Positions 1 to 64,000 of a stretch of DNA of 64,000 bases are shown here, in pieces. The notes beneath the pieces were generated by a model that saw only the letters and a list, made by a program, of their open reading frames with translations, ran no database searches and was not told where the DNA came from. A program made the position numbers and the translations under genes. Position 1 is the first letter of the stretch. Each line of letters opens with the position of its first letter. Source of the stretch: Sanguibacter sp. HDW7 (GTDB taxonomy: Bacteria; Actinomycetota; Actinomycetes; Actinomycetales; Cellulomonadaceae); the NCBI RefSeq assembly GCF_011300875.1, contig NZ_CP049862.1, positions 62,001 to 126,000 on the forward strand, in the 5' to 3' direction.

Positions 1-35
1 GGCTGCTCGCCGTGCGTCGCCGCCAGAACGCCTGA
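1..35 (+). CDS. C-terminal end of an upstream gene (partial)
   Basis: The first 35 bases read in one frame as LLAVRRRQNA followed by a TGA stop, and are followed at once by two hairpins. This looks like the last ten residues of a plus-strand gene that starts outside the window; a hydrophobic stretch ending in a basic tail would suit a membrane protein, but too little is visible to name it. Confidence 0.45.
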   Translation, partial: LLAVRRRQNA

Positions 36-40
36 CAGCT

Positions 41-60
41 ACCCGGCTCTCGGGCCGGGT
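41..60 (+). terminator. Short hairpin after the partial gene
   Basis: ACCCGGC (41-47) pairs perfectly with GCCGGGT (54-60) around a six-base loop, six bases after the stop codon of the partial gene. No U-tract follows, which is usual for actinobacterial terminators. Confidence 0.55.
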
Positions 61-64
61 TCTC

Positions 65-106
65 GGATCGACCCCGGAGTGTCCCCCCACGCTCCGGGGT
101 CGATCC
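65..106. terminator. Perfect 15-bp stem hairpin
   Basis: GGATCGACCCCGGAG (65-79) is perfectly complementary to 92-106 around a 12-base loop. It stands between the partial gene and the YbaK-like gene. The outer bases GGATCGAC recur in other palindromes of this window (12314, 34345), so it may belong to the same dispersed family. Confidence 0.7.
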
Positions 107-123
107 ATGTCCGGAGCCGGTCG

Positions 124-129
124 TAGGCT
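124..129 (+). promoter_or_regulatory. -10 hexamer TAGGCT of a probable leaderless promoter
   Basis: TAGGCT ends 8 nt before the ATG at 137 and no Shine-Dalgarno lies between. The same arrangement recurs at about ten genes in the window. No clear -35 box. Confidence 0.5.
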
Positions 130-136
130 CGGACGC

Positions 137-616
137 ATGACGACTGTTCCGGCCGACGGCGCCGCTCGCGCCCGTGCGGCCCTCGAGGCCTCCGGGATCC
201 CGTTCACCGTGACGACGCACGGCCGCGTGTCGTCGCTCGCCGAGGCAGCTGCGGTGCGTGGCGTGGAGCCGTCGGGCATCATCAAGACGCTCGTCGTGCG
301 CAGGGGTGAGGGCGACTTCCTCTTCGTGCTCGTGCCGGGCGACCGACAGATCTCGTGGCCCAAGCTGCGCGAGCTGCTCGGCGTCGCGCGCATGTCGATG
401 CCCGACGCCGCCGTGGCGCTCGAGGTCACGGGCTATGAGCGCGGCACGATCACGCCGTTCGGCTCGACGACGGCGTGGCCTGTCGTCGCCGACGAGCGTG
501 TCGTCGGGCAGGTGTCGATCGGCGGCGGTGCGCACGGCACGGCGGCGACCGTCGACGGTGCGGACCTCGTGCGCGTGCTCGACGCGACGGTCGCGGACGT
601 CACCGACCCGGCCTGA
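137..616 (+). CDS. YbaK/EbsC-family aminoacyl-tRNA deacylase-like protein
   Basis: 159 residues forming a single YbaK/ProX-type editing domain. Proteins of this fold hydrolyse mischarged tRNAs (for example Cys-tRNAPro) in the cytoplasm. Visible family features are the early EASGIPFTVTTH strand, the GIIKTLVVR segment carrying the conserved lysine near residue 50, the FVLVPGDRQISWPKLRELLG core and the late GTITPFG and ISIGGG-like (VSIGGGAHG) glycine loops. I took ATG 137 rather than the in-frame ATG at 107 because a TAGGCT -10 box sits 8 nt before it, and 107 lies against the hairpin. It is monocistronic, flanked by hairpins. Which tRNA it edits cannot be told from sequence. Confidence 0.85.
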   Translation: MTTVPADGAARARAALEASGIPFTVTTHGRVSSLAEAAAVRGVEPSGIIKTLVVRRGEGDFLFVLVPGDRQISWPKLRELLGVARMSMPDAAVALEVTGYERGTITPFGSTTAWPVVADERVVGQVSIGGGAHGTAATVDGADLVRVLDATVADVTDPA

Positions 617-646
617 GCCGGGCCGCGGTACGCCGAGCCGGGCTGC

Positions 647-746
647 TTGCGTCCAGGTACCGCCTGGGGGTGCGTGGACGCAGTCTCGTCGTCAGCGCCC
701 ACGAGCTCCTTGCGTCGAGGGATCGTCCGGGGGTGCGTGGACGCAA
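647..746. repeat. Tandem pair of 36-nt hairpin repeats
   Basis: Units at 647-682 and 710-745 match at 31 of 36 positions, 63 nt apart. Each begins TTGCGTC, ends GGGGGTGCGTGGACGCA, and folds on itself (TGCGTCCA 648-655 with TGGACGCA 675-682; TTGCGTC 710-716 with GACGCAA 740-746). They lie downstream of the YbaK-like gene and 147 nt before the ABC-F gene, so they may act as terminators or as a folded leader of the ABC-F transcript. Confidence 0.65.
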
Positions 747-892
747 CCTACCGAGGGCAGCGGGCGACCGGTCGCCGTGAAAATGGGTGGCCCCGGGTGG
801 GCCTGTTGCCTAGTCTCGGGGGCATGTGAGTCCTGCCTGCTCCGGCCCGCGCGCGCCTCGGCGCGCCTCCACGACACCCGGCAGGTGACCCC

Positions 893-2533
893 ATGACCCA
901 CCCCTCCCACGTTGCGCTGCGCGCGCGCGACCTCACGCGCACCTACGGCGACAGGCACGTCGTCCACGACGTCTCTCTCGATGTCGTCGCTGGTCAACGG
1001 CTCGCGCTGGTCGGCGAGAACGGCTCCGGCAAGTCGACGCTGCTGCGTCTGCTCGCCGGGCTCGAGGCGCCCGACGCCGGGACGCTCGAGGCTCCCGACG
1101 ATCGCGCGCTCCTCGCGCAGGACGCCGACCCCGTCGACGCGCGCACCGTCGGGCAGCTTCTCGACGACGCCGTCTCGCACGTCCGTGCCGTCGAGCGGGA
1201 GCTCGAGGACGCGGCGGCGGGGCTCGGCGGGACGTCCGAGCACGACGACCGCCCGGCCGACGTCGTCGACCCCGGCGCCCGGTACGACGCGGCGCTCGCG
1301 GCCGCCGAGGCAGCGGGTGTCTGGGACGTCGACGCGCGCCTCGGCCGGACGCTCGCAGGCCTCGGGATCGCCGACCTCGACCGCGCGCGGCCGCTGCGCG
1401 CGCTCTCCGGCGGGCAGCGGCGCCGCCTCGACCTCGCCGCGCTGCTCGTGTGCCGGCCGGCGCTGCTGCTCCTCGACGAGCCGACGAACCACCTCGACGA
1501 CGCGGCCGCCGACCACCTCACGTCCGAGCTGCTCGCCTACCCGGGTGCCGTCGTCGTCGCGAGCCACGACAGGACCCTGCTCGACGCCGTCTCGACCGCC
1601 GTGCTCGACCTCGACGACGACGGGCCGCCGGTCGGTGGCACCTTCAGCGACCATCTCGCGCGCAGGCGCGCCGCGCTCGCCGCCTGGGCCGCGCGGTACG
1701 CGGCCGAGCAGGACGAGATCGCACGGCTGCACGACGCGCTCGACGAGGGCGATGGGGTTGCCCGACGGGTCGCGCCCGGCCGCGCGATGAAGGATGCCAA
1801 CAAGATGGCGTACGGGCGGTGGGGCGACCGCGTCGAGCAGCAGGTCGCGCGGCGGGTCAAGGACGCGCGGCGGCGGCTCGACGAGCTCGTCGTCGCGGGG
1901 ACCCCGCGGCCGCCCGAGCCGCTGCGGTTCCGGGCGCCGTCAGGTGCCGGCGCGGTGTCCGGTGGCGGTGCTGTTCCAGGTGGTGGAGTGCGGCTCGTGG
2001 GTGCGGGCGTCGACGGGCGGCTCGCGCCGCTCTCGATCGACCTCCCGCCTGGTGGTCGGCTGCTCGTCACCGGCGGGAACGCGTCGGGCAAGTCGACGCT
2101 GCTCCACCTGCTCGCGGGCGACCTCGCGCCGACGACCGGGACCGTCGAGGTCGGCGCGGGCGGGGTCGCGCTGCTCGAGCAGGAGGTGGGGCTCGCGGCC
2201 GACGCGCGCACGCCGCGCGAGGTGCTCGCCGCGCTCGCGCGTGTGCGTGGCGACGACCCCGACGACGTCGACCCGCACGGGCTGCTCGCGGCGCGCGACC
2301 TCGACCGACCGCTCGCCGAGCTGTCCGTCGGGCAGAGGCGGCGCGCGGTGCTCGCGATGGTCGTCCGTCAGAGCGCGGGGCTGCTGCTTCTCGACGAGCC
2401 GACGAACCACCTCTCGCTGCGGCTCGCCGGCGAGCTGCGGGACGCCCTCGAGGGGTGGCCGGGCACCGTCGTCGTCGCCACGCACGACCGCTGGTGGCGC
2501 GCGGGCTGGACGGGCGAGGTGCTGGGGATCTAG
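893..2533 (+). CDS. ABC-F family ATPase (duplicated ATP-binding cassette, no membrane domain)
   Basis: 546 residues with two ATP-binding cassettes and no membrane segments, the ABC-F layout of ribosome-associated translation factors, some of which protect ribosomes from antibiotics. Cassette 1: Walker A GENGSGKST (41-49), signature LSGGQ (about 171), Walker B LLLLDEPTNHLD with D195. Cassette 2: GGNASGKST (from 394), signature LSVGQ, LLLLDEPTNHL with D501. A charged linker of about 90 residues rich in Arg, Ala and Asp (about 265-350) joins them, as expected for the P-site tRNA interaction motif. The second signature has Val for Gly (LSVGQ). The 276-nt upstream gap with two hairpin repeats would suit attenuation, as in several resistance ABC-F genes, but no convincing leader peptide is visible. 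Whether it is a housekeeping or resistance member is undetermined. Confidence 0.9.
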   Translation: MTHPSHVALRARDLTRTYGDRHVVHDVSLDVVAGQRLALVGENGSGKSTLLRLLAGLEAPDAGTLEAPDDRALLAQDADPVDARTVGQLLDDAVSHVRAVERELEDAAAGLGGTSEHDDRPADVVDPGARYDAALAAAEAAGVWDVDARLGRTLAGLGIADLDRARPLRALSGGQRRRLDLAALLVCRPALLLLDEPTNHLDDAAADHLTSELLAYPGAVVVASHDRTLLDAVSTAVLDLDDDGPPVGGTFSDHLARRRAALAAWAARYAAEQDEIARLHDALDEGDGVARRVAPGRAMKDANKMAYGRWGDRVEQQVARRVKDARRRLDELVVAGTPRPPEPLRFRAPSGAGAVSGGGAVPGGGVRLVGAGVDGRLAPLSIDLPPGGRLLVTGGNASGKSTLLHLLAGDLAPTTGTVEVGAGGVALLEQEVGLAADARTPREVLAALARVRGDDPDDVDPHGLLAARDLDRPLAELSVGQRRRAVLAMVVRQSAGLLLLDEPTNHLSLRLAGELRDALEGWPGTVVVATHDRWWRAGWTGEVLGI

Positions 2534-3351
2534 GGGGTCGCCGTCGCCCTGGTGGGGGCCGTGGACTTCGCCGCGGCCGACAGAGCCGGAGAGGCAGAGG
2601 GGCGGATGCGCACCACGGCGGTCGCGCCGTTGCCAACGACTGCCTGCGTGACCTCGAGATCGGGCTGTGCCGCGAGCAGCGTGCTGAGCTTGGTGAAGCC
2701 GTAGAGGCGGGGATCAAAGCCGGGCCGGAGCTTAGTGAGGTGCGATCCCAACTGGCTGAGCAGTGCCCAGTCGTCGTCCCCGGAGATGTCGTCGATCGCC
2801 TGGCAGATGAACCTGAACGGCACCGGCTGGGGCTTCTTCGGGGTGGTTACCGGGCTCGCTCCCTTGGAAGGTCCCGTGGGCACTGGGGCGGGATCAGCCG
2901 CAGGGCGGCGAAGCACGTCCGTATAGATGAACTGGTCGCACGCGGCGACGAACGCTTCCGGCGTCTTCTCCTCGCCGAAGCCATAGACCTTCTTGCCGCT
3001 CTCGCGCAGCCGAGACGCGAGTCGCGTGAAGTCGCTGTCCGATGACACGATGCAGAACCCGTCGAGATCACCGGTGTGGAGCAAGTCCATCGCGTCGATG
3101 ATGAGTGCTGAGTCCGTCGCGTTCTTGCCGGCCGTATACGCGAACTGTTGGACGGGCTGGAGCGACTGGGCGAGCAGGACCCGCTTCCAGGAGTTCATCT
3201 GCTGGGATGTCCAGTCGCCATAGATGCGCTTGACCGTCGCGACGCCGTAGCGCGCGACCTCCTCGAGGAGGCCCTCGATGATCGCGGCCGATGCGTTGTC
3301 CGCGTCGACGAGAACTGCGAGTCGCCTCTGCGAGCCGTTTGGTGCTGCCAT
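2530..3351 (-). CDS. NYN (PIN-like) domain protein with C-terminal OST-HTH/LOTUS-like domain
   Basis: 273 residues. The N-terminal half (about 10-150) is a NYN/LabA-like nuclease fold: LAVLVDADNAS with D16, D18 and N19, NATDSALIIDAMDLL with a second acidic cluster, and VSSDSDFTRL with a third, the usual metal-binding acids of a putative RNase. A Pro-rich linker (about 150-175) leads to a LOTUS-like helical domain (FICQAIDDISGDDDWALLSQLGSHLTKLRPGFDPRLYGFTKLSTLL), a fold that binds RNA or G-quadruplexes. An alanine/threonine tail follows. An RBS (AAGGGAG) precedes ATG. The stop overlaps that of the ABC-F gene in a shared CTAG. Codon use is visibly less GC-biased than in the neighbours, which suggests acquisition. 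Cellular RNA target unknown. Confidence 0.85.
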   Translation of the reverse strand: MAAPNGSQRRLAVLVDADNASAAIIEGLLEEVARYGVATVKRIYGDWTSQQMNSWKRVLLAQSLQPVQQFAYTAGKNATDSALIIDAMDLLHTGDLDGFCIVSSDSDFTRLASRLRESGKKVYGFGEEKTPEAFVAACDQFIYTDVLRRPAADPAPVPTGPSKGASPVTTPKKPQPVPFRFICQAIDDISGDDDWALLSQLGSHLTKLRPGFDPRLYGFTKLSTLLAAQPDLEVTQAVVGNGATAVVRIRPSASPALSAAAKSTAPTRATATP

Positions 3352-3519
3352 CCGCTGCTCCCTTGCTCGATTGGGTGCAGGCTATCGTGCGCTGGTGGTG
3401 CTCGTGCCCCGCCCGAGAGCTCGCGCGGATGGTCGTTGCCGGGAGCCACCTGCTCGGAACATGGGGGGCGCGGACCGGAGCCTCGGGGATTGTCGGTGGG
3501 GCGGGGTAGCGTGCGGCGC

Positions 3520-4719
3520 ATGCGGATCCTCCACACCTCCGACTGGCACCTCGGGCGCACGCTGCACGGCGTCGACCTGCTCGGGCACCAGGCCGACTTC
3601 CTCGACCATCTCGTCGCGGTCGTGCGTGAGCGTGAGGTCGACGCGGTCATCGTCGCGGGGGACGTCTACGACCGTGCGATCCCTCCGGTCGAGGCCGTCC
3701 GCATGCTCTCCGACGTGCTGCGACGCCTCTCCGAGGTGACGCAGGTAGTGCTCACGCCCGGCAACCACGACTCCGCGACGCGCCTCGGCTTCGGCGCCGA
3801 GCTCATGCGCGACGGTCTCCACGTGCGTGCGTCGGTCGCCGACGTCGCCACACCCGTCGTCCTGCGGAACCGTGACGGCGGCGTGGGCGCGTACGTCTAC
3901 GCGCTGCCGTACCTCGACCCGGACGACGCGCGTCACCGGCTCGTCGACCCGGGAGAGGAGCCGCTCGCGCGGTCGCACGAGGCCGTGACTGCCGCCGCGA
4001 CGGAGCGGGTGCTCGCCGACCTCGCGGAGCGGCGTGCCTCAGATGCTGTGCGGGTGCCGTCGGTGCTCGTCGCCCACACTTTCGTCGTCGGCGGGGAGGC
4101 GAGCGAGTCGGAGCGTGACATCCGCGTCGGTGGCGTCGACAACGTGCCGTCGGGCGTGCTCCGCGGCGTCGACTACGTCGCGCTCGGCCACCTCCACGGG
4201 CCCCAGCGCGTACCCGTGGCCGACGGTCCCGACGGCGCGCGCACCGTCGCCCGCTACTCCGGGTCGCCGCTCGCCTACTCCTTCTCCGAGAAGGACCACC
4301 ACAAGTCGACGGTCCTCGTCGAGCTCGGCCCTGACGGCGTCGTCGACGAGCCCGAGCTCCTTCCCGCCCCCGTGCCGCGCCGGCTCGCAGATGTGCGGGG
4401 CACGTTCGAGGAGGTCACGGGCGCGCTCGGCGCGGCGCACGCCGAGGACTGGGTGCGCGTCACCGTCACCGACGCGCAGCGACCCGAGCACCTCGTGCTG
4501 CGCATCAAGGACGTCATGCCGCACGCCCTCGTCGTCCTCCACGAGCCGCCGGACCGCGGCGGGAGCACCGGACCGCGCGCTGTCACCTCCGTGTCCGACC
4601 CCTTCGACGTGTGCTGCGGATTCGTCGAGCACGTCCGCGGCGGTGCTCCCGACGACACCGAGCAGGCCGTCCTCCGCGACGCGCTCGAGGCCGCGCAGCG
4701 CACGGAGGTGAGTGCCTGA
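3520..4719 (+). CDS. sbcD: Exonuclease SbcCD, nuclease subunit SbcD
   Basis: 399 residues, a calcineurin-like metallophosphoesterase homologous to Mre11. It forms the ATP-dependent nuclease that trims hairpins and protein-blocked DNA ends. Metal-site motifs in order are HTSDWHLG (D8, H10), GDVYDR, TPGNHD, then HTFVVGG and LGHLHGPQ, all intact, followed by a C-terminal capping domain. The ATG at 3520 gives the canonical MRILHTSDWHLG start; an in-frame GTG at 3511 is possible. The stop overlaps the sbcC start (TGATG at 4717-4721), so the two subunits are translationally coupled. Confidence 0.95.
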   Translation: MRILHTSDWHLGRTLHGVDLLGHQADFLDHLVAVVREREVDAVIVAGDVYDRAIPPVEAVRMLSDVLRRLSEVTQVVLTPGNHDSATRLGFGAELMRDGLHVRASVADVATPVVLRNRDGGVGAYVYALPYLDPDDARHRLVDPGEEPLARSHEAVTAAATERVLADLAERRASDAVRVPSVLVAHTFVVGGEASESERDIRVGGVDNVPSGVLRGVDYVALGHLHGPQRVPVADGPDGARTVARYSGSPLAYSFSEKDHHKSTVLVELGPDGVVDEPELLPAPVPRRLADVRGTFEEVTGALGAAHAEDWVRVTVTDAQRPEHLVLRIKDVMPHALVVLHEPPDRGGSTGPRAVTSVSDPFDVCCGFVEHVRGGAPDDTEQAVLRDALEAAQRTEVSA

Positions 4720-7700
4720 TGCGACTGCACACCCTGACGTTCCAGGCCGTCGGCCCGTACCCCGACCGCCACACGATCGACTTCGCGCGCCTCGGTGCGA
4801 GCGGCCTCTACTTGCTCGAGGGCCCGACGGGCGCCGGCAAGTCGACGATCATCGACGCGATCGTCTACGCCCTCTACGGCAAGGTCGCCGCCGACGCCGC
4901 GAGCGAGGACCGGCTGCGCTCGACGCGCGTCGGTCCCGGGACCGAGTCGTACGTCGACCTCGTCCTCGAGACCGGCCAGGGCATCTACCGCGTGCGGCGC
5001 AGCCCCGCCTACGACCGCCCCAAGCAACGCGGCACCGGCACCACCAAGCAGCAGGCGACCGCGAAGCTCTGGCGGCTGTCGACGGCGGACCTCGACGCGA
5101 TCGACCCCGGCCGCGACCTCGGCGACCAGACGCCCGGCACGTTCATATCCGGGCGCGCCGACGAGGTCGGCACGGAGGTCACGCGAATCGTCGGGCTCTC
5201 GCGCGAGCAGCTCGTCCAGACGATCGTCCTGCCGCAGGGCGAGTTCGCGAGCTTCCTACGGGCCAAGCCGGAGGACCGCTCGGCGCTGCTCCAGCGCGTC
5301 TTCGGCACAGAGATCTACCAGCGTGTCCAGAACCGGCTCGTCGAGGCACGCAAGGCCGCGCTCGCCGCACGCAAGGAGGCCGACGCACACATCGCGCTCG
5401 CCGCCGCCGGGCTCGCGAGCGGCCTCGATGACGACGACGCGGCCGAGCTGCGCGCGCTCGCCGCGGCGACGGACGGCAGCGGACCTCTGCTCACGCGGGT
5501 CGACGAGCACCTCGTGCGGATCGAGGCCGAGAACGTCGCGGCCGTCGCCGCACGGGACGCGGCGTCCGCCGAGCACGCGACCCGCGAGGGCGTCGCACGC
5601 GCCGCCCGCTCCTCCCTCTCGCTCGTCACCCGACGCGACTCCGCCGTCGGCCGGCTCGCCGAGCTCGACGCCAGGGCCGAGGAGCATGCGCACGACACCG
5701 CGCGGCTCGGCGCCGCCCGGCGCGCCGCCACGGTCGTGGCACGGCTCGACGACGTCGAGGCCGCTGACACCCGCCGCACCGCGACCGCTGCGGCGCTCGT
5801 CGACGTCCGCGCGGCTGCCGCTGAGCACCCCGTCGTCGCCACGCTCCTGGCCGCGCCCGACGCCGATGCCGCCGTGCTCGCCGCCGCGCGCGGGACGTCC
5901 GCGACCAAGCTTGAGCACCTCGTCGAGCTCGAGACCGGTCTGGCTGCGCGGGCGGAGACGCTCGACCAGCGGACTGCTGCCCTCGTCTCCCAGCGCACCG
6001 CCGACGAGGCCGACGTCGTCGAGCTCGGCGGGAGGCCCGAGGCCCGTGGCGCCCTGGCAGCGCGCCTCGCGACCGCGCAGCAGGGCGCTGCGCTCGTCCC
6101 GCAGCGGGAGACCGAGCACGCGGCGGCTGCCGCCGCGCAGACAGCTGTCGCGGCGCTCGCCCGCCACGACCTGCGTGCCACGGAGGCCGACACCATCCTC
6201 GCGAACCGCGTCGCCGCCGCGCGGACCGCCGTCGAGGACGAGTCGCGCCTGCGCCTCGCCCGCATCGACGGCATCGCAGGCGAGCTCGCGCGCGATCTCG
6301 TGCCCGGCGAGCCGTGCGTCGTGTGCGGCTCGACCACGCACCCGGCGCCCGCGCCGCTCGGCGACGACCACGTCTCGCCCGAGCAGGTCGACGCCGCCGC
6401 CGAGGCGCGCGCCGCCGCCGAGGCCGAGGCCCAGAAGGCACGCGATGCCCGTGCGGCCCTCGATGCCGAGCGCGCGACGCTCGTCGAGCGGACCGGCGGG
6501 CTCGACTCCTCCGCAGCAGCGGCTGCGGTCGTGGCTGCAGCCGAGGCCCTCGCTCTCGTGACGGCTGCCGGTCGCGAGGCGTCGACGCTCGTCACCGAGA
6601 TCGCTGCCCACGATGCCGCGGCCGAGGCGCTCCGCGCCCGCGTCGAGGCCGCGCGCGACGCAGCGACCGTCGCCGAGGCCGCGATCGAGGCCGACCGCGC
6701 CGCCCTGGCGACCGACTCCGAGAAGGTGGTGGCGGCCCTCAACGCGCACCTGGACGGTGGTGCCGGGCCGTCGTCCCTCGCGGACGTCCACGACGACCTC
6801 GTCGAGCAGGAGGAGCTCCTCGCCGCCGTCGCGGTCGCGCGCGCCGCGGACGTCGGCGCGACCGAGCACCTCGAGGCCACGCGTTCCGCGCTGGCGACAG
6901 CCCTCGCGGCCGCCGAGCTCGCCGACGCCACCGAGGCGCGCGCCGCAACCCTCGACCGGACGTCGATCCAGGCGCTCGAGTCCTCGACCAGGCTCTACGA
7001 GCAGCAGGTCGCCGCCGAGCGCGCGACGCTCGCCACGCCCGAGATCGCCGTGCTGCCGGCGGACGTCGATGTCACCTCCGCGACGGCCGCCCTCGAGGCC
7101 GCGGAAGCAGCGCTCGTCGAGACCCGCGAGCTCCGCGACCTCGCGGTCGCCACGGCTGCGACGAGCGACGGAGCGCTCGCCCGTGCCCGCACGGGAGCCG
7201 CCGAGGTCGTCACGGCCGTCGAGGGCGCCGCGGACGTCCTCGAGTCCACCGCGCCCGTCATCCGCATCGCGAACCTCGCCGACGCCTCGACGGCCGACAA
7301 CGCCTCACGGCTCACGCTCACGACCTACGTCCTCGCGCGTCGCTTCGACGAGGTGCTCGCAGCCGCCAACGACCGGCTGCGCCAGATGTCGTCGGGCCGC
7401 TACGAGCTGCGCCGCTCCGACGCCAAGGAGAAGGGCGGCGGGCAGCGTCTCGGCCTCGCCCTGCGCGTGCGCGACCACTCGACCGAGGACGACCGCGAGC
7501 CCACGACGCTCTCGGGCGGCGAGACGTTCTACGTGTCGCTGTGCCTTGCGCTCGGCCTCGCCGACGTCGTCACCGCCGAGAACGGTGGCATCGACCTCGG
7601 CACGCTCTTCGTCGACGAGGGCTTCGGCTCGCTCGACCCCGAGACGCTCGAGCTCGTCATGACCGAGCTCAGCCACCTCCAGGCCGGCGGGCGCGTCGTC

Positions 7701-7808
7701 GGCGTGGTCTCGCACGTCGACGCGATGAAGCAGGCGATCGCCGACCGCATCTCCGTGCGCCGCCGCCCTGATGGATCCTCGACCCTCGACGTGGTGGCAG
7801 GTGGTTGA
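4719..7808 (+). CDS. sbcC: Exonuclease SbcCD, ATPase subunit SbcC
   Basis: 1029 residues, Rad50-like SMC ATPase that partners SbcD. The N-terminal Walker A is GPTGAGKSTIID; Q-loop region VLPQGEFASFLRA follows near 175. Two long Ala/Glu/Arg-rich coiled-coil arms are joined by a zinc hook, EPCVVCGSTTHP, with C533 and C536. The C-terminal lobe has LSGGETFYVSLCLALGLAD, Walker B TLFVDEGFGSLD and the D-loop/His-switch region. Length is typical. The start overlaps the sbcD stop by one base. The next gene starts one base after the sbcC stop, so it is probably cotranscribed. Confidence 0.95.
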   Translation: MRLHTLTFQAVGPYPDRHTIDFARLGASGLYLLEGPTGAGKSTIIDAIVYALYGKVAADAASEDRLRSTRVGPGTESYVDLVLETGQGIYRVRRSPAYDRPKQRGTGTTKQQATAKLWRLSTADLDAIDPGRDLGDQTPGTFISGRADEVGTEVTRIVGLSREQLVQTIVLPQGEFASFLRAKPEDRSALLQRVFGTEIYQRVQNRLVEARKAALAARKEADAHIALAAAGLASGLDDDDAAELRALAAATDGSGPLLTRVDEHLVRIEAENVAAVAARDAASAEHATREGVARAARSSLSLVTRRDSAVGRLAELDARAEEHAHDTARLGAARRAATVVARLDDVEAADTRRTATAAALVDVRAAAAEHPVVATLLAAPDADAAVLAAARGTSATKLEHLVELETGLAARAETLDQRTAALVSQRTADEADVVELGGRPEARGALAARLATAQQGAALVPQRETEHAAAAAAQTAVAALARHDLRATEADTILANRVAAARTAVEDESRLRLARIDGIAGELARDLVPGEPCVVCGSTTHPAPAPLGDDHVSPEQVDAAAEARAAAEAEAQKARDARAALDAERATLVERTGGLDSSAAAAAVVAAAEALALVTAAGREASTLVTEIAAHDAAAEALRARVEAARDAATVAEAAIEADRAALATDSEKVVAALNAHLDGGAGPSSLADVHDDLVEQEELLAAVAVARAADVGATEHLEATRSALATALAAAELADATEARAATLDRTSIQALESSTRLYEQQVAAERATLATPEIAVLPADVDVTSATAALEAAEAALVETRELRDLAVATAATSDGALARARTGAAEVVTAVEGAADVLESTAPVIRIANLADASTADNASRLTLTTYVLARRFDEVLAAANDRLRQMSSGRYELRRSDAKEKGGGQRLGLALRVRDHSTEDDREPTTLSGGETFYVSLCLALGLADVVTAENGGIDLGTLFVDEGFGSLDPETLELVMTELSHLQAGGRVVGVVSHVDAMKQAIADRISVRRRPDGSSTLDVVAGG

Positions 7809-7809
7809 G

Positions 7810-8385
7810 ATGACTCTCTCCGGAACGTGCGCGCGCCCGGGCGGCTTTCCCGTCCTGTGGTTCGTCGGGTCGAGCGGCTCGGGCAAGTCCGACGCGTCCT
7901 ACTGGACGTACGCGAGCCTGCTCGAGCGCAGCCTGCACGTCGCCCGCGTCGACACCGACGACTTCGGCATGTGCCGGCCGGCGCCCGCCGACGACGAGCC
8001 GAACTTCCGCGTCAAGGCCGCAGGCCTCGCCGCGATGATCGACGTCTACAGCGCCCACGGCGCTCAGGCCGTCGTCGCCTCCGGGTGCGTCAACACCGCT
8101 GCCGAGGCCGCGCTCCACACCGACCTCGTGCCCGACGCCAGCTGGACGATCGTCCGCCTCCACGTCGAACCCGCCGTGCGTCGCGCGCGGCTCGCCGAGC
8201 GCGAGGGGGCTCGGCAGCGTGACGACGCCTGGATCGAACGCATGGTCGCGAGCTCGTTGCGCGACGACGAGGCGCTCGACGCCGCGAGCTTCTACGCCCA
8301 CCGCATCGACGTCACCGGTCTCGACCGGCCCGGTGTCGCAGCCCGAGTCCTCGAGGTCACCGGGTGGCCCGGGCCGGGCGCGTGA
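7810..8385 (+). CDS. P-loop NTPase, small-molecule kinase-like
   Basis: 191 residues of the AAA/cytidylate-adenylylsulphate kinase-like P-loop class. Walker A is GSSGSGKSD close to residue 25; VDTDDFGMCRP resembles the acidic substrate-binding strand of small kinases; a lid-like basic segment VRRARLAEREGARQRDD lies around 125-140. The substrate cannot be read from sequence. ATG 7810 starts one base after the sbcC stop with GGTGG-type RBS inside sbcC; an upstream in-frame ATG (7771) would overlap sbcC by 38 bases and is less likely. Placement suggests cotranscription with sbcDC, though a shared function is only inference. It might alternatively be an unrelated nucleotide kinase placed there by chance. 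Confidence 0.7.
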   Translation: MTLSGTCARPGGFPVLWFVGSSGSGKSDASYWTYASLLERSLHVARVDTDDFGMCRPAPADDEPNFRVKAAGLAAMIDVYSAHGAQAVVASGCVNTAAEAALHTDLVPDASWTIVRLHVEPAVRRARLAEREGARQRDDAWIERMVASSLRDDEALDAASFYAHRIDVTGLDRPGVAARVLEVTGWPGPGA

Positions 8386-8479
8386 GAACCGCGGTCGTCG
8401 CCGGCTCGCCGGGCAGGGTGTCGTCGGGCCGCTGACCGGCTCCACCCTTGGAACTAGCGTTCTCCCGCGAGGTCGGCCT

Positions 8480-8497
8480 CCGGGTGGATCCACCCGG
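8480..8497. promoter_or_regulatory. Perfect 18-bp palindrome CCGGGTGGATCCACCCGG
   Basis: A perfect palindrome without loop, centred 35 bp before the VanY-like gene and just upstream of its putative -10 box. It could be a dimeric repressor site for that gene or, less likely, the terminator of the sbcDC operon. Confidence 0.45.
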
Positions 8498-8511
8498 GCG
8501 GTCGATACCGC

Positions 8512-8517
8512 TACGGT
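8512..8517 (+). promoter_or_regulatory. -10 hexamer TACGGT of a probable leaderless promoter
   Basis: Ends 7 nt before ATG 8524, with no RBS between. Confidence 0.45.
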
Positions 8518-8523
8518 GCAGAC

Positions 8524-9000
8524 ATGCGTTTTGTCCGCCGCGTGCTCGCGGTCTTCATCCTCGTCGCCGTCGCCGTCGGCGGGACCCAGCTCGTGAAGTC
8601 CCTGACCGCCGATGCCGACAGCCCGCCGGCGGTCGACGCAGACAACGGTCGGCTGTCGCAGGACCGGCTCACAGACATCGGCGACGGCTACACGCTGCGC
8701 ACCGACGCCGCGAAGGCATACGCCAAGCTCCGCAAGGCGGCGCGCAAGGCCGACGTCACCTGGTCGGTGAACTCCGCCTACCGCGACCACGACGAGCAGG
8801 TCGCGATGGTCGAGAAGTTCGGGCTGCTCGAGAACGGGGGCCGGGCCGCCGCACCCGGGACGTCCGAGCACGGCCTGGGCCTGAGCGTCGACCTCACGCT
8901 CGAGTGGGAAGAGGTCGAGTGGATGCGCGAGCACGCGGGCGCCTACGGGTTCGCCGAGACGATCCCCGAGGAGCCCTGGCACTGGACCTACCAGCCCTGA
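8524..9000 (+). CDS. VanY/D-alanyl-D-alanine carboxypeptidase-like M15B peptidase
   Basis: 158 residues. An N-terminal membrane anchor or signal (MRFVRRVLAVFILVAVAVGG) places the rest outside the membrane. The M15 zinc site is complete: SEHGLGLSVDL supplies H116 and D123 and EPWHWTY supplies H153; the substrate-side SAYRDHDEQ motif is present too. Such enzymes trim the terminal D-Ala of peptidoglycan stem peptides or cut cross-links. At 158 residues it is a minimal catalytic domain. An 18-bp palindrome and a leaderless-type -10 box precede it. There is no VanRS or other van gene nearby, so this is more likely a cell-wall housekeeping enzyme than a resistance determinant. Confidence 0.85.
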   Translation: MRFVRRVLAVFILVAVAVGGTQLVKSLTADADSPPAVDADNGRLSQDRLTDIGDGYTLRTDAAKAYAKLRKAARKADVTWSVNSAYRDHDEQVAMVEKFGLLENGGRAAAPGTSEHGLGLSVDLTLEWEEVEWMREHAGAYGFAETIPEEPWHWTYQP

Positions 9001-9020
9001 CCTGCCAGCCCTGCTCGCGG

Positions 9021-9081
9021 GACAGCGACCGGCGGACGAGTCAGCGCGGGCCTCGCGCCGACTCGTCGGCCGAGCGCTGTC
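9021..9081. terminator. Composite inverted repeat between convergent genes
   Basis: Three nested stems: GACAGCG (9021-9027) with CGCTGTC (9075-9081), GACGAGTC (9035-9042) with GACTCGTC (9060-9067), and GCGCG (9044-9048) with CGCGC (9054-9058). It lies between the ends of the VanY-like and exonuclease genes and can fold on either strand, as a bidirectional terminator. The GACGAGTC arm echoes the CGACTCG arms of other palindromes here. Confidence 0.65.
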
Positions 9082-9096
9082 ACGCGTGAGGAGGGA

Positions 9097-9717
9097 TCAG
9101 CGCGTGAGGGTACGGGTGTGCGTGCGGGGCGCGGGCGGGGTGGTGAGGGCGGCGAAGAGATCGTCTGCCGGCAGGGCGCGCGACGCCTGGGCGACGACGC
9201 TCGCCCACGGCGGCGTCCCACGGTGGTGACGCAGGTAGAACGCGAAGAGCTCCGCCGTCGCGAGCGTGTCCCCGAGCGCAGAGTGCGCGTGGTCGTTGAC
9301 GATCCCCGCCTGCTCGCAGCACACGGCGAGCGTCCGCTTGGGCCCGGGCAGGTAGTCGGGCGCGAGACGCTGTGTGCACAGCTTGCCGCCGAGCGTGAAC
9401 GGCTCGTTCACCGCCGCGAGCTCCGCGGTGAGGAATCTCAGGTCGAAGTCGATGTTGTGCCCGACGACGACGTGCCCCGCGAGCAGCCCCGTGACGTGTG
9501 CCGCGACCTCGCCGAAGTCGGGCGCGCCGACGACGTCGGCCGCCGTGATCCCGTGGACGTGCGTCGCGCCGACGCCACGGCCCGGGTCGAGCAGCGTCTC
9601 CCACGTGTCGAGGACGTCGCCGGCGTCGTCAAGCCGGACGACGGCGATCTCGAGCATGCGGTCGCCCTTGGCGGGCGAGAATCCGGTGGTCTCGGTGTCG
9701 ATGACTGCGTAGGGCAC
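9097..9717 (-). CDS. DnaQ-like (DEDDh) 3'-5' exonuclease
   Basis: 206 residues, one exonuclease domain like the epsilon proofreading subunit of DNA polymerase III. The DEDDh residues are visible: VIDTETTG (D7, E9), VVGHNIDFDLRFL (central Asp), and HSALGDTLAT (His and last Asp). It lacks the fusion partners (helicase, GIY-YIG or BRCT) found in some actinobacterial homologues. The start is GTG at 9717, preceded by CAGGAT at the leaderless -10 distance. It may act in replication proofreading or in general DNA/RNA turnover; the genome may hold several paralogues. Confidence 0.85.
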   Translation of the reverse strand: MPYAVIDTETTGFSPAKGDRMLEIAVVRLDDAGDVLDTWETLLDPGRGVGATHVHGITAADVVGAPDFGEVAAHVTGLLAGHVVVGHNIDFDLRFLTAELAAVNEPFTLGGKLCTQRLAPDYLPGPKRTLAVCCEQAGIVNDHAHSALGDTLATAELFAFYLRHHRGTPPWASVVAQASRALPADDLFAALTTPPAPRTHTRTLTR

Positions 9718-9781
9718 GCCCCGATCCTGCCACGAGGCCGGGTAGGTGGACGTCGTCGTCGGGCGCTGCTTGGATCAGGAC

Positions 9782-10339
9782 ATGACGGACGACGCGAACC
9801 AGCCTGCGCCCCGCCCGACGGCGCGCGAGCGCCGCGAGGCCGCGCGCGGTGTGCTCACCGAGCCCGTCATCTCCGGCGGACCGCACGTCGACCCGGTGCG
9901 GGACCGGCAGGTCTCCGTCGCGGCCCGGACGTTCACGCTGGGATCCGTCGGCGGCGCGGCCGCGGGAGCGATCGGCGCCGAGGCGGTCACTGTCGGCTCG
10001 GGCTACTCGGGCGCCGGGCTGATCATCGGCTCGATGATCGGCGTCGTGGGGGGGCTCGTCGTCGCCGCGGTCGCGACCCCGACGGTCCAGCGTGCGGCCC
10101 GTCGGCACGCAGGCAGGGTGCCGCTTGCGCTCAGGCTTCTGCTCGCAGGGGTGTCGGCGATCGGCTGCGTCCTCGTGTGGTGGTTCGTCGCGCGCGACGC
10201 CATCCCCGGCGAGGTCGTGCTGGGCGTGGTTCTCTCCGCTGCGATCGCTGCCGTCGCGGTCATCGTCGCCCTGCCGTGGTGCGCGCGCCCGTTCGCGCCG
10301 CCCGTCGCGACCGAGGTCTCCACCCTTCCGGCGGATTGA
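9782..10339 (+). CDS. Small multi-pass membrane protein of unknown function
   Basis: 185 residues. A basic, Arg-rich cytoplasmic N-terminus (to about 60) leads into four likely membrane segments: Gly/Ala-rich TFTLGSVGGAAAGAIG, GLIIGSMIGVVGGLVVAAVA, ALRLLLAGVSAIGCVLVWWFV and VVLGVVLSAAIAAVAVIVAL. No catalytic motif or recognised family. ATG 9782 was preferred because the protein then begins with a soluble charged segment; an in-frame ATG 36 bases upstream is possible. Its stop codon lies inside the left arm of a palindromic element, so transcription probably ends right there. Confidence 0.6.
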   Translation: MTDDANQPAPRPTARERREAARGVLTEPVISGGPHVDPVRDRQVSVAARTFTLGSVGGAAAGAIGAEAVTVGSGYSGAGLIIGSMIGVVGGLVVAAVATPTVQRAARRHAGRVPLALRLLLAGVSAIGCVLVWWFVARDAIPGEVVLGVVLSAAIAAVAVIVALPWCARPFAPPVATEVSTLPAD

Positions 10340-10378
10340 CGCGTTCCGCCCATCGAACGGGGGCCCAGCGTCAATCCG
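10332..10378. terminator. Palindromic element, family III (CGGATTGACGC arms)
   Basis: CGGATTGACGC (10332-10342) pairs perfectly with GCGTCAATCCG (10368-10378). The centre contains CATCGAACGG, the reverse complement of the centre of the family II elements. The left arm overlaps the stop codon of the membrane protein gene. The right half is nearly identical to the element at 34345. Confidence 0.7.
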
Positions 10379-10482
10379 TCGCCGGGTGGGGTGTCTCAGG
10401 GGTCGTGGCTGCCGTCGTCTGGCTGCCGTGGTGCGCGCAACCGCTCACGGACGCCAGCGAACGCTGACCTGACCCGCAGGCG

Positions 10483-12285
10483 TCAGGGGGCCGTGTGGAC
10501 CTCGACGCCGCGGACCCACGTCGCGACGACGCGGGCCTCACCGATCTCGTCGACCGGCGCCGCGAAGATGTCGCGGTCGATGATCGCGAGGTCAGCGAGC
10601 AGCCCCGGCGCGACGACGCCCGACTCGTCCTCCCGGTGGTTCGCGACGGCCGAACCGTACGTGTACATGCGCACGGCCTCGGCCAGCGTGAGCGCCTCCG
10701 ACGGGTAGAGGGCCGGCCGATCCTCGCCGAAGAGCCGCCGCGTCACGGCCGTGTGGATGCCCTGCAGCGGGTCCGCCGTCGACACGGGCCAGTCGGAACC
10801 GCCCGCGAGCAGCGCGCCAGCCGCCGCGAGCGACGCGAACGGGTACTGCCACGCAGACCGCTCCTCGCCGAGGAACGGCATGGTCAGCTCGGTCTGCACG
10901 TCCTCGCAGTTCGCCCACAGGGGCTGCGCGGAGACGATCGTCCCCAGGCCCGCGAGGCGCGCGCGGTCGTCGGGGTGGACGACCTGGACGTGGGAGACGA
11001 TCGGCCGCACGTCGCGCCCGGTCCCGTCGTGGTGGGGTGCGTGGCCGACGTCGACGCCCGGGTGGGCGTCGGCCGTAACCCCGCCCGGCGCAACCCCGAC
11101 CGATGCCAGCACCGCGCGCGCCCGCTCGACCGCGTCGAGGCACTCGCGCACGCCACGGTCGCCGATCGCGTGGAAGTGCGGCTGGAAGCCCTCCGCCATG
11201 AGTGCGGCGACGAGCCGGTCGAGGTCGTCGACCGAGTGGTAGGAGTCGCCACGGTTGTCGGAGACGGTGCCGTCGGCGTCGAGGTAGGGGTCGATCATGG
11301 CGGCGGTGAGGGAGCCGTCGACGACGCCGTCGTGCATGATCTTCACGCTCGTCGGACGGAAGCGGGACGGGCGCGCCGCCGAGCGCGCCTCGATCTCGGC
11401 CCGGCGCTCGACGAGCTTCGCAACCTGCTCGAACCCGCGCTCGTGCTCCCAGCGCAGCGCGCCGACGACGGTCGCGACGAGCTCGCCGCGCGCGTCCGCC
11501 AGCTCGTAGACCTCCTGCTCGGCGGGACGCACCGACGCGTCCTGCCAAGCGGTGATGCCCTGTGCGAGCAGTGCGCGCTGGCCCGCGAGCAGGTGCGCGA
11601 GGCGGTCTGCGAGCGGGGCGTCGGGCACGTGCTTCTCGACGAGGCCGGTCGCCCACTCGATGAGCACGCCGGTCGCGCGGCCGTCGGCGTCGCGCTGCAC
11701 GTACCCACCGGCCGGGTCGGCGGGCGGCTGGCCGGAGCCGTCGTCGTCGAGGCCCGCGAGCTCGATCGCGCGCGTGTTGACCCACGACGCGTGGCCGTCG
11801 GAGCGGTGGAGGAAGGCGGGACGGTCGGGGACGAGCGCGTCGAGCTGCTGCCGCGTCGGGAAGCCGCCCTCGAAGTGGTCGGCCTGCCAGCCCCAGCCGG
11901 TCACCCACTCGAGCTCGGGGTGCGCGGCGGCCCACGCGCTGATCGCTCCGAGCGTGCCTGCGAGGTCGGACTCGCCGAGGACGTTGAGGCGTGCGTCCAT
12001 GCCGGCCGCGAGGATCGGATGGACGTGAGTGTCCTGGAAGCCGGGCAGCACGAGGCGGCCGGTGATGTCGACGATGCGCGTGGCCGGGCCGGCGAGGGCG
12101 CGGAGCTCGTCGTCGGGGCCGACGGCCGTGATGCGCTCGCCGGTGATCGCGACGGCGGCGGCGACGGGCATGTCGCCGCTGGGCACGCTGGTGCCGGACG
12201 TGCCGGTGCCGGTCGAGAGGTGGGGCGCGGCGGTGAAGACGTGGCCGCCGACGAGGAGGACGTCGGGCGCGTTCTGGCTGGTCAA
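10483..12285 (-). CDS. YtcJ-like metal-dependent amidohydrolase
   Basis: 600 residues of the Amidohydro_3 group. Family marks are the N-terminal beta-sandwich strand GERITAVGPDDEL, the metal-site loop LPGFQDTHVHP (HxH), SDGHASWVNTRA, KIMHDGVVDG at the carbamoylated-lysine position, HFHAIGD and VSHVQVVHPDD with the two later histidines, and GSDWPVSTADP with the catalytic aspartate. The enzymes hydrolyse C-N bonds of diverse small molecules. It lies 185 bp downstream of, and in the same direction as, the peptide-type importer, so the imported compound could be its substrate (inference), although a 12-bp inverted repeat in the gap suggests its own control. Confidence 0.85.
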   Translation of the reverse strand: MTSQNAPDVLLVGGHVFTAAPHLSTGTGTSGTSVPSGDMPVAAAVAITGERITAVGPDDELRALAGPATRIVDITGRLVLPGFQDTHVHPILAAGMDARLNVLGESDLAGTLGAISAWAAAHPELEWVTGWGWQADHFEGGFPTRQQLDALVPDRPAFLHRSDGHASWVNTRAIELAGLDDDGSGQPPADPAGGYVQRDADGRATGVLIEWATGLVEKHVPDAPLADRLAHLLAGQRALLAQGITAWQDASVRPAEQEVYELADARGELVATVVGALRWEHERGFEQVAKLVERRAEIEARSAARPSRFRPTSVKIMHDGVVDGSLTAAMIDPYLDADGTVSDNRGDSYHSVDDLDRLVAALMAEGFQPHFHAIGDRGVRECLDAVERARAVLASVGVAPGGVTADAHPGVDVGHAPHHDGTGRDVRPIVSHVQVVHPDDRARLAGLGTIVSAQPLWANCEDVQTELTMPFLGEERSAWQYPFASLAAAGALLAGGSDWPVSTADPLQGIHTAVTRRLFGEDRPALYPSEALTLAEAVRMYTYGSAVANHREDESGVVAPGLLADLAIIDRDIFAAPVDEIGEARVVATWVRGVEVHTAP

Positions 12286-12313
12286 GGCGCTCTCCAGGAC
12301 TGACGGTTCCCGC

Positions 12314-12342
12314 TGGATCGACGCGTTCCCATGCGATGGGGG
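12314..12342. repeat. Degenerate half of a family III palindrome
   Basis: Reads GGATCGACGCGTTCCCATG then CGATGGGGG, matching the left arm plus centre of the elements at 10332 and 34345, but the right arm (AGCGTCAATCCG) is missing. Looks like a decayed copy. Confidence 0.5.
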
Positions 12343-12385
12343 AGAGAGTCGGCCCGGAGGGAAGGGGTGGGACGGGGATGTGGCT

Positions 12386-12428
12386 CGATAGGCGATCGGT
12401 GCGGCTGAGGTATGCGGATCGGCTATCG
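12386..12428. promoter_or_regulatory. 12-bp inverted repeat, possible operator
   Basis: CGATAGGCGATC (12386-12397) and GATCGGCTATCG (12417-12428) are complementary with one mismatch and 19 bases between. The spacing suits two helical turns between half-sites. It lies upstream of the amidohydrolase start. Confidence 0.4.
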
Positions 12429-12470
12429 GACCACTGGGGTGGGAGGTGAAGGGGCGGACGGTGGAGCGGG

Positions 12471-14090
12471 TCAGGCGGGGGAGCCCGGCGGAGAGGAGGC
12501 GTCGGGGGACGGGAGGTCGACGACCTCCGCGTCCTCGATGTGTGGCGCGCCCGGCACGGCCGCGAGCAGCGATCGCGTGTACGGGTGCTCGGGCTCGGCG
12601 AAGACCCGCGTCGTCGGCCCGGACTCGACGACACGCCCCGACCGCATGACGTACACGCGGTCGGTCACCTGCTGCATGACCGAGAGGTCGTGCGAGATGA
12701 AGAGGATCGTCAGCCCGAGGTCACGCCGCAGCTCGGCGAGAAGGTCGAGGATCTGCTCCTGCACGGAGACGTCGAGCGCGGACACCGACTCGTCGCACAC
12801 GAGCATCCGCGGCTCCGGGGCGAGTGCACGCGCGATCGCGACGCGCTGCCGCTCGCCGCCCGAGAGTCGCGCCGGCAGGCGCCGCACGTACGACGTCGGC
12901 AGACCGACCATCGTCAGCAGCTCGTCGACCGTGCGTGTGCGCGGCCCGACCGCGAGGGCCTCGTCGAGCATCGCGCCGATCGTCAGCGCGGGGTTGAGCG
13001 CGGAGTACGGGTCCTGGAAGACGATCTGGACGTCGCGCGGGTCGCGCCGGGTGCGGCGGCGCTCGTCGTGCGACCGCGCCCCGAACCGCACCGCCCCCGC
13101 GTCCGCATGCTCGAGCCCGACGACGATGCGCGCGACGGTCGTCTTGCCGGAGCCGGACTCGCCGACGACGCCGACGCACTCGCCGAGCGCGACGCTGAGC
13201 GACACGTCGTCGACCGCGGGCGCGGCCGCACCCTGGAACGTCTTGCGCAGCCCGTCGACCTGCAGCAACGCGCCGTCACCGACGGTTGCGCCGGGTCGCA
13301 CGCGCCCCGCTGCGGCCTCGTGGAGCTGGCGCGTGTACGGGTGCTGGGGGTTGTCGAAGACCTCGCGGGCGGTGCCGCGCTCGACGATCTCGCCCGCACG
13401 GACGACGACGAGGTCGTCGCAGCGCTCGCGGGCGAGCGCGAGATCGTGCGTGATGAGGACGACCGTCATGCCACGGGCGGCCTGGATGCAGGCCAGCAGG
13501 TCGAGGATCTCGCGCTGCGTCGTGACGTCGAGCGCCGTCGTCGGCTCGTCGGCGAGCAGGACGTCGGGATCGGCGGCGAGCGCGGCGGCGAGCGCGACGC
13601 GCTGACGCATGCCGCCCGAGAGCTCGTGCGGGTACTGGCGGCCGACGTGCGCGGGCAGGCCGACCTCCGCGAGGCGTCGGGCGACCTCGGTGTCGCGGGC
13701 GGCGCGCGCCGCCCGCAGGCCGCGCCCCACCGCAGGAGCGGGCGCGCGGCGCCCGGCGAGGATCTGCGTGCCGCAGCGCTGCATGGGGTCGAGCGACGTG
13801 AACGGGTCCTGCAGCACGAGGACGACGCGCGCGCCGCGGACGCGTGCCCACGCGCGCTGGCTGCCGCCGAGGTCGACGCGCGTGCCGTCGAGCTCGTACG
13901 TGCCGGTCGCTGCGACACCCCCGGGCAGCAGCCCCGTGAGCGAGCGCACGAGCATGGTCTTGCCGGAGCCGGACTCGCCGACGACGCCGAGCGTGCGACC
14001 GCGCGGCACCTCGAGGTCGAGGTTCTCGACGAGCGTGCGCGTGCCCGCGGTGACGTGCAGGCCGGTGAGGGTGAGTGCCACGTCGGTCAT
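12471..14090 (-). CDS. Oligopeptide/nickel-type ABC importer, fused DppD-DppF ATPase
   Basis: 539 residues holding both ATPases of a peptide/nickel/opine importer in one chain. Cassette 1: GESGSGKTM Walker A, ELSGGMRQRVALAAALA signature, VLLADEPTTALD Walker B. Cassette 2 (from about 275): GESGSGKTT, RLSGGERQRVAIARALA, MLVCDESVSALD. Each half ends in the family-specific NPQHPYTR / EPEHPYTR oligopeptide-transporter C-terminal motif. Walker A 1 carries Met at the last position (KTM rather than KTT). ATG 14090 overlaps the permease stop by 4 bp; a longer reading upstream would run through both permease genes and is a shadow. Cargo cannot be deduced. Confidence 0.9.
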   Translation of the reverse strand: MTDVALTLTGLHVTAGTRTLVENLDLEVPRGRTLGVVGESGSGKTMLVRSLTGLLPGGVAATGTYELDGTRVDLGGSQRAWARVRGARVVLVLQDPFTSLDPMQRCGTQILAGRRAPAPAVGRGLRAARAARDTEVARRLAEVGLPAHVGRQYPHELSGGMRQRVALAAALAADPDVLLADEPTTALDVTTQREILDLLACIQAARGMTVVLITHDLALARERCDDLVVVRAGEIVERGTAREVFDNPQHPYTRQLHEAAAGRVRPGATVGDGALLQVDGLRKTFQGAAAPAVDDVSLSVALGECVGVVGESGSGKTTVARIVVGLEHADAGAVRFGARSHDERRRTRRDPRDVQIVFQDPYSALNPALTIGAMLDEALAVGPRTRTVDELLTMVGLPTSYVRRLPARLSGGERQRVAIARALAPEPRMLVCDESVSALDVSVQEQILDLLAELRRDLGLTILFISHDLSVMQQVTDRVYVMRSGRVVESGPTTRVFAEPEHPYTRSLLAAVPGAPHIEDAEVVDLPSPDASSPPGSPA

Positions 14091-14956
14091 GCGTCCTCCC
14101 CCCGGTCGAGGCGCTCGGAGAGGTGGTCCCCGACGAGGTTGACGGCCGTCGCCACGAGGATGATCGCGAGGCCGGGCACGACGGACGCGGCGGGGTTGGT
14201 CCACAGCAGGTCGCGGCCGTCGGACAGCTGCAGGCCCCAGTCGGCCGCGCCGGGGCTTACGCCGAGCCCGAGGTAGGTGAGGCCGGACATCGACACGAGC
14301 GCGTACGCGATGTTGAGGAACATCGTCGTGAGGACGAGCGGGCGCACGTTCGGCAGGATGTGGCGCATCATGACGCGCCACGCGGGCAGCCCGAGGACGC
14401 GCGTCGACTCGATGTACGGGCGGTGCGCATGCTGGAGGACCGCGCCGCGCACGATGCGGATGTCGCTGGGCGAGAAGAGCACGACGAGCACGAGCACCGT
14501 GATCCAGTAGCCGCCGCCGACGACGCCCGCGACGACGATCGCGAGGAGCAGCGCGGGCATCGCGAGCGTGAGGTCGACGTAGCGGGAGATCACCGCGTCG
14601 ACCCAGCCGCCGCGGTAGCCGGCGAGCGTGCCGAGGACGATGCCGAGGACCATCGAGCCGAGCGCGACGACCAGGGGTCCGACGATCGCGGAGCGGGCGC
14701 CGGCGAGCGTGAGCGCGAGGACGTCGCGGCCGAGGCTGTCGGTGCCGAGGGGGTGCCCGGGCGTCCCGGCGGGCGTCGTGCCGAGGAGGATGTCCTGGTC
14801 GAGGGCGTGCGGGGCGACGGGCACGACGACGAGGACGGCGACGGCGAGGAGCAGCAGCGCGGAGACGGTCACGGTGCCGGGGACGCGTCGCATGCGGCGG
14901 CTCGCGCGGGCGAGGCGCGCGCGCAGGCCGGTCTCGGTGGGGACGGTCGTCGTCAT
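14087..14956 (-). CDS. Peptide/nickel-type ABC importer, DppC-like permease
   Basis: 289 residues, six predicted membrane helices. The N-terminus carries the hydrophobic VSALLLLAVAVLVVVPV helix and the GTPGHPLGTDSLGRDVLA segment typical of OppC/DppC. The EAA coupling loop is ESTRVLGLPAWRVMMRHILPNVRP, and the end carries the GLAIILVATAVNLVGDHLSERLD signature. It is coupled by 4-bp ATGA overlaps both to the DppB-like gene before it and to the fused ATPase after it. Confidence 0.92.
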   Translation of the reverse strand: MTTTVPTETGLRARLARASRRMRRVPGTVTVSALLLLAVAVLVVVPVAPHALDQDILLGTTPAGTPGHPLGTDSLGRDVLALTLAGARSAIVGPLVVALGSMVLGIVLGTLAGYRGGWVDAVISRYVDLTLAMPALLLAIVVAGVVGGGYWITVLVLVVLFSPSDIRIVRGAVLQHAHRPYIESTRVLGLPAWRVMMRHILPNVRPLVLTTMFLNIAYALVSMSGLTYLGLGVSPGAADWGLQLSDGRDLLWTNPAASVVPGLAIILVATAVNLVGDHLSERLDRGEDA

Positions 14957-16035
14957 GCGGCACCTCCCGCGGTGCCGGGCAGCGCGCCACCGGGCAGCGC
15001 GCCACCGGGCAGGGCGTCGGTCGGCAGGGCGTCGTCGGGCAGCGTCGGGTCGGGGGCGGCGCCCGCGGCGCCGCGACCACGGCCGCGGCTGACGGTCGCG
15101 CGGCGCACGCGCGGGTCCGCGAAGGCCGTGTAGAGGTCGACGAGGGCCGTCGTCACGCCGATCGTCGCCGCGACGAGCAGCGTGACGGCCTGGACGACCG
15201 GCACGTCCTTGTACGTGATGGAGTCCGCGAGCAGCACGCCGAGCCCGGGGATCGCGAAGACGTTCTCGACGAGCACGGACCCGCCGACGAGCCCCGCGAC
15301 GACGAGGCCCGCGCTCGTGACGACGGGCACGGATGCATTGCGCAGGTACGTACGGCGCACGACGCGCTCGGGCACGCCGCGCGAGCGCGCGAACGTCACG
15401 TAGTCCTGCTGGAGCTCGCGCGCGACGGCCGTGCGCGTCACCTTGACGACCATCGCGCCCGTGCCGAGCGCGAGCGCGACGGCGGGCAGCGCGAGGTGCC
15501 GCAGCCGGTCGAGGCCGGGCTCGCCCGTGCCGTAGAGGGGGAACCAGCCGAGCATGACGGCAAAGACATAGAGGAGCAGGAGGCCGACCGCGAAGCCCGG
15601 AGCGGAGACGCCGACGACCGCGGAGCCCGTGATGAGGCGGTCGGTGAGCGAGCCCGTGCGCTGCGCGGCCCTGACGCCGAGCGGCACCCCGATGCCGATC
15701 GCGAGGAGCGCTGCGAGCCCTGCGAGCAGCAGCGTGAGGCCGACGCGGTCACCGAGGACCGTCGTGATGTCCGTGCCGGAGCGCGCCGAGACGCCGAGGT
15801 CGCCGCGCAGGACGCCGCCGAGCCAGTGGAGGTACTGGACGCCGAAGGCCTCGTCGAGCAGGTACCGCGCGCGGATCGCTGCGACTGCCTCCGGGGTCGC
15901 GGGCCGCGGACCGAGGAGGTTCTTCACGAGGTCACCCGGTGCGACGTGCAGGAGCGAGAACACGATGAAGGTCAGCGCGACCAGGAGGGCGGTCAGCGCT
16001 GCGAGGCGGCGCAGCAGGAAGCGGGCGACGGGCAC
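14953..16035 (-). CDS. Peptide/nickel-type ABC importer, DppB-like permease with repetitive tail
   Basis: 360 residues, six membrane helices, DppB/OppB type: FLLRRLAALTALLVALTFIVFSLLHVAPGD at the start, RARYLLDEAFGVQYLHWL, and an EAA loop around YVTFARSRGVPERVVRRTYLRNA. After the last helix the protein has a tail of about 45 residues not usual for the family: basic (RRATVSRGRGRG) and then tandem LPDDA/LPTDA/LPGGA repeats encoded by a 15-bp repeat (14976-15048). First permease gene of the importer, 156 bp after the lipoprotein gene, with a hairpin in that gap. Confidence 0.9.
   Translation of the reverse strand: MPVARFLLRRLAALTALLVALTFIVFSLLHVAPGDLVKNLLGPRPATPEAVAAIRARYLLDEAFGVQYLHWLGGVLRGDLGVSARSGTDITTVLGDRVGLTLLLAGLAALLAIGIGVPLGVRAAQRTGSLTDRLITGSAVVGVSAPGFAVGLLLLYVFAVMLGWFPLYGTGEPGLDRLRHLALPAVALALGTGAMVVKVTRTAVARELQQDYVTFARSRGVPERVVRRTYLRNASVPVVTSAGLVVAGLVGGSVLVENVFAIPGLGVLLADSITYKDVPVVQAVTLLVAATIGVTTALVDLYTAFADPRVRRATVSRGRGRGAAGAAPDPTLPDDALPTDALPGGALPGGALPGTAGGAA
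14976..15048. repeat. 15-bp tandem repeat in the DppB-like tail
   Basis: About four to five copies of a 15-bp unit, two of them identical (CGGGCAGCGCGCCAC at 14976 and 14991), the rest diverged. On the coding strand it encodes LPGGA/LPTDA/LPDDA repeats. Copy number may vary between strains. Confidence 0.6.
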
Positions 16036-16132
16036 GATGGCGGTTCTCGGCTCCGGTGGGTGGTGGGACGGACTGGCTGGTGCGGCGGTGCGCTACGCGC
16101 TCTGCACGCCTGGCGTCGCGGGTGCAGGACGA

Positions 16133-16156
16133 GGGTGGCCCGGTGGTGGGCCACCC
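16133..16156 (-). terminator. Hairpin between importer lipoprotein and permease genes
   Basis: GGGTGGCCC (16133-16141) pairs perfectly with GGGCCACCC (16148-16156) around six bases. Lying just after the binding-protein gene and before the permeases, it probably terminates part of the transcripts or protects the 3' end of the binding-protein mRNA, making that protein more abundant than the permeases. Confidence 0.55.
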
Positions 16157-16191
16157 CCATTGTGCTGGACGTGCTGGGCCGAGCGGGATCC

Positions 16192-17802
16192 TCAGGCGGT
16201 CGGGACGATCCGCGTCGGCCAGGGCGTCTGGAAGAAGTACTGCGAGAAGCCCTCGGTCGTGATGCGCGAGCCGACCGCGGTGGTCGACGTGCCCCAGTAG
16301 ACGGGCGCGAAGAGCTGCTGCTCGAGCGCGAGACGCGTCGCCTCGGTGACCTTGGCGAGTCGCTCGGCGGGCGTGGTCGCGGCGGCGGCCGCTGCCTGCA
16401 GGTTGATGATCTTCGCGTCCGTGAAGCCCTCGGGGTTGTACGCGCCGAGCAGCCAGTCGGTGGGCCAGTCGGTCGGGACGGGCGGGGTGTAGCTCATCCA
16501 CTGGATGCCCTCGCCGTTGCCGAAGGAGTTCGACCACTCGCTCACGGGGATCTGCTTGACCTCGAGCGTGATGCCGATCTGCTTGAGCTGCTCGGCGATC
16601 GCGAGCGAGGCACGGCCGAGGGCCGGCATCGAGTCGGGGTACGCGAGCGTCGTCGAGAAGCCTGAGGGCACCGACGACTTCGCGAGGACGGCGCGCGCGG
16701 CGTCGAGGTCGAACCCGACCTTCGGCAGCTGGCCGATCGAGGCCTCGGCGTCTGCGGTGCTCGTGCCGATCGCGAGCTGGCTGGGCGCGGTGATGCCGGT
16801 CGCGGCGGTCGCCTTGCCCTTGAGGAGGCCGGTCGCGATGGCGTCGCGGTCGATCGCGTGGGCGACGGCCTGGCGGACCTCGAGCTCGTCGAACGGCTTG
16901 GTGGCCGGGTTGAACATGAGCCCCTGCCACGAGCTGTCGTCGACGGTCTCGAGGCGTGCGCCGGCGACCTTCGACCACTGGTCGGCCTGGTCGACGGGGA
17001 CGTTGAACGCGAGGTCGAGCGAGCCGTCCTGGAAGGCGAGGAGGCGCGTGTTGTCGTCGGTGATGAAGTCGAGGCGCAGCGTCTTGGCGCGGCCCTTGGC
17101 GCCCCAGTAGGCGTCGTTGCGCTTCGCGGTGACGTGCGAGCCCGGGACGAACTCGGTGATCGTGTACGGGCCGGTGCCGACGAGGAGGTCGGCGGGCGAG
17201 CCGATCGTGCCGGCGCTCTCGAGCCACTTCTTCGGCGCGATGAAGAGACCCGCGGCGGCGGACGGCGTCCAGGCGAAGGTCGCGGACGGGGCCTCGAGGG
17301 TGATCGTCACCTCGCGCTCGCCCGTGGCCTCGACGCTCTTGACGGCCGGCCAGTAGTAGGCGGTCGACGGAGCCTTCTCGGCGTCGCGGTAGTGGTCGAT
17401 CGACGCGACGACGTCGTCCGTGGTGACGGGCGTGCCGTCCGAGAACGTGGCCTCGCGCAGCGTGTAGACGAACGACGTGTTGTCCTTCGCCTCCCACGAC
17501 TCGGCGAGCGCGGGGACGATCGCGCCGGAGTCGTCGATCGCGACGAGGCCCTCCTGGGCGACCGCGGCGATCGTGTACGCGACCATGAGGCCGGAGTTCG
17601 CGACGTCGAGGGTCTCGGCGCTCGCGGCGAGGCCGACGGTGAGCTGGTCGAGCTCCTTGGTCGCGTCGGTCGTCGCGGGGCCGGGGGTGCTCGAGGCGCC
17701 AGGGGCAGGGGTCGAGGGTGCGCACGCCGCGAGGGCCAGGGTGAGGCCGAGCGCGAGCGTCGTCGCGAGGGCGCCGCGCGTGCGGCGTCGGGTGATGGAC
17801 AT
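16192..17802 (-). CDS. Solute-binding lipoprotein of a peptide/nickel-type ABC importer (SBP_bac_5)
   Basis: 536 residues. Signal peptide with lipobox ALAAC (acylated C27), then a Ser/Thr/Pro-rich linker and a family 5 binding fold: TVGLAASAETLDVANSG, LVAIDDSGAIVPALAESWEAKDNTSFVYTLRE in pieces characteristic of DppA/OppA relatives, FSDGTPVTTDDVVASIDHY, and YNPEGFTDAKIINLQ late in the chain. Anchored outside the membrane, it delivers an unidentified ligand to the DppBC-type permeases. ATG 17802 is chosen because it gives a proper signal peptide; upstream frame is open but has no signal. First gene of the importer operon. Confidence 0.92.
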   Translation of the reverse strand: MSITRRRTRGALATTLALGLTLALAACAPSTPAPGASSTPGPATTDATKELDQLTVGLAASAETLDVANSGLMVAYTIAAVAQEGLVAIDDSGAIVPALAESWEAKDNTSFVYTLREATFSDGTPVTTDDVVASIDHYRDAEKAPSTAYYWPAVKSVEATGEREVTITLEAPSATFAWTPSAAAGLFIAPKKWLESAGTIGSPADLLVGTGPYTITEFVPGSHVTAKRNDAYWGAKGRAKTLRLDFITDDNTRLLAFQDGSLDLAFNVPVDQADQWSKVAGARLETVDDSSWQGLMFNPATKPFDELEVRQAVAHAIDRDAIATGLLKGKATAATGITAPSQLAIGTSTADAEASIGQLPKVGFDLDAARAVLAKSSVPSGFSTTLAYPDSMPALGRASLAIAEQLKQIGITLEVKQIPVSEWSNSFGNGEGIQWMSYTPPVPTDWPTDWLLGAYNPEGFTDAKIINLQAAAAAATTPAERLAKVTEATRLALEQQLFAPVYWGTSTTAVGSRITTEGFSQYFFQTPWPTRIVPTA

Positions 17803-17926
17803 CGAGGTACCGAGTCCTTTCGTGACGGTCAGGGTGTCCCTGCTCCGGGTGGTGGTGTCGAGCGCGAGGTTCCGGGGGTCCCGGCGGGCCTGTGTCCGCG
17901 GCGTTCCGTGGCGCGCGTCGGCGATG

Positions 17927-17956
17927 AACCTAGCGCTGTCCGGGGGTCCGACCCAA
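17927..17956 (-). promoter_or_regulatory. Candidate promoter of the peptide-type importer
   Basis: On the minus strand TTGGGT (17956-17951) and TAGGTT (17932-17927) stand 18 bp apart, about 125 bp before the lipoprotein start. Plausible housekeeping sigma boxes, seen only by eye. Confidence 0.3.
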
Positions 17957-17990
17957 TCTTGACTGAACAAGTCCAGAAGGCGGACGGTGG

Positions 17991-18017
17991 CGTCCGTCAC
18001 GCAGGGCGTGACGGACG
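17991..18017. terminator. Perfect 12-bp hairpin after the HNH nuclease gene
   Basis: CGTCCGTCACGC (17991-18002) and GCGTGACGGACG (18006-18017) with a three-base loop, only 7 bp past the stop of the minus-strand nuclease gene. Acts as its terminator and shields the importer promoter from read-through. Confidence 0.7.
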
Positions 18018-18023
18018 TGAACT

Positions 18024-18785
18024 CTAGTGCCGCAGAGCCTCCCCCGTCACCGTGATCTCGGCGACCTCGCACCTCCCGAGCGCGCGCTCGAGCGCCCCGC
18101 GCTCCCCGGGTACGAGCGCGAGACCGTACGCGGCCCGGACCTGCAACCGCAGCACCGCGTACTGGCAGCCGAACGGCGCGTACGGGGGCAGCCAGGTGCT
18201 GGCGTCCTGGGCACCCTTGTCCTCGTTCGTCGGCCCGTCGACGGCCAGGAGGTTCGCCGGATCGTTCGCCAGCTGCTCACGACGAGCGTCGTCCCAGTCC
18301 CACGCGCCCGTCCGCCACGCGTCAGCGAGCGCGACGACGTGGTCGATCTGCACGCGTGCGCTCGTCGTCGGACCTCGCCGGAACGGCAGGACGCGGCCGG
18401 TGTAGCGGTCGTCGAGCGTGCCGGCGAGCACCGTGCAGCCGTCGTCGTCCGTCCGCGCCTCGGCGAGGTCGCGCGCAAGCACGTCTTCGCGCGTGCTGCA
18501 GCCGTTGCCGTCGACGTCCGCCCACGGCGTCCCGAAGCGCTCGCGGGAGTACTGCGTCGGTGGTTCCTCCGCGAGCTCTGGCAGCGTGGCGAGCGCCGCC
18601 CGGGCGGACACGAGGTCCGCCGTCGTCACGGGGTAGGTGCGGGCCGGGGCCCGCCACGGCTCTGACGCCCACCAGGCGAGCGCGAGCAGCACGACGCTCG
18701 CGAGCGCGACGAGGGCGGGGCCTCTGGTGCGCGGACGTCGGGCTGCGGGGCTTCGATGCTGGGGCACGACGCGAGCCAAGCGCAC
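18024..18785 (-). CDS. Membrane-anchored or secreted HNH endonuclease (DUF1524/GmrSD-like)
   Basis: 253 residues. One N-terminal hydrophobic segment (PALVALASVVLLALAWWAS, about 25-43) leaves the rest outside. The body has the actinobacterial secreted HNH pattern: YSRERFGTPWADVDGNGCSTREDVLARDL, then the beta-beta-alpha metal core with VQIDHVVALADAW (Asp-His) and ANDPANLLAVDGPTNEDKG (Asn and later acidic/Lys residues), and two cysteines (Cys near 110 and 133) that could pair. Likely a DNase used in scavenging or processing of external DNA. GTG start with a weak RBS; the exact start is uncertain. Confidence 0.8.
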   Translation of the reverse strand: MRLARVVPQHRSPAARRPRTRGPALVALASVVLLALAWWASEPWRAPARTYPVTTADLVSARAALATLPELAEEPPTQYSRERFGTPWADVDGNGCSTREDVLARDLAEARTDDDGCTVLAGTLDDRYTGRVLPFRRGPTTSARVQIDHVVALADAWRTGAWDWDDARREQLANDPANLLAVDGPTNEDKGAQDASTWLPPYAPFGCQYAVLRLQVRAAYGLALVPGERGALERALGRCEVAEITVTGEALRH

Positions 18786-18923
18786 CGTCGGACCCCGCGC
18801 GAGCGTCCCCGACGCATCCGTGGACGAGGCGTCCGGGAGGGAGGTATGTGGTCAGCTCGGCGGACGAGCCGCGGCCGTCAGCCGCGGTGACGCACGACTT
18901 GGACGCCGGCCTCTGTGCGGCCG

Positions 18924-19322
18924 TCAGCGGTGGCGGCGCAGGCAGTGAGCCCAGGCGCTCCCCAGGACGACGGCCCCGACCGCGATCGCGGTCGCCGTCG
19001 CCCACTCCGCGCGCACGAGGCAGCCGACGATGATGAGCGCGTGCGTGATGAGCACCGTGATCGCCGCCAAGACGAGCGGGCGTGACGGTGCTCCGCCGCG
19101 CCGTCGGTGGCGCACCATGGCGACCCCCATCGCGATCGCGGCGCCGACGAGCGCGAGCAGCAGGACGATGACGAACGTGCGGCTCAGCACGTCGCCGCCG
19201 GTGTGGCCGGCGAACCCGGCGGTGGTGACGGCGCGGTAGGAGAGCACGGAGACGCCGACGAGCCCGGTGACGGCCTCAAGGCCGAGGACGGAGACGGCGG
19301 CCCACATCACGGGGCGCATCAT
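18924..19322 (-). CDS. Small four-helix membrane protein of unknown function
   Basis: 132 residues with four likely helices: MWAAVSVLGLEAVTGLVGVSVL, TFVIVLLLALVGAAIAMGVAMV, LVLAAITVLITHALIIVGCLV and TATAIAVGAVVLGSAWA, ending in a basic CLRRHR tail. No family recognised. The ATG pair at 19322/19319 is used; a GTG at 19361 would add 13 residues (SEVLVRENSGAH). Confidence 0.55.
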   Translation of the reverse strand: MMRPVMWAAVSVLGLEAVTGLVGVSVLSYRAVTTAGFAGHTGGDVLSRTFVIVLLLALVGAAIAMGVAMVRHRRRGGAPSRPLVLAAITVLITHALIIVGCLVRAEWATATAIAVGAVVLGSAWAHCLRRHR

Positions 19323-19542
19323 GTGCGCCCCGGAGTTCTCTCGGACGAGTACTTCGCTCACGCGCGGCCCCCTGCCGTCGATACAGCGGTGCCGCGCGGT
19401 CCGGGCGCGGCAGCGTGCGCAGGACGCGCACGTAGCGATCCTCCCGCTTCCGGACAGAAACGTCACGGGGACAAACGTCCTCGCTCACATGTTGGGACGA
19501 ACCGCCCTCAAGGTGCACACGTGAGCGCTCACCCCAAGCCGC

Positions 19543-20613
19543 TCACCAGCGGTTCTTCGCCTCCTCCGCCCATCCGACGAGACCGTCGACCCGCACGCGT
19601 TCCCCGTCCGTCGTCGACATCCACCCCTCCCACGTTCCGAAGCACTGCGTCGTGTCGCCCGCGAGCACCACGAGATTCGTCACCGCGCGGCGCTCGTGGA
19701 ACGGCGTGAACGTCACGTCGACCTGCTCGCCGTGGACGCGCCACGGCCGCATCCAGTCGTCCCGGTCGTACTCCCACGCGACCTCCTCGGAGATCTTGTG
19801 GACGACACCGTCGAGCACGAGCGCGTTCTCCGTCGACCCCGTGCCGACCGTCCACCGTCCGCCGAGCTGCAGGCCCGTCCGCACACCGTCGACCATCCCC
19901 GAGCCCGCGGCCCAGTTCCATGTCCGCGAGTACGGCCAGCGCCCGCGACCGTGGTCGAGCACCGCCCACGCGTCGTCGCCGACCTCGAGGTGCTCGCCGT
20001 CAATCACGAGCGTGCCGCGCAGCGGGATCGCGACATCCTTGACCGTGTACTGGTAGCGGCCGGGCCCGAACGGCACGACGACGCACATCGCCTCCCAGCC
20101 GGGCCGGCGCTCCGCGACAAGGTCGAGCTCGACGCGAGGCGTCCGCGCGCGCAGGCGCGTCGCGCGGCCCGGCCGGGGAGCGTCCGGCGGGACGGCGAGG
20201 CCGGACACGGTGACGTCGTCGTCGACCGCGGGTGCCACGTCGTCGATCGCGAGGTCGAAGCGCCGCCCGGACGCCCGCGAGGGCCCCTGCGCGAGCAGCT
20301 CCGGCAGCACCGTCCCGCGCCCCAGGGGGTTCGTCACCGCCGCGTCGACGGTGTCGCCGCTGCGCCGGTCGAGCACGTAGAGCTGGTGGACGGCCGCGTA
20401 GTCGAGGTTGGAGATCGTCAGACCGATGATGTGCGTCGGCGTCACGAGACCCCAGTACTCCCAACGCTTGTTGCGACCCCAGAACCGCGGGCCGACGGGC
20501 AGCGTCGTGTCGTGCAGCGGCGTGCGGCTCCAACCGTGCGCCGCTGGATCGAGCCGCCCGCGGGGTCCGACGAGGCGGACGGGGGTCGTGATCTCGCGCT
20601 CGACCTGGGGCAC
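19543..20613 (-). CDS. DUF2804-like protein
   Basis: 356 residues, soluble, rich in aromatic residues and beta strands (WGRNKRWEYWGLVTPTHIIG, RTWNWAAGSG, QLGGRWTVGTGSTENALVLDG, CFGTWEGW), matching my recollection of the DUF2804 family, whose function is not established; the lipocalin-like strands suggest a lipid or isoprenoid ligand. GTG 20613 is preferred: AGGAAGGAAG lies at the right distance and the longer upstream reading runs through the intergenic promoter region. It is divergent from the VIT-family gene. Confidence 0.7.
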   Translation of the reverse strand: MPQVEREITTPVRLVGPRGRLDPAAHGWSRTPLHDTTLPVGPRFWGRNKRWEYWGLVTPTHIIGLTISNLDYAAVHQLYVLDRRSGDTVDAAVTNPLGRGTVLPELLAQGPSRASGRRFDLAIDDVAPAVDDDVTVSGLAVPPDAPRPGRATRLRARTPRVELDLVAERRPGWEAMCVVVPFGPGRYQYTVKDVAIPLRGTLVIDGEHLEVGDDAWAVLDHGRGRWPYSRTWNWAAGSGMVDGVRTGLQLGGRWTVGTGSTENALVLDGVVHKISEEVAWEYDRDDWMRPWRVHGEQVDVTFTPFHERRAVTNLVVLAGDTTQCFGTWEGWMSTTDGERVRVDGLVGWAEEAKNRW

Positions 20614-20769
20614 GTGTTCTTCCTTCCTGACGGGGCGCCTTCGACCCGGCTGCGAGCATCCTCGCACCTCCGGGGCACGACGGGTCTCCACCGAGCCGCG
20701 TCCCGGAGTGCGGGCGCCCACATCTCCGCGTGCGGACACGAGGCGCGGCGCGCTTGCGACCATGGAGGT

Positions 20770-22029
20770 ATGCCCGACGCTCTCCCCGATGCCGTGCTTC
20801 CCGCCACCGACCCCTCGGCCCGCGACGTGCGCCGCTGGCGCCATCACCTCGCCGACGAGCTCGCCGAGGCGGCGATCTACCGCGACCTCGCCGCCGCACG
20901 CACCGGCGCCGAGCGCGACATCCTTCTCGAGCTCGCCGACGCGGAGGGGCGTCACGCCGAGCACTGGCGCGAGCTCCTCGGCCCCGAGCGCGCCGCATCG
21001 GTGCGCCGCTCCCCCTACTCGCGGCTGCTGGGGATCGGTGCGCGCCGCTTCGGTTCCGTCTTCACGCTCGCGCTCGCGCAGCACGCCGAGTCACGCTCGG
21101 CGTACGAGCTCGACCGCGACGCGACGCCGCAGATGGCAGCCGACGAGCGCATCCACGAGGAGGTCGTCCGCTCGCTCGCGACCCGCGGCCGCATCGAGAT
21201 GTCCGGCAACTTCCGCGCCGCCGTCTTCGGGCTCAACGACGGCCTCGTCTCCAACCTCGCGCTCATCCTCGGCATCGGCGCGACCGGCGTCGGCACCGGG
21301 ACCGTCCTCGCGACCGGCGTCGCCGGCCTGCTCGCGGGCGCCATGTCGATGGGTGCCGGCGAGTTCGTCTCCGTGCGCTCGCAGGTCGAGCTCGCCAACG
21401 CCTCCCAGCCGTCGCCGCGCGCCCGTGAGGCGCTCGTCCACCTCGACGTCGACGCGAACGAGCTCGCGCTCGTCTACCGGGCGCGCGGCCTCGACGCTGC
21501 GGCCGCAGACGCGAGGGCGCGGCGCACGCTCGAGCTCGTCGCGCGCGCGGATGCGGCCGAGGCCGCGGCGGTTCAGGACGACGGTGCCGCGCTGGGCGGC
21601 GTTCCCGCTATCGCTGGTGCTGGTGCTGGTGCTGGTGCTGGTGCTGGTTCCGGTGCCGATGCTGCGGCGGTCGACGACGCCGTCGGGGAGGCGCTCGACG
21701 TGCCCGCCGCCGCCGACGCCGTCGACGCGACCGGCCCTGACGCCGAGCTCCTCGGCAGCGCATGGGGCGCCGCCATCTCAAGCTTCTTCCTCTTCGCGAG
21801 CGGTGCGCTCGTGCCGCTGCTGCCCTACCTCCTGGGGATGTCGGGCGGAGCCGCGATGATCCTCGCGGCTGTGCTCGTGGGCGCGGTGCTGCTCGGCACC
21901 GGCGCGATCGTCGGGGTGCTCTCCGGCGCCTCGCCCTGGACCCGGGCGCTGCGCCAGATCGCCATCGGCTACGGCGCGGCGGCCGTGACCTACGTGCTGG
22001 GGCTTGCGTTCGGGACGACGCTCGGCTGA
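20770..22029 (+). CDS. VIT/CCC1-family metal transporter with N-terminal ferritin-like domain
   Basis: 419 residues. Residues about 15-130 form a ferritin/rubrerythrin-like helical domain (ELAEAAIYRDLAA, ADAEGRHAEHW with Glu/His metal ligands); the rest is a VIT1/CCC1 transporter of iron or manganese: FRAAVFGLNDGLVSNLALILG (first helix with the conserved Asp), AGLLAGAMSMGAGEFVSVRSQ, and a C-terminal three-helix block ISSFFLFASGALVPLLPYLL. The cytoplasmic insert contains a six-fold Ala-Gly repeat encoded by GCTGGT units (21613-21648). ATG 20770 directly abuts a GGAGGT sequence, an unusually short RBS spacing. Confidence 0.88.
   Translation: MPDALPDAVLPATDPSARDVRRWRHHLADELAEAAIYRDLAAARTGAERDILLELADAEGRHAEHWRELLGPERAASVRRSPYSRLLGIGARRFGSVFTLALAQHAESRSAYELDRDATPQMAADERIHEEVVRSLATRGRIEMSGNFRAAVFGLNDGLVSNLALILGIGATGVGTGTVLATGVAGLLAGAMSMGAGEFVSVRSQVELANASQPSPRAREALVHLDVDANELALVYRARGLDAAAADARARRTLELVARADAAEAAAVQDDGAALGGVPAIAGAGAGAGAGAGSGADAAAVDDAVGEALDVPAAADAVDATGPDAELLGSAWGAAISSFFLFASGALVPLLPYLLGMSGGAAMILAAVLVGAVLLGTGAIVGVLSGASPWTRALRQIAIGYGAAAVTYVLGLAFGTTLG
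21613..21648 (+). repeat. (GCTGGT)6 hexanucleotide microsatellite inside the VIT gene
   Basis: Six exact GCTGGT units encode Ala-Gly x6. GCT and GGT are otherwise rare codons in this GC-rich window, so the tract probably arose by slippage. Gain or loss keeps frame and changes only the length of the linker. Confidence 0.9.
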
Positions 22030-22067
22030 CGCGAGCCGGCAGCAGGGTCTGCGTCGAACCGGAGCCC

Positions 22068-22100
22068 GACCGCGGGCCGACCGCGGGCCGACCGCGGGCC
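22068..22100 (+). repeat. Three exact copies of GACCGCGGGCC
   Basis: Units 22068-22078, 22079-22089 and 22090-22100 are identical; a fourth begins AACCGCC and decays. Each contains the palindrome CCGCGG. Confidence 0.85.
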
Positions 22101-22154
22101 AACCGCCTGCCGGAGCCCGATTTCCGGAGTCCGGCTGCAAGGCCGCCGCCTACG

Positions 22155-22210
22155 CGCGGTTTTCAGTCCTGCGCGCGGGTTCAAACCCGCGTGTGTGCCT
22201 GAGAACCGCG
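22155..22210. terminator. Nested palindrome
   Basis: Outer arms CGCGGTTTTCAG (22155-22166) and CTGAGAACCGCG (22199-22210) pair with one mismatch; inside lies the perfect CGCGGGTT-ca-AACCCGCG (22174-22191). About 125 bp after the VIT stop codon. Confidence 0.55.
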
Positions 22211-22262
22211 TGGTGGCGTCGGCGTCGGGGCGCGAGGTCGAGCCGGGAGTCACCACGCAGTT
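22204..22262. repeat. Inverted repeat overlapping the nested palindrome
   Basis: AACCGCGTGGTG (22204-22215) and CACCACGCAGTT (22251-22262) pair with one mismatch. It shares bases with the right outer arm of the preceding palindrome, so the two folds exclude each other. Confidence 0.5.
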
Positions 22263-22384
22263 CGGGTTCAGCCGCGCGACGAAAGGGCCTCGCAGGGAAC
22301 TCGATGAGTGCCGCGCTTGTGGACAACGCACGCGGAACCGCGCGAACCGCTACGTTGTCGGTTGATCGCGCGAGAGGAGGCCCC

Positions 22385-25300
22385 ATGGCCTGGTTGCCGG
22401 ACCCGACCGGGCGCACAGCGCTGCGCCTCGAGGAGAACGGTGCATGGACGTCATGGGTGTCCGATGGTCGGCAGAGCTGGCAGGACCCTCGACCCGTCCG
22501 ACGCATTCTCGGGCAGGGTGACGCGGCAGCTCTCGCGTTCGTCACTGATGTCTTCCTGCCCGAGGCGTGGGCGGCCGGCGCGCTCGACCCTGCTCGTGCG
22601 CGGGCGCTCGAGACCGTCGTCGGGATGCTCCGTGCCGAGACGACCGCACCGGCCGTGGGGGTCGTGCCCGCGCCCGCTGCGTCGCCCGCAATGTCGGCAG
22701 CCCCCACCGCGCAGCCCGGCATGCAGTCCACGCTCCAGATGCCGACCGCGCCCTTCGCGCCGCCGACCGCGTCGCCCACGATGCAGCCCACGATGCAGCC
22801 AGCTGTGCAGCCCGTCACGCAGCCCGCCTTCCCGCCCGGCGCCGCTGCCTCGGGCTACGTTCCGGGGACGATACGGATGCGCCCCGTCGAGCACCCGTCG
22901 GCGGCCTACGGACCTCGCCGGGACCCCGCCGTTCCGCGCACCCCGCGTCCCGCACCGGCGTGGCGTCGCGCGCTCGCTGCGTCCCTCGCCGCGCACGGTC
23001 TCGCATACCTCGGTGTCCTGCTGCTCTTCGTCGGCGTCTTCGGGCTCGTCGCGTTCGCGTTCGGTGATGTGAGCCCGGCGCTGCGTCCGGTCGCAGAGCT
23101 CACCGCGGCCGCTGTTCCCTTCGTCGCTGCATGGCGCCTGCGGCGCGCGGGGGCGGCAGATGTCGCGCAGGCGCTCGTCGTGCTCGGCGGACTGCTCGTG
23201 CCGTTGCTGCTCGTCACGTCGCTCGTCGACGGCTTCCGGGTGCCGCCCGATCCCCGTGGCGCGCCGCTCGTCGTCGCACTCACGCTCGTGCCGCTCGCGT
23301 GCGCGATCGCCTATGTCGTCCGCGCACGCCGCGTGCCGGGCTCGGCGCTGCGGCACGTCGTCGTGCCGTCGCTCGTCCTCGCAGCGGCGATGGCGACGAC
23401 GGGTGTCGGTCGCCCGATGCCCGTCGGGCAGGACGTGGCCGAGCCGAGCGCGTGGCAGGCGGGTGCGATGGCCCTCGCGCTCGCGGTCGTGCTCGTCGTC
23501 GCGCGCGTGCGCAGCGTCAGGGTGGGCCCGTCGGGTCCGGCGACGCTCGTCGTCGTCACCGTCCTCGCGATGCTCACGTGGGCGGCCGGGGCGCCCGCGG
23601 CCTGGCTCGTGCTCGCGACCGGAGCAGGTCTCGTCGTCGCGCTCCTCGCGGTGCGGACGACGCTCCCGGCGTCGCTGACCGACGTCGCCGCGCCGCTCGC
23701 CTGGGGCGTCACGGCGCTCGTCGCGGGGAACGTCGAGGCACGGCTTGCGGTGCCCGCCCTGCTCGTCGTGGTCGTCGCCGCCGGTTTCCTCGCCCTCGTC
23801 GAGGACGCGGGGCGCCGAGGTCGTCCGACGGTGGTGCTCGGCCTGCCTGTCGTCGGGCTCGGTGCCGCGATGCTCGCCGCGGTGCCCGAGCCGTCGGCCG
23901 CGACCGGGCTGTGCGCCATCGTCACTGCGTGGGCGCTCGCCCGCCGGGCTTGGCCGTTCCCGGCGTCGCCACAGGGGGTGCGGCACCTGATCGGTGTCGT
24001 CGCGGGCCTCGCGCCCGCGTTCGGCCTCGTCATGCTGGGCGTCGCGACGCGTCCGACGCTCGCCCTCGGCGTCGCCGTCGTGGTGCTCGGGGCCGGGCTC
24101 GTCCCGGCACGCCGGAGCGAGGCGGCACGCGGCACCACGGGCGTCGACGGGTATTGGCGGGCATGGTGGCGCAGCGGGCTCGCGCTCGTCGCCGCAGCGG
24201 TCCCGGGCGTGCAGCTGTGGGCGAGCGTCGCGGAGACCGCGACCCCGGCCGACCGGTGGGTCCGCGTCGCCGTCCTCGTCGCGCTCGCCGTCCTCGTCGG
24301 CCTCGGCCCGCTGGCTCCCGCACTGCGGGTGTGGCTCGCGGCCGTGTTCGGTACGTGGGCGTGGTTCGGCGTCGTGGGGCTCACGGGCGCGCCCGTGGTC
24401 GTCGGCGCGGGTGTCATCGCCCTCGCCGCACTCGTGCTCGTCGTCGTGGCGCGGCCGCGCCCGGTCGCGATGGTCGGACAGGCGCTCGTGTGCGTCGCGT
24501 TCGTCCCGATCGCAGTCGTGCGTCTCGCGAGCGAGGTCGGCGGCGCCGACCCCGACGGGACGCTCACGTGGGCGCTCGCCGCAGTCCTCGCGGCCGCGAC
24601 CGCGACCAGCGTGGTCGCGGCGGTCCGGGCCGAGCGGCGCGCCCCGCGCACGGGTCTGTCGGACGTGGTCCTGTCCGACGGCGCCGTGCTCGACGGCACC
24701 GTGTCCAGGAGGGCCGCGCTCGACGGCGCCGCGCCCTCCGCACCCGTGTCCGACGCAACGCCACCCCACGGTGTCGGGCTCGCCGCGACCGGTCCCATGC
24801 GTGCGACCACCCCGCCCACACTCCTCGACCCGCGAGCGCCCTGGCTGTGCGTGGTCCTCGGTGTGCCCGCGACGCTTCTCGTCACGCTCCACGCCGTGAT
24901 CGGCAGCGCAGGCGTCGAGGTGCCCGGCTGGACCGCTGCCGTCGTCGTCGGGGCGTGGGCGCTCTGCCTCGCCGCCCTCGCGAACCTCCTGCGTCCCGAA
25001 CCGACGGGACGGATCGCGCTCCGAGGAGCGGCGGACCTCGCGCCGTGGAGCGCGGGGCTGCTCGGTGTCCTTGCCGTCGGGCTGTCCACAGGCACCTCGT
25101 ACGGTGAGTCCGGCACACAGGACTGGTGGCCGGCGGCCCCGGCCGACCGGTGGGTCGAGGTCGCGATGCTCGCGGTCGTCGCCCTCGTGCCCGTCGTCCT
25201 GCCGGCGAGGCTCCGGCCTCGCGCGCTCGTCGTGCTCGCCTGGGCCGCCCTGCCCGTGCTCGTGCTGCGTGCGAGCGGTGCCGCGTCGGGCTGGGTGCGC

Positions 25301-27478
25301 GAGCACCCGGCCGAGGCCACGGCCGTCGTCGCGACCGCGATCGGCGCGAGCTACGTCCTCGCTGTCGCCGTCGCATCCCCGCGACGGGCGTGGCCGACGC
25401 GTCCCGCAGCCCGCCCGCCGTTCGTCGTCGGCACGACGCTGCTCGGTGTCGCGGCGCTCCTCGCGGTCGCCACGCCCGCAGGCCCGTCGAACGCCGGCTC
25501 GGTGACGCTGCCGTCGGGCCTCGTGCTTCCCGCAGGGCTCGGGCAGGTGCTCGGGACGAGCGTCCTCGCGGCCGTCGCGGCCGTCCTCCTCGTCGTGGCG
25601 TGGCGCTGCCGGTCACCCTGGCACGTGACGGCAGGGACCGTCATCGCGTGGTGCGCCGGGCTGCTCGCACTGCCGGACCTCGTGGCAGGGCACCCGTGGG
25701 TGGCGATCCTCGCCGGACTCCTCGTCGTGCTCGCCGCCGAGGTGACCTACCGCCGCACTCCGCTCGCGCGACGACGGCACCTGGCGCTCCTTGTCGCTGC
25801 CCCTCCGATCGCGCTCACCGCGCTCACGTGGCGAGCTCCCGAGCACCTCGCCCTCGGCGGGCTCGCCGTCCTCGTCGCGCTCGTGCTCGCGCTGCGTGGC
25901 GGCCGCGCAGCGGCCGACGCCGTCGCGCTCGGCGGCGTGATCGTCGCAGCGCTCGCGCTCGACTCAGGTCTGTGGGGCCCCGCCGTGGCCGCCGGTCTGC
26001 TCGCGCTCGCCGCGACCGGGCTCGCGCTCGTCACACGGAATGCGGTACGTGGCGTCGTCGGCGCTGCCGCGGGCCTCGTCGCGTGGGCCCTTGCCGTCCT
26101 CGCGGCCGGCCTCACGGCGCAGGCCGTGGCCGAGCTCTCGCTCGTCGTCGGCGCCGCGGTCGCGACCGCCGTCGGCGCCGCATGGTCCGTCGTGGAGCGG
26201 CGCCGCGGCGCCGCCTCGCGGCAGCCTGCCGAGCCGACGGCAGACTCCGACGAGGCGCGGGCCCTCGGCCCGACGCAACCCCTCCTCAGCCCGAGCGCGG
26301 GCGCCCGGGCAGCGCTCCGCCCCGTCGTGCGCGCCTGGTGGGCCGCCGCGATCCTCGTCGCGGGCGTCGGGGCCGTGACAGCGCTCACCGGAGCGGTGAC
26401 CGTCGGCTGGCCGATCGTCGGCGGAGGCGCGCTCGTCGTCGTCGCGCTTGGTGTGGGGGTGCTCGTGTGGCGCGAGCGCATCCTGCTCGACGCCGCCGCT
26501 GTCGCACTCGCCCTCACGGTGCTCGCTGCCTGCGCTGCAAGCGGCGCCGGGGCCTCCGTGCGGATCATCGTGCTGTCCGGTCTCGCTGCCGCGGCAGCTG
26601 TCGTGGCCGCCGGTGTCGCCGTGCTTGCGCGCGGGAGCCGACGACCCCGGCTGCCGCGGGTTCTCGCCGCGCACGGGCCGCGGGCCCTCGCGGTCGGATC
26701 GCTCGCGACGATCCTGCTCGCGCTGGCCGTCGTCGTGCCGCTCGTGCCCGGGCAGGCTGAGGGCGACGGAGGCCTGGCTGGTCGCCTCGCGGTCGTGCTC
26801 GTCGCGCTCGCGGTCCAGCTCGGCGCGTGGGGCGTCGCGCGCCGTTCGCTCGCCGCGCAGGTGCTCAGCCCGCTCGCCGCCGCGCTCGCGTGGCTCGTGC
26901 TCGCGCCGGGGCTGTCCGCCGACGTCGCGTGGTCGGCAGTCCCGCTCGGGCTCGCACTGCTCGTCGATGCGAGCCTGCTGCGCGAGGACCGTCGCCGCAG
27001 GTCGGTCCCGCGGGTGGAGGCTCGGGCGGTGGCGCCGACCGGCGCGGCAGGCGTCCCGCGGCCGGCAGCCGGCATGCGTCCGTCAGCCGTCGGTCGGTCG
27101 GCCGCCCCCGAGCTCGCGCTCGAGCTGCTCGGGCTCGCGTTCGTCATCGGCCCCTTCGTCGTGCGGACCGTCGAGCAGTCGGTCGCCTGGGCTGCGGTCG
27201 TCCTGCTCGTCGGGGCGCTCACCGTGGCGTGGGGCGTCCTCACGAAGGTGCGGCGTCGTCTCGTCTCGGGTGCCGCGATCGCGCTCGGCGCGGTCGTGCT
27301 GCTCGTCGGCGTGCCGCTCGTCGCTCTCGTCCCCGCCTGGGGCGACGCAGGCGCATGGCTCCTCGTCGCAGGCGTCGGTGCCGTCGCTGTCGTCGGCGCG
27401 ACAGTCCTCGAGAAGGGCCGGTCCGCTGTCTCGGGCCTGTGGCTCCGTCTCGGCTCCGACGACGGCGGCTGGGAGTGA
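22385..27478 (+). CDS. Giant polytopic membrane protein (1697 residues)
   Basis: A soluble N-terminus (about 1-195) has a short WLPDPTGRTALRLEENGAWTSWVSDG motif resembling the SCO-type domain that reads the Trp-Pro-Asp pattern, then a Met/Pro/Gln-rich disordered stretch with PTMQPTMQPAVQPVTQPAF repeats. From about 200 on there are several dozen hydrophobic Ala/Val/Leu segments, separated by Arg-rich turns, with two larger loops near 760-815 and 1285-1325. No transporter motif, nuclease or ATPase signature was found. Strong RBS GAGAGGAGG. Such very large membrane proteins occur in actinobacteria as uncharacterised genes. Alternative: a fused repeat of a smaller membrane unit. Confidence 0.8.
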   Translation: MAWLPDPTGRTALRLEENGAWTSWVSDGRQSWQDPRPVRRILGQGDAAALAFVTDVFLPEAWAAGALDPARARALETVVGMLRAETTAPAVGVVPAPAASPAMSAAPTAQPGMQSTLQMPTAPFAPPTASPTMQPTMQPAVQPVTQPAFPPGAAASGYVPGTIRMRPVEHPSAAYGPRRDPAVPRTPRPAPAWRRALAASLAAHGLAYLGVLLLFVGVFGLVAFAFGDVSPALRPVAELTAAAVPFVAAWRLRRAGAADVAQALVVLGGLLVPLLLVTSLVDGFRVPPDPRGAPLVVALTLVPLACAIAYVVRARRVPGSALRHVVVPSLVLAAAMATTGVGRPMPVGQDVAEPSAWQAGAMALALAVVLVVARVRSVRVGPSGPATLVVVTVLAMLTWAAGAPAAWLVLATGAGLVVALLAVRTTLPASLTDVAAPLAWGVTALVAGNVEARLAVPALLVVVVAAGFLALVEDAGRRGRPTVVLGLPVVGLGAAMLAAVPEPSAATGLCAIVTAWALARRAWPFPASPQGVRHLIGVVAGLAPAFGLVMLGVATRPTLALGVAVVVLGAGLVPARRSEAARGTTGVDGYWRAWWRSGLALVAAAVPGVQLWASVAETATPADRWVRVAVLVALAVLVGLGPLAPALRVWLAAVFGTWAWFGVVGLTGAPVVVGAGVIALAALVLVVVARPRPVAMVGQALVCVAFVPIAVVRLASEVGGADPDGTLTWALAAVLAAATATSVVAAVRAERRAPRTGLSDVVLSDGAVLDGTVSRRAALDGAAPSAPVSDATPPHGVGLAATGPMRATTPPTLLDPRAPWLCVVLGVPATLLVTLHAVIGSAGVEVPGWTAAVVVGAWALCLAALANLLRPEPTGRIALRGAADLAPWSAGLLGVLAVGLSTGTSYGESGTQDWWPAAPADRWVEVAMLAVVALVPVVLPARLRPRALVVLAWAALPVLVLRASGAASGWVREHPAEATAVVATAIGASYVLAVAVASPRRAWPTRPAARPPFVVGTTLLGVAALLAVATPAGPSNAGSVTLPSGLVLPAGLGQVLGTSVLAAVAAVLLVVAWRCRSPWHVTAGTVIAWCAGLLALPDLVAGHPWVAILAGLLVVLAAEVTYRRTPLARRRHLALLVAAPPIALTALTWRAPEHLALGGLAVLVALVLALRGGRAAADAVALGGVIVAALALDSGLWGPAVAAGLLALAATGLALVTRNAVRGVVGAAAGLVAWALAVLAAGLTAQAVAELSLVVGAAVATAVGAAWSVVERRRGAASRQPAEPTADSDEARALGPTQPLLSPSAGARAALRPVVRAWWAAAILVAGVGAVTALTGAVTVGWPIVGGGALVVVALGVGVLVWRERILLDAAAVALALTVLAACAASGAGASVRIIVLSGLAAAAAVVAAGVAVLARGSRRPRLPRVLAAHGPRALAVGSLATILLALAVVVPLVPGQAEGDGGLAGRLAVVLVALAVQLGAWGVARRSLAAQVLSPLAAALAWLVLAPGLSADVAWSAVPLGLALLVDASLLREDRRRRSVPRVEARAVAPTGAAGVPRPAAGMRPSAVGRSAAPELALELLGLAFVIGPFVVRTVEQSVAWAAVVLLVGALTVAWGVLTKVRRRLVSGAAIALGAVVLLVGVPLVALVPAWGDAGAWLLVAGVGAVAVVGATVLEKGRSAVSGLWLRLGSDDGGWE

Positions 27479-27677
27479 CGCCCCGGGTGAGCTGACCGCT
27501 GCGCGCACACTTTCACCTCCGGGCGCTTCGACCTAGCACTCCGGGCGACCCCTGGACCCGCCCGGGCGACGCCGCGTCGAGTCCGTATCACCCCGATTCT
27601 CCTCCGCTCCTCAGGTGTGTCAGGCCAGGCATCCGGCCCGCGCCGACGCCACCGGACAGAGCACCAGGAGGATCACC

Positions 27678-29234
27678 ATGCCCGGAACCCGCAAGCCCCG
27701 TGACGACACCACCGCGCAGGGCGTCGACGACGCCCCGCTCGCAGCGACAGGTGTCGCCAACCCGTACGCGCTCGCGGAGGCCATCGTCGGCCACGCGATC
27801 GACTGGGCGGCCGTCGCGTCGCCCGAGCGCATGCTCGAGGACGTGCTGCGCACGCCGTACGAGCAGCTCTTCGACCCCAAGCACGGCTCGCCCCTCTACG
27901 TCGACCAGCACGTCGACGAGAAGGGGAACGTCGTCCGCTCGGCCCCGACCTTCACGGACGTGCCGGGCGGCAACGACGCCGAGCGTCCCGACCTCGCGAA
28001 CCTCACGGGTGCGCGCACGCTCGCCGAGCTCGTGAAGATGCTCACCCCCGACGAGGCCGCGAAGATCCCCGTCCGGTCCGTCGTCCAGCGCGACGGCGGC
28101 GCTCTCGTGGATCTCGGCGAGGGACCGAGCGTCCACCAGCGCCGCATGTCCGAGATATTCCGGCCGGACCTGCGCGAGGTGTTCTTCCCGCTGTTCAAGC
28201 TCGGCTACCACCCGGCGAACTGCTCGTGGACGGACGTCGGCCGCTTCTACGACGAGGCCGCCGAGTTCTTCGACCCGGTCCAGGGCGGCGTCGGTGACTG
28301 CTACGTCATCGCGGCGATGTCGTCGGTCGCGTGGGCGATGCCGTGGACGATCGTCGACCGCTCGCGTGCGACGTCGCCGAACAACCAGCTGTTCGTGCAC
28401 CGGATCGGGTTCACGGGCGGCAACGGCCTCGAGGAGGTCGAGGTGACCGACTCGATCCTCACCCCGAGCGGTTCGCCGTCGCCGCTCTACGCGAGATCCG
28501 TCGAGCCGGGCGAGATCTGGCCGGCCGTCTACGAGAAGGCCTACGCGAAGTGGCGCCTGTCGGAGCCGACCGACTTCCCGCAGATCCCGTCGATCGCGGG
28601 CGGCGACCCGTCGATCGCGTGCCGCGCCCTCACGGGCCTCGGCGACTACCGGCAGTGGCACTCGAGCTTCACGTCCGCGCAGGTCCTCGCGACGATCAAG
28701 GGCCACAGCGTCGACGGCCGCACGACGACGCCCATGGTCGCGTGGACGCACGGGACGGAGCCCTTCGACGGCGCCTACTCGTCGTCGTCGATCGTCGCGA
28801 ACCACGCGTACTCGATCCTCGGGTGGATGGAGCGGCTCGTGCCGATCAGGCGGCTCCCGTTCGGGGACGTCGTGAGGACCGACGTGCTCGACGGCATCGA
28901 CGTCGGCGCGGGGGACGAGGCGATCGGCATCGGGCTGCGGCCCGTCGGCCCGGACCTCGACCTGCCGTACCCGCTGCCGCTCCCCAGGCCGCTGCCGCTG
29001 CCGCTCCCGTGGCCGCCGAAGCTCGACCTGCCGCGCTACCGGCGCGTCACGTACGTCGTGCTGCGTAACCCGTGGGGGTCGACCCCGGGCACGGGCACGT
29101 CGACCACGTCGGGCACGTACCGGGCGCGCGACGTCGACTGGTGGCGTGACGTGCAGCTCGGCACGAACGGCGTGTTCGCGCTCGAGATCGGCGCGTACCA
29201 CCGTCTCTACGCAGGGACGGGCGGGGCGCACTGA
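27678..29234 (+). CDS. Calpain-family (C2) cysteine protease
   Basis: 518 residues. The papain-like triad of calpains is present in order: QGGVGDCYVIAAMSSVA with C208 (and oxyanion Gln), NHAYSILGW with H376, and VLRNPWGS with N464. Between His and Asn sits a Pro/Leu tract (PYPLPLPRPLPLPLPWPP, about residues 430-447) absent from classical calpains. The first 150 residues form an unknown N-terminal domain. No signal peptide is visible, so it probably acts in the cytoplasm or is exported by a non-classical route. Strong RBS (CAGGAGG) before ATG 27678. Calcium-binding sites are not identifiable by eye. It is in line with the giant membrane protein gene (199-bp gap). Confidence 0.88.
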   Translation: MPGTRKPRDDTTAQGVDDAPLAATGVANPYALAEAIVGHAIDWAAVASPERMLEDVLRTPYEQLFDPKHGSPLYVDQHVDEKGNVVRSAPTFTDVPGGNDAERPDLANLTGARTLAELVKMLTPDEAAKIPVRSVVQRDGGALVDLGEGPSVHQRRMSEIFRPDLREVFFPLFKLGYHPANCSWTDVGRFYDEAAEFFDPVQGGVGDCYVIAAMSSVAWAMPWTIVDRSRATSPNNQLFVHRIGFTGGNGLEEVEVTDSILTPSGSPSPLYARSVEPGEIWPAVYEKAYAKWRLSEPTDFPQIPSIAGGDPSIACRALTGLGDYRQWHSSFTSAQVLATIKGHSVDGRTTTPMVAWTHGTEPFDGAYSSSSIVANHAYSILGWMERLVPIRRLPFGDVVRTDVLDGIDVGAGDEAIGIGLRPVGPDLDLPYPLPLPRPLPLPLPWPPKLDLPRYRRVTYVVLRNPWGSTPGTGTSTTSGTYRARDVDWWRDVQLGTNGVFALEIGAYHRLYAGTGGAH

Positions 29235-29292
29235 CGCACCCGCTGCGCACGGACGACGCCCTGCCGGCAGCCCGCCGGCGGGGCGTCGCACG

Positions 29293-30072
29293 TCAGGCGC
29301 GCGTCCGCTCGTGCTCCGCGAGCAGGTACGTCGGGTCGGTGAGCAGCAGCGGCACGAGCACGTCGACGTACCCGCGCGCCTCGACGAGGATCGCGGCGCC
29401 CGCGCCGACCCGCCCGTCGAGCTGCACGCCCGCAGCCCGCAGCGGGTCCGCGACGCGCTCGAAGTCGCGGTCCCAGCCCCACTGGTGGAGGCGCCCGCGG
29501 ACGACGACCTCGGTGCCGTCCGGCAGCACGACGACGCCGTCGGTCGGCTCGTCCTGGAGGTGGTGCGGCACGGCGGCGCGCTCCTCGACGCCGTGGAGCG
29601 ACGTCGACGACGAGTGCGTGACCCCGCCGAGCAGCAGCACCCGCCCACCGCGGTCGGCGAGCCGCCCGTACGGGCTCGACGCGTCGCACGGCGTCGCCGA
29701 CGACGCGTGCCCGTCTGTGAGCTCGCGCGCCCGCGCACCGAGCGCGACCACCGAGTGTGTCGGGTGCACCGACCGCACCGAGTCTGGCCTCACGCGCGCC
29801 GCCTCGGGGATCGCGCCCGTCCAGCCGGGCGTCGCCGCGAGCACGACTCGCGGCGGGTGCGCGGGGCCGTGCTCGGCGGTCGCCGTGATCGTCGGGAAGA
29901 GGACGGTGCCGCCTGGCCCGACGGCGTCGAGCAGCGCGTCGACGACCGAGCTTGCACCGCCCTCGACGTGCCCGAGGCCGCGTAGCGAGGAGTGCACGAG
30001 CACGTCGTCGCCCGGGCGCAGCCCGAGCGTGCGCAGGTCGTCGGCGAGCCGGGCGCGGGTGAGTGAGGTCAT
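29293..30072 (-). CDS. AAC(3)-family aminoglycoside N-acetyltransferase-like protein
   Basis: 259 residues of the antibiotic acetyltransferase (FrbF/AAC(3)/YokD) fold. Characteristic pieces are VLVHSSLRGLGHVEGGASSVVDALL near the start, GPGGTVLFPT, VHPTHSVVALGARA with the catalytic-region His, and GRVLLLGGVTHSSSTSLHGVEE. Members acetylate the 3-amino group of 2-deoxystreptamine aminoglycosides or other amines, with acetyl-CoA. RBS GGAAGGA precedes ATG. It is divergent from an MFS exporter across only 59 bp, a layout often seen for drug modification plus efflux, but the true substrate is not shown by sequence. Confidence 0.85.
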   Translation of the reverse strand: MTSLTRARLADDLRTLGLRPGDDVLVHSSLRGLGHVEGGASSVVDALLDAVGPGGTVLFPTITATAEHGPAHPPRVVLAATPGWTGAIPEAARVRPDSVRSVHPTHSVVALGARARELTDGHASSATPCDASSPYGRLADRGGRVLLLGGVTHSSSTSLHGVEERAAVPHHLQDEPTDGVVVLPDGTEVVVRGRLHQWGWDRDFERVADPLRAAGVQLDGRVGAGAAILVEARGYVDVLVPLLLTDPTYLLAEHERTRA

Positions 30073-30118
30073 CGTCGTCCTTCCGTCGCCGTCATCGTAG
30101 GCGTTCGTGCAGCGCCAG

Positions 30119-30124
30119 TAGGCT
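30119..30124 (+). promoter_or_regulatory. -10 hexamer TAGGCT of a probable leaderless promoter
   Basis: Ends 8 nt before GTG 30132 of the MFS gene; no RBS. Confidence 0.5.
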
Positions 30125-30131
30125 CACCTGC

Positions 30132-31517
30132 GTGCCCCGCCTCCTCATCGACACGTCGCCGCTGCGCGAGTCGCCCGCCTTTGCCCGGATGTGGTGGGGG
30201 CTGGGCCTGTCGAGCCTCGGGACGCAGCTGACCGTCGTCGCGGTCGGGCTCGAGGTCTACGACATCACGGGCTCGACCCTCGCGGTGGGTGGGCTCGGCA
30301 TCGCCGCGCTCGTGCCGCTCATCGTCACGGGCCTCTACGGCGGCGCGCTCGTCGACGTCCACGACCGTCGGAAGGTTGCGCTCACGACGTCGGCCGGGCT
30401 GTGGATCGTCACGGCGCTGCTCGCGCTGCAGGCCTGGTTGCAGGTCGACGAGGTCTGGGTGCTGTACGCGCTCGTCGCGCTGCAGTCGGCGGGCTTCGGC
30501 ATCAACAACCCGGCGCGCTCGGCGATCATCCCCATGCTCGTGCCGCCCTCGCGTCTGCCGGCCGCGAACGCTCTGCAGACTCTCCTGTTCAACACGTCGC
30601 TCATGCTCGGCCCGGTCGCGGGCGCCGTGCTCGTCGCGAGATGGGGGTACGAGGTCGCGTACACGATCGACGCGGTCCTCTTCCTCGCGGCGCTGTGGGC
30701 GCTGGTGCGGCTGCCGTCGCTGCGTCCGGGCACGATCGCGTACGCGACCGAGCCCGGTGGTGGTCCCGCTCGCGACGTCGTCGTGCCCGTCGCGTCCGTG
30801 CCCGACTCGACGTCGGTCGACGTGCCGGATCCCGACGTTGCCCCCGCCCGGCGCCGCGTCGGGCTGTCCTCCGTCGTCGAGGGTCTCCGTTATCTCGCGA
30901 CGCAGCCGAACGTCCGCATGACGTTCCTCGTCGACCTCGCGGCGATGGTGCTCGCGATGCCTCGCGTGCTGTTCCCGGCGCTCGGCGTCGTCGTCCTGGG
31001 CGGCGGGGAGACGACGACGGGCTACCTCACGGCGGCGATCGGGGTCGGCGGGATCGCCGCGGGTCTGCTCTCGGGCGGGCTCGTCCGGATGTGGCGGCAG
31101 GGCGCGATCATCGTGTGGGCGATCACGGCGTGGGGCCTGGGCGTCGCCGGCTTCGGTGCGGTGCTGCTCGGAGCGGGGCGGACGACGCCCGACCACGTGT
31201 TGTGGCCCGCGCTCGCGGCAGCGCTCGTGCTGCTGGCGTTCTGCGGGGCGGCGGACAACGTCTCGGCGATCTTCCGCACGTCGATCCTCCAGACCGCGGT
31301 GCCCGACGAGATGCGCGGGCGCCTGCAGGGCATCTTCATCGTCGTCGTGGCGGGAGGGCCGCGGGCGGGCGACCTGTGGCTCGGCGCGCAGGCGTCATGG
31401 TGGGGCGAGGGCATGGCGGCGGTCGTCGGCGGCCTCACGTGCGTGACGGTCCTCTGGCTCCTCACCCGCCGCTGGCCAGCTTTCTATAAGTACGACGCCC
31501 ACCACCCCACCCCGTAG
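30132..31517 (+). CDS. MFS exporter, MFS_3/EntS-like
   Basis: 461 residues, twelve predicted helices. LGLSSLGTQLTVVAVGLEVYDITGS is helix 1 of the DHA3/EntS-like group, GGALVDVHDRRKV is the loop 2-3 motif A (G-x-x-x-D-x-x-x-R-K), and RLPAANALQTLLFNTSLMLGPVAGA the helix 4-5 signature. A longer cytoplasmic loop (about 205-250) follows helix 6. Group members export siderophores, macrolides or other amphiphiles. The GTG start with a leaderless -10 box and the shared 59-bp intergenic region with the AAC(3)-like gene suggest common control. Confidence 0.9.
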   Translation: MPRLLIDTSPLRESPAFARMWWGLGLSSLGTQLTVVAVGLEVYDITGSTLAVGGLGIAALVPLIVTGLYGGALVDVHDRRKVALTTSAGLWIVTALLALQAWLQVDEVWVLYALVALQSAGFGINNPARSAIIPMLVPPSRLPAANALQTLLFNTSLMLGPVAGAVLVARWGYEVAYTIDAVLFLAALWALVRLPSLRPGTIAYATEPGGGPARDVVVPVASVPDSTSVDVPDPDVAPARRRVGLSSVVEGLRYLATQPNVRMTFLVDLAAMVLAMPRVLFPALGVVVLGGGETTTGYLTAAIGVGGIAAGLLSGGLVRMWRQGAIIVWAITAWGLGVAGFGAVLLGAGRTTPDHVLWPALAAALVLLAFCGAADNVSAIFRTSILQTAVPDEMRGRLQGIFIVVVAGGPRAGDLWLGAQASWWGEGMAAVVGGLTCVTVLWLLTRRWPAFYKYDAHHPTP

Positions 31518-31591
31518 CCGCGAGATAGGGGTCTGCAGCCGAGATAGTGGTCTGTCGACCGCTATCTCGGCGCCCCGCCCCTATCTCGCGG
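31518..31591. terminator. Doubly nested palindrome between convergent genes
   Basis: Outer arms CCGCGAGATAGGGG (31518-31531) and CCCCTATCTCGCGG (31578-31591) are perfect; an inner hairpin GCCGAGATAG (31538-31547) with CTATCTCGGC (31562-31571) plus GGTC/GACC sits inside. The two GAGATAG arms are also direct repeats. It fills the entire gap between the stops of the MFS and SRPBCC genes: a bidirectional terminator. Confidence 0.8.
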
Positions 31592-32248
31592 TCAGGGGAG
31601 GGGGACGGGGAGCGGGCGTTCGGCGCGGGTGCGGATGCCGCGGAGCATCTGCTGCGTCATGAGCCAGCTGACGAACGTCGTCGGCTCGACGACGAGCGCC
31701 GCGCTGCGGCGCAGGTACTCGTAACGCTCGCGGACGACGAGGCGCGACGTCCCGCCGCCCGTCTCCTCGAGGACGAACGCCCACGAGAAGCGGAACGGCA
31801 TCTCCGGGGTGTCGCCCGGTTCGGGGATCCCCGCGAGGACGAGCGCGCGGTCGATCTCGAGCGTCGCGACACGCAGCTCGAGGCCCTCGGCGAGCGCGAC
31901 CGGGTCGCCGGGCGCGAGGTCCTGGAGGTGAGGCTCGATGCGGTCGGCCGAGCGGATTCCGAGGCCGGCGAGGTTCTCGAGGGCGTCGTAGGAGTAGAAG
32001 CCGCCGCGTCCCGTGCCGAGCTGCACGAGCCACGGCCAGACGTCGCTCGGCGGGGCGTCGATCGACACGGCGCGCGTGACGACGTGGTCGGCCGCGGGGG
32101 TGAGCTCGTCGCCCGGGAGCGTCGCGTCGAGCTCGGCCTCGGTCGAGCCCCACTGCATCGCCCAGGTCCGCAGGACCGGAAGTGTCGCGAGCGCGGTGAG
32201 GACGGCGCCCGTCGTGAGGAGGGCTCGGAGCGAGGGGAGGCGTGCCAT
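31592..32248 (-). CDS. SRPBCC-like protein with N-terminal membrane anchor
   Basis: 218 residues. A hydrophobic N-terminus (LLTTGAVLTALATLPVLRTWA) anchors the protein; the rest resembles the START/SRPBCC hydrophobic-ligand fold: VVTRAVSIDAPPSDVWPWLVQLG (opening strand-helix of polyketide cyclase-like proteins), RGGFYSYDALENLAGLGIRSADRI, and a late beta strand FSWAFVLEETGGGTSRLVVRERY. Similar actinobacterial proteins are uncharacterised. Its stop abuts the nested palindrome. Confidence 0.75.
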   Translation of the reverse strand: MARLPSLRALLTTGAVLTALATLPVLRTWAMQWGSTEAELDATLPGDELTPAADHVVTRAVSIDAPPSDVWPWLVQLGTGRGGFYSYDALENLAGLGIRSADRIEPHLQDLAPGDPVALAEGLELRVATLEIDRALVLAGIPEPGDTPEMPFRFSWAFVLEETGGGTSRLVVRERYEYLRRSAALVVEPTTFVSWLMTQQMLRGIRTRAERPLPVPLP

Positions 32249-32381
32249 GCCTCCAGCCCATCACGTGGTTCGACCTCCCACCAGGCCCGGAGGTCCCCGC
32301 TCTGCACGGTTCGACGGGGGCGAGAACGCGCGTGACGGGCAGGAGGGGCGGACCGGACGGGACCAACGTCCTCACCTGCGA

Positions 32382-32412
32382 CGACGCTATTGACGATGTG
32401 TCAATAGCGTCG
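32382..32412. promoter_or_regulatory. Palindromic operator over the TetR-gene promoter
   Basis: Perfect 13-bp arms CGACGCTATTGAC (32382-32394) and GTCAATAGCGTCG (32400-32412) with five bases between. The left arm contains the -35 box TTGACG (32390-32395) and the right arm abuts the -10 box TAGCGT, so a bound dimer would block RNA polymerase. Probably the autoregulatory site of the TetR protein. Confidence 0.75.
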
Positions 32413-32413
32413 C

Positions 32414-32419
32414 TAGCGT
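32414..32419 (+). promoter_or_regulatory. -10 hexamer TAGCGT, with -35 TTGACG at 32390
   Basis: 18-bp spacing between boxes; TAGCGT ends 8 nt before ATG 32427, so the transcript is probably leaderless. Best-formed promoter in the window. Confidence 0.6.
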
Positions 32420-32426
32420 CTGCCGC

Positions 32427-33134
32427 ATGAGCACCGACAAGGCCCCGCGCAGCCCCCGCACCGCGCCCGACGTCCGCTCCGACGAGCTCGTCGCCGCGGC
32501 TCGCGAGCTCTTCGCCGAGCAGGGCCTCAGCCGCACGACGCTCTCCGACGTCGCCCGCCGCGTCGGCGTCGCCCGCACGCTCGTCTACCACTACTTCCCC
32601 AGCAAGGACGCGCTCGTCGAGGCGGTTCTCGACGGCTACGTCGAGCACTTCGTCGGCTCCGTCCGCGCCTGGGACGCCGCCCGCACGACAGGCGACATCG
32701 AGGGCTCGCTCGTCACCGCGATCGCCCTCTTCCGCACGCACCTGCGCGCCATGGACCCCATCCGCCCCGACCTCGAGCGCGTCGAGGCCACGGGCATGTA
32801 CAACGCGTTCCTCGACCGTGCCGTCCGCGCGATCGTCGACTGCCTCGAGGAGACGACGGTCCAGGCGTACGCGGCCCGCCACCAGATCCGCATCGACCAC
32901 GTCCGTGAGACGTTCTACGTCCTCGTCTACGGGCTCGTCGGCCTCGCCCGCAACACGCCCGGGATCGACGACGCGCTGCTCGTCGCGCTCGTCCGCCAGG
33001 CGCTGCGGCTCGAGCCCGACACGACCGTCGTGCCCGAGACCGTCGCCTGCGCGAGCGGCGAGCGCCCGGCCGGCGCCCCCGCACCCCTCGGGCAGGACGC
33101 CCCCGCCTCCCCGGAGGTCGCCACCGAGCACTGA
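32427..33134 (+). CDS. TetR-family transcriptional regulator
   Basis: 235 residues. The N-terminal helix-turn-helix (about 15-60) is classical: ELVAAARELFAEQGLSRTTLSDVARRVGVARTLVYHYF, split here as recognition segment VARRVGVARTLVYHYFPSK. The ligand-binding half is all-helical with an EALHALVYGLVGLAR-like stretch (FYVLVYGLVGLARNT). The tail (about 200-235) is Pro/Ala-rich. It probably represses its own gene through the palindrome at 32382 and may control the divergent SRPBCC gene or the following membrane protein gene, 135 bp downstream in the same direction. Confidence 0.9.
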   Translation: MSTDKAPRSPRTAPDVRSDELVAAARELFAEQGLSRTTLSDVARRVGVARTLVYHYFPSKDALVEAVLDGYVEHFVGSVRAWDAARTTGDIEGSLVTAIALFRTHLRAMDPIRPDLERVEATGMYNAFLDRAVRAIVDCLEETTVQAYAARHQIRIDHVRETFYVLVYGLVGLARNTPGIDDALLVALVRQALRLEPDTTVVPETVACASGERPAGAPAPLGQDAPASPEVATEH

Positions 33135-33269
33135 CCCGCAGCGCGCCGCCACCGTCGGCGCCGACGTGCGCGAGGTCCCTCCAGGTGCGCCGGGGCCAGC
33201 CAGCGCGAGGGGAGGCGCACCACCCCACGGCGGCGCCCGCGCCGCCTCGCACCCAGGGAGTGGTGTCAG

Positions 33270-34235
33270 GTGTTCCTGTTCGACTCGATCCCGTGGTACT
33301 CGGCGCTCATGTGGCTCCTGGTGCTCGGCGTCCTCATCGGGCTCAACGAGCTCGTCCGCTGGTCGAAGGTCGCGGCATACGCGGTCTTCATCGTCCTGCC
33401 GATCGTCCTGACGATCTTCGTGTGGCCCACGACGGCAGCCGCCGGCTCCTCGACCGGCACGTGGTTCCACTGGGTCAAGGTGTACTCGGCCCTCGCCGGC
33501 TGCATCGGCTTCATGCTCATCCGCTACAACAAGCGGATCGCCGCCAACAAGTACGCGCTGTGGTTCCCGCCCGCGATCCTCGCGCTCAACATCGCCGAGG
33601 CCGTGATCCGCGACTTCCAGGTCGCGGGCCTGCAGGGCATGCACGACGGCGTCTTCATGGTCGGCGGCGCGTGGAACTACATGAACGGCATCGCCGGCAT
33701 CCTCAACCTCGTGACGATCTGCGGCTGGGTCGGCATCTTCGTCACCAAGGACCGCTTCCAGGACATGGTGTGGCCCGACATGCTGTGGTTCTGGATCATC
33801 GCGTACGACCTGTGGAACTTCGCGTACGTCTACAACTGCGTGGGCGACCACGCGTTCTACGCGGGCGCCGCGCTGCTCATCTCGTGCACGATCCCGGCGT
33901 TCTTCCTGCGCAAGGGCGGCTGGCTGCAGCACCGCGCGCACACGCTCGCGTTCTGGATGATGTTCACGATGGCCGTGCCGTCGTTCGTCTCGGACTCGAA
34001 GTTCGCGGTCGACGCCTCGCACGACCCGACGGCGCTGTTCGTCGTGAGCCTGCTGTCGCTGCTCGCCAACATCGCGGTCGTCGTCTACCAGGTCCGCACG
34101 ATCATCGTGAAGCGCCGCAACCCGCTGCGCGACGAGCTCTACACGCACCTCGCCGCGTACCAGGCGATCGCCGCGGAGCGTCCCGCTCCCGACACGGCGG
34201 ACGCCGAGGAGGCCGCGACGGCCCCGGCGGTCTAG
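33270..34235 (+). CDS. DUF5692-like polytopic membrane protein
   Basis: 321 residues, eight or nine hydrophobic segments, unusually rich in Trp and aromatic residues (SIPWYSALMWLLVLG, FHWVKVYSALAGCIGFMLI, MVWPDMLWFWIIAYDLWNFAYVYN). I recall this as the DUF5692 type; function unknown. The conserved-looking polar positions (IAEAVIRDFQ, GAWNYMNGIAGILN, DLWNFAYVYNC) lie inside helices, which would suit a channel, carrier or membrane enzyme. GTG 33270 has AGGGAG at the right distance. Lies downstream of the TetR gene and is its most likely target after autoregulation. Confidence 0.75.
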   Translation: MFLFDSIPWYSALMWLLVLGVLIGLNELVRWSKVAAYAVFIVLPIVLTIFVWPTTAAAGSSTGTWFHWVKVYSALAGCIGFMLIRYNKRIAANKYALWFPPAILALNIAEAVIRDFQVAGLQGMHDGVFMVGGAWNYMNGIAGILNLVTICGWVGIFVTKDRFQDMVWPDMLWFWIIAYDLWNFAYVYNCVGDHAFYAGAALLISCTIPAFFLRKGGWLQHRAHTLAFWMMFTMAVPSFVSDSKFAVDASHDPTALFVVSLLSLLANIAVVVYQVRTIIVKRRNPLRDELYTHLAAYQAIAAERPAPDTADAEEAATAPAV

Positions 34236-34344
34236 ACCCGCACGGGTCGCGACCCGCAGCATGCAGCAGGGCGGGCCGGGGAGATCCCCTGCCCGCCCTG
34301 CTGCATGCGGTGCGTACGTCCGACGACGCGTAGCCCTCTCCCGA

Positions 34345-34390
34345 CGGATCGACGCTGACCCCCCATCCGATGGGGGCCAGCGTCAATCCG
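34345..34390. terminator. Palindromic element, family III
   Basis: CGGAT (34345) with ATCCG (to 34390), GACGCTG (34351-34357) with CAGCGTC (34378-34384), and CCCCCATC (34360-34367) with GATGGGGG (34369-34376): 20 bp paired with a single-base loop. Right half matches the element at 10332. It lies between convergent genes. Confidence 0.8.
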
Positions 34391-34416
34391 TGGAGAATGA
34401 GGAACGTCCGGCGGGC

Positions 34417-36633
34417 TCAGCCCAGGTCGACGACGAGGCCGTCTGGCGTCTTGCGGACATTGACCGCCGAGAACACCTTGCCGTCAGGACCGACGAGCGT
34501 GATCGCGTCCTTCGCCGCGCCCGTCGACGTCGCACGGGCGAACGTCAGCTGTCGCAGGAAGCCCTGCGAGTCGAGGGCCTCTGCCGGCGCGACGTACGGC
34601 TCCGGCTCGGCGACGGCGGGTGCGTCGGCGGGGGCGTCGACGGGCTCGAACGACGCCTCGGGTGCGTCGAACGTGGGCGCCGCGACGGGGGCCGACGTGA
34701 TGATCGCGGGCGCGTCGACGGCCGCAGCGTCAGCCTCGACGGGAGCGGGCTCCTGGACGGCCTCCATGAGGATCGTCGGCGCGTCGAGGTCCGGGTCGTC
34801 CGTCGGCTGGGCCGCGAACGCGAACGCCGATACGCGCGTCGGCGCCTCGGCCGCGGGCTCGGCGTCGGGCTCGGCGGCGACCGGCTCGGCGAGCACGGGC
34901 TCGTCGACGGCAGGCTCGAGCGGCGCAGCCATCTCGGGCTGGGCGTCCGTGAGCCAGGCGGGAAGCTCGGCGTCGGTGCTCTCGGCGTCACGGACCTCGG
35001 CGTCGAGGTCGAGCGCGACCGGCTCGTCGCCGTCGAGGCTCGCCCACGGCGACTCGTCGGTCGAGGCGAGCAGCGAGCCGTTGTCCGTGGCGTCCTCGAC
35101 GGGCTCGACCGGCGTCGCGAGCAGCGGCGCGGTCGCGTCGGCGTCGGCGGGCTCCGCCGCGGCGTCGGACCACTCGTCGGTCTCGGCGGCTGCGGGTGCG
35201 CTGAAGCCCCAGTCCGGAGTCGTGATCGGGTTCGCAGGCGGCACGAAGCCGGGCTCCCACGGAGCGAGGCCCTCGGAGGCGGCCTCCTCGGCGACGGCCT
35301 CGGCGGCGACGGCGTCCTCGGCGACGGGCTCGGCTGCGCTGCCGTCCTCGGCGGCGAGGGCCTCATCCTCGGCCGCGACCTCGGCGTCACCCTCGGCCGC
35401 GACCTCGGCGACGTCATCCGCCGCGGGAGCGGCCCAACGGACGGGCTCCGGCGGAGACCACGGCGAGGTGTGGTCGGCAGGCTGGGACCAGTCGTCGCCG
35501 ACGCTCTCCGCGGCCTCACCGACGACGTCGTCGACCACGGGAAGCTCGTCGGAGCCGTCGGCCGTGTCGGCCTCGATGCTCGCGACGGAGGCGAAGTCGA
35601 CCTCCTCGACCGGGACGCCGAGCGGCTCGTCGAGCGGCGTCGGAGCATCCTCGTGGGCCGGGGCCTCGGTGGGGGCCTCGAGCGGGGTGTCCTCAGTGAC
35701 CGCGGCGTCGGTGGGCGCACCCCAGATCGTGTCGGCCGGGACCTCGGTGGCGGCGTCGAGCGGGCTGTCCTCAGTGACCGCGTCCTCGACGGGTGCATCC
35801 TCGTCGGCCGCTTCCTCGACGGGTGCCGCGTCGTCCAGGGCGTCCTCGACAGGGGCGCCCCACGCGGACGGAGTGACGTCGGTGCTCGCCGGCGGGCTCC
35901 ACACGGGAGCAGCCGGGAAGGCGTCGGCGACCGCGAACGGGTCGGCGTCGGCCGGCGCGAGCGGCTCGCTCGGTGCCTCGAAGGAGTCGGCGGGCGTGGC
36001 CTCCGACGTCACGAGCGGCTCCTCCGCGGGGGCGTGCTCCTGCAGCGCCGCGGCCCAGGCGTCGAGCGACCCGGTGTCGGCGTCGGGAGCGTCCTGCGGC
36101 TCCGACGCGGTGAGATCCGCGGCCTCGAACACGTCGGCCACGGGCTCGTCGGACACAGGCTCCTCGGGGATGGAGGACTCGTCGAGCGGGGCTACGTCGG
36201 CAGGGACCGCGTCGAGCGGGGCCTCGTCGAGCGGAGCGTCCGCGACGTAGGCCTCGTCGGCGGGCTCGCCCGGAGCCTGCGCGGCAGCGTCTCCGGAATC
36301 GTCACCGGCGGCGTCGTCGGGCTGGACGAGCGGCTCGCCCCGCTCGGCACGGCCGATGTACGTGTTGAGGGTGTCGATGATCCCGTCGAGCAGGTCGTCG
36401 ACCTCGTCGACGAAGTAGCCCTCCGTGAGCTCCGTCGGGCTGAACCGCGCGGTGAGCAGATCGTTCGGGGTCAGCAGCGGCGTGCCGTCGCTCTCCACGG
36501 TGAGCCCCTGCTCGAGGTGCTCGAGGGTACGGACCGAGCGGGCGAGGAGCTCGTCGACCTCGGTGATCTCGTACCCGGACCGGAACTTGGTCGCGGTGAA
36601 GCGCGCAGAGCGCACATCTGCGGCGGAAAGCAT
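34417..36633 (-). CDS. Large acidic protein with two N-terminal DivIVA-type motifs
   Basis: 738 residues. The first about 95 contain two tandem DivIVA/DivI1A motifs (RFTATKFRSGYEITEVDELL and ARFSPTELTEGYFVDEVDDLL), each followed by a short helix. Residues about 100-680 are an enormous low-complexity region of Ala, Glu, Asp, Pro and Val with scattered PWAS/WAAP-like Trp-Pro motifs, predicted disordered and strongly negative. The last about 60 residues form a small basic-hydrophobic unit (FLRQLTFARATSTGAAKDAITLVG, VFSAVNVRKTPDGLVVDLG in two parts). DivIVA motifs bind curved or polar membranes and recruit partners; here they could anchor a long acidic tether. Follows another DivIVA-repeat gene in the same direction, 96 bp away. 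Confidence 0.8.
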   Translation of the reverse strand: MLSAADVRSARFTATKFRSGYEITEVDELLARSVRTLEHLEQGLTVESDGTPLLTPNDLLTARFSPTELTEGYFVDEVDDLLDGIIDTLNTYIGRAERGEPLVQPDDAAGDDSGDAAAQAPGEPADEAYVADAPLDEAPLDAVPADVAPLDESSIPEEPVSDEPVADVFEAADLTASEPQDAPDADTGSLDAWAAALQEHAPAEEPLVTSEATPADSFEAPSEPLAPADADPFAVADAFPAAPVWSPPASTDVTPSAWGAPVEDALDDAAPVEEAADEDAPVEDAVTEDSPLDAATEVPADTIWGAPTDAAVTEDTPLEAPTEAPAHEDAPTPLDEPLGVPVEEVDFASVASIEADTADGSDELPVVDDVVGEAAESVGDDWSQPADHTSPWSPPEPVRWAAPAADDVAEVAAEGDAEVAAEDEALAAEDGSAAEPVAEDAVAAEAVAEEAASEGLAPWEPGFVPPANPITTPDWGFSAPAAAETDEWSDAAAEPADADATAPLLATPVEPVEDATDNGSLLASTDESPWASLDGDEPVALDLDAEVRDAESTDAELPAWLTDAQPEMAAPLEPAVDEPVLAEPVAAEPDAEPAAEAPTRVSAFAFAAQPTDDPDLDAPTILMEAVQEPAPVEADAAAVDAPAIITSAPVAAPTFDAPEASFEPVDAPADAPAVAEPEPYVAPAEALDSQGFLRQLTFARATSTGAAKDAITLVGPDGKVFSAVNVRKTPDGLVVDLG

Positions 36634-36729
36634 GCGGTGTCCCCTGACGTCGTGGACCGTGTGGTCAAGCGATAGTACCGACGGGAGGCCGTCCCGCGTA
36701 GGACGAGCCAGAGTCGGGTGCGGGTGGAA

Positions 36730-37320
36730 TCAGCCGAGAACGCCCGCGACCTCCTGGAGGAACGCGTCGACCTCGGTCGTCGAGTATCCGGGTCGGAACC
36801 GCACGCGGGGCAGAACCGTCGTCCGGACGCCCACGCCGGTGAGAAGAGGGGTCCCGTCGGGCGTCGTGCTGCGGCGCTGGTCCCGGGCGACGGCGGTCGT
36901 GACGATGTGTGTGACGAGGGTGTCGACCGCCTCGATCTCGTACCCGCCTCCCCAGCCCGACCTGCTGAACCTGACCCGCACGGCGCGCTCGGCGAGCCGC
37001 GCGAACGGGCCACCCTCGCCTGCGACGGCGACGAGGCGCGAGGCCTCGTGCGTGCGTGCACCGAGGAGCATGAGCGTCGCCGTGATCTCGTCGAGGAAGT
37101 CGTCGACCTCGACGATGTCGTAGCCCTCGCGGAACTTCGTCGCGGTGAACCTCTTCTGCTCGACCGCCTCGACGCTCAGCCCCAGCGGTTCGCCGCGTGC
37201 ATGCCGCGTGAGCGCGGCCGTCACCTCGTCGAGGAAGCCGTCGACCTCGACGGGGTCGTAGCCCTCCCGGATCTTCGTCGCGGTGAACCTCTTGCTCTCC
37301 ACGTCCTTGCTCGTCAGCAC
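36730..37320 (-). CDS. Protein of four tandem DivIVA-type motifs
   Basis: 196 residues. Four repeats of the DivI1A pattern: KRFTATKIREGYDPVEVDGFL, KRFTATKFREGYDIVEVDDFL (nearly identical), a diverged VRFSRSGWGGGYEIEAVDTL and a shortened VRFRPGYSTTEVDAFL. The long coiled coil of true DivIVA/Wag31 is missing, so it cannot build filaments in the usual way. GTG 37320 has GAGGAG at the right distance. Probably cotranscribed with the large acidic DivIVA-motif gene. Function unknown; membrane or pole-binding adaptor is the natural guess. Confidence 0.82.
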   Translation of the reverse strand: MLTSKDVESKRFTATKIREGYDPVEVDGFLDEVTAALTRHARGEPLGLSVEAVEQKRFTATKFREGYDIVEVDDFLDEITATLMLLGARTHEASRLVAVAGEGGPFARLAERAVRVRFSRSGWGGGYEIEAVDTLVTHIVTTAVARDQRRSTTPDGTPLLTGVGVRTTVLPRVRFRPGYSTTEVDAFLQEVAGVLG

Positions 37321-37392
37321 GGATCGCTCCTCGGTGTCGTCGTCGGTCCAGGTGGGGCGAGCGTAGCGCCCGCCCCGGACATCGGGAACGAC

Positions 37393-37430
37393 GACGGCGC
37401 CCGACCCCCGGAGAAGGGGCGGGCGCCGTC
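37393..37430 (-). terminator. Strong terminator after the flotillin gene
   Basis: GACGGCGCCCG (37393-37403) with CGGGCGCCGTC (37420-37430), continued after one bulged A by CCCC/GGGG (37405-37408, 37416-37419). It starts 10 bp past the flotillin stop and separates it from the DivIVA-repeat genes. Confidence 0.8.
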
Positions 37431-37439
37431 GGCGGACCG

Positions 37440-38924
37440 TCAGGCGCTGGGGGCAGCGTCCTTCGCGTCGTCCTTCTTCGGGAGCAGCGCACCGCCTGCG
37501 ACGCCACCGATGAGCGACGAGAGGTCGATGCCGAGCAGGTCCTTGACGATCTGCTGGCCCTCGCTGAGGACGCCCGTGATGTTCTTGGTGAGCGCGGACG
37601 CGCCGTCCGTCGAGATGACCGTCATCCTGTCGACCGCGCCCATGGGCTCGGCCGCGGCGCGGATGATCTCGGGCAGACGCGTGATGAGCTCCTGGGCGAG
37701 TGCCGCCTCGCCGTACTTCTTGAGCGCCTCGGCCTTGGCGTCCGTGGCGGCGGCCTCGGCGCGACCCTCGGCCTCGGTCGCGGCCGCGCGGGCCTCACCC
37801 TCGGCGCGGATACCGGCGGCGAGCGCGACCTGCCGGTCACGCTCACCCTCACCGGCGCGGCGGACGGCCTCGGCAGCTGCCTCAGCGTCCTGGATCGCGG
37901 CGGTCTTGTTGGCCTGGGCGATCGTCGTGCGCTTGAAGGCGTCGGCCTCGGTCGCGGCGTTCGCGGCGTCACGCTCGGCGTTGGCCTTCTGGACGGCGGC
38001 GTACGCGTCGGCCTCGGCGGGCTTGCGGACGGAGATGTCGAGCTCCTCCTCCGTCACCTTGGCCTGCTCGGTGAGGGCCTCGCGCTGCTCGAGGGCGACG
38101 AGGCGCTCCTGCTCGACGCGCGCGAGCTGGCCCGCTGCGTCGGCCTCGGCGTTGGCGCGGTCGGTCTCCGCCTTGATCGTCGCCTTCTTGAGGTCGAGCG
38201 CCTTCTGGCGCTCGGCGATCTGCTCGGCTGCGTCGATGACGGCGAACTCGGCGATCCGGCGGGCCTCGGCCTCCGAGACCTCGGCGACCTGGCGGGCGCG
38301 CGCGTTCTCGGCACGACCGAGGTTCGCGAGGTAGTCGGAGCCCGGCGTCGAGATGTCGGAGATGTTGAGGAGGTCGACCTGGAGGCCCTGCTCGGCGAGG
38401 TCCGTCTTCGTCGAGTCGACGACCCGGTCGGAGAGGCCCTTGCGGTCCGAGATGATCTGCTCGATCGTCATGTCTCCGACGATCGACCGGAGCGAGCCCT
38501 CGAGGGACTCCTTGATGATCTCGGTGAGCGCGTCCTGCTGGGAGAGGAAGCGCTGGGCGGCCCGGCGCACGCCGTCGTCGTCGCCGCGGACCTTGAAGTT
38601 GATGGACGCCTTGATGGCGATCTTCACGCGGTTCTTGTCGACGCCCTCGACGGTGATGCCGATCTGGCGCTGCTCGAGCGAGATCGGGAAGCCCTGCTGG
38701 AGGATCGGCCACACGAAGACGCGGCCACCGACGACGACGCGCTGGCCCCCGATCATGTCCGGCTGGTTCTTGCCCGCGCCGCGGCCGACGATGACGAGAG
38801 CCTCGTTCGGCGGGACACGCCGGATGCGCTTGGCGATGAACGTGACGATCGCGAGGAACGCGATCGCGAGGAGCGCGACCCCGACGACTGTCCAGAAGTT
38901 CGGGTCGGTGCTGCTGGGGGGCAT
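37440..38924 (-). CDS. Flotillin-like SPFH-domain membrane scaffold protein
   Basis: 494 residues. One N-terminal membrane helix (FWTVVGVALLAIAFLAIVTFIA), an SPFH/band-7 domain (about 35-230: RVPPNEALVIVGRGAG, ILQQGFPISLEQRQIGITVEGVDKNRVKI in parts), then a long Ala/Glu/Lys-rich coiled coil with AEA/EAR repeats (about 230-420) and a hydrophobic C-terminal LLGIDLSSLIGGVAGG. Bacterial flotillins (FloT/YuaG type) organise membrane microdomains. RBS GGAAGGA. Preceded by an NfeD-like gene (132-bp gap), the usual partner of SPFH proteins. Confidence 0.92.
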   Translation of the reverse strand: MPPSSTDPNFWTVVGVALLAIAFLAIVTFIAKRIRRVPPNEALVIVGRGAGKNQPDMIGGQRVVVGGRVFVWPILQQGFPISLEQRQIGITVEGVDKNRVKIAIKASINFKVRGDDDGVRRAAQRFLSQQDALTEIIKESLEGSLRSIVGDMTIEQIISDRKGLSDRVVDSTKTDLAEQGLQVDLLNISDISTPGSDYLANLGRAENARARQVAEVSEAEARRIAEFAVIDAAEQIAERQKALDLKKATIKAETDRANAEADAAGQLARVEQERLVALEQREALTEQAKVTEEELDISVRKPAEADAYAAVQKANAERDAANAATEADAFKRTTIAQANKTAAIQDAEAAAEAVRRAGEGERDRQVALAAGIRAEGEARAAATEAEGRAEAAATDAKAEALKKYGEAALAQELITRLPEIIRAAAEPMGAVDRMTVISTDGASALTKNITGVLSEGQQIVKDLLGIDLSSLIGGVAGGALLPKKDDAKDAAPSA

Positions 38925-39056
38925 GCGGCGGTCCTTCCGTGGCGGTGCGGTCCGGGCGGCGGTCGTCGTCCGGGGCGGAGCTCGTGCGCGCGGGGAGCGC
39001 GCGGGCAGAGCGTGTCGGGCGGGCCCGACGGTGCGACGGCGGCGCCGTCGCGGGGG

Positions 39057-39533
39057 TCAGGCGGTGGGTGCGCCGTCGCCCGGGGCGACCTTGACGCGGG
39101 AGCCCTCCTGGGCGACGACGACGATGCGCGAGCCCTCGGCGATCGGGGCGTCCGACCAGGCCATGCGGCGTTCGATCTCCTGCGGGGTGTCGAGGAAGAC
39201 CTCCCCGCGCTGCGTGGTGATGTCCGACTTCGCGACGCCCGTCATGCCGACGAGCTTGAGCGGCTGGCCGTCCTCGGTCGCCTGGAGGCGCTTGATCGCG
39301 AGCTGCGAGAGCCATACGGCGGCGATGCCGGCGACGGCGGAACCGCCGTAGACGAGTCCCGTGGGCAGGTCGTTCGCGGTCGTCATGATGCCGATCGCGC
39401 CGAAGACGATCGCGCCGACGCCGAGGCCGGTGCTCGACAGCGCGCCGTCGCCGAGCTCGATGAACTCGCCGAGCAGCATCGAGCCGATGACGAGCAGCAG
39501 CCCGACGACGCCGATGATGACGAAGACCGTCAT
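39057..39533 (-). CDS. NfeD-like membrane protein with C-terminal OB fold
   Basis: 158 residues: a first helix VFVIIGVVGLLLVIGSMLLG, two further helices (GALSSTGLGVGAIVFGAIGIM, GLVYGGSAVAGIAAVWLSQL), then a soluble beta-barrel-like domain (KLVGMTGVAKSDI, RGEVFLDTPQEIERRMAWSD, GSRIVVVAQEGSRVKVAPG) as in short NfeD proteins that pair with flotillins. ATG 39533 with a GAGGAAC RBS; the longer upstream reading is a shadow. Likely cotranscribed with the flotillin gene downstream. Confidence 0.85.
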   Translation of the reverse strand: MTVFVIIGVVGLLLVIGSMLLGEFIELGDGALSSTGLGVGAIVFGAIGIMTTANDLPTGLVYGGSAVAGIAAVWLSQLAIKRLQATEDGQPLKLVGMTGVAKSDITTQRGEVFLDTPQEIERRMAWSDAPIAEGSRIVVVAQEGSRVKVAPGDGAPTA

Positions 39534-39758
39534 GTGTTCCTCTTCCCCTGGCTGTGTGTTCCCCTGGCCCGAACGATATCGGAGGTGGGAGCGCTGTGCG
39601 CGGGCATCCACACGTCCGTGGAGGAGATCGCCGGACGGGCGGTCTGTGGTCGGGGTGACCGATGGACCCGGCCGACTGACGGACCGGGTCGACGATCGTT
39701 CACCGCGAGGCCCCGGGTTCGACACGTTGCGTGCAGTCGCACGCGGCATCCTCGGCGC

Positions 39759-40253
39759 GTGATCACCCGAACCATCGCCCCGCACGTCGACGGCCGCCGG
39801 CGCGAGACCGCGATCGACCGCCTCGACGACCCCTTCGTGCCCGTCGGGCGCCTCGCCATCCCCATCGAGGTCGTCGACTCGACGACTCTCTACCCGGGCG
39901 TCGCGGCGCTCTTCAGGTCGGAGAACGTCTCGTCGGTCGCCGTGTGCGACAGCACCGACCCGCGACGCATCGGCCTCATCTCCCGCGACCGCCACACGGC
40001 GGTGAGCGCGGGCACGCTCGGGTACGGGCGCGCGCTCCTGGCCCGCCGGCAGGTGGGGGAGGTCGTCGACTGGGGTCCGCTCGCGGTGCCGCAGGCGATG
40101 CCCGTCGTCGAGGTCGTGCGGCACGCGATGGCGCGCCCGGAGGCGCGGCGGTTCGACGACGTCGTCGTGCATGGTGCGGTGTGGCAGGTCGTCACGGTGC
40201 CGACGCTCGTGCGGGCGCTCGCGGACGCGGTGACGACCCGCTGGCACGGCTGA
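39759..40253 (+). CDS. Stand-alone CBS-pair-like protein
   Basis: 164 residues. The pattern IEVVDSTTLYPGVAALFRSENVSSVAVCDSTDPRRIGLISRDRHTAVSAGTLGYGRALLARR, read in parts, resembles the CBS pair fused to GGDEF/EAL proteins (LISRDRF...GYGRALLARRPV), here without any catalytic domain. CBS pairs bind adenine nucleotides or other small ligands. GTG 39759 with CATCCT at leaderless -10 distance; no RBS. The 225-bp upstream gap shows no repeats. It may act in trans on a cyclic-di-GMP enzyme encoded elsewhere, which is inference only. Confidence 0.65.
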   Translation: MITRTIAPHVDGRRRETAIDRLDDPFVPVGRLAIPIEVVDSTTLYPGVAALFRSENVSSVAVCDSTDPRRIGLISRDRHTAVSAGTLGYGRALLARRQVGEVVDWGPLAVPQAMPVVEVVRHAMARPEARRFDDVVVHGAVWQVVTVPTLVRALADAVTTRWHG

Positions 40254-40269
40254 CGGGCTAGCGCCCCAC

Positions 40270-40322
40270 CGACTCGTAGCGCCCCTGCACACTCCGTGCG
40301 CGCGCAAAGACGCTACGAGTCG
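40270..40322. terminator. Palindromic element, family I, copy 1
   Basis: CGACTCGTAGCG (40270-40281) pairs perfectly with CGCTACGAGTCG (40311-40322); inside are TGCAC and GTGCG. A diverged partial copy (right arm CGCTTCGAGTCG, ending 40354) follows before copy 2. Confidence 0.75.
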
Positions 40323-40363
40323 CCAGAACGGCGTGCAGATCCGCTTCGAGTCGCCGAAGGGGT

Positions 40364-40418
40364 CCGACTCGTAGCGCTCTCGCACACGCCGTGAGCGTGC
40401 AGTAGTGCTACGAGTCGG
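40364..40418. terminator. Palindromic element, family I, copy 2
   Basis: CCGACTCGTAGC (40364-40375) pairs perfectly with GCTACGAGTCGG (40407-40418), with CGCAC and GTGCA inside, 17 bp before the stop of the convergent permease gene. Tandem with copy 1. Confidence 0.75.
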
Positions 40419-40434
40419 ACGGGGGAGGCCCGGG

Positions 40435-41772
40435 TCAGGGCGTCGGGAGCGTCCTGCGCGCGACGAGGCCAGCCGCCCACGCCCCCGCGCCGACGAGCGC
40501 CGACGCCGCCGCGATCGCCGCGAGCAGCTCGACGACGACGGACACCTGCTGGAACGCGCCGAGCCCGAGGACGGGTGCGATGAGCATGAGCATCGTCGCG
40601 GTCGCGAGGCCGACGGACGCCGCGAGGGGGATCGTCGTCTCGCGCATGCGCGCACGGTCGAGGGTGCGCGGCTCGCTGCCCGCGAGGATGAGCGCCCCGG
40701 ACTGCTCCCGCTGGTCGATCGCGCGCCCGGCCTGCATGACGCCCGTCGAGACGGCGGCGAGGATGCCCGCGATCGCGAGCGTGAGCAGCGCGCCGGTACG
40801 CAGGTCGGCCGTGAAGACGATCTCCCAGGGGTCTGCGTCGGCGGGCGGTGTGAACAGCGCGGTGATGCTCGCGAGGCCCGCGATGAACGTCGCGAGGGCG
40901 ACGCCGCCGACGGACCGCCACGCGGTGCGCGGGTCGTCGACGATCCTGCGGCCCGCGAGAAGCGTCTCGACGCTGCGGGCGCGGCGCACGGTGACGCGCC
41001 CGACGAGCTGGAGCACGAACGGGCCGATGGCGCCGAGCGCGGCGAAGCCGAGGACGAGCACGCCGACGATCATGGCGATCGCGACGCCGTCACCTCCGAA
41101 GGGCACGTTGACGACGACGGGCATCGCGACGACCGCGGCGACGAGGACGAGCGCGCGGACCGCGCGCAGCCCGGGCGGCGTCGTGCGGGCTGCGACGCCG
41201 AGCGGCGTGACGGCGACGCGGCGCAGGCTCGCGAGCGCGGAGACGAGAGCGATGACGACGACGAGCCCGACGGCGGCAAGCACGAGCGGCACTCCGACCC
41301 ACAGCTCGGCGATCTCGAAGCGGCGGTCCTGGAAGTTGAGGAGGGCGACGGCCGGCAGCAGCGCGCAGTAGAGGGCGACGCCTGCGACCGCGCCGACGAG
41401 GGCCTGCGCGGCGGCGTCGAGCGTCGTGAACGTCGTGACCTGGCCGGTCGTCGCCCCGGCGAGCCGCAGGGTGGCGAGCCGCTCGTCGCGTCGCGCGACG
41501 GCGAGGCGCGCTGCGGCGCCGCCGAGCGTCGTGAGCGGCACGAGAAGGAGGAGGGAGGCGACGCCTGCGAGCAGCGGGTACTGGTCCGCGTCGGGTGAGC
41601 CGCCGGGGGCGGCGGCGCGATCGACGAACGCACCGTAGCCGCCCGCGACGACGAGGAGCGCGGCGGTCGAGAACGCGAACGCCACGACCGCGAGCACGGT
41701 CGACAGGCGCTGCGGGTCGCGCGCGTCCGTCGTGCGGCGGCGCAGGAACCACCAGAGGCCGAGGGCCCTCAC
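40435..41772 (-). CDS. FtsX-type ABC transporter permease
   Basis: 445 residues with eight to ten hydrophobic segments in two blocks separated by a central stretch; FtsX-like blocks include LLLLVPLTTLGGAAARLAVARRDERLATLRLAGAT (the conserved cytoplasmic RDERLA..RLAGAT motif after helix 2) and late EQSGALILAGSEPRTLDRARMRE at the equivalent position of the second half. Such permeases drive extrusion from the membrane rather than import. Overlaps the ATPase stop by 4 bp (41769-41772). Confidence 0.85.
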   Translation of the reverse strand: MRALGLWWFLRRRTTDARDPQRLSTVLAVVAFAFSTAALLVVAGGYGAFVDRAAAPGGSPDADQYPLLAGVASLLLLVPLTTLGGAAARLAVARRDERLATLRLAGATTGQVTTFTTLDAAAQALVGAVAGVALYCALLPAVALLNFQDRRFEIAELWVGVPLVLAAVGLVVVIALVSALASLRRVAVTPLGVAARTTPPGLRAVRALVLVAAVVAMPVVVNVPFGGDGVAIAMIVGVLVLGFAALGAIGPFVLQLVGRVTVRRARSVETLLAGRRIVDDPRTAWRSVGGVALATFIAGLASITALFTPPADADPWEIVFTADLRTGALLTLAIAGILAAVSTGVMQAGRAIDQREQSGALILAGSEPRTLDRARMRETTIPLAASVGLATATMLMLIAPVLGLGAFQQVSVVVELLAAIAAASALVGAGAWAAGLVARRTLPTP

Positions 41773-42566
41773 CGGGCACCTCCGGCGGGGGTGGCGGGCA
41801 GCGCGCCGGGCGGCAGCGGCACGGGTGCGACAGGTGCGGCAGCGACGGGCGCGGCTGCGGACCGGGCGGCCGCGAAGAACTCTCCGTCGATGCGTCCGTC
41901 GCGCATCGTCACGGTGCGCTCACAGTGCTGGGCGACGCCCGCGTCGTGCGTGACGACGACGAGCGCGGCCCCGTTCGCGGCGGCGGCCGCGGTGAGGACG
42001 GTGAGGACCTCCTGGCCGGTCGCCTGGTCGAGGGCGCCGGTCGGCTCGTCGGCGAAGACGATGCCGGGGCGTCCGACGAGAGCGCGGGCGATCGCGACGC
42101 GCTGCGCCTGGCCGCCCGAGAGCTCGCCGGGGCGGCGCCCCTCGAGGCCGCGGAGGCCGAGGCGACCGAGCTCGGCCGCGGCCGTGGCGACGGCCTGTGC
42201 GCGTGGCATGCCGGCGAGCAGGAGCGGCAGCGCGGCGTTCTCGACGGCGGGCAGCTCGGGCAGGAGGCGCCCGGACTGGAAGACGAAGCCGAAGTCGGTG
42301 CGACGCAGCTGGGTGCGGCGACGGTCGGGCAGGGCGGCGAGGTCCTCGCCGCGCCACGCGACGGAGCCCGACGTCGGCGCGAGGATGCCCGCGAGGACGT
42401 GGAGGAGGGTCGTCTTGCCCGAGCCGGACGGGCCCATGATCGCGAGCGACTCACCGGGCTCGACCGTGAGGTCGACACCGTCGAGGGCGTGCGTGGCGAA
42501 GGGGCCGTCGCCGTACACCTGGGTGAGTCCGCGGGCGACGAGGCGGTCGGAGCTGCGTGCGTTCAT
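41769..42566 (-). CDS. MacB/LolD-type ABC ATPase
   Basis: 265 residues. Walker A GPSGSGKTTLL, ELSGGQAQRVAIARALVG signature, GIVFADEPTGALD Walker B, VVTHDAGVAQHCERTVTMRDG H-loop, and a Pro/Ala-rich C-terminal tail of about 35 residues. Forms the motor of the exporter with the FtsX-type permease, with which it is translationally coupled. Actinobacterial systems of this kind often export or resist antimicrobial peptides, but there is no two-component system beside it here. Confidence 0.9.
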   Translation of the reverse strand: MNARSSDRLVARGLTQVYGDGPFATHALDGVDLTVEPGESLAIMGPSGSGKTTLLHVLAGILAPTSGSVAWRGEDLAALPDRRRTQLRRTDFGFVFQSGRLLPELPAVENAALPLLLAGMPRAQAVATAAAELGRLGLRGLEGRRPGELSGGQAQRVAIARALVGRPGIVFADEPTGALDQATGQEVLTVLTAAAAANGAALVVVTHDAGVAQHCERTVTMRDGRIDGEFFAAARSAAAPVAAAPVAPVPLPPGALPATPAGGAR

Positions 42567-42653
42567 GCCCCGATCGTGCGTCCGGCGGGGTGCGCGGCGC
42601 GTCGGGCTGCGGTCGCGACGTCGGGGGCCGACTCCGTCCGTGGTGGGACGGCG

Positions 42654-42677
42654 CGGGTCCTCCCGGGGGAGGACCCG
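42654..42677 (-). terminator. Hairpin after the MFS gene
   Basis: CGGGTCCTCCC (42654-42664) and GGGAGGACCCG (42667-42677) pair perfectly over a two-base loop, four bases past the MFS stop codon. Confidence 0.75.
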
Positions 42678-42680
42678 AGG

Positions 42681-43913
42681 TCAGTGCGCGGCGACCTCGA
42701 CGTCCCCGGACCGACGCGTGCTCGAACGCCGCAGCACGGGCGCGGACGCGACGACGAGCAGCGCGCCGAGGCCTGCCGCGATGATCGCGACGATGAAGCC
42801 TGCGTGCGCGCCCGCGGCGTCGATGCGCGAGCCCGCGATCGACGAGCCGAGCGAGACGCCCACGCCGAGCGCCGTGCCCACGTACGTGAGGCCCTCGGTG
42901 AGCTGGGTCTGCGGCACGACGAGCTGCACGAGCCCGTTCCCGCCGATGAGCGACGGCGCGATCATGAGGCCGGTGAAGAACATGAGCCCGGCGAGCGCCC
43001 ACAGCGAGTCGACGAGCGGGAAGAACGCGACGCCGCCGGCGAGGCCGAGCATCGTCACGACGAACCGCACCCACAGGGGCGTCACCCAGCGACGGACGCC
43101 GTACCAGAGGCCCGCGACGAGCGACCCGCACGCGAACACCGCGAGGATGACGCCGGCCGCGCCCTTGTTGCCGTGCTCCTCGGCGAACGCGATCGTCGCG
43201 ACGTCGGTCGCGCCGAAGACGCCGCCGAGCGCGACGAACACGAGGACGAGCGAGACCATCGCGCCGAAGCGCAGGACGGTCGGCTGCCGCTCCTCGCGCG
43301 TCTGCGGCGTGGGGACGGGCTCGGAGTCCTTGAGGGAGAGGAACCAGTAGCCGCCGACGAGCATCGCGACGACGGGGAAGACGATGCCCGCCCACGGCGT
43401 GACGGAGGTCGCGAGCCAGGTCGCGAGGACGGGGCCGATGACGAAGACGACCTCGTCGAGCGACGCCTCGAGCGAGTAGGCGGTGTGGAGCTCGTGGGGG
43501 TTGCCGCCGACGAGCTTGGACCAGCGGGCGCGCACGAGCGTGCCCATCGAGCCGATCGTCGAGCCGCCGAGGGCGGCGATGACGTAGAGCGCCCAGGCGG
43601 GGGCGTCGAGCACGGACGCGACGACGAGGCCGGAGATGCCGCTCGCGGAGATCGCGAGGAGCGGCCGCATGACGCGGGCCTGCCCGTAGCGGTCGATGAG
43701 GCGCGCGATCTGCGGCCCGCAGACGGCCTGAGCGAGGACGTAGACGGCGGAGACGCGTCCGGCGAGGGCGTACGAGCCGTGGAGCCCCTCGATCATGAGG
43801 ACGATGCCGATGCCGACCATCGCCATGGGGAAGCGCGAGATGACGCCTGAGATCGAGAACTGTGCTGCGCCCGGGCGCGCAAGGATCGCCCGGTAGGGCC
43901 CGCCGATTGCCAT
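42681..43913 (-). CDS. MFS transporter
   Basis: 410 residues, twelve predicted helices (FSISGVISRFPMAMVGIGIVLMI first; LGGSTIGSMGTLVRARWSKLVG in helix 4/loop; MVSLVLVFVALGGVFGATDVATIAF starts the second half). Loop 2-3 has DRYGQARV in place of a full motif A. Resembles uncharacterised actinobacterial MFS exporters. Substrate unknown. GAGAGAA RBS. A TCTCACC/GGTGAGA inverted repeat (43924-43955) stands right upstream and may be its operator. Confidence 0.85.
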   Translation of the reverse strand: MAIGGPYRAILARPGAAQFSISGVISRFPMAMVGIGIVLMIEGLHGSYALAGRVSAVYVLAQAVCGPQIARLIDRYGQARVMRPLLAISASGISGLVVASVLDAPAWALYVIAALGGSTIGSMGTLVRARWSKLVGGNPHELHTAYSLEASLDEVVFVIGPVLATWLATSVTPWAGIVFPVVAMLVGGYWFLSLKDSEPVPTPQTREERQPTVLRFGAMVSLVLVFVALGGVFGATDVATIAFAEEHGNKGAAGVILAVFACGSLVAGLWYGVRRWVTPLWVRFVVTMLGLAGGVAFFPLVDSLWALAGLMFFTGLMIAPSLIGGNGLVQLVVPQTQLTEGLTYVGTALGVGVSLGSSIAGSRIDAAGAHAGFIVAIIAAGLGALLVVASAPVLRRSSTRRSGDVEVAAH

Positions 43914-43923
43914 TGGCTGATTC

Positions 43924-43955
43924 TCTCACCCGTCAACTGGTCTCATGCGGTGAGA
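43924..43955. promoter_or_regulatory. Inverted repeat upstream of the MFS gene
   Basis: TCTCACC (43924-43930) and GGTGAGA (43949-43955), 18 bases apart, 11 bp before the MFS start on the minus strand. Half-site spacing is compatible with a dimeric regulator. Confidence 0.35.
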
Positions 43956-43977
43956 TTCGACACCCTCGGCTCCCCGA

Positions 43978-44022
43978 CTCGTAGGTCCCCAGCGCCGTTC
44001 GACGGTGCTGGGGACCAACGAG
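43978..44022. terminator. Palindromic element, family II
   Basis: CTCGT (43978-43982) with ACGAG (44018-44022), GGTCCCCAGC (43984-43993) with GCTGGGGACC (44007-44016) and CCGT/ACGG around the loop; the centre reads GCCGTTCGACGGTGC. The left side is GACTCGTAGG, shared with families I and II. Lies 16 bp after the LysE-family gene. Confidence 0.75.
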
Positions 44023-44037
44023 CCACAACGCGGCGCG

Positions 44038-44643
44038 TCAGCCGAACGCGAGCATCGCCGCGACCACGACCATGACGACAGCGACGACGCCGTCGATGAC
44101 CCGCCACGTCGCCGGCCGGTCGAGCACCCCGGAGAGTGCGCGCGCGCCGAGCCCGACGAGCGTGAACCACACGAGGCTCGCCACCATCGCACCGCCCGCG
44201 GCGACCCAGCGCAGATCGCCGAAGCTGTTCGTCACGGTGCCGAGCATGACGAGCGTGTCGAGGTACACGTGCGGGTTGAGCAGGGTGACGGCGAGCGTCG
44301 TGAGCGCGACCGAGCGCGCGGGCCGGGCCGCGCTCGCCTCGAGGTGCTCGCGCGACGTGAGCGCGGAGCGCAGCGACATCGCTGCGAAGAAGAGCAGGTA
44401 GGCGACGCCTCCCCAGCGCAGCACCTCGAGCGCCCACGGCGCAGCGTCACGCAGGACGCCGAGGCCGGCGGTTCCGGCGGCCATGAGGACGACGTCCGCG
44501 CCGACGCAGATCGCGACGACGAGCCCGACGTGCTCGCGCCGCAGCCCCTGCCGCAGCACCCATGCGTTCTGGGCGCCGATCGCGACGATGAGGCCGAGGC
44601 TCGCGAGGAAGCCGGTCGTGAGGGCGGTGAGGGTCGTGGTCAC
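44038..44643 (-). CDS. LysE/ArgO-family amino-acid exporter
   Basis: 201 residues, six predicted helices. LTTGFLASLGLIVAIGAQNAWVLRQGLRREH is the signature first helix and loop of LysE/ArgO; LTTLAVTLLNPHVYLDTLVMLG carries the second family signature (NPHVYLDT). It exports basic amino acids such as lysine or arginine. GTG 44643; the frame upstream extends into the divergent regulator and is not used. Divergent from the LysG/ArgP-type gene, the classical pairing. Confidence 0.93.
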   Translation of the reverse strand: MTTTLTALTTGFLASLGLIVAIGAQNAWVLRQGLRREHVGLVVAICVGADVVLMAAGTAGLGVLRDAAPWALEVLRWGGVAYLLFFAAMSLRSALTSREHLEASAARPARSVALTTLAVTLLNPHVYLDTLVMLGTVTNSFGDLRWVAAGGAMVASLVWFTLVGLGARALSGVLDRPATWRVIDGVVAVVMVVVAAMLAFG

Positions 44644-44685
44644 GGGCCGACGGTAGGCGCCGGACGGGTGTGAAGGCGAACGCGA

Positions 44686-44691
44686 TAATCT
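44686..44691 (+). promoter_or_regulatory. -10 hexamer TAATCT of the LysG/ArgP-type gene
   Basis: Ends 8 nt before GTG 44699. ATAATCTGTAT in the same place has the A/T-rich inverted form of a LysR-type T-N11-A site, so autoregulation is likely. Confidence 0.45.
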
Positions 44692-44698
44692 GTATGCC

Positions 44699-45571
44699 GT
44701 GAAGCAGTTCTTCATCAGCCCTGAGCAGCTCGCCGCGCTCGCGGCGATCGACGACGAGGGCTCCTTCGAGGGCGCCGCCTACGAGCTCGGCGTGAGCACG
44801 TCGGCCGTGAGCCAGCGCATCCGTACCCTCGAGGCGTCGCTCGGCCGCATCCTCGTGCGCCGCGGCACGCCCTCGACCGTCACGCCCGACGGCGCACCCG
44901 TCCTCCGGCATGCGCGCCAGCAGGCGCTCCTCGCCGCGGAGCTCGCGGACGAGCTGGGCGGCGTCCCCGCGGGAACCGGTCCCGTCCCGCTCGCGGTCGC
45001 GGTCAACGCGGACTCGCTCGCGACGTGGTTCCGCGGCGTGCTCGTCGCCGCGGGCGCGTGGACGGACACGTTCCTCCAGGTCGTCGCGGACGACGAGGGG
45101 CACGCGGTCGAGCGGCTGCGCAGCGGCGCCGTCATGGCCGCAGTGGCGACGGACCCGACGCCCGCCCCCGGCTGCCGTGCCGAGCGCCTCGGCGTCGTCC
45201 GCTACAGCCCGCGCGTCCACCCGGACCTTCTCGCGCGGCACGACGTGCGTGGCCCGGCCGACGTGCCGCGCCTGCCGGCAGTGCGCTTCGACACGAAGGA
45301 CGGCCTGCAGGACCTCGCGCTCGAGGCCGCGGGCCAGCCGCGCGCAGGCCGAGGGCCGGCGGTCCCCAGCCCCGACGGCTTCGCGGCGGCTGTCCGCGCG
45401 GGCCTCGGCTGGGGCATGCTGCTCGACCCGCAGGTCGCGGACGCCCCCGAGCTCGTGCCCGTCCCGGGCCTCGCGCCGGTCGAGCGGGAGCTGTTCTGGC
45501 AGCGCTGGACGATCGGCTCCCACCGCCTCGACCGCCTGACGGATGCGGTCCGCGAGGCGTTCCCCGGCTGA
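44699..45571 (+). CDS. LysR-type regulator of amino-acid export (LysG/ArgP)
   Basis: 290 residues. Winged HTH at the N-terminus (ISPEQLAALAAIDDEGSFEGAAYELGVSTSAVSQRIRTLE in parts), then the effector domain typical of ArgP/IciA/LysG: PLAVAVNADSLATWF near 100 and FDTKDGLQDL near 200. It senses intracellular lysine or arginine and activates the divergent exporter gene. 55 bp separate the two start codons. Probably leaderless. Confidence 0.93.
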   Translation: MKQFFISPEQLAALAAIDDEGSFEGAAYELGVSTSAVSQRIRTLEASLGRILVRRGTPSTVTPDGAPVLRHARQQALLAAELADELGGVPAGTGPVPLAVAVNADSLATWFRGVLVAAGAWTDTFLQVVADDEGHAVERLRSGAVMAAVATDPTPAPGCRAERLGVVRYSPRVHPDLLARHDVRGPADVPRLPAVRFDTKDGLQDLALEAAGQPRAGRGPAVPSPDGFAAAVRAGLGWGMLLDPQVADAPELVPVPGLAPVERELFWQRWTIGSHRLDRLTDAVREAFPG

Positions 45572-45692
45572 GCGCAGCCCTGGGCGGGGTTGCGTCAGAT
45601 GCCCGTTCTCGAGGTGTCGTCGCAGGTCAGCGCTGTTAGCGTCGGCCCGGTCGCCGCCCGGCGACGTGCCCGACGTGACATGGAGGACACGG

Positions 45693-46538
45693 ATGAGGAC
45701 GAGGACGATCCTGGTGACGGCGGTAGCTGCGGCTGCCATGCTCGCAGGCTGCAGCGACGGTCCCGGCCCGACGGCGTCGGGCGACCCGTCGTCGACCGGG
45801 AGCGCGCCCCAGGCGGGCGCGGCCGGAACCCCGAGCGCAACCCCGGGCGGCACCGCGCCGAGCGCGACCCCGTCCGATGCCGCGACCGAGGTGCCGGCAG
45901 CCTCCCGTGAGGTCCCTGCCGAGTGCGCCTCGCTCGCGCTCGCCGGCGGCGCGACGTACTCGGGCGAGGCGCTCGGCGCGTGCGTCGCGGAGGCGCTGCC
46001 GAGCTACGGCTCGGGCCGCATGCGCATGTTCGGCGACGATCTCGACGGCACCGTCGCGTTCACGTACACCCCGGCGTACTCGTTCTCGGTCGAGGGCAAG
46101 AACGCCGGCGACACCATCCGCATGACGTACAACGACGGCGAGGTCTGGGTCGACCAGGGCGACGGACCCGTCCGCGGCGACGTGAAGTCCGAGAAGCAGG
46201 AGGAGATGCTCGCGGGGTTCGTCGCCGAGATGTACCGGTCCTACTCGGACCCGGCGATGTACGCGGACCTCGTCCGGTCGTCGAAGGGCTGGACGGCGGA
46301 CGCCGGGACGAAGGCCGTCGAGCTGCCCGACGGCTCGTCCGTCGACTCGTTCCGGATCGTCAGCGACAAGCCGTTCACGTGGCACGACGCGCCCGTCGAC
46401 GAGTACGTCCTCGAGTTCGGCGCGGACTGGGTTCCGGTGAGCGCTGCGGCGACGATGTCGGTGCTCGGGCAGTCGTCGACGGTGACGCAGCACTTCTACG
46501 ACCTCGGCACGGACATCACGATCACGCCCCTGGGCTGA
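45693..46538 (+). CDS. Lipoprotein, LppX/LprG-like fold possible
   Basis: 281 residues. Lipobox MLAGC with acylated C20, a Thr/Ser/Pro/Gly-rich linker (about 22-70), and a beta-rich domain with two cysteines (Cys near 80 and 93) that may pair. The strands YSFSVEGKNAGDTIRMTYNDGEVWVDQGDG and SSVDSFRIVSDKPFTWHDAPVDEYVLEF, read in parts, recall surface-exposed lipoproteins that carry lipids. No enzyme motif. RBS GGAGG before ATG 45693. Confidence 0.75.
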   Translation: MRTRTILVTAVAAAAMLAGCSDGPGPTASGDPSSTGSAPQAGAAGTPSATPGGTAPSATPSDAATEVPAASREVPAECASLALAGGATYSGEALGACVAEALPSYGSGRMRMFGDDLDGTVAFTYTPAYSFSVEGKNAGDTIRMTYNDGEVWVDQGDGPVRGDVKSEKQEEMLAGFVAEMYRSYSDPAMYADLVRSSKGWTADAGTKAVELPDGSSVDSFRIVSDKPFTWHDAPVDEYVLEFGADWVPVSAAATMSVLGQSSTVTQHFYDLGTDITITPLG

Positions 46539-46547
46539 CCCGCTCCT

Positions 46548-46602
46548 CCGACGTGTAGCGCATCTGCACGCTGCCCCGGTGTGCAACAGCGCTACGAGTC
46601 GG
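46548..46602. terminator. Palindromic element, family I, copy 3
   Basis: Left CCGACGTGTAGCGC (46548-46561), right GCGCTACGAGTCGG (46589-46602), two arm mismatches, with TGCAC (46565-46569) and GTGCA (46581-46585) inside. Located 10 bp after the lipoprotein stop codon. Confidence 0.75.
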
Positions 46603-46630
46603 GGAGGGCGGCGTGCGGTTGGATGGGGGG

Positions 46631-46909
46631 ATGGAGATCACCGTCGTCCACGACCCCGACCTCGAGCTCTTCGAGGCGCGCTCATCCGCCGGCGACCGCG
46701 TCGGCGACGTCACCTACCGTCGCGACGGCGACGTGTGGGACCTCGTCGGCACGCACGTCCCGCCCGAGCTCGGCGGCCGCGGCATCGCCTCGGCGATGCT
46801 GCGCGACGTCCTCGCGCAGATCCGCGCGGTCGACGGGAAGGTCCGCCCGACGTGCCCCTTCGTCGTCGCGTACCTCGATCGACACCCGGACGAGGCGACG
46901 CGCGTCTAG
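46631..46909 (+). CDS. Small GNAT-like N-acetyltransferase (YjdJ/CG-type)
   Basis: 92 residues, a minimal acetyltransferase. It contains the reduced acetyl-CoA loop GTHVPPELGGRGIASAMLRDVL (the R/QxxGxG/A equivalent is LGGRGIA) and the C-terminal CPFVVAYLDRHPD typical of this small family. Substrate unknown; related proteins are thought to act on small molecules or nucleic acid. ATG 46631 preferred over the GTG 18 bp before it. Confidence 0.82.
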   Translation: MEITVVHDPDLELFEARSSAGDRVGDVTYRRDGDVWDLVGTHVPPELGGRGIASAMLRDVLAQIRAVDGKVRPTCPFVVAYLDRHPDEATRV

Positions 46910-46929
46910 CGCGCGGCCGGAACCCCGAG

Positions 46930-46982
46930 ACGTCTGTGGGGGCTGGCGCACACGATCCGTGTGCACCAGCCCCCACAGACGT
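46930..46982. terminator. Long perfect-arm hairpin between convergent genes
   Basis: ACGTCTGTGGGGGCTGG (46930-46946) pairs perfectly with 46966-46982, and GCACACG (46948-46954) with CGTGTGC (46958-46964), one mismatch between. 24 bp paired over a three-base loop, midway between the GNAT and phosphoglucomutase stops. Confidence 0.85.
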
Positions 46983-46998
46983 ACCGGGACGGCCAGGC

Positions 46999-48681
46999 TC
47001 AGCCGAGCGCGTCCGCGACGACCTGCTTGGCCTCCTCCTGCACCTGCGTGAGGTGCTCGGCGGAGACGAAGGACTCGGCGTAGATCTTGTAGACGTTCTC
47101 CGTGCCGGACGGCCGCGCGGCGAACCACGCGTTCTCGGTCGTCACCTTGAGGCCGCCGATGGCCGCGCCGTTGCCGGGCGCGGCGGTGAGCTTCGCGGTG
47201 ATCTCCTCGCCCGCGAGGTGCGTCGAGCGGACCTGCGCGGGGTCGAGCGCGCCGAGCGTCGCCTTCTCCTCGAGGGTCGCTGCGGCGTCGACGCGCGCGT
47301 ACCAGCTCTCGCCGTAGGTTGCGACGAGCTCGGCGTGACGCTGCGAGGGGCTCTTGCCCGTGGTCGCCTGGATCTCCGAGGCGAGCAGCGCGAGGAGGAT
47401 GCCGTCCTTGTCGGTCGACCACACGGTGCCGTCCTTGCGGAGGAACGATGCGCCGGCGGACTCCTCGCCGCCGAAGCCGACCTCGCCGGAGAGCAGTCCG
47501 GGAACGAACCACTTGAAGCCGACGGGGACCTCGAGGAGGCGTCGGCCGAGGCCGCCCGCGACCCGGTCGACGAGCGCCGAGCTCACGAGCGTCTTGCCGA
47601 TCGCGGCGTCGGGACGCCATCCCGGGCGCGCGCCGCCGTAGAGGTGGTCGATCGCGACGGCGAGGAAGTGGTTGGGGTTCATGAGACCCGCGTCGGGCGT
47701 GACGATGCCGTGGCGGTCGGAGTCCGCGTCGTTGCCGGTCGCGATGTCGTACGGCGCGGCGCCGCCCGCGGCGGGGCGCATCGTGTGGACGAGGGACGCC
47801 ATGGCGTTGGGGGAGGAGCAGTCCATGCGGATCTTGCCGTCCCAGTCGAGCGTCATGAACGCCCAGCGCGGGTCGACGTGCGGGTTGACGACGGAGAGGT
47901 CGAGCCCGTACCGCTCGCCGATCGCGCCCCAGTACTCGACGGCCGCGCCGCCGAGCGGGTCGGCGCCGATGCGCACGCCCGCGGAGCGGACCGCGTCGAG
48001 GTCGAGGACGGAGCCGAGGTCGTCGACGTACGCCGAGAGGTAGTCGTGCTTGCGCGTCGTCGGGGCAGCGAGCGCAGCCTCGTAGGACACGCGACGGACC
48101 TGTCCGACGCCCTGGGCGAGGATCTCGTTGGCGCGGGCCGCGATGATCTTCGTCGCGTCGGAGTCGGCGGGGCCGCCGTGCGGCGGGTTGTACTTGAAGC
48201 CGCCGTCGCGCGGCGGGTTGTGCGACGGGGTGACGACGATGCCGTCGGCGAGGCCGGGGCCGTGCGTGACGACGCCCGCGGCGGTCGTCGCGCCGTTGTG
48301 GAGGAGGATCGCGTGCGAGACGGCCGGGGTCGGCGTCCACGAGTCGCGGGCGTCGACGCGCACCTCGACGTCGTTCGCGGCGAGGACCTCGAGCGCCGAA
48401 CGGAACGCAGGCTCGGACAGCGCGTGCGTGTCACGGCCGATGAAGAGGGGGCCGTCGGTGCCCTGGCTGCGGCGGTACTCGACGATCGCCTGCGTGGTCG
48501 CGACGATGTGTGCCTCGTTGAAGGCGCCGTCGAGGCTCGAGCCACGGTGGCCCGACGTCCCGAAGACGACGCGCTGCGCAGGGTCGTCGAGATCGGGCGC
48601 GCGGTCGTAGTACGCGGCGAGGAGGGCGTCGACATCGATGAGGTCGTCGGGCAGGGCGACGGTTCCGGCACGTGGATGCAT
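46999..48681 (-). CDS. pgm: Phosphoglucomutase (alpha-D-glucose phosphate-specific)
   Basis: 560 residues, full length for the family. All four active-site elements are seen: phosphoserine loop VVTPSHNPP, metal loop [12 protein letters not shown], sugar loop [17 protein letters not shown] and phosphate-binding ARPSGTE near the C-terminus. It interconverts glucose-1-phosphate and glucose-6-phosphate in glycogen, trehalose and cell-wall sugar metabolism. ATG 48681 chosen: GGAG is close and CAGGAT lies at leaderless -10 distance; an ATG nine codons upstream is possible. Confidence 0.96.
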
Positions 48682-48772
48682 GCTCCGATCCTGCCACTGT
48701 GACGCCACCCACGTCGTGCCCCGTCCGACCCTTGCGCAACAGAAGGCAACCGTTGCAGGGCCGCGGCGTCGG

Positions 48773-48778
48773 TACGCT
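48773..48778 (+). promoter_or_regulatory. -10 hexamer TACGCT of a probable leaderless promoter
   Basis: Ends 8 nt before ATG 48786, no RBS between. Confidence 0.45.
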
Positions 48779-48785
48779 GGTGCGC

Positions 48786-49616
48786 ATGGCGAAGAACTCC
48801 TCCCCCGCGCTCGTGCTGCGCCCGTTCGAGAACCTCCCCGGCGAGGCCGACTGGGTCGCCCTCCGCGAGATCGTCCCGGCCGCGACCGCGACAGTCCGCA
48901 CGACCGCCGAGCACGGTGCGCGCGACGTCGTCGTGACGACGTCGCTGCCCGACGGCTGGCCCGCGTTGCACCGCACCGACGGCACCGTGCTGCTCGCGCT
49001 GCAGAACGTCCTCGGCGGCGGCGACCTGTCCCGCACGCTCGCGGCGAACCTCCTCGCGATCCTCGACTCGGAGCCCGGCACGTCGCTCACGCACGTCGAG
49101 TCGCCGGCCGACGACGCGCCGCGCCTCCAGGACGTGCTCGACCCGTCGGTGCCGTTCACGGTGACGCTGCACGACGGCTTCGACTACTGGTTCGGCGCCG
49201 ACCAGACGATCGACGGCGACCTGCGCAAGGCGCTCGACGACGCCGCCGAGACGATCATCCCGACGGAGCCGCTCGCCGGCGTCGACTCGGCGTACCTCGC
49301 GACGTTCGGCAAGCGTCGCTACCTGCGCTGGTCGATGGCGGTCGACGAGGACCGTCTCGTCGACGGCGTCGCGCGCCTCCACGCCAAGCGTGAGTCGGCG
49401 CTCGGAAAGTCCCGCTTCCTCGGCATCTTCCGCGCGTGCGGCATCGTCGTGCCCGTATGGGACGTCGCGGACGGCGCGACCCTCGAGGAGATCGAGACGC
49501 TCGCCGAGGAGATGCGCCCGCGTCTCGAGGCCGCGATCGCGAGCTCGGAGCCGCTCACGTCGGACGAACGTCGTGCGCGCGCGGGCATCGTGGCGCGCCA
49601 GGTCTCGCTGCGCTGA
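48786..49616 (+). CDS. DUF5926-like protein
   Basis: 276 residues, soluble. Opening [29 protein letters not shown], central [22 protein letters not shown] and [27 protein letters not shown] match my memory of the DUF5926 type, conserved in actinobacteria and of unknown function. No catalytic motif or membrane segment. Divergent from pgm by about 100 bp, and followed by two family II palindromes. Confidence 0.7.
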
Positions 49617-49649
49617 ACCGCTTGCACGCTCCGCGCTGACGCGCGGTTC

Positions 49650-49700
49650 CGACCCGGAGGTCCGGAGCACCGTTCGATGGTGCTCCGGACCTCCGAGTCG
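49650..49700. terminator. Palindromic element, family II, long stem
   Basis: GGAGGTCCGGAGCACC (49656-49671) pairs perfectly with 49679-49694 around GTTCGAT, plus outer CGAC/GTCG (49650-49653, 49697-49700). 20 bp paired. The centre GCACCGTTCGATGGTGC is repeated exactly in the next element. Confidence 0.85.
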
Positions 49701-49712
49701 TTCCGGGTGTGC

Positions 49713-49761
49713 GACTCGTAGGGTGCGAGCACCGTTCGATGGTGCTCCGAACCTATGAGTC
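49713..49761. terminator. Palindromic element, family II, second copy
   Basis: GACTC (49713-49717) with GAGTC (49757-49761), TAGG with CCTA, and GAGCACC (49727-49733) with GGTGCTC (49741-49747) around GTTCGAT. A few arm mismatches. The left side begins GACTCGTAGG as at 43976. Confidence 0.75.
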
Positions 49762-49853
49762 CCACGGTCAAGCGGCTCCGGGGGCAGCCCAGCGAGGGAT
49801 TTTGCGTTGTCTTGACGCTTGGGCCCGATTCTGCATCGGTTCGTGGTCTCCAC

Positions 49854-49859
49854 TAGGCT
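49854..49859 (+). promoter_or_regulatory. -10 hexamer TAGGCT of a probable leaderless promoter
   Basis: Ends 7 nt before GTG 49866. The alternative GTG 49860 touches the box, which is why 49866 is preferred as start. Confidence 0.45.
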
Positions 49860-49865
49860 GTGGCT

Positions 49866-50738
49866 GTGGAAAGCGCGCGTGGCCCCGAGAGTGCCGACGA
49901 CGACCGCGGCCCGGCTGACGACGACGTCAGCGAGCCGAGCGGACGCCCTCCCGCGCGCGATCTCAGCGAGCTCCCCGTGGCCCGCACTCCGCGTCCCTCG
50001 ACCGAAGCCGCGCGCGGCCGCCAGCGGGTCGCCGTGGTCATCCCTGCGAAGGACGAGGCCCGCCGCATCGCGGCCACCGTCCGCGCTGCCCGTGCGATCC
50101 CGTACGTCGACATGGTCCTCGTCGTCGACGACGGCTCGGTCGACGACACCCAGCACGTCGCGCGCGAGGCCGGGGCCGTCGTCGTCCGGCACCCGCACAA
50201 CCGTGGCAAGGCCGCGGCCATGGAGACGGGAGCGAGCGTCGTCGCGATGCGCGACGCTGCCGACCGTCCCCCGCGCCTCCTGCTCTTCCTCGACGCCGAC
50301 CTCGGCGAGACCGCCGTCAACACGGCTCCGCTCATCACCCCGGTCCTCAAGGGGGCCGCGGACATGTCGATCGCGCTCCTGCCGCCGCAGCCCGGCGCGG
50401 GCGGCCGTGGCATCGTCGTCGGCGCCGCACGTCGTGCGATCGCGAGCCTCACCGGCTGGACGCCCACGCAGCCGCTCTCGGGCCAGCGCTGCCTCACGCG
50501 AGAGGCCTTCGAGGCCGCGACGCCGCTCGCTCGCGGCTGGGGCGTCGAGACCGGCATGACGATCGACCTCGTGCGGCAGGGCTACGTCGCCGTCGAGGTC
50601 CCGTGCGAGCTGCGGCACCGCGCGTCCGCGAAGGACCTCAAGGGCAACATCCACCGCGCGGCGCAGTACCGAGACGTGCTTCTCGCGGTCAACGCGCGCA
50701 AGGTGAAGTCGGTCTTCCGCCGCGCCCCCCACGCCTGA
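49866..50738 (+). CDS. GT2-family glycosyltransferase (glucosyl-3-phosphoglycerate synthase-like)
   Basis: 290 residues. After an acidic leader of about 50 residues comes a GT-A fold: VAVVIPAKDEARRIAATVRAA, LVVDDGSVDDTQHVAREAG (nucleotide-sugar Asp), HPHNRGKAAAMETG and LLFLDADLGE (DxD-type). GVETGMTIDLVRQGY near 225 is a family signature around the acceptor. No membrane helices, so a soluble sugar transferase, perhaps for glycolipid or compatible-solute precursors. A GTG six bases upstream gives two extra residues. Confidence 0.82.
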   Translation: MESARGPESADDDRGPADDDVSEPSGRPPARDLSELPVARTPRPSTEAARGRQRVAVVIPAKDEARRIAATVRAARAIPYVDMVLVVDDGSVDDTQHVAREAGAVVVRHPHNRGKAAAMETGASVVAMRDAADRPPRLLLFLDADLGETAVNTAPLITPVLKGAADMSIALLPPQPGAGGRGIVVGAARRAIASLTGWTPTQPLSGQRCLTREAFEAATPLARGWGVETGMTIDLVRQGYVAVEVPCELRHRASAKDLKGNIHRAAQYRDVLLAVNARKVKSVFRRAPHA

Positions 50739-50747
50739 CGCCCGCAC

Positions 50748-50770
50748 CCGACCCGTAGTGCTCCTGCGCG
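50748..50770. repeat. Half copy of a family I palindrome
   Basis: CCGACCCGTAGTGCTCCTGCGC matches the left arm of family I (CCGACTCGTAGCGC...TGCAC) with three changes; no right arm. Between the convergent glycosyltransferase and membrane protein genes. Confidence 0.4.
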
Positions 50771-50800
50771 CTCCCGGGTGAGGGGCCGTCGGCGCGTCGG

Positions 50801-52990
50801 CTACGCCTCGGGCGTTGCCGCGTCGTCGGCCGCCGCGCCCGCCAGAGCGACCTCGTCGAGATGCCGCGTCCACGTGACGAGCACGAGCGGGACGAGGAGC
50901 GCGAGCCCCACGAGCGGCACGAGGATCCCCGAGTCGTTGACCGCGAAGCCGAGAACGAGCGACGTGCTCGCCCCGGCGAGCGCGGCGCCGAGCAGCGGCT
51001 GCACCGCGACGGCCTCGCGCACCGGCTCGGTCGGGAAGACGTGCCACCGGAAGCCCGCCCAGAGCAGGGCGACGCCGACGAGGACGCCGACGAGCGCGAG
51101 CGGCGACGTGAAGAGCCCGCCGACGTTCTGCGAGAGCTTGCGCGCCACGACGTCGAGACCTTCGCCGTCGAGCACCTGCTGCACGAACGCGCCGAGGTGC
51201 GTGCGCGCGGCCGCGGGGCGCAACCAGTCGGCCAGGGCGAAGAGGGACACGACGAGCGCGCCGGAACCGAGGACGGCGACGATGCGCCGCCACGTGAGCC
51301 GCACGCCGGCGACGATCAGCATCGTCACGGCGATGCCAGGGACGAGCGCGGGCGGCCCGCCGAAGTCGGCGCCGAGCGACGGCAGGCCGTCGACAACCAG
51401 GACGACGAGCCCGACGAGCCCGACGACGAGGGCCCCGAGCCGCCGACGCCCGCGGGCGACGAAAGGCGCGGCGAGGGCGACCCCGACCACGGGCGTCGTC
51501 GCCGCGAGCAGCGCGAACGTCGTGTTGTTGACGCCGTAGAAGCGGCCGGCGACGAGCGCCTGCGTGCCGATGACGCCGTTGAGCTGCAGGCGAGAGCCTG
51601 TGACGACGTCGGCGAGGAGCACGAGCGTCGTGAGGCCCGCGACGAGCCCGGCCCCGCCGAGCGGGGCGCGGGCGATCGGCCTCGTGCTTGCGAGCGCCGC
51701 GGTGGCGCTCGCAAGCACGACGACGACCCCCACGAGCGTGAGCCACGGGATCTGCGTGCGCCACCACGGGACGAGCGGTGCGAGCGTCGCGGCGAGCGGC
51801 ACCGAGGCGCCGACGAGCGCAGCGGTGTGCAGGAGGCGCGCCGTCCGGGGCGACGATCCGGCGAGGGGGCGCCGCCGCACGAGGATCCCCGCGAGGACAA
51901 TGGGTGCGATGACGAGGAGGGCGTAGCCGACGTAGTGCGGGCTCGTGAGGCTGCGGACCTCGACGGTGCGCAGGGACTCGTCGCGCAGCGCCGCGATCGC
52001 CTGGGCGGCGGGGCGGCCGGGGCCGGTCGCGGCGACGACGGCCCCGGTCGTGCGGACGCCCGCGTCGGCGCCCGCGACGGCGAGGAGCGTGCGCGCCCAG
52101 TCGGCGGTGATGACGTAGCCGGGCTGCCGGGTCGAGGGGCTCGTGAGGGTCGAGCCTGCGGCGGGCGATCCGACGCCGGGGCCTGACGCGGCACCGATCT
52201 GGAGGCGTGGCGCCGTGAAGCCGTCGGCGACGGACGCGACGAGCAGGGTGGTGGAGGTGCCCGCCTCGCGGGAGGTGCTGTCGAGGGCGTCGCGCACAGC
52301 GGTGGCGGCCTGCTCGACGCGGGCGAGGGACGTCGTCCGTTCGGCGGGCGTCGTGCCGCGCACGTCGCCGAGGTCGACGACGACGACATCCGCGTGCGTG
52401 AGGGCGTCAGCCGTCGCGGCGGTGAGCGCTGCCGGGTCCGCCGGGTCGACGGGTGCGTAGCTGCCGTCGAGGAGCCCGTCCGTCCCGGCGAGCGCGATCG
52501 CGGCGCCGGGTCCGAGCGCGGCGGTCGTGCGGCCGGCGGCGGCGAGGGCGTCGCCGACGGTCCCGGGAACGGCGCCGTACGAGCCGCGGGCGTCGACCGA
52601 CGTGTAGACGTCCCACGCGGGGATGCGCCTGTCTGCGCCGGGGCCGGTGAGCGCACGGCAGCTGCCGAACGGCAGGAGCTCCGCGTCCGCCGGGTCGGCG
52701 GCGAGGTCGGCATCGACGGCGCGTGTCGCGGAGGAGACGGAGAGCCAGCCGTCGGCGGGGCACGTGAAGGACCGCAGCGAACGGACGACCGTCGAGCCGA
52801 GCGCACCTCGGGTCGCGAGGTCGTGGAGCGCGGGCGTCGTACGCGGGTCGACGTCCTCCCACTGCAGCCCCGTCGTGCCGACGAGGACGACGTCCGGGCC
52901 GGGCGCCGCGCTCGCGGGCGCCGCCTGCGCGGCGGTGGCGGGCAGGGCGACGAGGCCCGCGGCAAGGACGCTGAGGAGGAGTGCGCGCAC
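50801..52990 (-). CDS. Membrane protein with extracytoplasmic alkaline-phosphatase-like domain
   Basis: 729 residues. Signal peptide (MRALLLSVLAAGLVALPATAAQA), an outside domain of about 340 residues with features of the alkaline phosphatase superfamily (PDVVLVGTTGLQWEDVDPRTTPALHDLATRG, which resembles the metal-site opening, and SVADGFTAPRLQIG late), then ten or so membrane segments (YVGYALLVIAPIVLAGILV onward) and a short cytoplasmic tail. The usual nucleophile Thr/Ser is not where it should be obvious, so activity is doubtful. Related actinobacterial proteins are uncharacterised. GTG start, leaderless-type TAGGCT box. Confidence 0.75.
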   Translation of the reverse strand: MRALLLSVLAAGLVALPATAAQAAPASAAPGPDVVLVGTTGLQWEDVDPRTTPALHDLATRGALGSTVVRSLRSFTCPADGWLSVSSATRAVDADLAADPADAELLPFGSCRALTGPGADRRIPAWDVYTSVDARGSYGAVPGTVGDALAAAGRTTAALGPGAAIALAGTDGLLDGSYAPVDPADPAALTAATADALTHADVVVVDLGDVRGTTPAERTTSLARVEQAATAVRDALDSTSREAGTSTTLLVASVADGFTAPRLQIGAASGPGVGSPAAGSTLTSPSTRQPGYVITADWARTLLAVAGADAGVRTTGAVVAATGPGRPAAQAIAALRDESLRTVEVRSLTSPHYVGYALLVIAPIVLAGILVRRRPLAGSSPRTARLLHTAALVGASVPLAATLAPLVPWWRTQIPWLTLVGVVVVLASATAALASTRPIARAPLGGAGLVAGLTTLVLLADVVTGSRLQLNGVIGTQALVAGRFYGVNNTTFALLAATTPVVGVALAAPFVARGRRRLGALVVGLVGLVVLVVDGLPSLGADFGGPPALVPGIAVTMLIVAGVRLTWRRIVAVLGSGALVVSLFALADWLRPAAARTHLGAFVQQVLDGEGLDVVARKLSQNVGGLFTSPLALVGVLVGVALLWAGFRWHVFPTEPVREAVAVQPLLGAALAGASTSLVLGFAVNDSGILVPLVGLALLVPLVLVTWTRHLDEVALAGAAADDAATPEA

Positions 52991-52997
52991 GGCCCCC

Positions 52998-53003
52998 AGC
53001 CTA
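52998..53003 (-). promoter_or_regulatory. -10 hexamer TAGGCT (minus strand) of a probable leaderless promoter
   Basis: Ends 8 nt before the GTG at 52990. Confidence 0.45.
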
Positions 53004-53050
53004 CGGGCCGTGATCCTCCCGGCCCGGTCCGCGTCCTGGGTGGACGTGCG

Positions 53051-54166
53051 TCAGAGGGTGAGCGCGCGTGGTACCCGGACGAGGAGATCGGCGTGGTCGA
53101 CCCGGCACTCGATCGCGGTGGCACGGCCGACCGGATCGCCGTCGACCTGCGCCTGCGCGCCGTCGGGCACGCGGACCGCGATGCTGCGGCACTGCGTGTG
53201 GTCGATGCGGCCGATCCGGTTGGTCGCGAGGGGCTGCACCCCGAGGCCCTGCATGACGACCTCGCCGAAGAGCTGGGCCCAGCCCGCGACCCCGGCGCGC
53301 GTGTCGATCGCGGCGACGTCGAGGATGCCGTCGTCGAGGAGCGCGTCGGGCAGGAGCGTGATGCCGCCCGGCAGCCTGCCGCAGTTGCCGACGAGCAGCG
53401 TGCGGAGCTTCATGGACGAGCGACGCGTGTCGTCGAGGAGGACGCGTGCCTCGAGGCGTCGGCCGTGGAGGTGGCGGATCCCGCCGAGGAAGTAGGCGAT
53501 CCATCCGACCTTCGCCTTGAGGGTCGTGTCGGTGTCGGCGATCATCGCGGCGTCGAAGCCGATGCCGGCGATGACGAGAAAGATGTGCTCGGAGCCGACC
53601 TCGGCCGCGTCGTCGCCCGCGGGAGCGTCGGTGACGCGGAGCCAGGCGACGTCGATCGCGCGATCGCGTCCCTCGAGGGCGATCTCGAGGGAGCGGGCGA
53701 GGTCCGTCACGGGGATGTCGAGGTTGCGCGCGAGGAGGTTGCCGGTGCCGACGGGCAGCAGCCCCATGGGCACGCCGGTGCCCTGGAGCGTGGTGGCGAC
53801 GGCGCGGACGGTCCCGTCGCCGCCGGCAGCGACGACGACCTCGGCACCGGCCTCGAGCGCGGCGCGGGCCTGGCCCGAGCCCGGGTCCTCGACCGTCGTC
53901 TCGAGCCACAGCGGCTCGAGGCCGAGGCTGCGGCACGCCTTCTCGACGGGTGCGCGGAGCTGGGCGACGTCGGGCTTGGACGGGTTGGCGACGAACGCCA
54001 CGAGCCGACGCGGCGCGTCGGGGACGGGTGGGGACGTGACCGCCAGGTGCGGCCGGTGCGCGAGGTGGCGCGAGCGCCACGTGAGCAACGACAGCGCGAA
54101 CGCGCCCGCCGCCAGCCCGACGGCGAGCACGATCCAGAAGATCTCCCATCCCGACATCCCGCCCAT
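53051..54166 (-). CDS. Diacylglycerol kinase-catalytic-domain lipid kinase
   Basis: 371 residues. One N-terminal membrane helix ([20 protein letters not shown]) anchors a DAGK domain: [39 protein letters not shown] with the GGDGT nucleotide motif, [15 protein letters not shown], and a C-terminal beta-sandwich ending [19 protein letters not shown]. It phosphorylates diacylglycerol, sphingoid or undecaprenol-type lipids; the exact lipid is not readable. ATG 54166 or 54157 (both in frame) are possible starts. Confidence 0.88.
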
Positions 54167-54275
54167 GGGGCGACCATATCGCCGCAGCCCGTCGGGCACC
54201 TCCCGTCCTCACCCCCCGTCTCGTCCCCGCACATGTTCCTGGCGCCGGAGGGGTAGGCCGGGGGCGGCGGACCGA

Positions 54276-54281
54276 TATCCT
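54276..54281 (+). promoter_or_regulatory. -10 hexamer TATCCT of a probable leaderless promoter
   Basis: Ends 7 nt before GTG 54288 of serS; no RBS and no T-box or other leader upstream. Confidence 0.5.
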
Positions 54282-54287
54282 CGTGGG

Positions 54288-55577
54288 GTGATCGATCTCA
54301 AGCTCCTGCGTGACCAGCCCGACGTCGTGCGCGCCTCCCAGGTCGCGCGCGGCGACGACCCCGCCCTCGTCGACGCGGTGCTCGACGCCGACGCGCTGCG
54401 CCGATCGTCGCTCGCGGAGTTCGAGGAGCTGCGCGCCGAGCAGAAGGCGCACGGCAAGAAGGTCGCGCAGGCGGCGTCGCCCGAGGAGCGCGCGGAGCTG
54501 CTGCGCCACACCAAGGAGCTCGCGGAGAACGTCAAGGCCCGCGAGGCCGAGGCGAACGCCGCAGGCGCGCGCCTCGACGAGCTGCTCATGCGGATCTCCA
54601 ACGTCGTCCTCGACGGCGTCCCCGCCGGCGGCGAGGACGACTTCGTCGTCGTCAAGGAGGTCGGCACGCCGCGCGACTTCGCCGCGGAGGGCTTCGAGCC
54701 CCGCGACCACCTCGCCCTCGGCGAGATGCTCCGCGCGATCGACACCGAGCGCGGCGCGAAGGTCTCGGGCTCGCGCTTCTACTACCTCACGGGCATCGGC
54801 GCGCGCCTGGAGCTCGCGCTGCTCAACGCGGCGGTCGCCAAGGCGCTCGAGCACGGCTTCACGCCGATGATCACGCCGACGATCGTCAACCCGGAGATCA
54901 TGCGCGGCACGGGCTTCCTCGGTGCGCACGCGGACGAGATCTACTACCTCGGTGCGGACGACCAGTACCTCGTCGGCACGTCCGAGGTCGCGCTCGCGGG
55001 CTACCACTCGAACGAGGTCGTCGACCTCTCCGAGGGGCCGCTGCGCTACGCGGGCTGGAGCGCCTGCTACCGCCGTGAGGCCGGCTCGTACGGCAAGGAC
55101 ACGCGTGGCATCATCCGCGTGCACCAGTTCCACAAGGTGGAGATGTTCTCGTACGCGCGCATCGAGGACGCCGAGGCCGAGCACGCGCGTCTGCTCGCGC
55201 TCGAGGAGGAGATGCTCGCGCTCGTCGACCTCCCGTACCGCGTCATCGACACGGCGGCGGGCGACCTCGGCTCGTCGGCCGCGCGCAAGTTCGACTGCGA
55301 GGCGTGGCTGCCGACGCAGCAGCGCTTCCTCGAGCTCACGTCGACGTCGAACTGCACGACGTTCCAGGCGCGCCGTCTCGGCGTGCGCGAGCGCGTCGAG
55401 CGCGACGGCCGCAGCGAGATGCGGGCGGTCGCGACGCTCAACGGCACGCTCGCGACGACGCGCTGGATCGTGGCGATCCTCGAGAACCACCAGCTGCCCG
55501 ACGGCTCGGTGCGTGTGCCCGAGGGGCTCCGGCCGTTCCTCGGGGGCCTCGAGGTGCTCACCCCGGCGGGCGCGTGA
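54288..55577 (+). CDS. serS: Seryl-tRNA synthetase
   Basis: 429 residues, usual length. The N-terminal antiparallel coiled coil (about 25-105) that grips the tRNA extra arm is followed by the class II core: motif 1 around [11 protein letters not shown], motif 2 [29 protein letters not shown] (in parts), and motif 3 [25 protein letters not shown] and the serine-binding [13 protein letters not shown] are intact. Charges tRNASer in the cytoplasm. Overlaps the next gene by 4 bp (GTGA). Confidence 0.97.
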
Positions 55578-56464
55578 CGTCTCAGGGCCCTGCGCCGCGG
55601 CTGCGCTCGGCGTCCGACTATGAGCGCTTCGGCGACCCGCTCGACCTGCCGCGGCTCGGCGCGGGCGAGCGGTTCCTCGTCGCGCTCGACGTCGACGGCA
55701 CGATCATGTCCGAGGACGGCTTCGTCTCGGCGGAGCTCAGGCGTGCGGTCGCGCTGCTGCGTGCGGAGGGGCACCACGTCGTGCTCGCGACGGGCCGTCC
55801 GCTCGTCGCTCTGCTGCCGGTCGCTGCGGAGCTCGGGCTCGTCGGGACGCCGCTCGTCGCGGCGAACGGCTCGGCGACGGCGGTGCTGCGCGAAGACGGC
55901 TCGTTCCGGCTCACCGATGCTGTGACGTTCCGGCCGGAGCGAGCGCTCGACGTGCTGCTCGCTCGGATGCCGGCGACGTTCTTCGCGGTCGAGGAGGTGG
56001 GTGTCGGCTACTGGGTCGGCGCGGACTTCCCCGAGGGCACGATCATGGGTCGGCAGAAGGTCGTCGACCTCGCGCTGCTCGAGGGCGTCGAGACGACGCG
56101 GATCTGCGCGGTCGACGCGGGCGAGCACGACCCGCGCCTCGACGCGGAGCTGGCGCTCCTGGGGCTCGACATCGTCCACTTCACGATCGCGGGGACGCGC
56201 TGGCTCGACGTCGCGCCGCACGGCGTGACGAAGGCGTCGGCGCTCGAGGACCTGCGGGTGCGGCTCGGGGTGCGCGCGGACGCGACGGTCGCGGTGGGCG
56301 ACGGCGGCAACGATGTCGAGATGCTCGGCTGGGCGGCTCAGGGCGTCGCGATGGGGCATGCCACGGCTGACGTCGTCGCGGCCGCGGACCGCGTGACGGG
56401 ACCGATCACGGACGACGGTGCGGTGCCGGTTCTCCACGACGTCCTCGTCGCCGGCCGGGGCTGA
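55574..56464 (+). CDS. Cof-type HAD-family phosphatase
   Basis: 296 residues. HAD motif [12 protein letters not shown] (DxDGT), motif II ATGRP, motif III Lys in HGVTKASAL and motif [16 protein letters not shown] cap of the C2B type lies between. Such phosphatases dephosphorylate sugar phosphates or pyridoxal and flavin phosphates. GTG start overlaps the serS stop (GTGA), so it is translated together with SerS; the pairing is common in actinobacteria but its reason is unknown. Confidence 0.92.
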
Positions 56465-56472
56465 TCCGGTGG

Positions 56473-56490
56473 CCGGGTCGCGCGACCCGG
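56473..56490. promoter_or_regulatory. Perfect 18-bp palindrome between HAD and LacI genes
   Basis: CCGGGTCGCGCGACCCGG, no loop, 23 bp before the LacI gene start. Either a terminator of the serS-HAD pair or an operator of the LacI gene. Confidence 0.5.
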
Positions 56491-56513
56491 GCGCGGGAGT
56501 GCACACTGCACGA

Positions 56514-57536
56514 ATGGCGCGCGGCATCGAGGACGTGGCGCGGGAGGCTGGCGTGTCGACCGCGACGGTGTCGCGCGCGCTGCGCGGGATGCCGAACGTC
56601 ACGGAGGCGACGCGCGTGCGCGTCGAGGAGGCCGCGCGGCGCCTCGGCTACCGGCCGTCGCCCTCGGCTGCGGCGCTCGCGACGGGGCGGACGCGCACGA
56701 TCGGCCTGCTCACGCCGTGGATCAACCGCTGGTACTTCTCGAACGTCATCGAGGGTGCTGAGCGCCGGTTGCGGGCGGCGGGGTATGACGCGCTGCTGTA
56801 CTCGTTCGCGGTGTCGGCGCACGGGCGGACGTCGCAGGTCGACCCCGAGGTGCTGCGGCGTCGGGTCGACGGGATCCTCGTGGTCGGGCTCCCGCTCGAC
56901 CCTGCGGAGGTGCAGGCGCTCGAGGCGCTCGAGGTGCCGATCGTCTTCGTCGGCACGGGGCGCGGTGACCACCCGGTCGTGGGGATCGACGACGTCGGGC
57001 TCGCGCGGGCGGCGACGGAGTACCTGATGGGGCTCGGGCACCGGCGGATCGGGCACATCACGGGGACGCCCGACGACCTGCGGAGCTGGACGCCGCCCGA
57101 GGACCGGCGGCAGGGGTGGGCGCGCGTGCTGCGCGACGGTGGGATCGACGCCGAGGACTCGTGGGCCGAGTTCGGCTTCTTCGACATCGAGGGTGGGACG
57201 GTGTCGACCCACCGGCTGCTGGACCGGCACCCGGAGCTCACCGCGCTGTTCGTCGCGTCGGACGAGATGGCGATGGGGGCGATGCTCGCGGCGCGTGAGC
57301 GGGGCCTGCGGGTCCCGGAGGACCTCTCGATCGTCGGGGTCGACGGTCACGACATCGCGGAGCTCGTAGGGCTCACGACGATGGCGCAGCCGGTCGTGCA
57401 GCAGGGGTCGGCCGCCGCGGGGATCATGCTCGGGCTCATCGGCGCGGAACCGGCCGGTCCGGCGCCGGACGCCGGTGCGGTGATGTTCCCGACGACGCTC
57501 GTGGTGCGGACGACGACAGCGGCCCCTCCCGTCTGA
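56514..57536 (+). CDS. LacI-family transcriptional regulator
   Basis: 340 residues. HTH plus hinge: IEDVAREAGVSTATVSRALRG, with NVTEATRVRVEEAARRLGYRPS, YLPS-like hinge (SAAALATGRTRTIGLLTP), then a periplasmic-binding-protein-like sensor domain with VDGILVVGLP, GLARAATEYLMGLGHRRIGHI and TALFVASDEMAMGAM. Controls the sugar ABC operon that starts 173 bp downstream in the same direction; the TGTAAGCGCTTGCA site there is the expected operator. ATG 56514; the frame is open further upstream but overlaps the HAD gene. Confidence 0.94.
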   Translation: MARGIEDVAREAGVSTATVSRALRGMPNVTEATRVRVEEAARRLGYRPSPSAAALATGRTRTIGLLTPWINRWYFSNVIEGAERRLRAAGYDALLYSFAVSAHGRTSQVDPEVLRRRVDGILVVGLPLDPAEVQALEALEVPIVFVGTGRGDHPVVGIDDVGLARAATEYLMGLGHRRIGHITGTPDDLRSWTPPEDRRQGWARVLRDGGIDAEDSWAEFGFFDIEGGTVSTHRLLDRHPELTALFVASDEMAMGAMLAARERGLRVPEDLSIVGVDGHDIAELVGLTTMAQPVVQQGSAAAGIMLGLIGAEPAGPAPDAGAVMFPTTLVVRTTTAAPPV

Positions 57537-57620
57537 CCGGGTCGTCCGACGTGTGCGGTTGCTTGCGCTTGTTGCGCAATCGTTACGGGATTCTGGCGGC
57601 CGTCTAGTTGCGTGAGTCAC

Positions 57621-57636
57621 ATGTAAGCGCTTGCAT
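57621..57636. promoter_or_regulatory. LacI-type operator ATGTAAGCGCTTGCAT
   Basis: A 16-bp palindrome with a single mismatched pair and the CG-centred AAGCGCTT core typical of LacI/CcpA-family sites, 74 bp before the binding-protein gene and 85 bp after the regulator gene. Confidence 0.75.
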
Positions 57637-57709
57637 GGGGGAGGGTAGCGCTCCCACGATGGTGGCGCTGCTGGAGCTGGCACACCCCTTCCATGGAGGA
57701 GACTCAACG

Positions 57710-59125
57710 ATGAGCACGAGGAAGTCCACGATCGCCGTCTCGGCGATCGCCGCAAGCCTGCTGCTGGCGCTTAGCGCCTGCGCACCCGACCCGGCCGACC
57801 CGGGCAAGACGACGGGCACGGGGACCGGCACCGGCAGCGCCGCCCCGACCGCCGACGTCAAGCCCGGCTGTGAGGACTACGCCGTCTACGGCGACCTGTC
57901 CGGCAAGACGGTCTCGATCTACACGTCGATCGTCGAGCTCGAGGGCGAGGACCAGAAGGAGTCCTACAAGCAGTTCGAGGAGTGCACCGGCGCGACGATC
58001 GACTACGAGGGTTCGCGCGAGTTCGAGGACCAGCTCCCGATCCGCATCGAGGCGGGCAACGCCCCCGACATCGCGTACCTGCCGCAGCCGGGCCTCCTCA
58101 AGACCCTCGTGGCGAACTACCCGGGCAAGGTCATCGCCGCGTCCGAGGGCACCGCCGCGAACGTCGACAAGTTCTTCTCCCCGTCGTGGAAGGACTACGG
58201 CACGGTTGACGGCACCTTCTACGCCGCGCCGCTCGGCGCCAACATGAAGTCCTTCGTCTGGTACAACCCGGGCATCTTCACGGAGAAGGGCTACGCGATC
58301 CCCACGACGTGGGACGAGATGCTTGCCCTCACCGACAAGATCGCCGCCGACTACCCCGACTCCAAGCCGTGGTGCGCGGGCATCGAGTCGGGTGGCGCGA
58401 CCGGTTGGCCGGCGACCGACTGGGTCGAGGACGTCATGCTCCGCACCGCGGGCCCCGACGTCTACGACAAGTGGGTCTCCCACGAGATCCCGTTCAACGA
58501 CCCGCAGGTGGTCGCGGCCCTCGACGCCGTCGGTGCCATCCTCAAGGACCCGGCCCGCGTCAACGGCGGCTTCGGTGACGTCAAGAGCATCGCGACGACG
58601 CCGTGGACCGACGGTGGCCTCCCGATCATCCCCGAGGAAGGCGCTGCGCCGAAGTGCTTCCTCCACCGCGCCGCCAACTTCTACCAGAACAACTGGCCGA
58701 AGGGCACGACGGTCGCGGAGGACGGCGACGTCTTCGCGTTCTACCTCCCGGGCAAGACCGCTGACGACAAGCCGGTCCTCGGCGGTGGCGAGTTCGTCGC
58801 GGCCTTCCGTGACGCTCCTGAGGTCGCGGCCTTCCAGGCATTCCTCGCCTCGGACACCTGGGCCAACGCGAAGGCCAAGGCCACCGAGGGCGGCGGCTGG
58901 GTCTCGGCCAACTCCGGCCTCGACGTCAACAACCTCGCGACCGACTTCGACAAGCTCGCCGCGAGCGTGCTCGGTGACAAGAACTCGGTCATCCGGTTCG
59001 ACGCCTCCGACCTCATGCCGGCCGAGGTCGGCGCCGGCTCCTTCTGGAAGGAGATGGTGAAGTTCTTCTCCGAGGACAAGTCGTCGCAGGCGGTCGCGGA
59101 CGCGATCGAGAAGACCTGGCCGTGA
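57710..59125 (+). CDS. Sugar-binding lipoprotein of an ABC importer (alpha-glucoside type)
   Basis: 471 residues. Lipobox LALSAC (acylated C24), then a family 1 binding fold: KTVSIYTSIVELEGEDQKESYKQFEECTGATIDYEG, NAPDIAYLPQPGLLKTLV and FVWYNPGIFTEKGYAIPTTWDEMLALT, seen in AglE/ThuE-like alpha-glucoside or trehalose binders. Conserved Trp-rich ligand segments (PTTWDEM, GGWVSANSG) support a sugar ligand. Strong RBS GGAGGAG. First gene of the LacI-controlled operon; two hairpins follow it before the permease genes. Confidence 0.93.
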   Translation: MSTRKSTIAVSAIAASLLLALSACAPDPADPGKTTGTGTGTGSAAPTADVKPGCEDYAVYGDLSGKTVSIYTSIVELEGEDQKESYKQFEECTGATIDYEGSREFEDQLPIRIEAGNAPDIAYLPQPGLLKTLVANYPGKVIAASEGTAANVDKFFSPSWKDYGTVDGTFYAAPLGANMKSFVWYNPGIFTEKGYAIPTTWDEMLALTDKIAADYPDSKPWCAGIESGGATGWPATDWVEDVMLRTAGPDVYDKWVSHEIPFNDPQVVAALDAVGAILKDPARVNGGFGDVKSIATTPWTDGGLPIIPEEGAAPKCFLHRAANFYQNNWPKGTTVAEDGDVFAFYLPGKTADDKPVLGGGEFVAAFRDAPEVAAFQAFLASDTWANAKAKATEGGGWVSANSGLDVNNLATDFDKLAASVLGDKNSVIRFDASDLMPAEVGAGSFWKEMVKFFSEDKSSQAVADAIEKTWP

Positions 59126-59140
59126 CGCAGGGATGATGTA

Positions 59141-59177
59141 GGTCCGGGGCCGCGCCGCACGCGGTCGGCCCCGGACC
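59141..59177 (+). terminator. Hairpin 1 between the sugar-binding protein and permease genes
   Basis: GGTCCGGGGCCG (59141-59152) with CGGCCCCGGACC (59166-59177), perfect arms over 13 bases that themselves contain CCGC/GCGG. Likely partial terminator or mRNA-protecting stem. Confidence 0.65.
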
Positions 59178-59196
59178 GTCAGCCATCCGGGGGCGA

Positions 59197-59220
59197 GCCC
59201 GCACCGCACGCGGTGCGGGC
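59197..59220 (+). terminator. Hairpin 2 between the sugar-binding protein and permease genes
   Basis: GCCCGCACCG (59197-59206) with CGGTGCGGGC (59211-59220), perfect, four-base loop. Confidence 0.6.
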
Positions 59221-59264
59221 CGTCCTGCCGTATCGGTCAATGAAGCCCGAGCTGGAGGCACCAG

Positions 59265-60302
59265 TTGAGCACCATCGAATATGTGCAGTACTACTTCTCC
59301 TGGCTGTGGGGAGAGGTGCGCAACTTCCTCCTCGTGGCCGAGAGCCCGATGCAGAAGTTCACCGTCATGATCGTCGCCGTGCTGCTCTTCGTCGGCGTCA
59401 TGGCGCTCCTTCTGTGGCTCGTCGACCGCCCCAGGAGGACGCGCAACTGGCTCGTCGCCGGCGCGTTCGCGGGACCGGCGCTCCTGCTCGTGGGCTTCGG
59501 CCTCGTCTACCCGGCGCTCTCGACGACCAAGGGCTCGTTCTACGACAAGCGGGGCCAGAACTTCATCGGCCTCGACAACTACGTGCGTGCTTTCACCGAC
59601 CCTGACTTCCAGGTCGTGCTCCGCAACACGATCATCTGGGTCGTGCTCGTTCCCCTGCTCTCGACCCTCATCGGTCTGGTCTACGCCGTGCTCGTCGACC
59701 GCACCCGGTTCGAGAAGGCCGCCAAGTCCCTCGTCTTCCTGCCGATGGCGATCTCCATGGTCGGGGCCTCGGTCATCTGGAAGTTTGTCTACGAGTACCG
59801 CGAGGCGAGCGCCAACCAGATCGGACTGCTCAACCAGGTGCTCGTCTGGGTAGGGCTCGAGCCGCAGCAGTTCTTGCTCAACCAACCGCTCAACACGCTC
59901 TTCCTCATCATCGTCATGGTGTGGATCCAGGCCGGGTTCGCGATGACCATCCTCTCGGCGTCGATCAAGGCGATCCCCGACGACATCGTCGAGGCGGCCC
60001 GCCTCGACGGGCTGTACGGCTTCGGGATGTTCCGCTACATCACCGTGCCGAGCATCCGGCCTGCGCTCGTCGTCGTCCTCACGACGATCGCCATGGCCAC
60101 GCTCAAGGTGTTCGACATCGTGCGCACGATGACCGCCGGGAACTTCGGTACCTCCGTCGTCGCGAACGAGTTCTACATGCAGAGCTTCAAGTTCAACGAC
60201 AAGGGGATGGGGGCCGCGCTCGCGGTGCTCCTCTTCATCTTCGTCATCCCGCTCATCGTGTACAACGTCCGCCAGATGCGGAAGGTGGAGGAGATCCGAT
60301 GA
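59265..60302 (+). CDS. Sugar ABC importer permease 1 (MalF/AglF-like)
   Basis: 345 residues, eight hydrophobic segments: two extra N-terminal helices (FTVMIVAVLLFVGVMALLLWLV; LVAGAFAGPALLLVGFGLVYPAL) before the six-helix core. The EAA loop is EAARLDGLYGFGMFRYITVPSIRP. TTG start at 59265, with GGAGG at 59253-59257, is used since it fits the first codons MSTIEY. The stop overlaps the next permease by 4 bp. Confidence 0.93.
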   Translation: MSTIEYVQYYFSWLWGEVRNFLLVAESPMQKFTVMIVAVLLFVGVMALLLWLVDRPRRTRNWLVAGAFAGPALLLVGFGLVYPALSTTKGSFYDKRGQNFIGLDNYVRAFTDPDFQVVLRNTIIWVVLVPLLSTLIGLVYAVLVDRTRFEKAAKSLVFLPMAISMVGASVIWKFVYEYREASANQIGLLNQVLVWVGLEPQQFLLNQPLNTLFLIIVMVWIQAGFAMTILSASIKAIPDDIVEAARLDGLYGFGMFRYITVPSIRPALVVVLTTIAMATLKVFDIVRTMTAGNFGTSVVANEFYMQSFKFNDKGMGAALAVLLFIFVIPLIVYNVRQMRKVEEIR

Positions 60303-61273
60303 CCGCCGACAGCTTCCCGACGACCGGTGACGAGGTCACCCAGAGTGCCGTTCCCGAGGCGGACGGTGCCACAGCCCCGACGACGCTGACCGCCGCGACC
60401 GACTCGACCGTGACCCGGCGTGCGCGCCGTCTGCGCAAGGGCTTCCAGAGCCCGTGGGCGTCCCTTGCGGCGATCCTCATCGCCTTCCTCTGGACGATCC
60501 CGACGGTCGGGCTCCTCGTCACGTCGTTCAGGCCCGAGAAGGACATCAAGCGCGACGGCTGGTGGAACGTCTTCACGAGCCCGAACTTCACGCTCGACAA
60601 CTACGACCAGGCGCTCTTCGGCGGCGGGAACGACATGGCGACCTACCTCGTCAACTCCGTCGTCATCTCGCTCCCGTCGGTCATCATCCCGATCTCGATC
60701 GCGCTGCTCGCCGCGTACGCCTTCGCCTGGATCCCCTTCCGTGGCCGCGACGTGCTCTTCGTCGCGATCTTCGCGCTGCAGATCGTGCCGATCCAGGTGA
60801 CGCTCATCCCGCTGCTCACCCAGTACGTGAGCTGGGGCATCGGACGGTCGTTCTGGCCGGTGTGGCTCTCGCACACGATGTTCGCGCTGCCGCTCGCGAT
60901 CTTCCTCCTGCACAACTTCATGAAGGAGATCCCCGCCTCTCTCGTCGAGGCCGCCCGGGTCGACGGCGCGGGGCACGTGAAGATCTTCTTCCGTGTGCTG
61001 CTCCCGCTGCTCGTGCCGGCGATCGCGTCGTTCGGCATCTTCCAGTTCCTCTGGGTGTGGAACGACCTGCTCGTGTCGCTCACCTTCTCGGGCGGACGCG
61101 CCGCGGTCGCGCCGCTCACGGTGCGCCTCGCGGAGATGGTCGGCACCCGGGGCTCCGACTGGTTCCTGCTCTCGGCGGGAGCGTTCATCGCGATGATCGT
61201 CCCGGTCATCGTCTTCCTGTCGCTCCAGCGGTACTTCGTCCGCGGCCTGCTCGCGGGCTCCGTCAAGGGGTGA
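60299..61273 (+). CDS. Sugar ABC importer permease 2 (MalG/AglG-like)
   Basis: 324 residues. A long Thr/Ala-rich cytoplasmic leader (about 1-50), then six helices: ASLAAILIAFLWTIPTVGLLVTSF first, and the EAA loop EAARVDGAGHVKIFFRVLLPLLVP. Forms the import channel with permease 1. No ATPase gene follows, so the system must use a shared MsiK-type ATPase encoded elsewhere, the common actinobacterial arrangement. Translationally coupled to permease 1 (ATGA). Confidence 0.93.
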   Translation: MTADSFPTTGDEVTQSAVPEADGATAPTTLTAATDSTVTRRARRLRKGFQSPWASLAAILIAFLWTIPTVGLLVTSFRPEKDIKRDGWWNVFTSPNFTLDNYDQALFGGGNDMATYLVNSVVISLPSVIIPISIALLAAYAFAWIPFRGRDVLFVAIFALQIVPIQVTLIPLLTQYVSWGIGRSFWPVWLSHTMFALPLAIFLLHNFMKEIPASLVEAARVDGAGHVKIFFRVLLPLLVPAIASFGIFQFLWVWNDLLVSLTFSGGRAAVAPLTVRLAEMVGTRGSDWFLLSAGAFIAMIVPVIVFLSLQRYFVRGLLAGSVKG

Positions 61274-61281
61274 GGCGTCGC

Positions 61282-61321
61282 CGTCCGTGGCCGTGGTGCG
61301 CACGCACCACGGCCACGGACG
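61282..61321. terminator. 19-bp perfect-arm hairpin ending the sugar operon
   Basis: CGTCCGTGGCCGTGGTGCG (61282-61300) pairs perfectly with 61303-61321 over a two-base loop, nine bases after the permease 2 stop codon. Confidence 0.85.
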
Positions 61322-61372
61322 TGCGCGGTGCCGCGCCGGCTCGGGTGGCGGAGCGTGGGTGCGCAGGCAGAA

Positions 61373-61387
61373 TCCCAGTGACTGGGA
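61373..61387. repeat. Short palindrome TCCCAGTgACTGGGA
   Basis: Perfect 7-bp arms around one base, in the gap between the convergent sugar operon and oxidoreductase gene. Confidence 0.5.
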
Positions 61388-61417
61388 CGGTTCCGGGGGT
61401 GCGCGGGTGAGACGCGC

Positions 61418-61433
61418 CGCCCCTCGAGGGGCG
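61418..61433 (-). terminator. Perfect 16-bp palindrome after the oxidoreductase gene
   Basis: CGCCCCTCGAGGGGCG, about 22 bp past the stop of the minus-strand oxidoreductase; likely part of its terminator. Confidence 0.5.
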
Positions 61434-61454
61434 CCGCCGGCCGGCCCGGACCCG

Positions 61455-62474
61455 TCAGGGAACGAGGACGACCTTGCCGACGACCTCGCCCGACGCGAGC
61501 ATCTCGAGCGCCTCGGCGGCGCGCTCGAACGGCACCCGGGCGTGCACGCGCGACCGGACGGCACCGGTGGCCACGAGCGGCCACACGTGCTCGCGGACGT
61601 CGTCGACGATCGCCGTCTTCTCGTCGTCGGTGCGCGAGCGCAGCGTCGTCCCGACGACCGTGCCGCGGCGGGCGAGCAGCTCGCCGAGGTCGAGCTCGCC
61701 CCGACGGCCCTTGAGCAGCCCGATGACGACGAGCCGGCCGTCGCGCGCGAGCGCGCCCACGTTGCGCCCGAGGTTCGCGGCGCCGACGACGTCGAGAGTG
61801 ACGTCCGCGCCGCCGAGCGCCGTCGCGGCCTCGACGAAGTCGTCGGTCTCGCGGTCGAGGACGGTGAGCGCGTCGTCCCCGGCCCCGTGCGCGCGAGCGT
61901 GCGCGAGCGCGGGGGAGAGCAGCTCGCGAACCGCCGCGACCCGCGCGGTTCCGCGGGCCGTCGTGACGACGCGGCACCCGAGCACGAGCGCGAGCTGGGC
62001 TGCGAGCGACCCGACGCCGCCTGCGCCCCCGTGCACGAGCACGGTCGACCCCGGTGTGAGGCGACCGACATCGACCAGCGACGACCATGCCGTGCAGAGG
62101 CCTTCGGGCAGCGCCGCGGCGTGCGCGTCATCGAGACCCGCCGGGACGATCAACGCATGACCTGCAGGAACGACGACCTCCTCGGCGTACCCGCCGCCGG
62201 GCAGGAGCGCAGCCACGCGGTCACCCGTCCGGAGGCCCACCACCCCGCCGCCGACCTCGACCACCGTGCCCGCGACCTCAAGGCCGGGCCACTCAGGCGC
62301 GCCCGGCGGGCGTGGGTACAGACCGCGCACCTGGAGCGCGTCCGCCGGGTTCACCCCGGCCGCTCCGACGCGCACACGCACGTCACCTGCACGGACGTCG
62401 GGCACGGGCGCCGTGGCGTCCGCCAGTCGGGCAGGGGCTGTCCCGTCGCCGGGATCGATGGCGATAATGCGCAC
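61455..62474 (-). CDS. Zinc-free quinone oxidoreductase-like MDR dehydrogenase
   Basis: 339 residues of the medium-chain dehydrogenase superfamily, quinone oxidoreductase (QOR/zeta-crystallin) branch. GroES-like domain VRVRVGAAGVNPADALQVRGLYP, catalytic-region EVAGTVVEVGGGVVGLRTGDRVAALLPGGGYAE, then a Rossmann domain with VLVHGGAGGVGSLAAQLAL (NADPH-binding AGGVG). No structural-zinc cysteines. Reduces quinones or enones with NADPH. GTG start with TAGAGT at leaderless -10 distance. Monocistronic, convergent with the sugar operon. Confidence 0.92.
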   Translation of the reverse strand: MRIIAIDPGDGTAPARLADATAPVPDVRAGDVRVRVGAAGVNPADALQVRGLYPRPPGAPEWPGLEVAGTVVEVGGGVVGLRTGDRVAALLPGGGYAEEVVVPAGHALIVPAGLDDAHAAALPEGLCTAWSSLVDVGRLTPGSTVLVHGGAGGVGSLAAQLALVLGCRVVTTARGTARVAAVRELLSPALAHARAHGAGDDALTVLDRETDDFVEAATALGGADVTLDVVGAANLGRNVGALARDGRLVVIGLLKGRRGELDLGELLARRGTVVGTTLRSRTDDEKTAIVDDVREHVWPLVATGAVRSRVHARVPFERAAEALEMLASGEVVGKVVLVP

Positions 62475-62481
62475 GGCGTCG

Positions 62482-62487
62482 ACTCTA
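62482..62487 (-). promoter_or_regulatory. -10 hexamer TAGAGT (minus strand) of a probable leaderless promoter
   Basis: Ends 8 nt before GTG 62474 of the oxidoreductase. Confidence 0.45.
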
Positions 62488-62656
62488 CTGTCGTCACAGC
62501 CGTCGCAGAACGGTCTTGCTCTTCTCCGTTAAGGTAGGCGGGCTGGATGCCGATGCCATCTAGCACGAAGACCTGTGGTGGTCATGCCGACACACGCAGC
62601 TCCCGAAGGCCGATACACCGACGGCACTCGGACTTGGACGAACGAGAGAGGCACCG

Positions 62657-64000
62657 ATGCTCCGCAGACTTGGGGTGCGCGGGAAGATCCTGGCAACGCT
62701 CGGCGTGCCGGTCCTCGTGCTCATCGTCGCGTTCGGCCTCCTGTCGCTGCGTGCGATCAACACCTACAACCAGGCAGACCTCCAGAGCCGCTTCACCTCG
62801 CTCGTCGCGGGCCAGGAACGCTTCATCGCCGCAGTGCAGAACGAGCGCGACACCGCGATGCGCCTCGCCTACGCGGGCTCCGCGTCGTCCACGGAGCTCA
62901 AGGCCTCTCTGGAGGAGGCGAAGGTGCTCACCGACACCGCCCGCGCCGCCTTCAACAGCGCCATGCAGGGTGCCGAGCTCGACACTGACAGCGAGGACAC
63001 TCGCGCAGCCCTCGCGGCGTCGATCGACGCCCGGAGCGACTCGAAGATGGGCAACGCCCGCGCGGCCCTCGCCGCGACCCCGCTCCACGCGCCGACGATC
63101 CAGGCGCGGTACACCCTGATGATCGAGCCGCAGCTCGACCTCGTCGACGTTCTCGCGAACGTGCTCGACGACCGCAAGCTCGCGTCCTACGTCGCCGCGT
63201 ACGGCGCGCTCAACCGACTCCACGACGCCGTGCAGCTCGAGTCGGTCCTCGGCAGCAACCAGATCGCGCTCGACGCGGTCGACGAGCTCACTGAGGGACA
63301 GAAGCGCAGCGTCGCGCTCTTCGCGAGCAACGTCGGCGCCATCCAGAACCAGGCCGACGCGCTGCTCGCGCAGATCACCGGAGAGGCGTCGGGCCTCAAG
63401 GTTCCGACCGAGGCGTTCTACTACACGCAGGTCCACAACGCGCTCCGTGACGGAAACATCGCGTCCGCCGGCCAGTCGGCCATCGCTGTCTGGGCCGAGT
63501 CCTCCGCCGAGCAGATCAAGGCGATCGACGAGGTCCGGCAGACGGTCTCCACTGCCATGTCCGGCGTGGCGGCCGATGCCGAGAACGCAGCGCTCCGCGA
63601 GCTCGTCATCACGCTCGTCGCGATCCTCGTTGCACTTGCCGTCACCCTCGTCATCGCCTTCCTCGTCGCCCGGACGATCGCCGACCCGCTCCGTGCGCTC
63701 CGTGACGCCGCCGGCAAGATCCGTGACGAGCTGCCGCGCATCGTCGACCAGGTCGCCGAGCCCGGTAAGGGCCCCGACGTCGTCGTCGACCCCATCAAGG
63801 TCACCTCGCGCGACGAGATCGGACAGCTCGCGACCGCGTTCAACGAGGTCAATGAGGTGACGCTCCGCGTCGCACGAGAGCAGGCGCTCCTCCGTGGCTC
63901 CATCGCGGAGATGTTCATCAACGTCGCCCGTCGCGACCAGGTGCTCCTCAACCGCCAGCTCGTCTTCCTCGATGAGCTCGAGCGGTCCGAGGAAGACCCG
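62657..64000 (+). CDS. Nitrate/nitrite-sensing (NIT)-HAMP histidine kinase, 5' part
   Basis: 448 codons visible; runs off the window end. First membrane helix VPVLVLIVAFGLLSL (about 17-31), an extracytoplasmic NIT domain (about 35-310, with QNERDTAMRLAYAG and FYYTQVHNALRDGNIASAGQ), second helix LVITLVAILVALAVTLVIAFLV (about 316-337), HAMP linker (ARTIADPLRALRDAAGKI and a longer insert), then the start of the dimer helix, EMFINVARRDQVLLNRQLVFLDELER, that in this group replaces the classical H-box. This is the conservon-kinase type, normally followed by roadblock, DUF742 and GTPase genes. RBS GAGAG before ATG 62657. Confidence 0.88.
   Translation, partial: MLRRLGVRGKILATLGVPVLVLIVAFGLLSLRAINTYNQADLQSRFTSLVAGQERFIAAVQNERDTAMRLAYAGSASSTELKASLEEAKVLTDTARAAFNSAMQGAELDTDSEDTRAALAASIDARSDSKMGNARAALAATPLHAPTIQARYTLMIEPQLDLVDVLANVLDDRKLASYVAAYGALNRLHDAVQLESVLGSNQIALDAVDELTEGQKRSVALFASNVGAIQNQADALLAQITGEASGLKVPTEAFYYTQVHNALRDGNIASAGQSAIAVWAESSAEQIKAIDEVRQTVSTAMSGVAADAENAALRELVITLVAILVALAVTLVIAFLVARTIADPLRALRDAAGKIRDELPRIVDQVAEPGKGPDVVVDPIKVTSRDEIGQLATAFNEVNEVTLRVAREQALLRGSIAEMFINVARRDQVLLNRQLVFLDELERSEEDP

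Follow-up and report, generated by a model that had tools for sequence, protein, structure and literature searches.

The genes P0001 and P0002 of Sanguibacter sp. HDW7 each encode a protein with more than one DivI1A motif, and one of the two proteins continues into a long acidic chain. This raises the question of what kind of DivIVA-type protein they are, how many heads their motifs form and what the long chain is for. The window analyzed here is a stretch of 64,000 nucleotides (contig NZ_CP049862.1, positions 62,001 to 126,000) of a host genome of 3.35 Mb that is assembled in one contig and 99.99% complete.

The locus and its two motif-pair genes

The gene order on the minus strand is NfeD-like gene, flotillin, P0001 and P0002, with P0002 convergent with a DUF5692 gene. 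Both open reading frames were confirmed on this strand at the positions first given and have a strong coding bias, the GC content at the third codon position being 0.92 for P0001 and 0.91 for P0002. The features of the locus are, in coordinates of the window:

39057..39524, minus strand: NfeD-like gene, start approximate, upstream of flotillin and conserved with it (Pfam NfeD E 0.0038, under its gathering score)
37440..38924, minus strand: flotillin (Pfam Band_7 and Flot), the upstream neighbour, its proximity to a motif-pair gene being kept in only some relatives
37372..37443, minus strand: strong hairpin between the flotillin stop and the P0001 start (-46.3 kcal/mol, z -3.0), terminator-like but without a T run
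36730..37320, minus strand: P0001, 196 aa, GTG start, with four DivI1A motifs in two pairs (residues 2-37 and 48-83; residues 109-142 and 160-195)
37057..37317, minus strand: first motif pair of P0001 (motif positions), predicted single-chain head 1, with Tyr/Asp/Asp docking residues in both motifs
36736..36996, minus strand: second motif pair of P0001 (residues 109-142 and 160-195), diverged, predicted single-chain head 2, with GYEIEAVD and GYSTTEVD
34417..36633, minus strand: P0002, 738 aa, ATG start, with a motif pair, a long acidic disordered linker and a C-terminal unit
36361..36630, minus strand: N-terminal motif pair of P0002, motifs at residues 2-37 and 54-89
34606..36366, minus strand: acidic Ala/Pro/Asp/Glu-rich linker of P0002, 587 aa, net charge -0.25 per residue
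34420..34605, minus strand: conserved C-terminal unit of P0002, helix and beta strands, matched in relatives by profile A1
34330..34425, no strand given: very strong hairpin with a 20-pair stem at the P0002 end, between the convergent P0002 and DUF5692 genes (-59.8 kcal/mol, z -6.2)

The four motifs of P0001 and the two of P0002, originally read from the letters, were borne out by an HMM search with TIGR03544 (DivI1A). P0001 was matched in four stretches (E 1.3e-32) and P0002 in two (E 1.1e-14); both scores are above the curated cut-off and far beyond chance. The same model gave 11 matches in the whole genome, of which 8 were above the cut-off; among these, next to P0001 and P0002, are the Wag31-like single-motif protein L002 and the TIGR03543 member L007. 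P0001 had been described as having two near-identical and two decayed motifs. Motifs 1 and 2 were found to be merely similar, with 26 of 36 residues identical, while motifs 3 and 4 have indeed diverged and retain GY....VD.

P0002 had been described as running on into about 580 residues of acidic Ala/Glu/Asp/Pro-rich disorder with a small unit at its C-terminus, and this agrees with both composition and model. The linker has 25% D+E and 1% K+R over its 587 residues. In the AlphaFold2 model, residues 1-100 have a block-wise pLDDT of 83-96 and residues 107-686 are mostly below 50, while in the C-terminal unit the helix (residues 689-701) reaches about 60 and the strands (residues 712-737) about 78-81. 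The long coiled coil of DivIVA is absent, also as first stated, and as a reading of the sequence the original prediction is accurate.

Pairing of motifs and the predicted head

Proteins with several motifs were gathered from relatives as well as from further genomes of Actinomycetota, and we counted the motifs per distinct protein, near-identical copies being merged by sequence from the last motif onward. Proteins with one hit above 12 bits and a total of at least 25 were taken, and hits above 3 bits were counted. Among the 77 distinct proteins, 15 had one motif, 43 had two and 19 had four, and no odd count above one, three included, was found; L200, L201 and L202 run into contig ends and may be fragments of longer ones. 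All 62 multi-motif proteins thus carry 2 or 4 motifs, a result that the motif profile may favour, since it was trained on the same, related proteins, mostly found with pair-type queries. The rule of even counts was reached independently here, but it is already published for the PolyDIV group (PMC9858780).

The spacing of the motifs agrees with the counts. In P0001 successive motif starts are 46, 58 and 53 residues apart, so that the spacing within pairs is shorter than that between them; P0002 is a single pair, to which the comparison does not apply. The middle spacing was the longest in 18 of the 19 four-motif proteins and tied in the remaining one, and in L061 and L188 a long insert separates the pairs, the starts being 152 and 289 residues apart from pair to pair. 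Within pairs the start spacing was 37-64 over the whole set, a value of 29 for L198 being an alignment offset (the true motif starts are 42 apart).

Single-motif proteins mostly run on into a helix-prone stretch, with a median Pro+Gly fraction of 0.10 in the next 30 residues (n=15). The median after the last motif of multi-motif proteins was 0.23, for the 38 of 62 with a long enough tail (24 end too soon). The difference has a Mann-Whitney p of 1e-4, which overstates independence because the sequences are related. Exceptions among the single-motif proteins include L211, with a Pro+Gly fraction of 0.40.

The heads of DivIVA, GpsB and Wag31 are described as intertwined dimers formed between chains (PMC7340271), and paired motifs therefore point to one head per two motifs. 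The original prediction had taken each motif as one head; on this count P0002 is instead probably single-headed and P0001 two-headed. We consider it reasonably likely that P0001 and P0002 are PolyDIV-type proteins in which two consecutive motifs of a chain fold as one head, giving P0001 two heads and P0002 one head tethered to its C-terminal unit. The motif pair would then fold as a ready-made head, and no coiled coil would be needed for dimerisation. P0001 would be a small protein with two heads, which might link one site to another. In the chains of P0001 and P0002 this fold is inferred, and the published models reported in PMC9858780 support it for PolyDIV generally.

Since known heads dimerise between chains, the motifs might instead pair with those of another copy, P0001 with P0002, or with the Wag31-like protein L002, which is encoded in the same genome, and so give cross-linked polymers or a network. 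Two of the nine PolyDIV homodimer models described in PMC9858780 do mix intra- and inter-chain heads. However, the other seven keep the single-chain topology, and the even counts, the short spacing within pairs and the long inserts found between but not within pairs argue against pairing between chains, which we find unlikely.

Structural comparison supports a DivIVA-like head in P0001. Its AlphaFold2 model has a mean pLDDT of 86.9 and a moderate pTM (0.54). With VIA-align, head chains of DivIVA, GpsB and Wag31 came out on top for residues 42-106 (Z 4.6-5.3), among them DivIVA 2wuk (Z 5.3, rmsd 1.8 A over 55 residues) and 2wuj (Z 4.6, rmsd 1.7 A over 50 residues), although the unrelated helical entries 2luh, 4txp and 3nwi scored 4.6-4.7, less than 1 below the top. 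The match covers motif 2, and motif 1 is without a separate match. The head match of P0002 was poor, with a Z of 4.3 at best and an rmsd of 3.6 A, and Foldseek gave no match at E 0.001 with either model. When the pair profile A5 was compared with PDB sequences, head chains of Wag31, GpsB and DivIVA were found with E 4e-5 to 8e-3 and no other match at E 0.01.

The pair alignment A5 is without L048, L050, L051 and L052; the gene of L048 is present there as L151. The head residues were followed in 18 aligned pairs. The loop hydrophobic is kept in all 18 first motifs and in 17 second motifs, and the loop Arg in 16 and 15, respectively. For the groove Tyr the numbers are 17 and 18, for the first Asp 18 and 18, and for the second Asp 13 and 17. 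In P0002, motif 1 has Ala where the consensus has the second Asp, and motif 2 has Leu-Thr where the consensus has Phe-Arg. The loop hydrophobic and Arg positions are described as lipid-binding (PMC7340271; PMC8348161), and the Tyr/Asp/Asp positions in GpsB as binding PBP peptides (PMC6335420). The head could dock at the membrane through the loop hydrophobic and Arg. It could also, or instead, bind membrane proteins by their Arg-rich cytoplasmic tails, through a Tyr/Asp/Asp groove as in GpsB. Judged from the sequence of these conserved residues, a polar or membrane location of P0001 and P0002 is plausible; we infer a membrane or septal location and a tethering role.

Relation to known DivIVA-type proteins

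Multi-motif DivIVA proteins, as pointed out in the original prediction, are not unprecedented. They have already been described as the PolyDIV group (PMC9858780, PLoS One 2023) and are also represented by TIGR03543, the NCBIfam "DivIVA domain repeat protein". According to PMC9858780, PolyDIV proteins have an invariably even number of motifs with shorter connectors within pairs, AlphaFold models of them show single-chain heads, and they are widespread in Actinobacteria including Micrococcales, with a role in division that is proposed there but not shown. P0001 and P0002 likewise have several DivIVA-like domains per chain, even in number (4 and 2) and paired. Both pass the DivI1A cut-off for the DivIVA-like head domain, the fold match being that of P0001 motif 2 and weaker for P0002. 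Consecutive PolyDIV domains are modelled as folding together in one chain; P0001 and P0002 have confident head regions and P0001 has head matches, and motif 1 may pack on motif 2 within the chain.

The pattern described in PMC9858780 for choosing PolyDIV clusters, GY[DN]xx[QE]V[DN]xx[ILV]xx[ILV], was found in two of the four motifs of P0001 and in neither motif of P0002; relatives such as L169 read GYDQDEVDRFLDRV. There are also differences from PolyDIV. The main text of PMC9858780 has a Ser/Thr kinase as the sole added folded domain, whereas in P0002 a long linker leads to a small unit at the C-terminus. UMP kinase is given there as the usual neighbour, present in most clusters but not defining, and is not near the locus of the window. 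P0001 and P0002 both belong to the PolyDIV kind, and the three-part architecture of P0002 may be new within it. The biology is better put in terms of paired and probably single-chain heads, of which that of P0002 has a long tether.

The host genome carries a TIGR03543 member elsewhere, L007:1060-1623, with 193.7 bits against the cut-off of 154.2. Its gene lies about 2.7 kb from UMP kinase (pyrH), which is at 1.290 Mb, about 1.19 Mb from the locus of the window (0.096-0.099 Mb). In 10 of 11 genomes checked, UMP kinase had a gene of this type at a distance of 1.8-3.3 kb, none being listed for G004. TIGR03543 was passed by all four genes on which it was tried, the UMP kinase-near L007, L058 and L059 and, from another genome, L063. 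The distance of the window locus from UMP kinase therefore makes it a second PolyDIV locus of the host genome. TIGR03543 proteins, of about 180-195 aa, have four motifs. P0001 likewise has four and aligns over the full length, but at 64.2 bits it was rejected as a member; P0002 scored 18.1.

DivIVA/Wag31 shares the head motif, loop and helix, and the P0001 model matches 2wuj, 2wuk and 6lfa; it differs in having one motif and a long coiled coil, against four motifs in P0001 and two in P0002. P0001 scored 22.1 bits with the DivIVA/Wag31 model NF050102, for which the cut-off of 260 alone does not decide, since L002, the Wag31-like single-motif protein of the host genome, also misses it (112.8 bits). 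GpsB has the same head fold, and its Tyr/Asp/Asp peptide-docking residues are also present in pairs of the P0001/P0002 type, but it has one motif and is described as hexameric (PMC6335420), and P0001 and P0002 scored 39 and 16 bits against its cut-off of 91. The double histone fold (PMC13088155) is a further likeness, two copies of a dimerising fold forming a pseudodimer in one chain; its fold and function are unrelated to those of DivIVA heads.

P0001 and P0002 might also be spare genes, paralogous to the canonical PolyDIV gene near UMP kinase, that are drifting and do little in the cell. Among the five same-genus genomes searched, only G004, the nearest relative, has a close counterpart of P0001 (74% identical; it carries both genes, P0002 at 64%). 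In the other four (G001, G002, G003 and G005) P0001 was matched over most of its length at only 28-31%, by genes near UMP kinase, and the divergence of motifs 3 and 4 would also fit with drift. However, at E 0.001 or better P0002-type genes were found in 8 of the family's 25 genera, and those read have conserved ends on both sides; drift is quite improbable as an explanation.

Linker, C-terminal unit and gene neighbourhood

The last approximately 60 residues of P0002 were made into profile A1 and searched in 221 genomes of the window's family, that is family f1 of the genome set, in which Oerskovia-type genomes are included. NCBI taxonomy differs here, with Sanguibacter in Sanguibacteraceae and Oerskovia in Cellulomonadaceae. 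The unit was found in 48 genomes at E 0.01. Of these, 35, from 8 of 25 genera, matched at E 0.001 or better (the best 30 read as loci, 4 more as wider regions, the last being G081), and the remaining 13 matched with E 0.0015 to 0.0096. In the loci read, the unit shares its reading frame with a motif pair upstream, which gave the 35 rows of our linker table, with at least two genes appearing twice. The exceptions were L147-L149, where the loci are cut short; L156, where the pair is in a different frame of the same stretch; L163/L057, where the pair is degenerate and gave a single weak hit; and L177, from outside the family, which matched weakly and had no in-frame motif pair upstream.

An order-wide search, with only 16 candidates scored per genome, found the unit in 7 of 396 genomes at E 0.001. 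As this search missed G022, a match of the family search, absence outside the family is not established by it. Four of the seven matches (L176-L179) were weak and without a DivI1A motif in frame. Alignment A4 of the unit has 20 rows out of the 34 C-terminal stretches found. Among 20 members of the unit, no Pfam family had a match in more than one, and the profile had only weak, mutually unrelated matches in the PDB, the best with E 0.013.

The linker between motif pair and C-terminal unit was found to vary from 7 to 587 residues over the 35 rows. In 15 rows it has only 7-37 residues, with both ends kept. Among linkers of at least 40 residues, clear acidity was seen only in the window's genus, where those of L044-L046 have a net charge of -0.16 to -0.19 per residue and that of one L047 gene -0.17 over 137 aa; outside the genus the range was -0.04 to +0.07. 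The charge and length of the P0002 linker, together with these acidic same-genus linkers, are what a condensate or client-exclusion scaffold could be built on, the head anchoring an acidic chain able to phase separate or to act as a brush. The original prediction had proposed an acidic condensate, and as a conserved function it is weakened: short linkers between the same two ends and non-acidic long linkers outside the genus mean that a condensate is not required by the family at large. For P0002 itself we give such a scaffold a low probability.

The reading that we prefer is that of P0002 as one head, a disordered linker of variable length and a small conserved C-terminal unit, which would catch a second partner on a flexible leash. 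A more specific proposal, which we hold tentatively and below even chances, is that P0002 is a member of a distinct tethered-adaptor family, so far only in the window's family of Micrococcales. In such a family a single-chain DivIVA head and an elastic linker would carry a new C-terminal binding module that recruits a cell-envelope or division partner, the reach being tuned by linker length and the ends fixed. The combination of motif pair, linker and conserved C-terminal unit was not found in the open-access literature searched or in the main text of PMC9858780, the supplementary cluster map of which may already contain these sequences. A PolyDIV protein with one head and a conserved C-terminal unit offers a small and tractable case in which head, linker and tail can be separated for testing, and the tail of P0002 could serve as bait for a PolyDIV partner.

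P0001 and P0002 might also act together with flotillin and NfeD, as an adaptor of membrane microdomains. A motif-pair gene with NfeD and flotillin directly beside it, or at a distance of up to about 2.5 kb, was found in the host genome and in ten others, namely G002, G004, G005, G024, G190, G220, G221, G223, Oerskovia rustica and Sanguibacter inulinus, several L numbers being the same genome. The association is sparse, however. A motif-pair gene was near flotillin in at least 5 of 80 flotillin loci, a lower bound as flanks are short in, e.g., L064, L092 and L123, and flotillin was near in 5 of 20 motif-pair loci and not found in the other 15. In the same-genus genomes G001 and G003, NfeD-flotillin was not found by the motif-pair gene within the 12 kb fetched. 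Given this sparse co-occurrence and the strong hairpin between flotillin and P0001, which is absent from the terminator scan list, a shared operon is not established, and we regard the adaptor as a rather improbable role. On the count over flotillin loci, a flotillin operon was rejected as a general explanation. Neighbours of motif-pair genes were found to vary between genera, and five loci (L224-L227 and L229) have neighbours in common, flotillin not among these.

Hairpin downstream of P0002

P0002 encodes a DivI1A motif pair, a long acidic linker and a C-terminal unit. Between this gene and the convergent DUF5692 gene a hairpin was found:

34330-34425: stem of 20 pairs, folding energy -59.8 kcal/mol, z -6.2

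This hairpin is perhaps a two-way terminator.

Variation in motif arrangement

Five loci (L158, L160, L161, L164, and L047) carry two adjacent genes, both encoding a motif pair with the C-terminal unit, and in the pairs of L158-L164 one copy is more diverged than its partner. In L156 (genome G184) the C-terminal unit and the motif pair lie in different frames within one stretch, which is a frameshift or a sequencing error.

In PolyDIV proteins of L061, L188, and L201/L202 a long insert separates two motif pairs (2+linker+2). L201 and L202 are located at the ends of two contigs from the same genome and may be parts of one gene.

Proteins of seven further loci (L195, L197, L199, L204, L209, L212, and L213) have one DivI1A motif, preceded by an N-terminal putative transmembrane helix and followed by a short coil-like tail. 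Judged by eye, these look like a membrane-anchored single-motif type.

Flotillins with unexpected taxonomy

The flotillins of L084 (a Planococcus sp. record) and L113 (a Sphaerisporangium cinnabarinum record) match the query flotillin as closely (76% and 80%) as the flotillins of Microbacterium and Cellulosimicrobium do. Both records are perhaps mislabelled assemblies.
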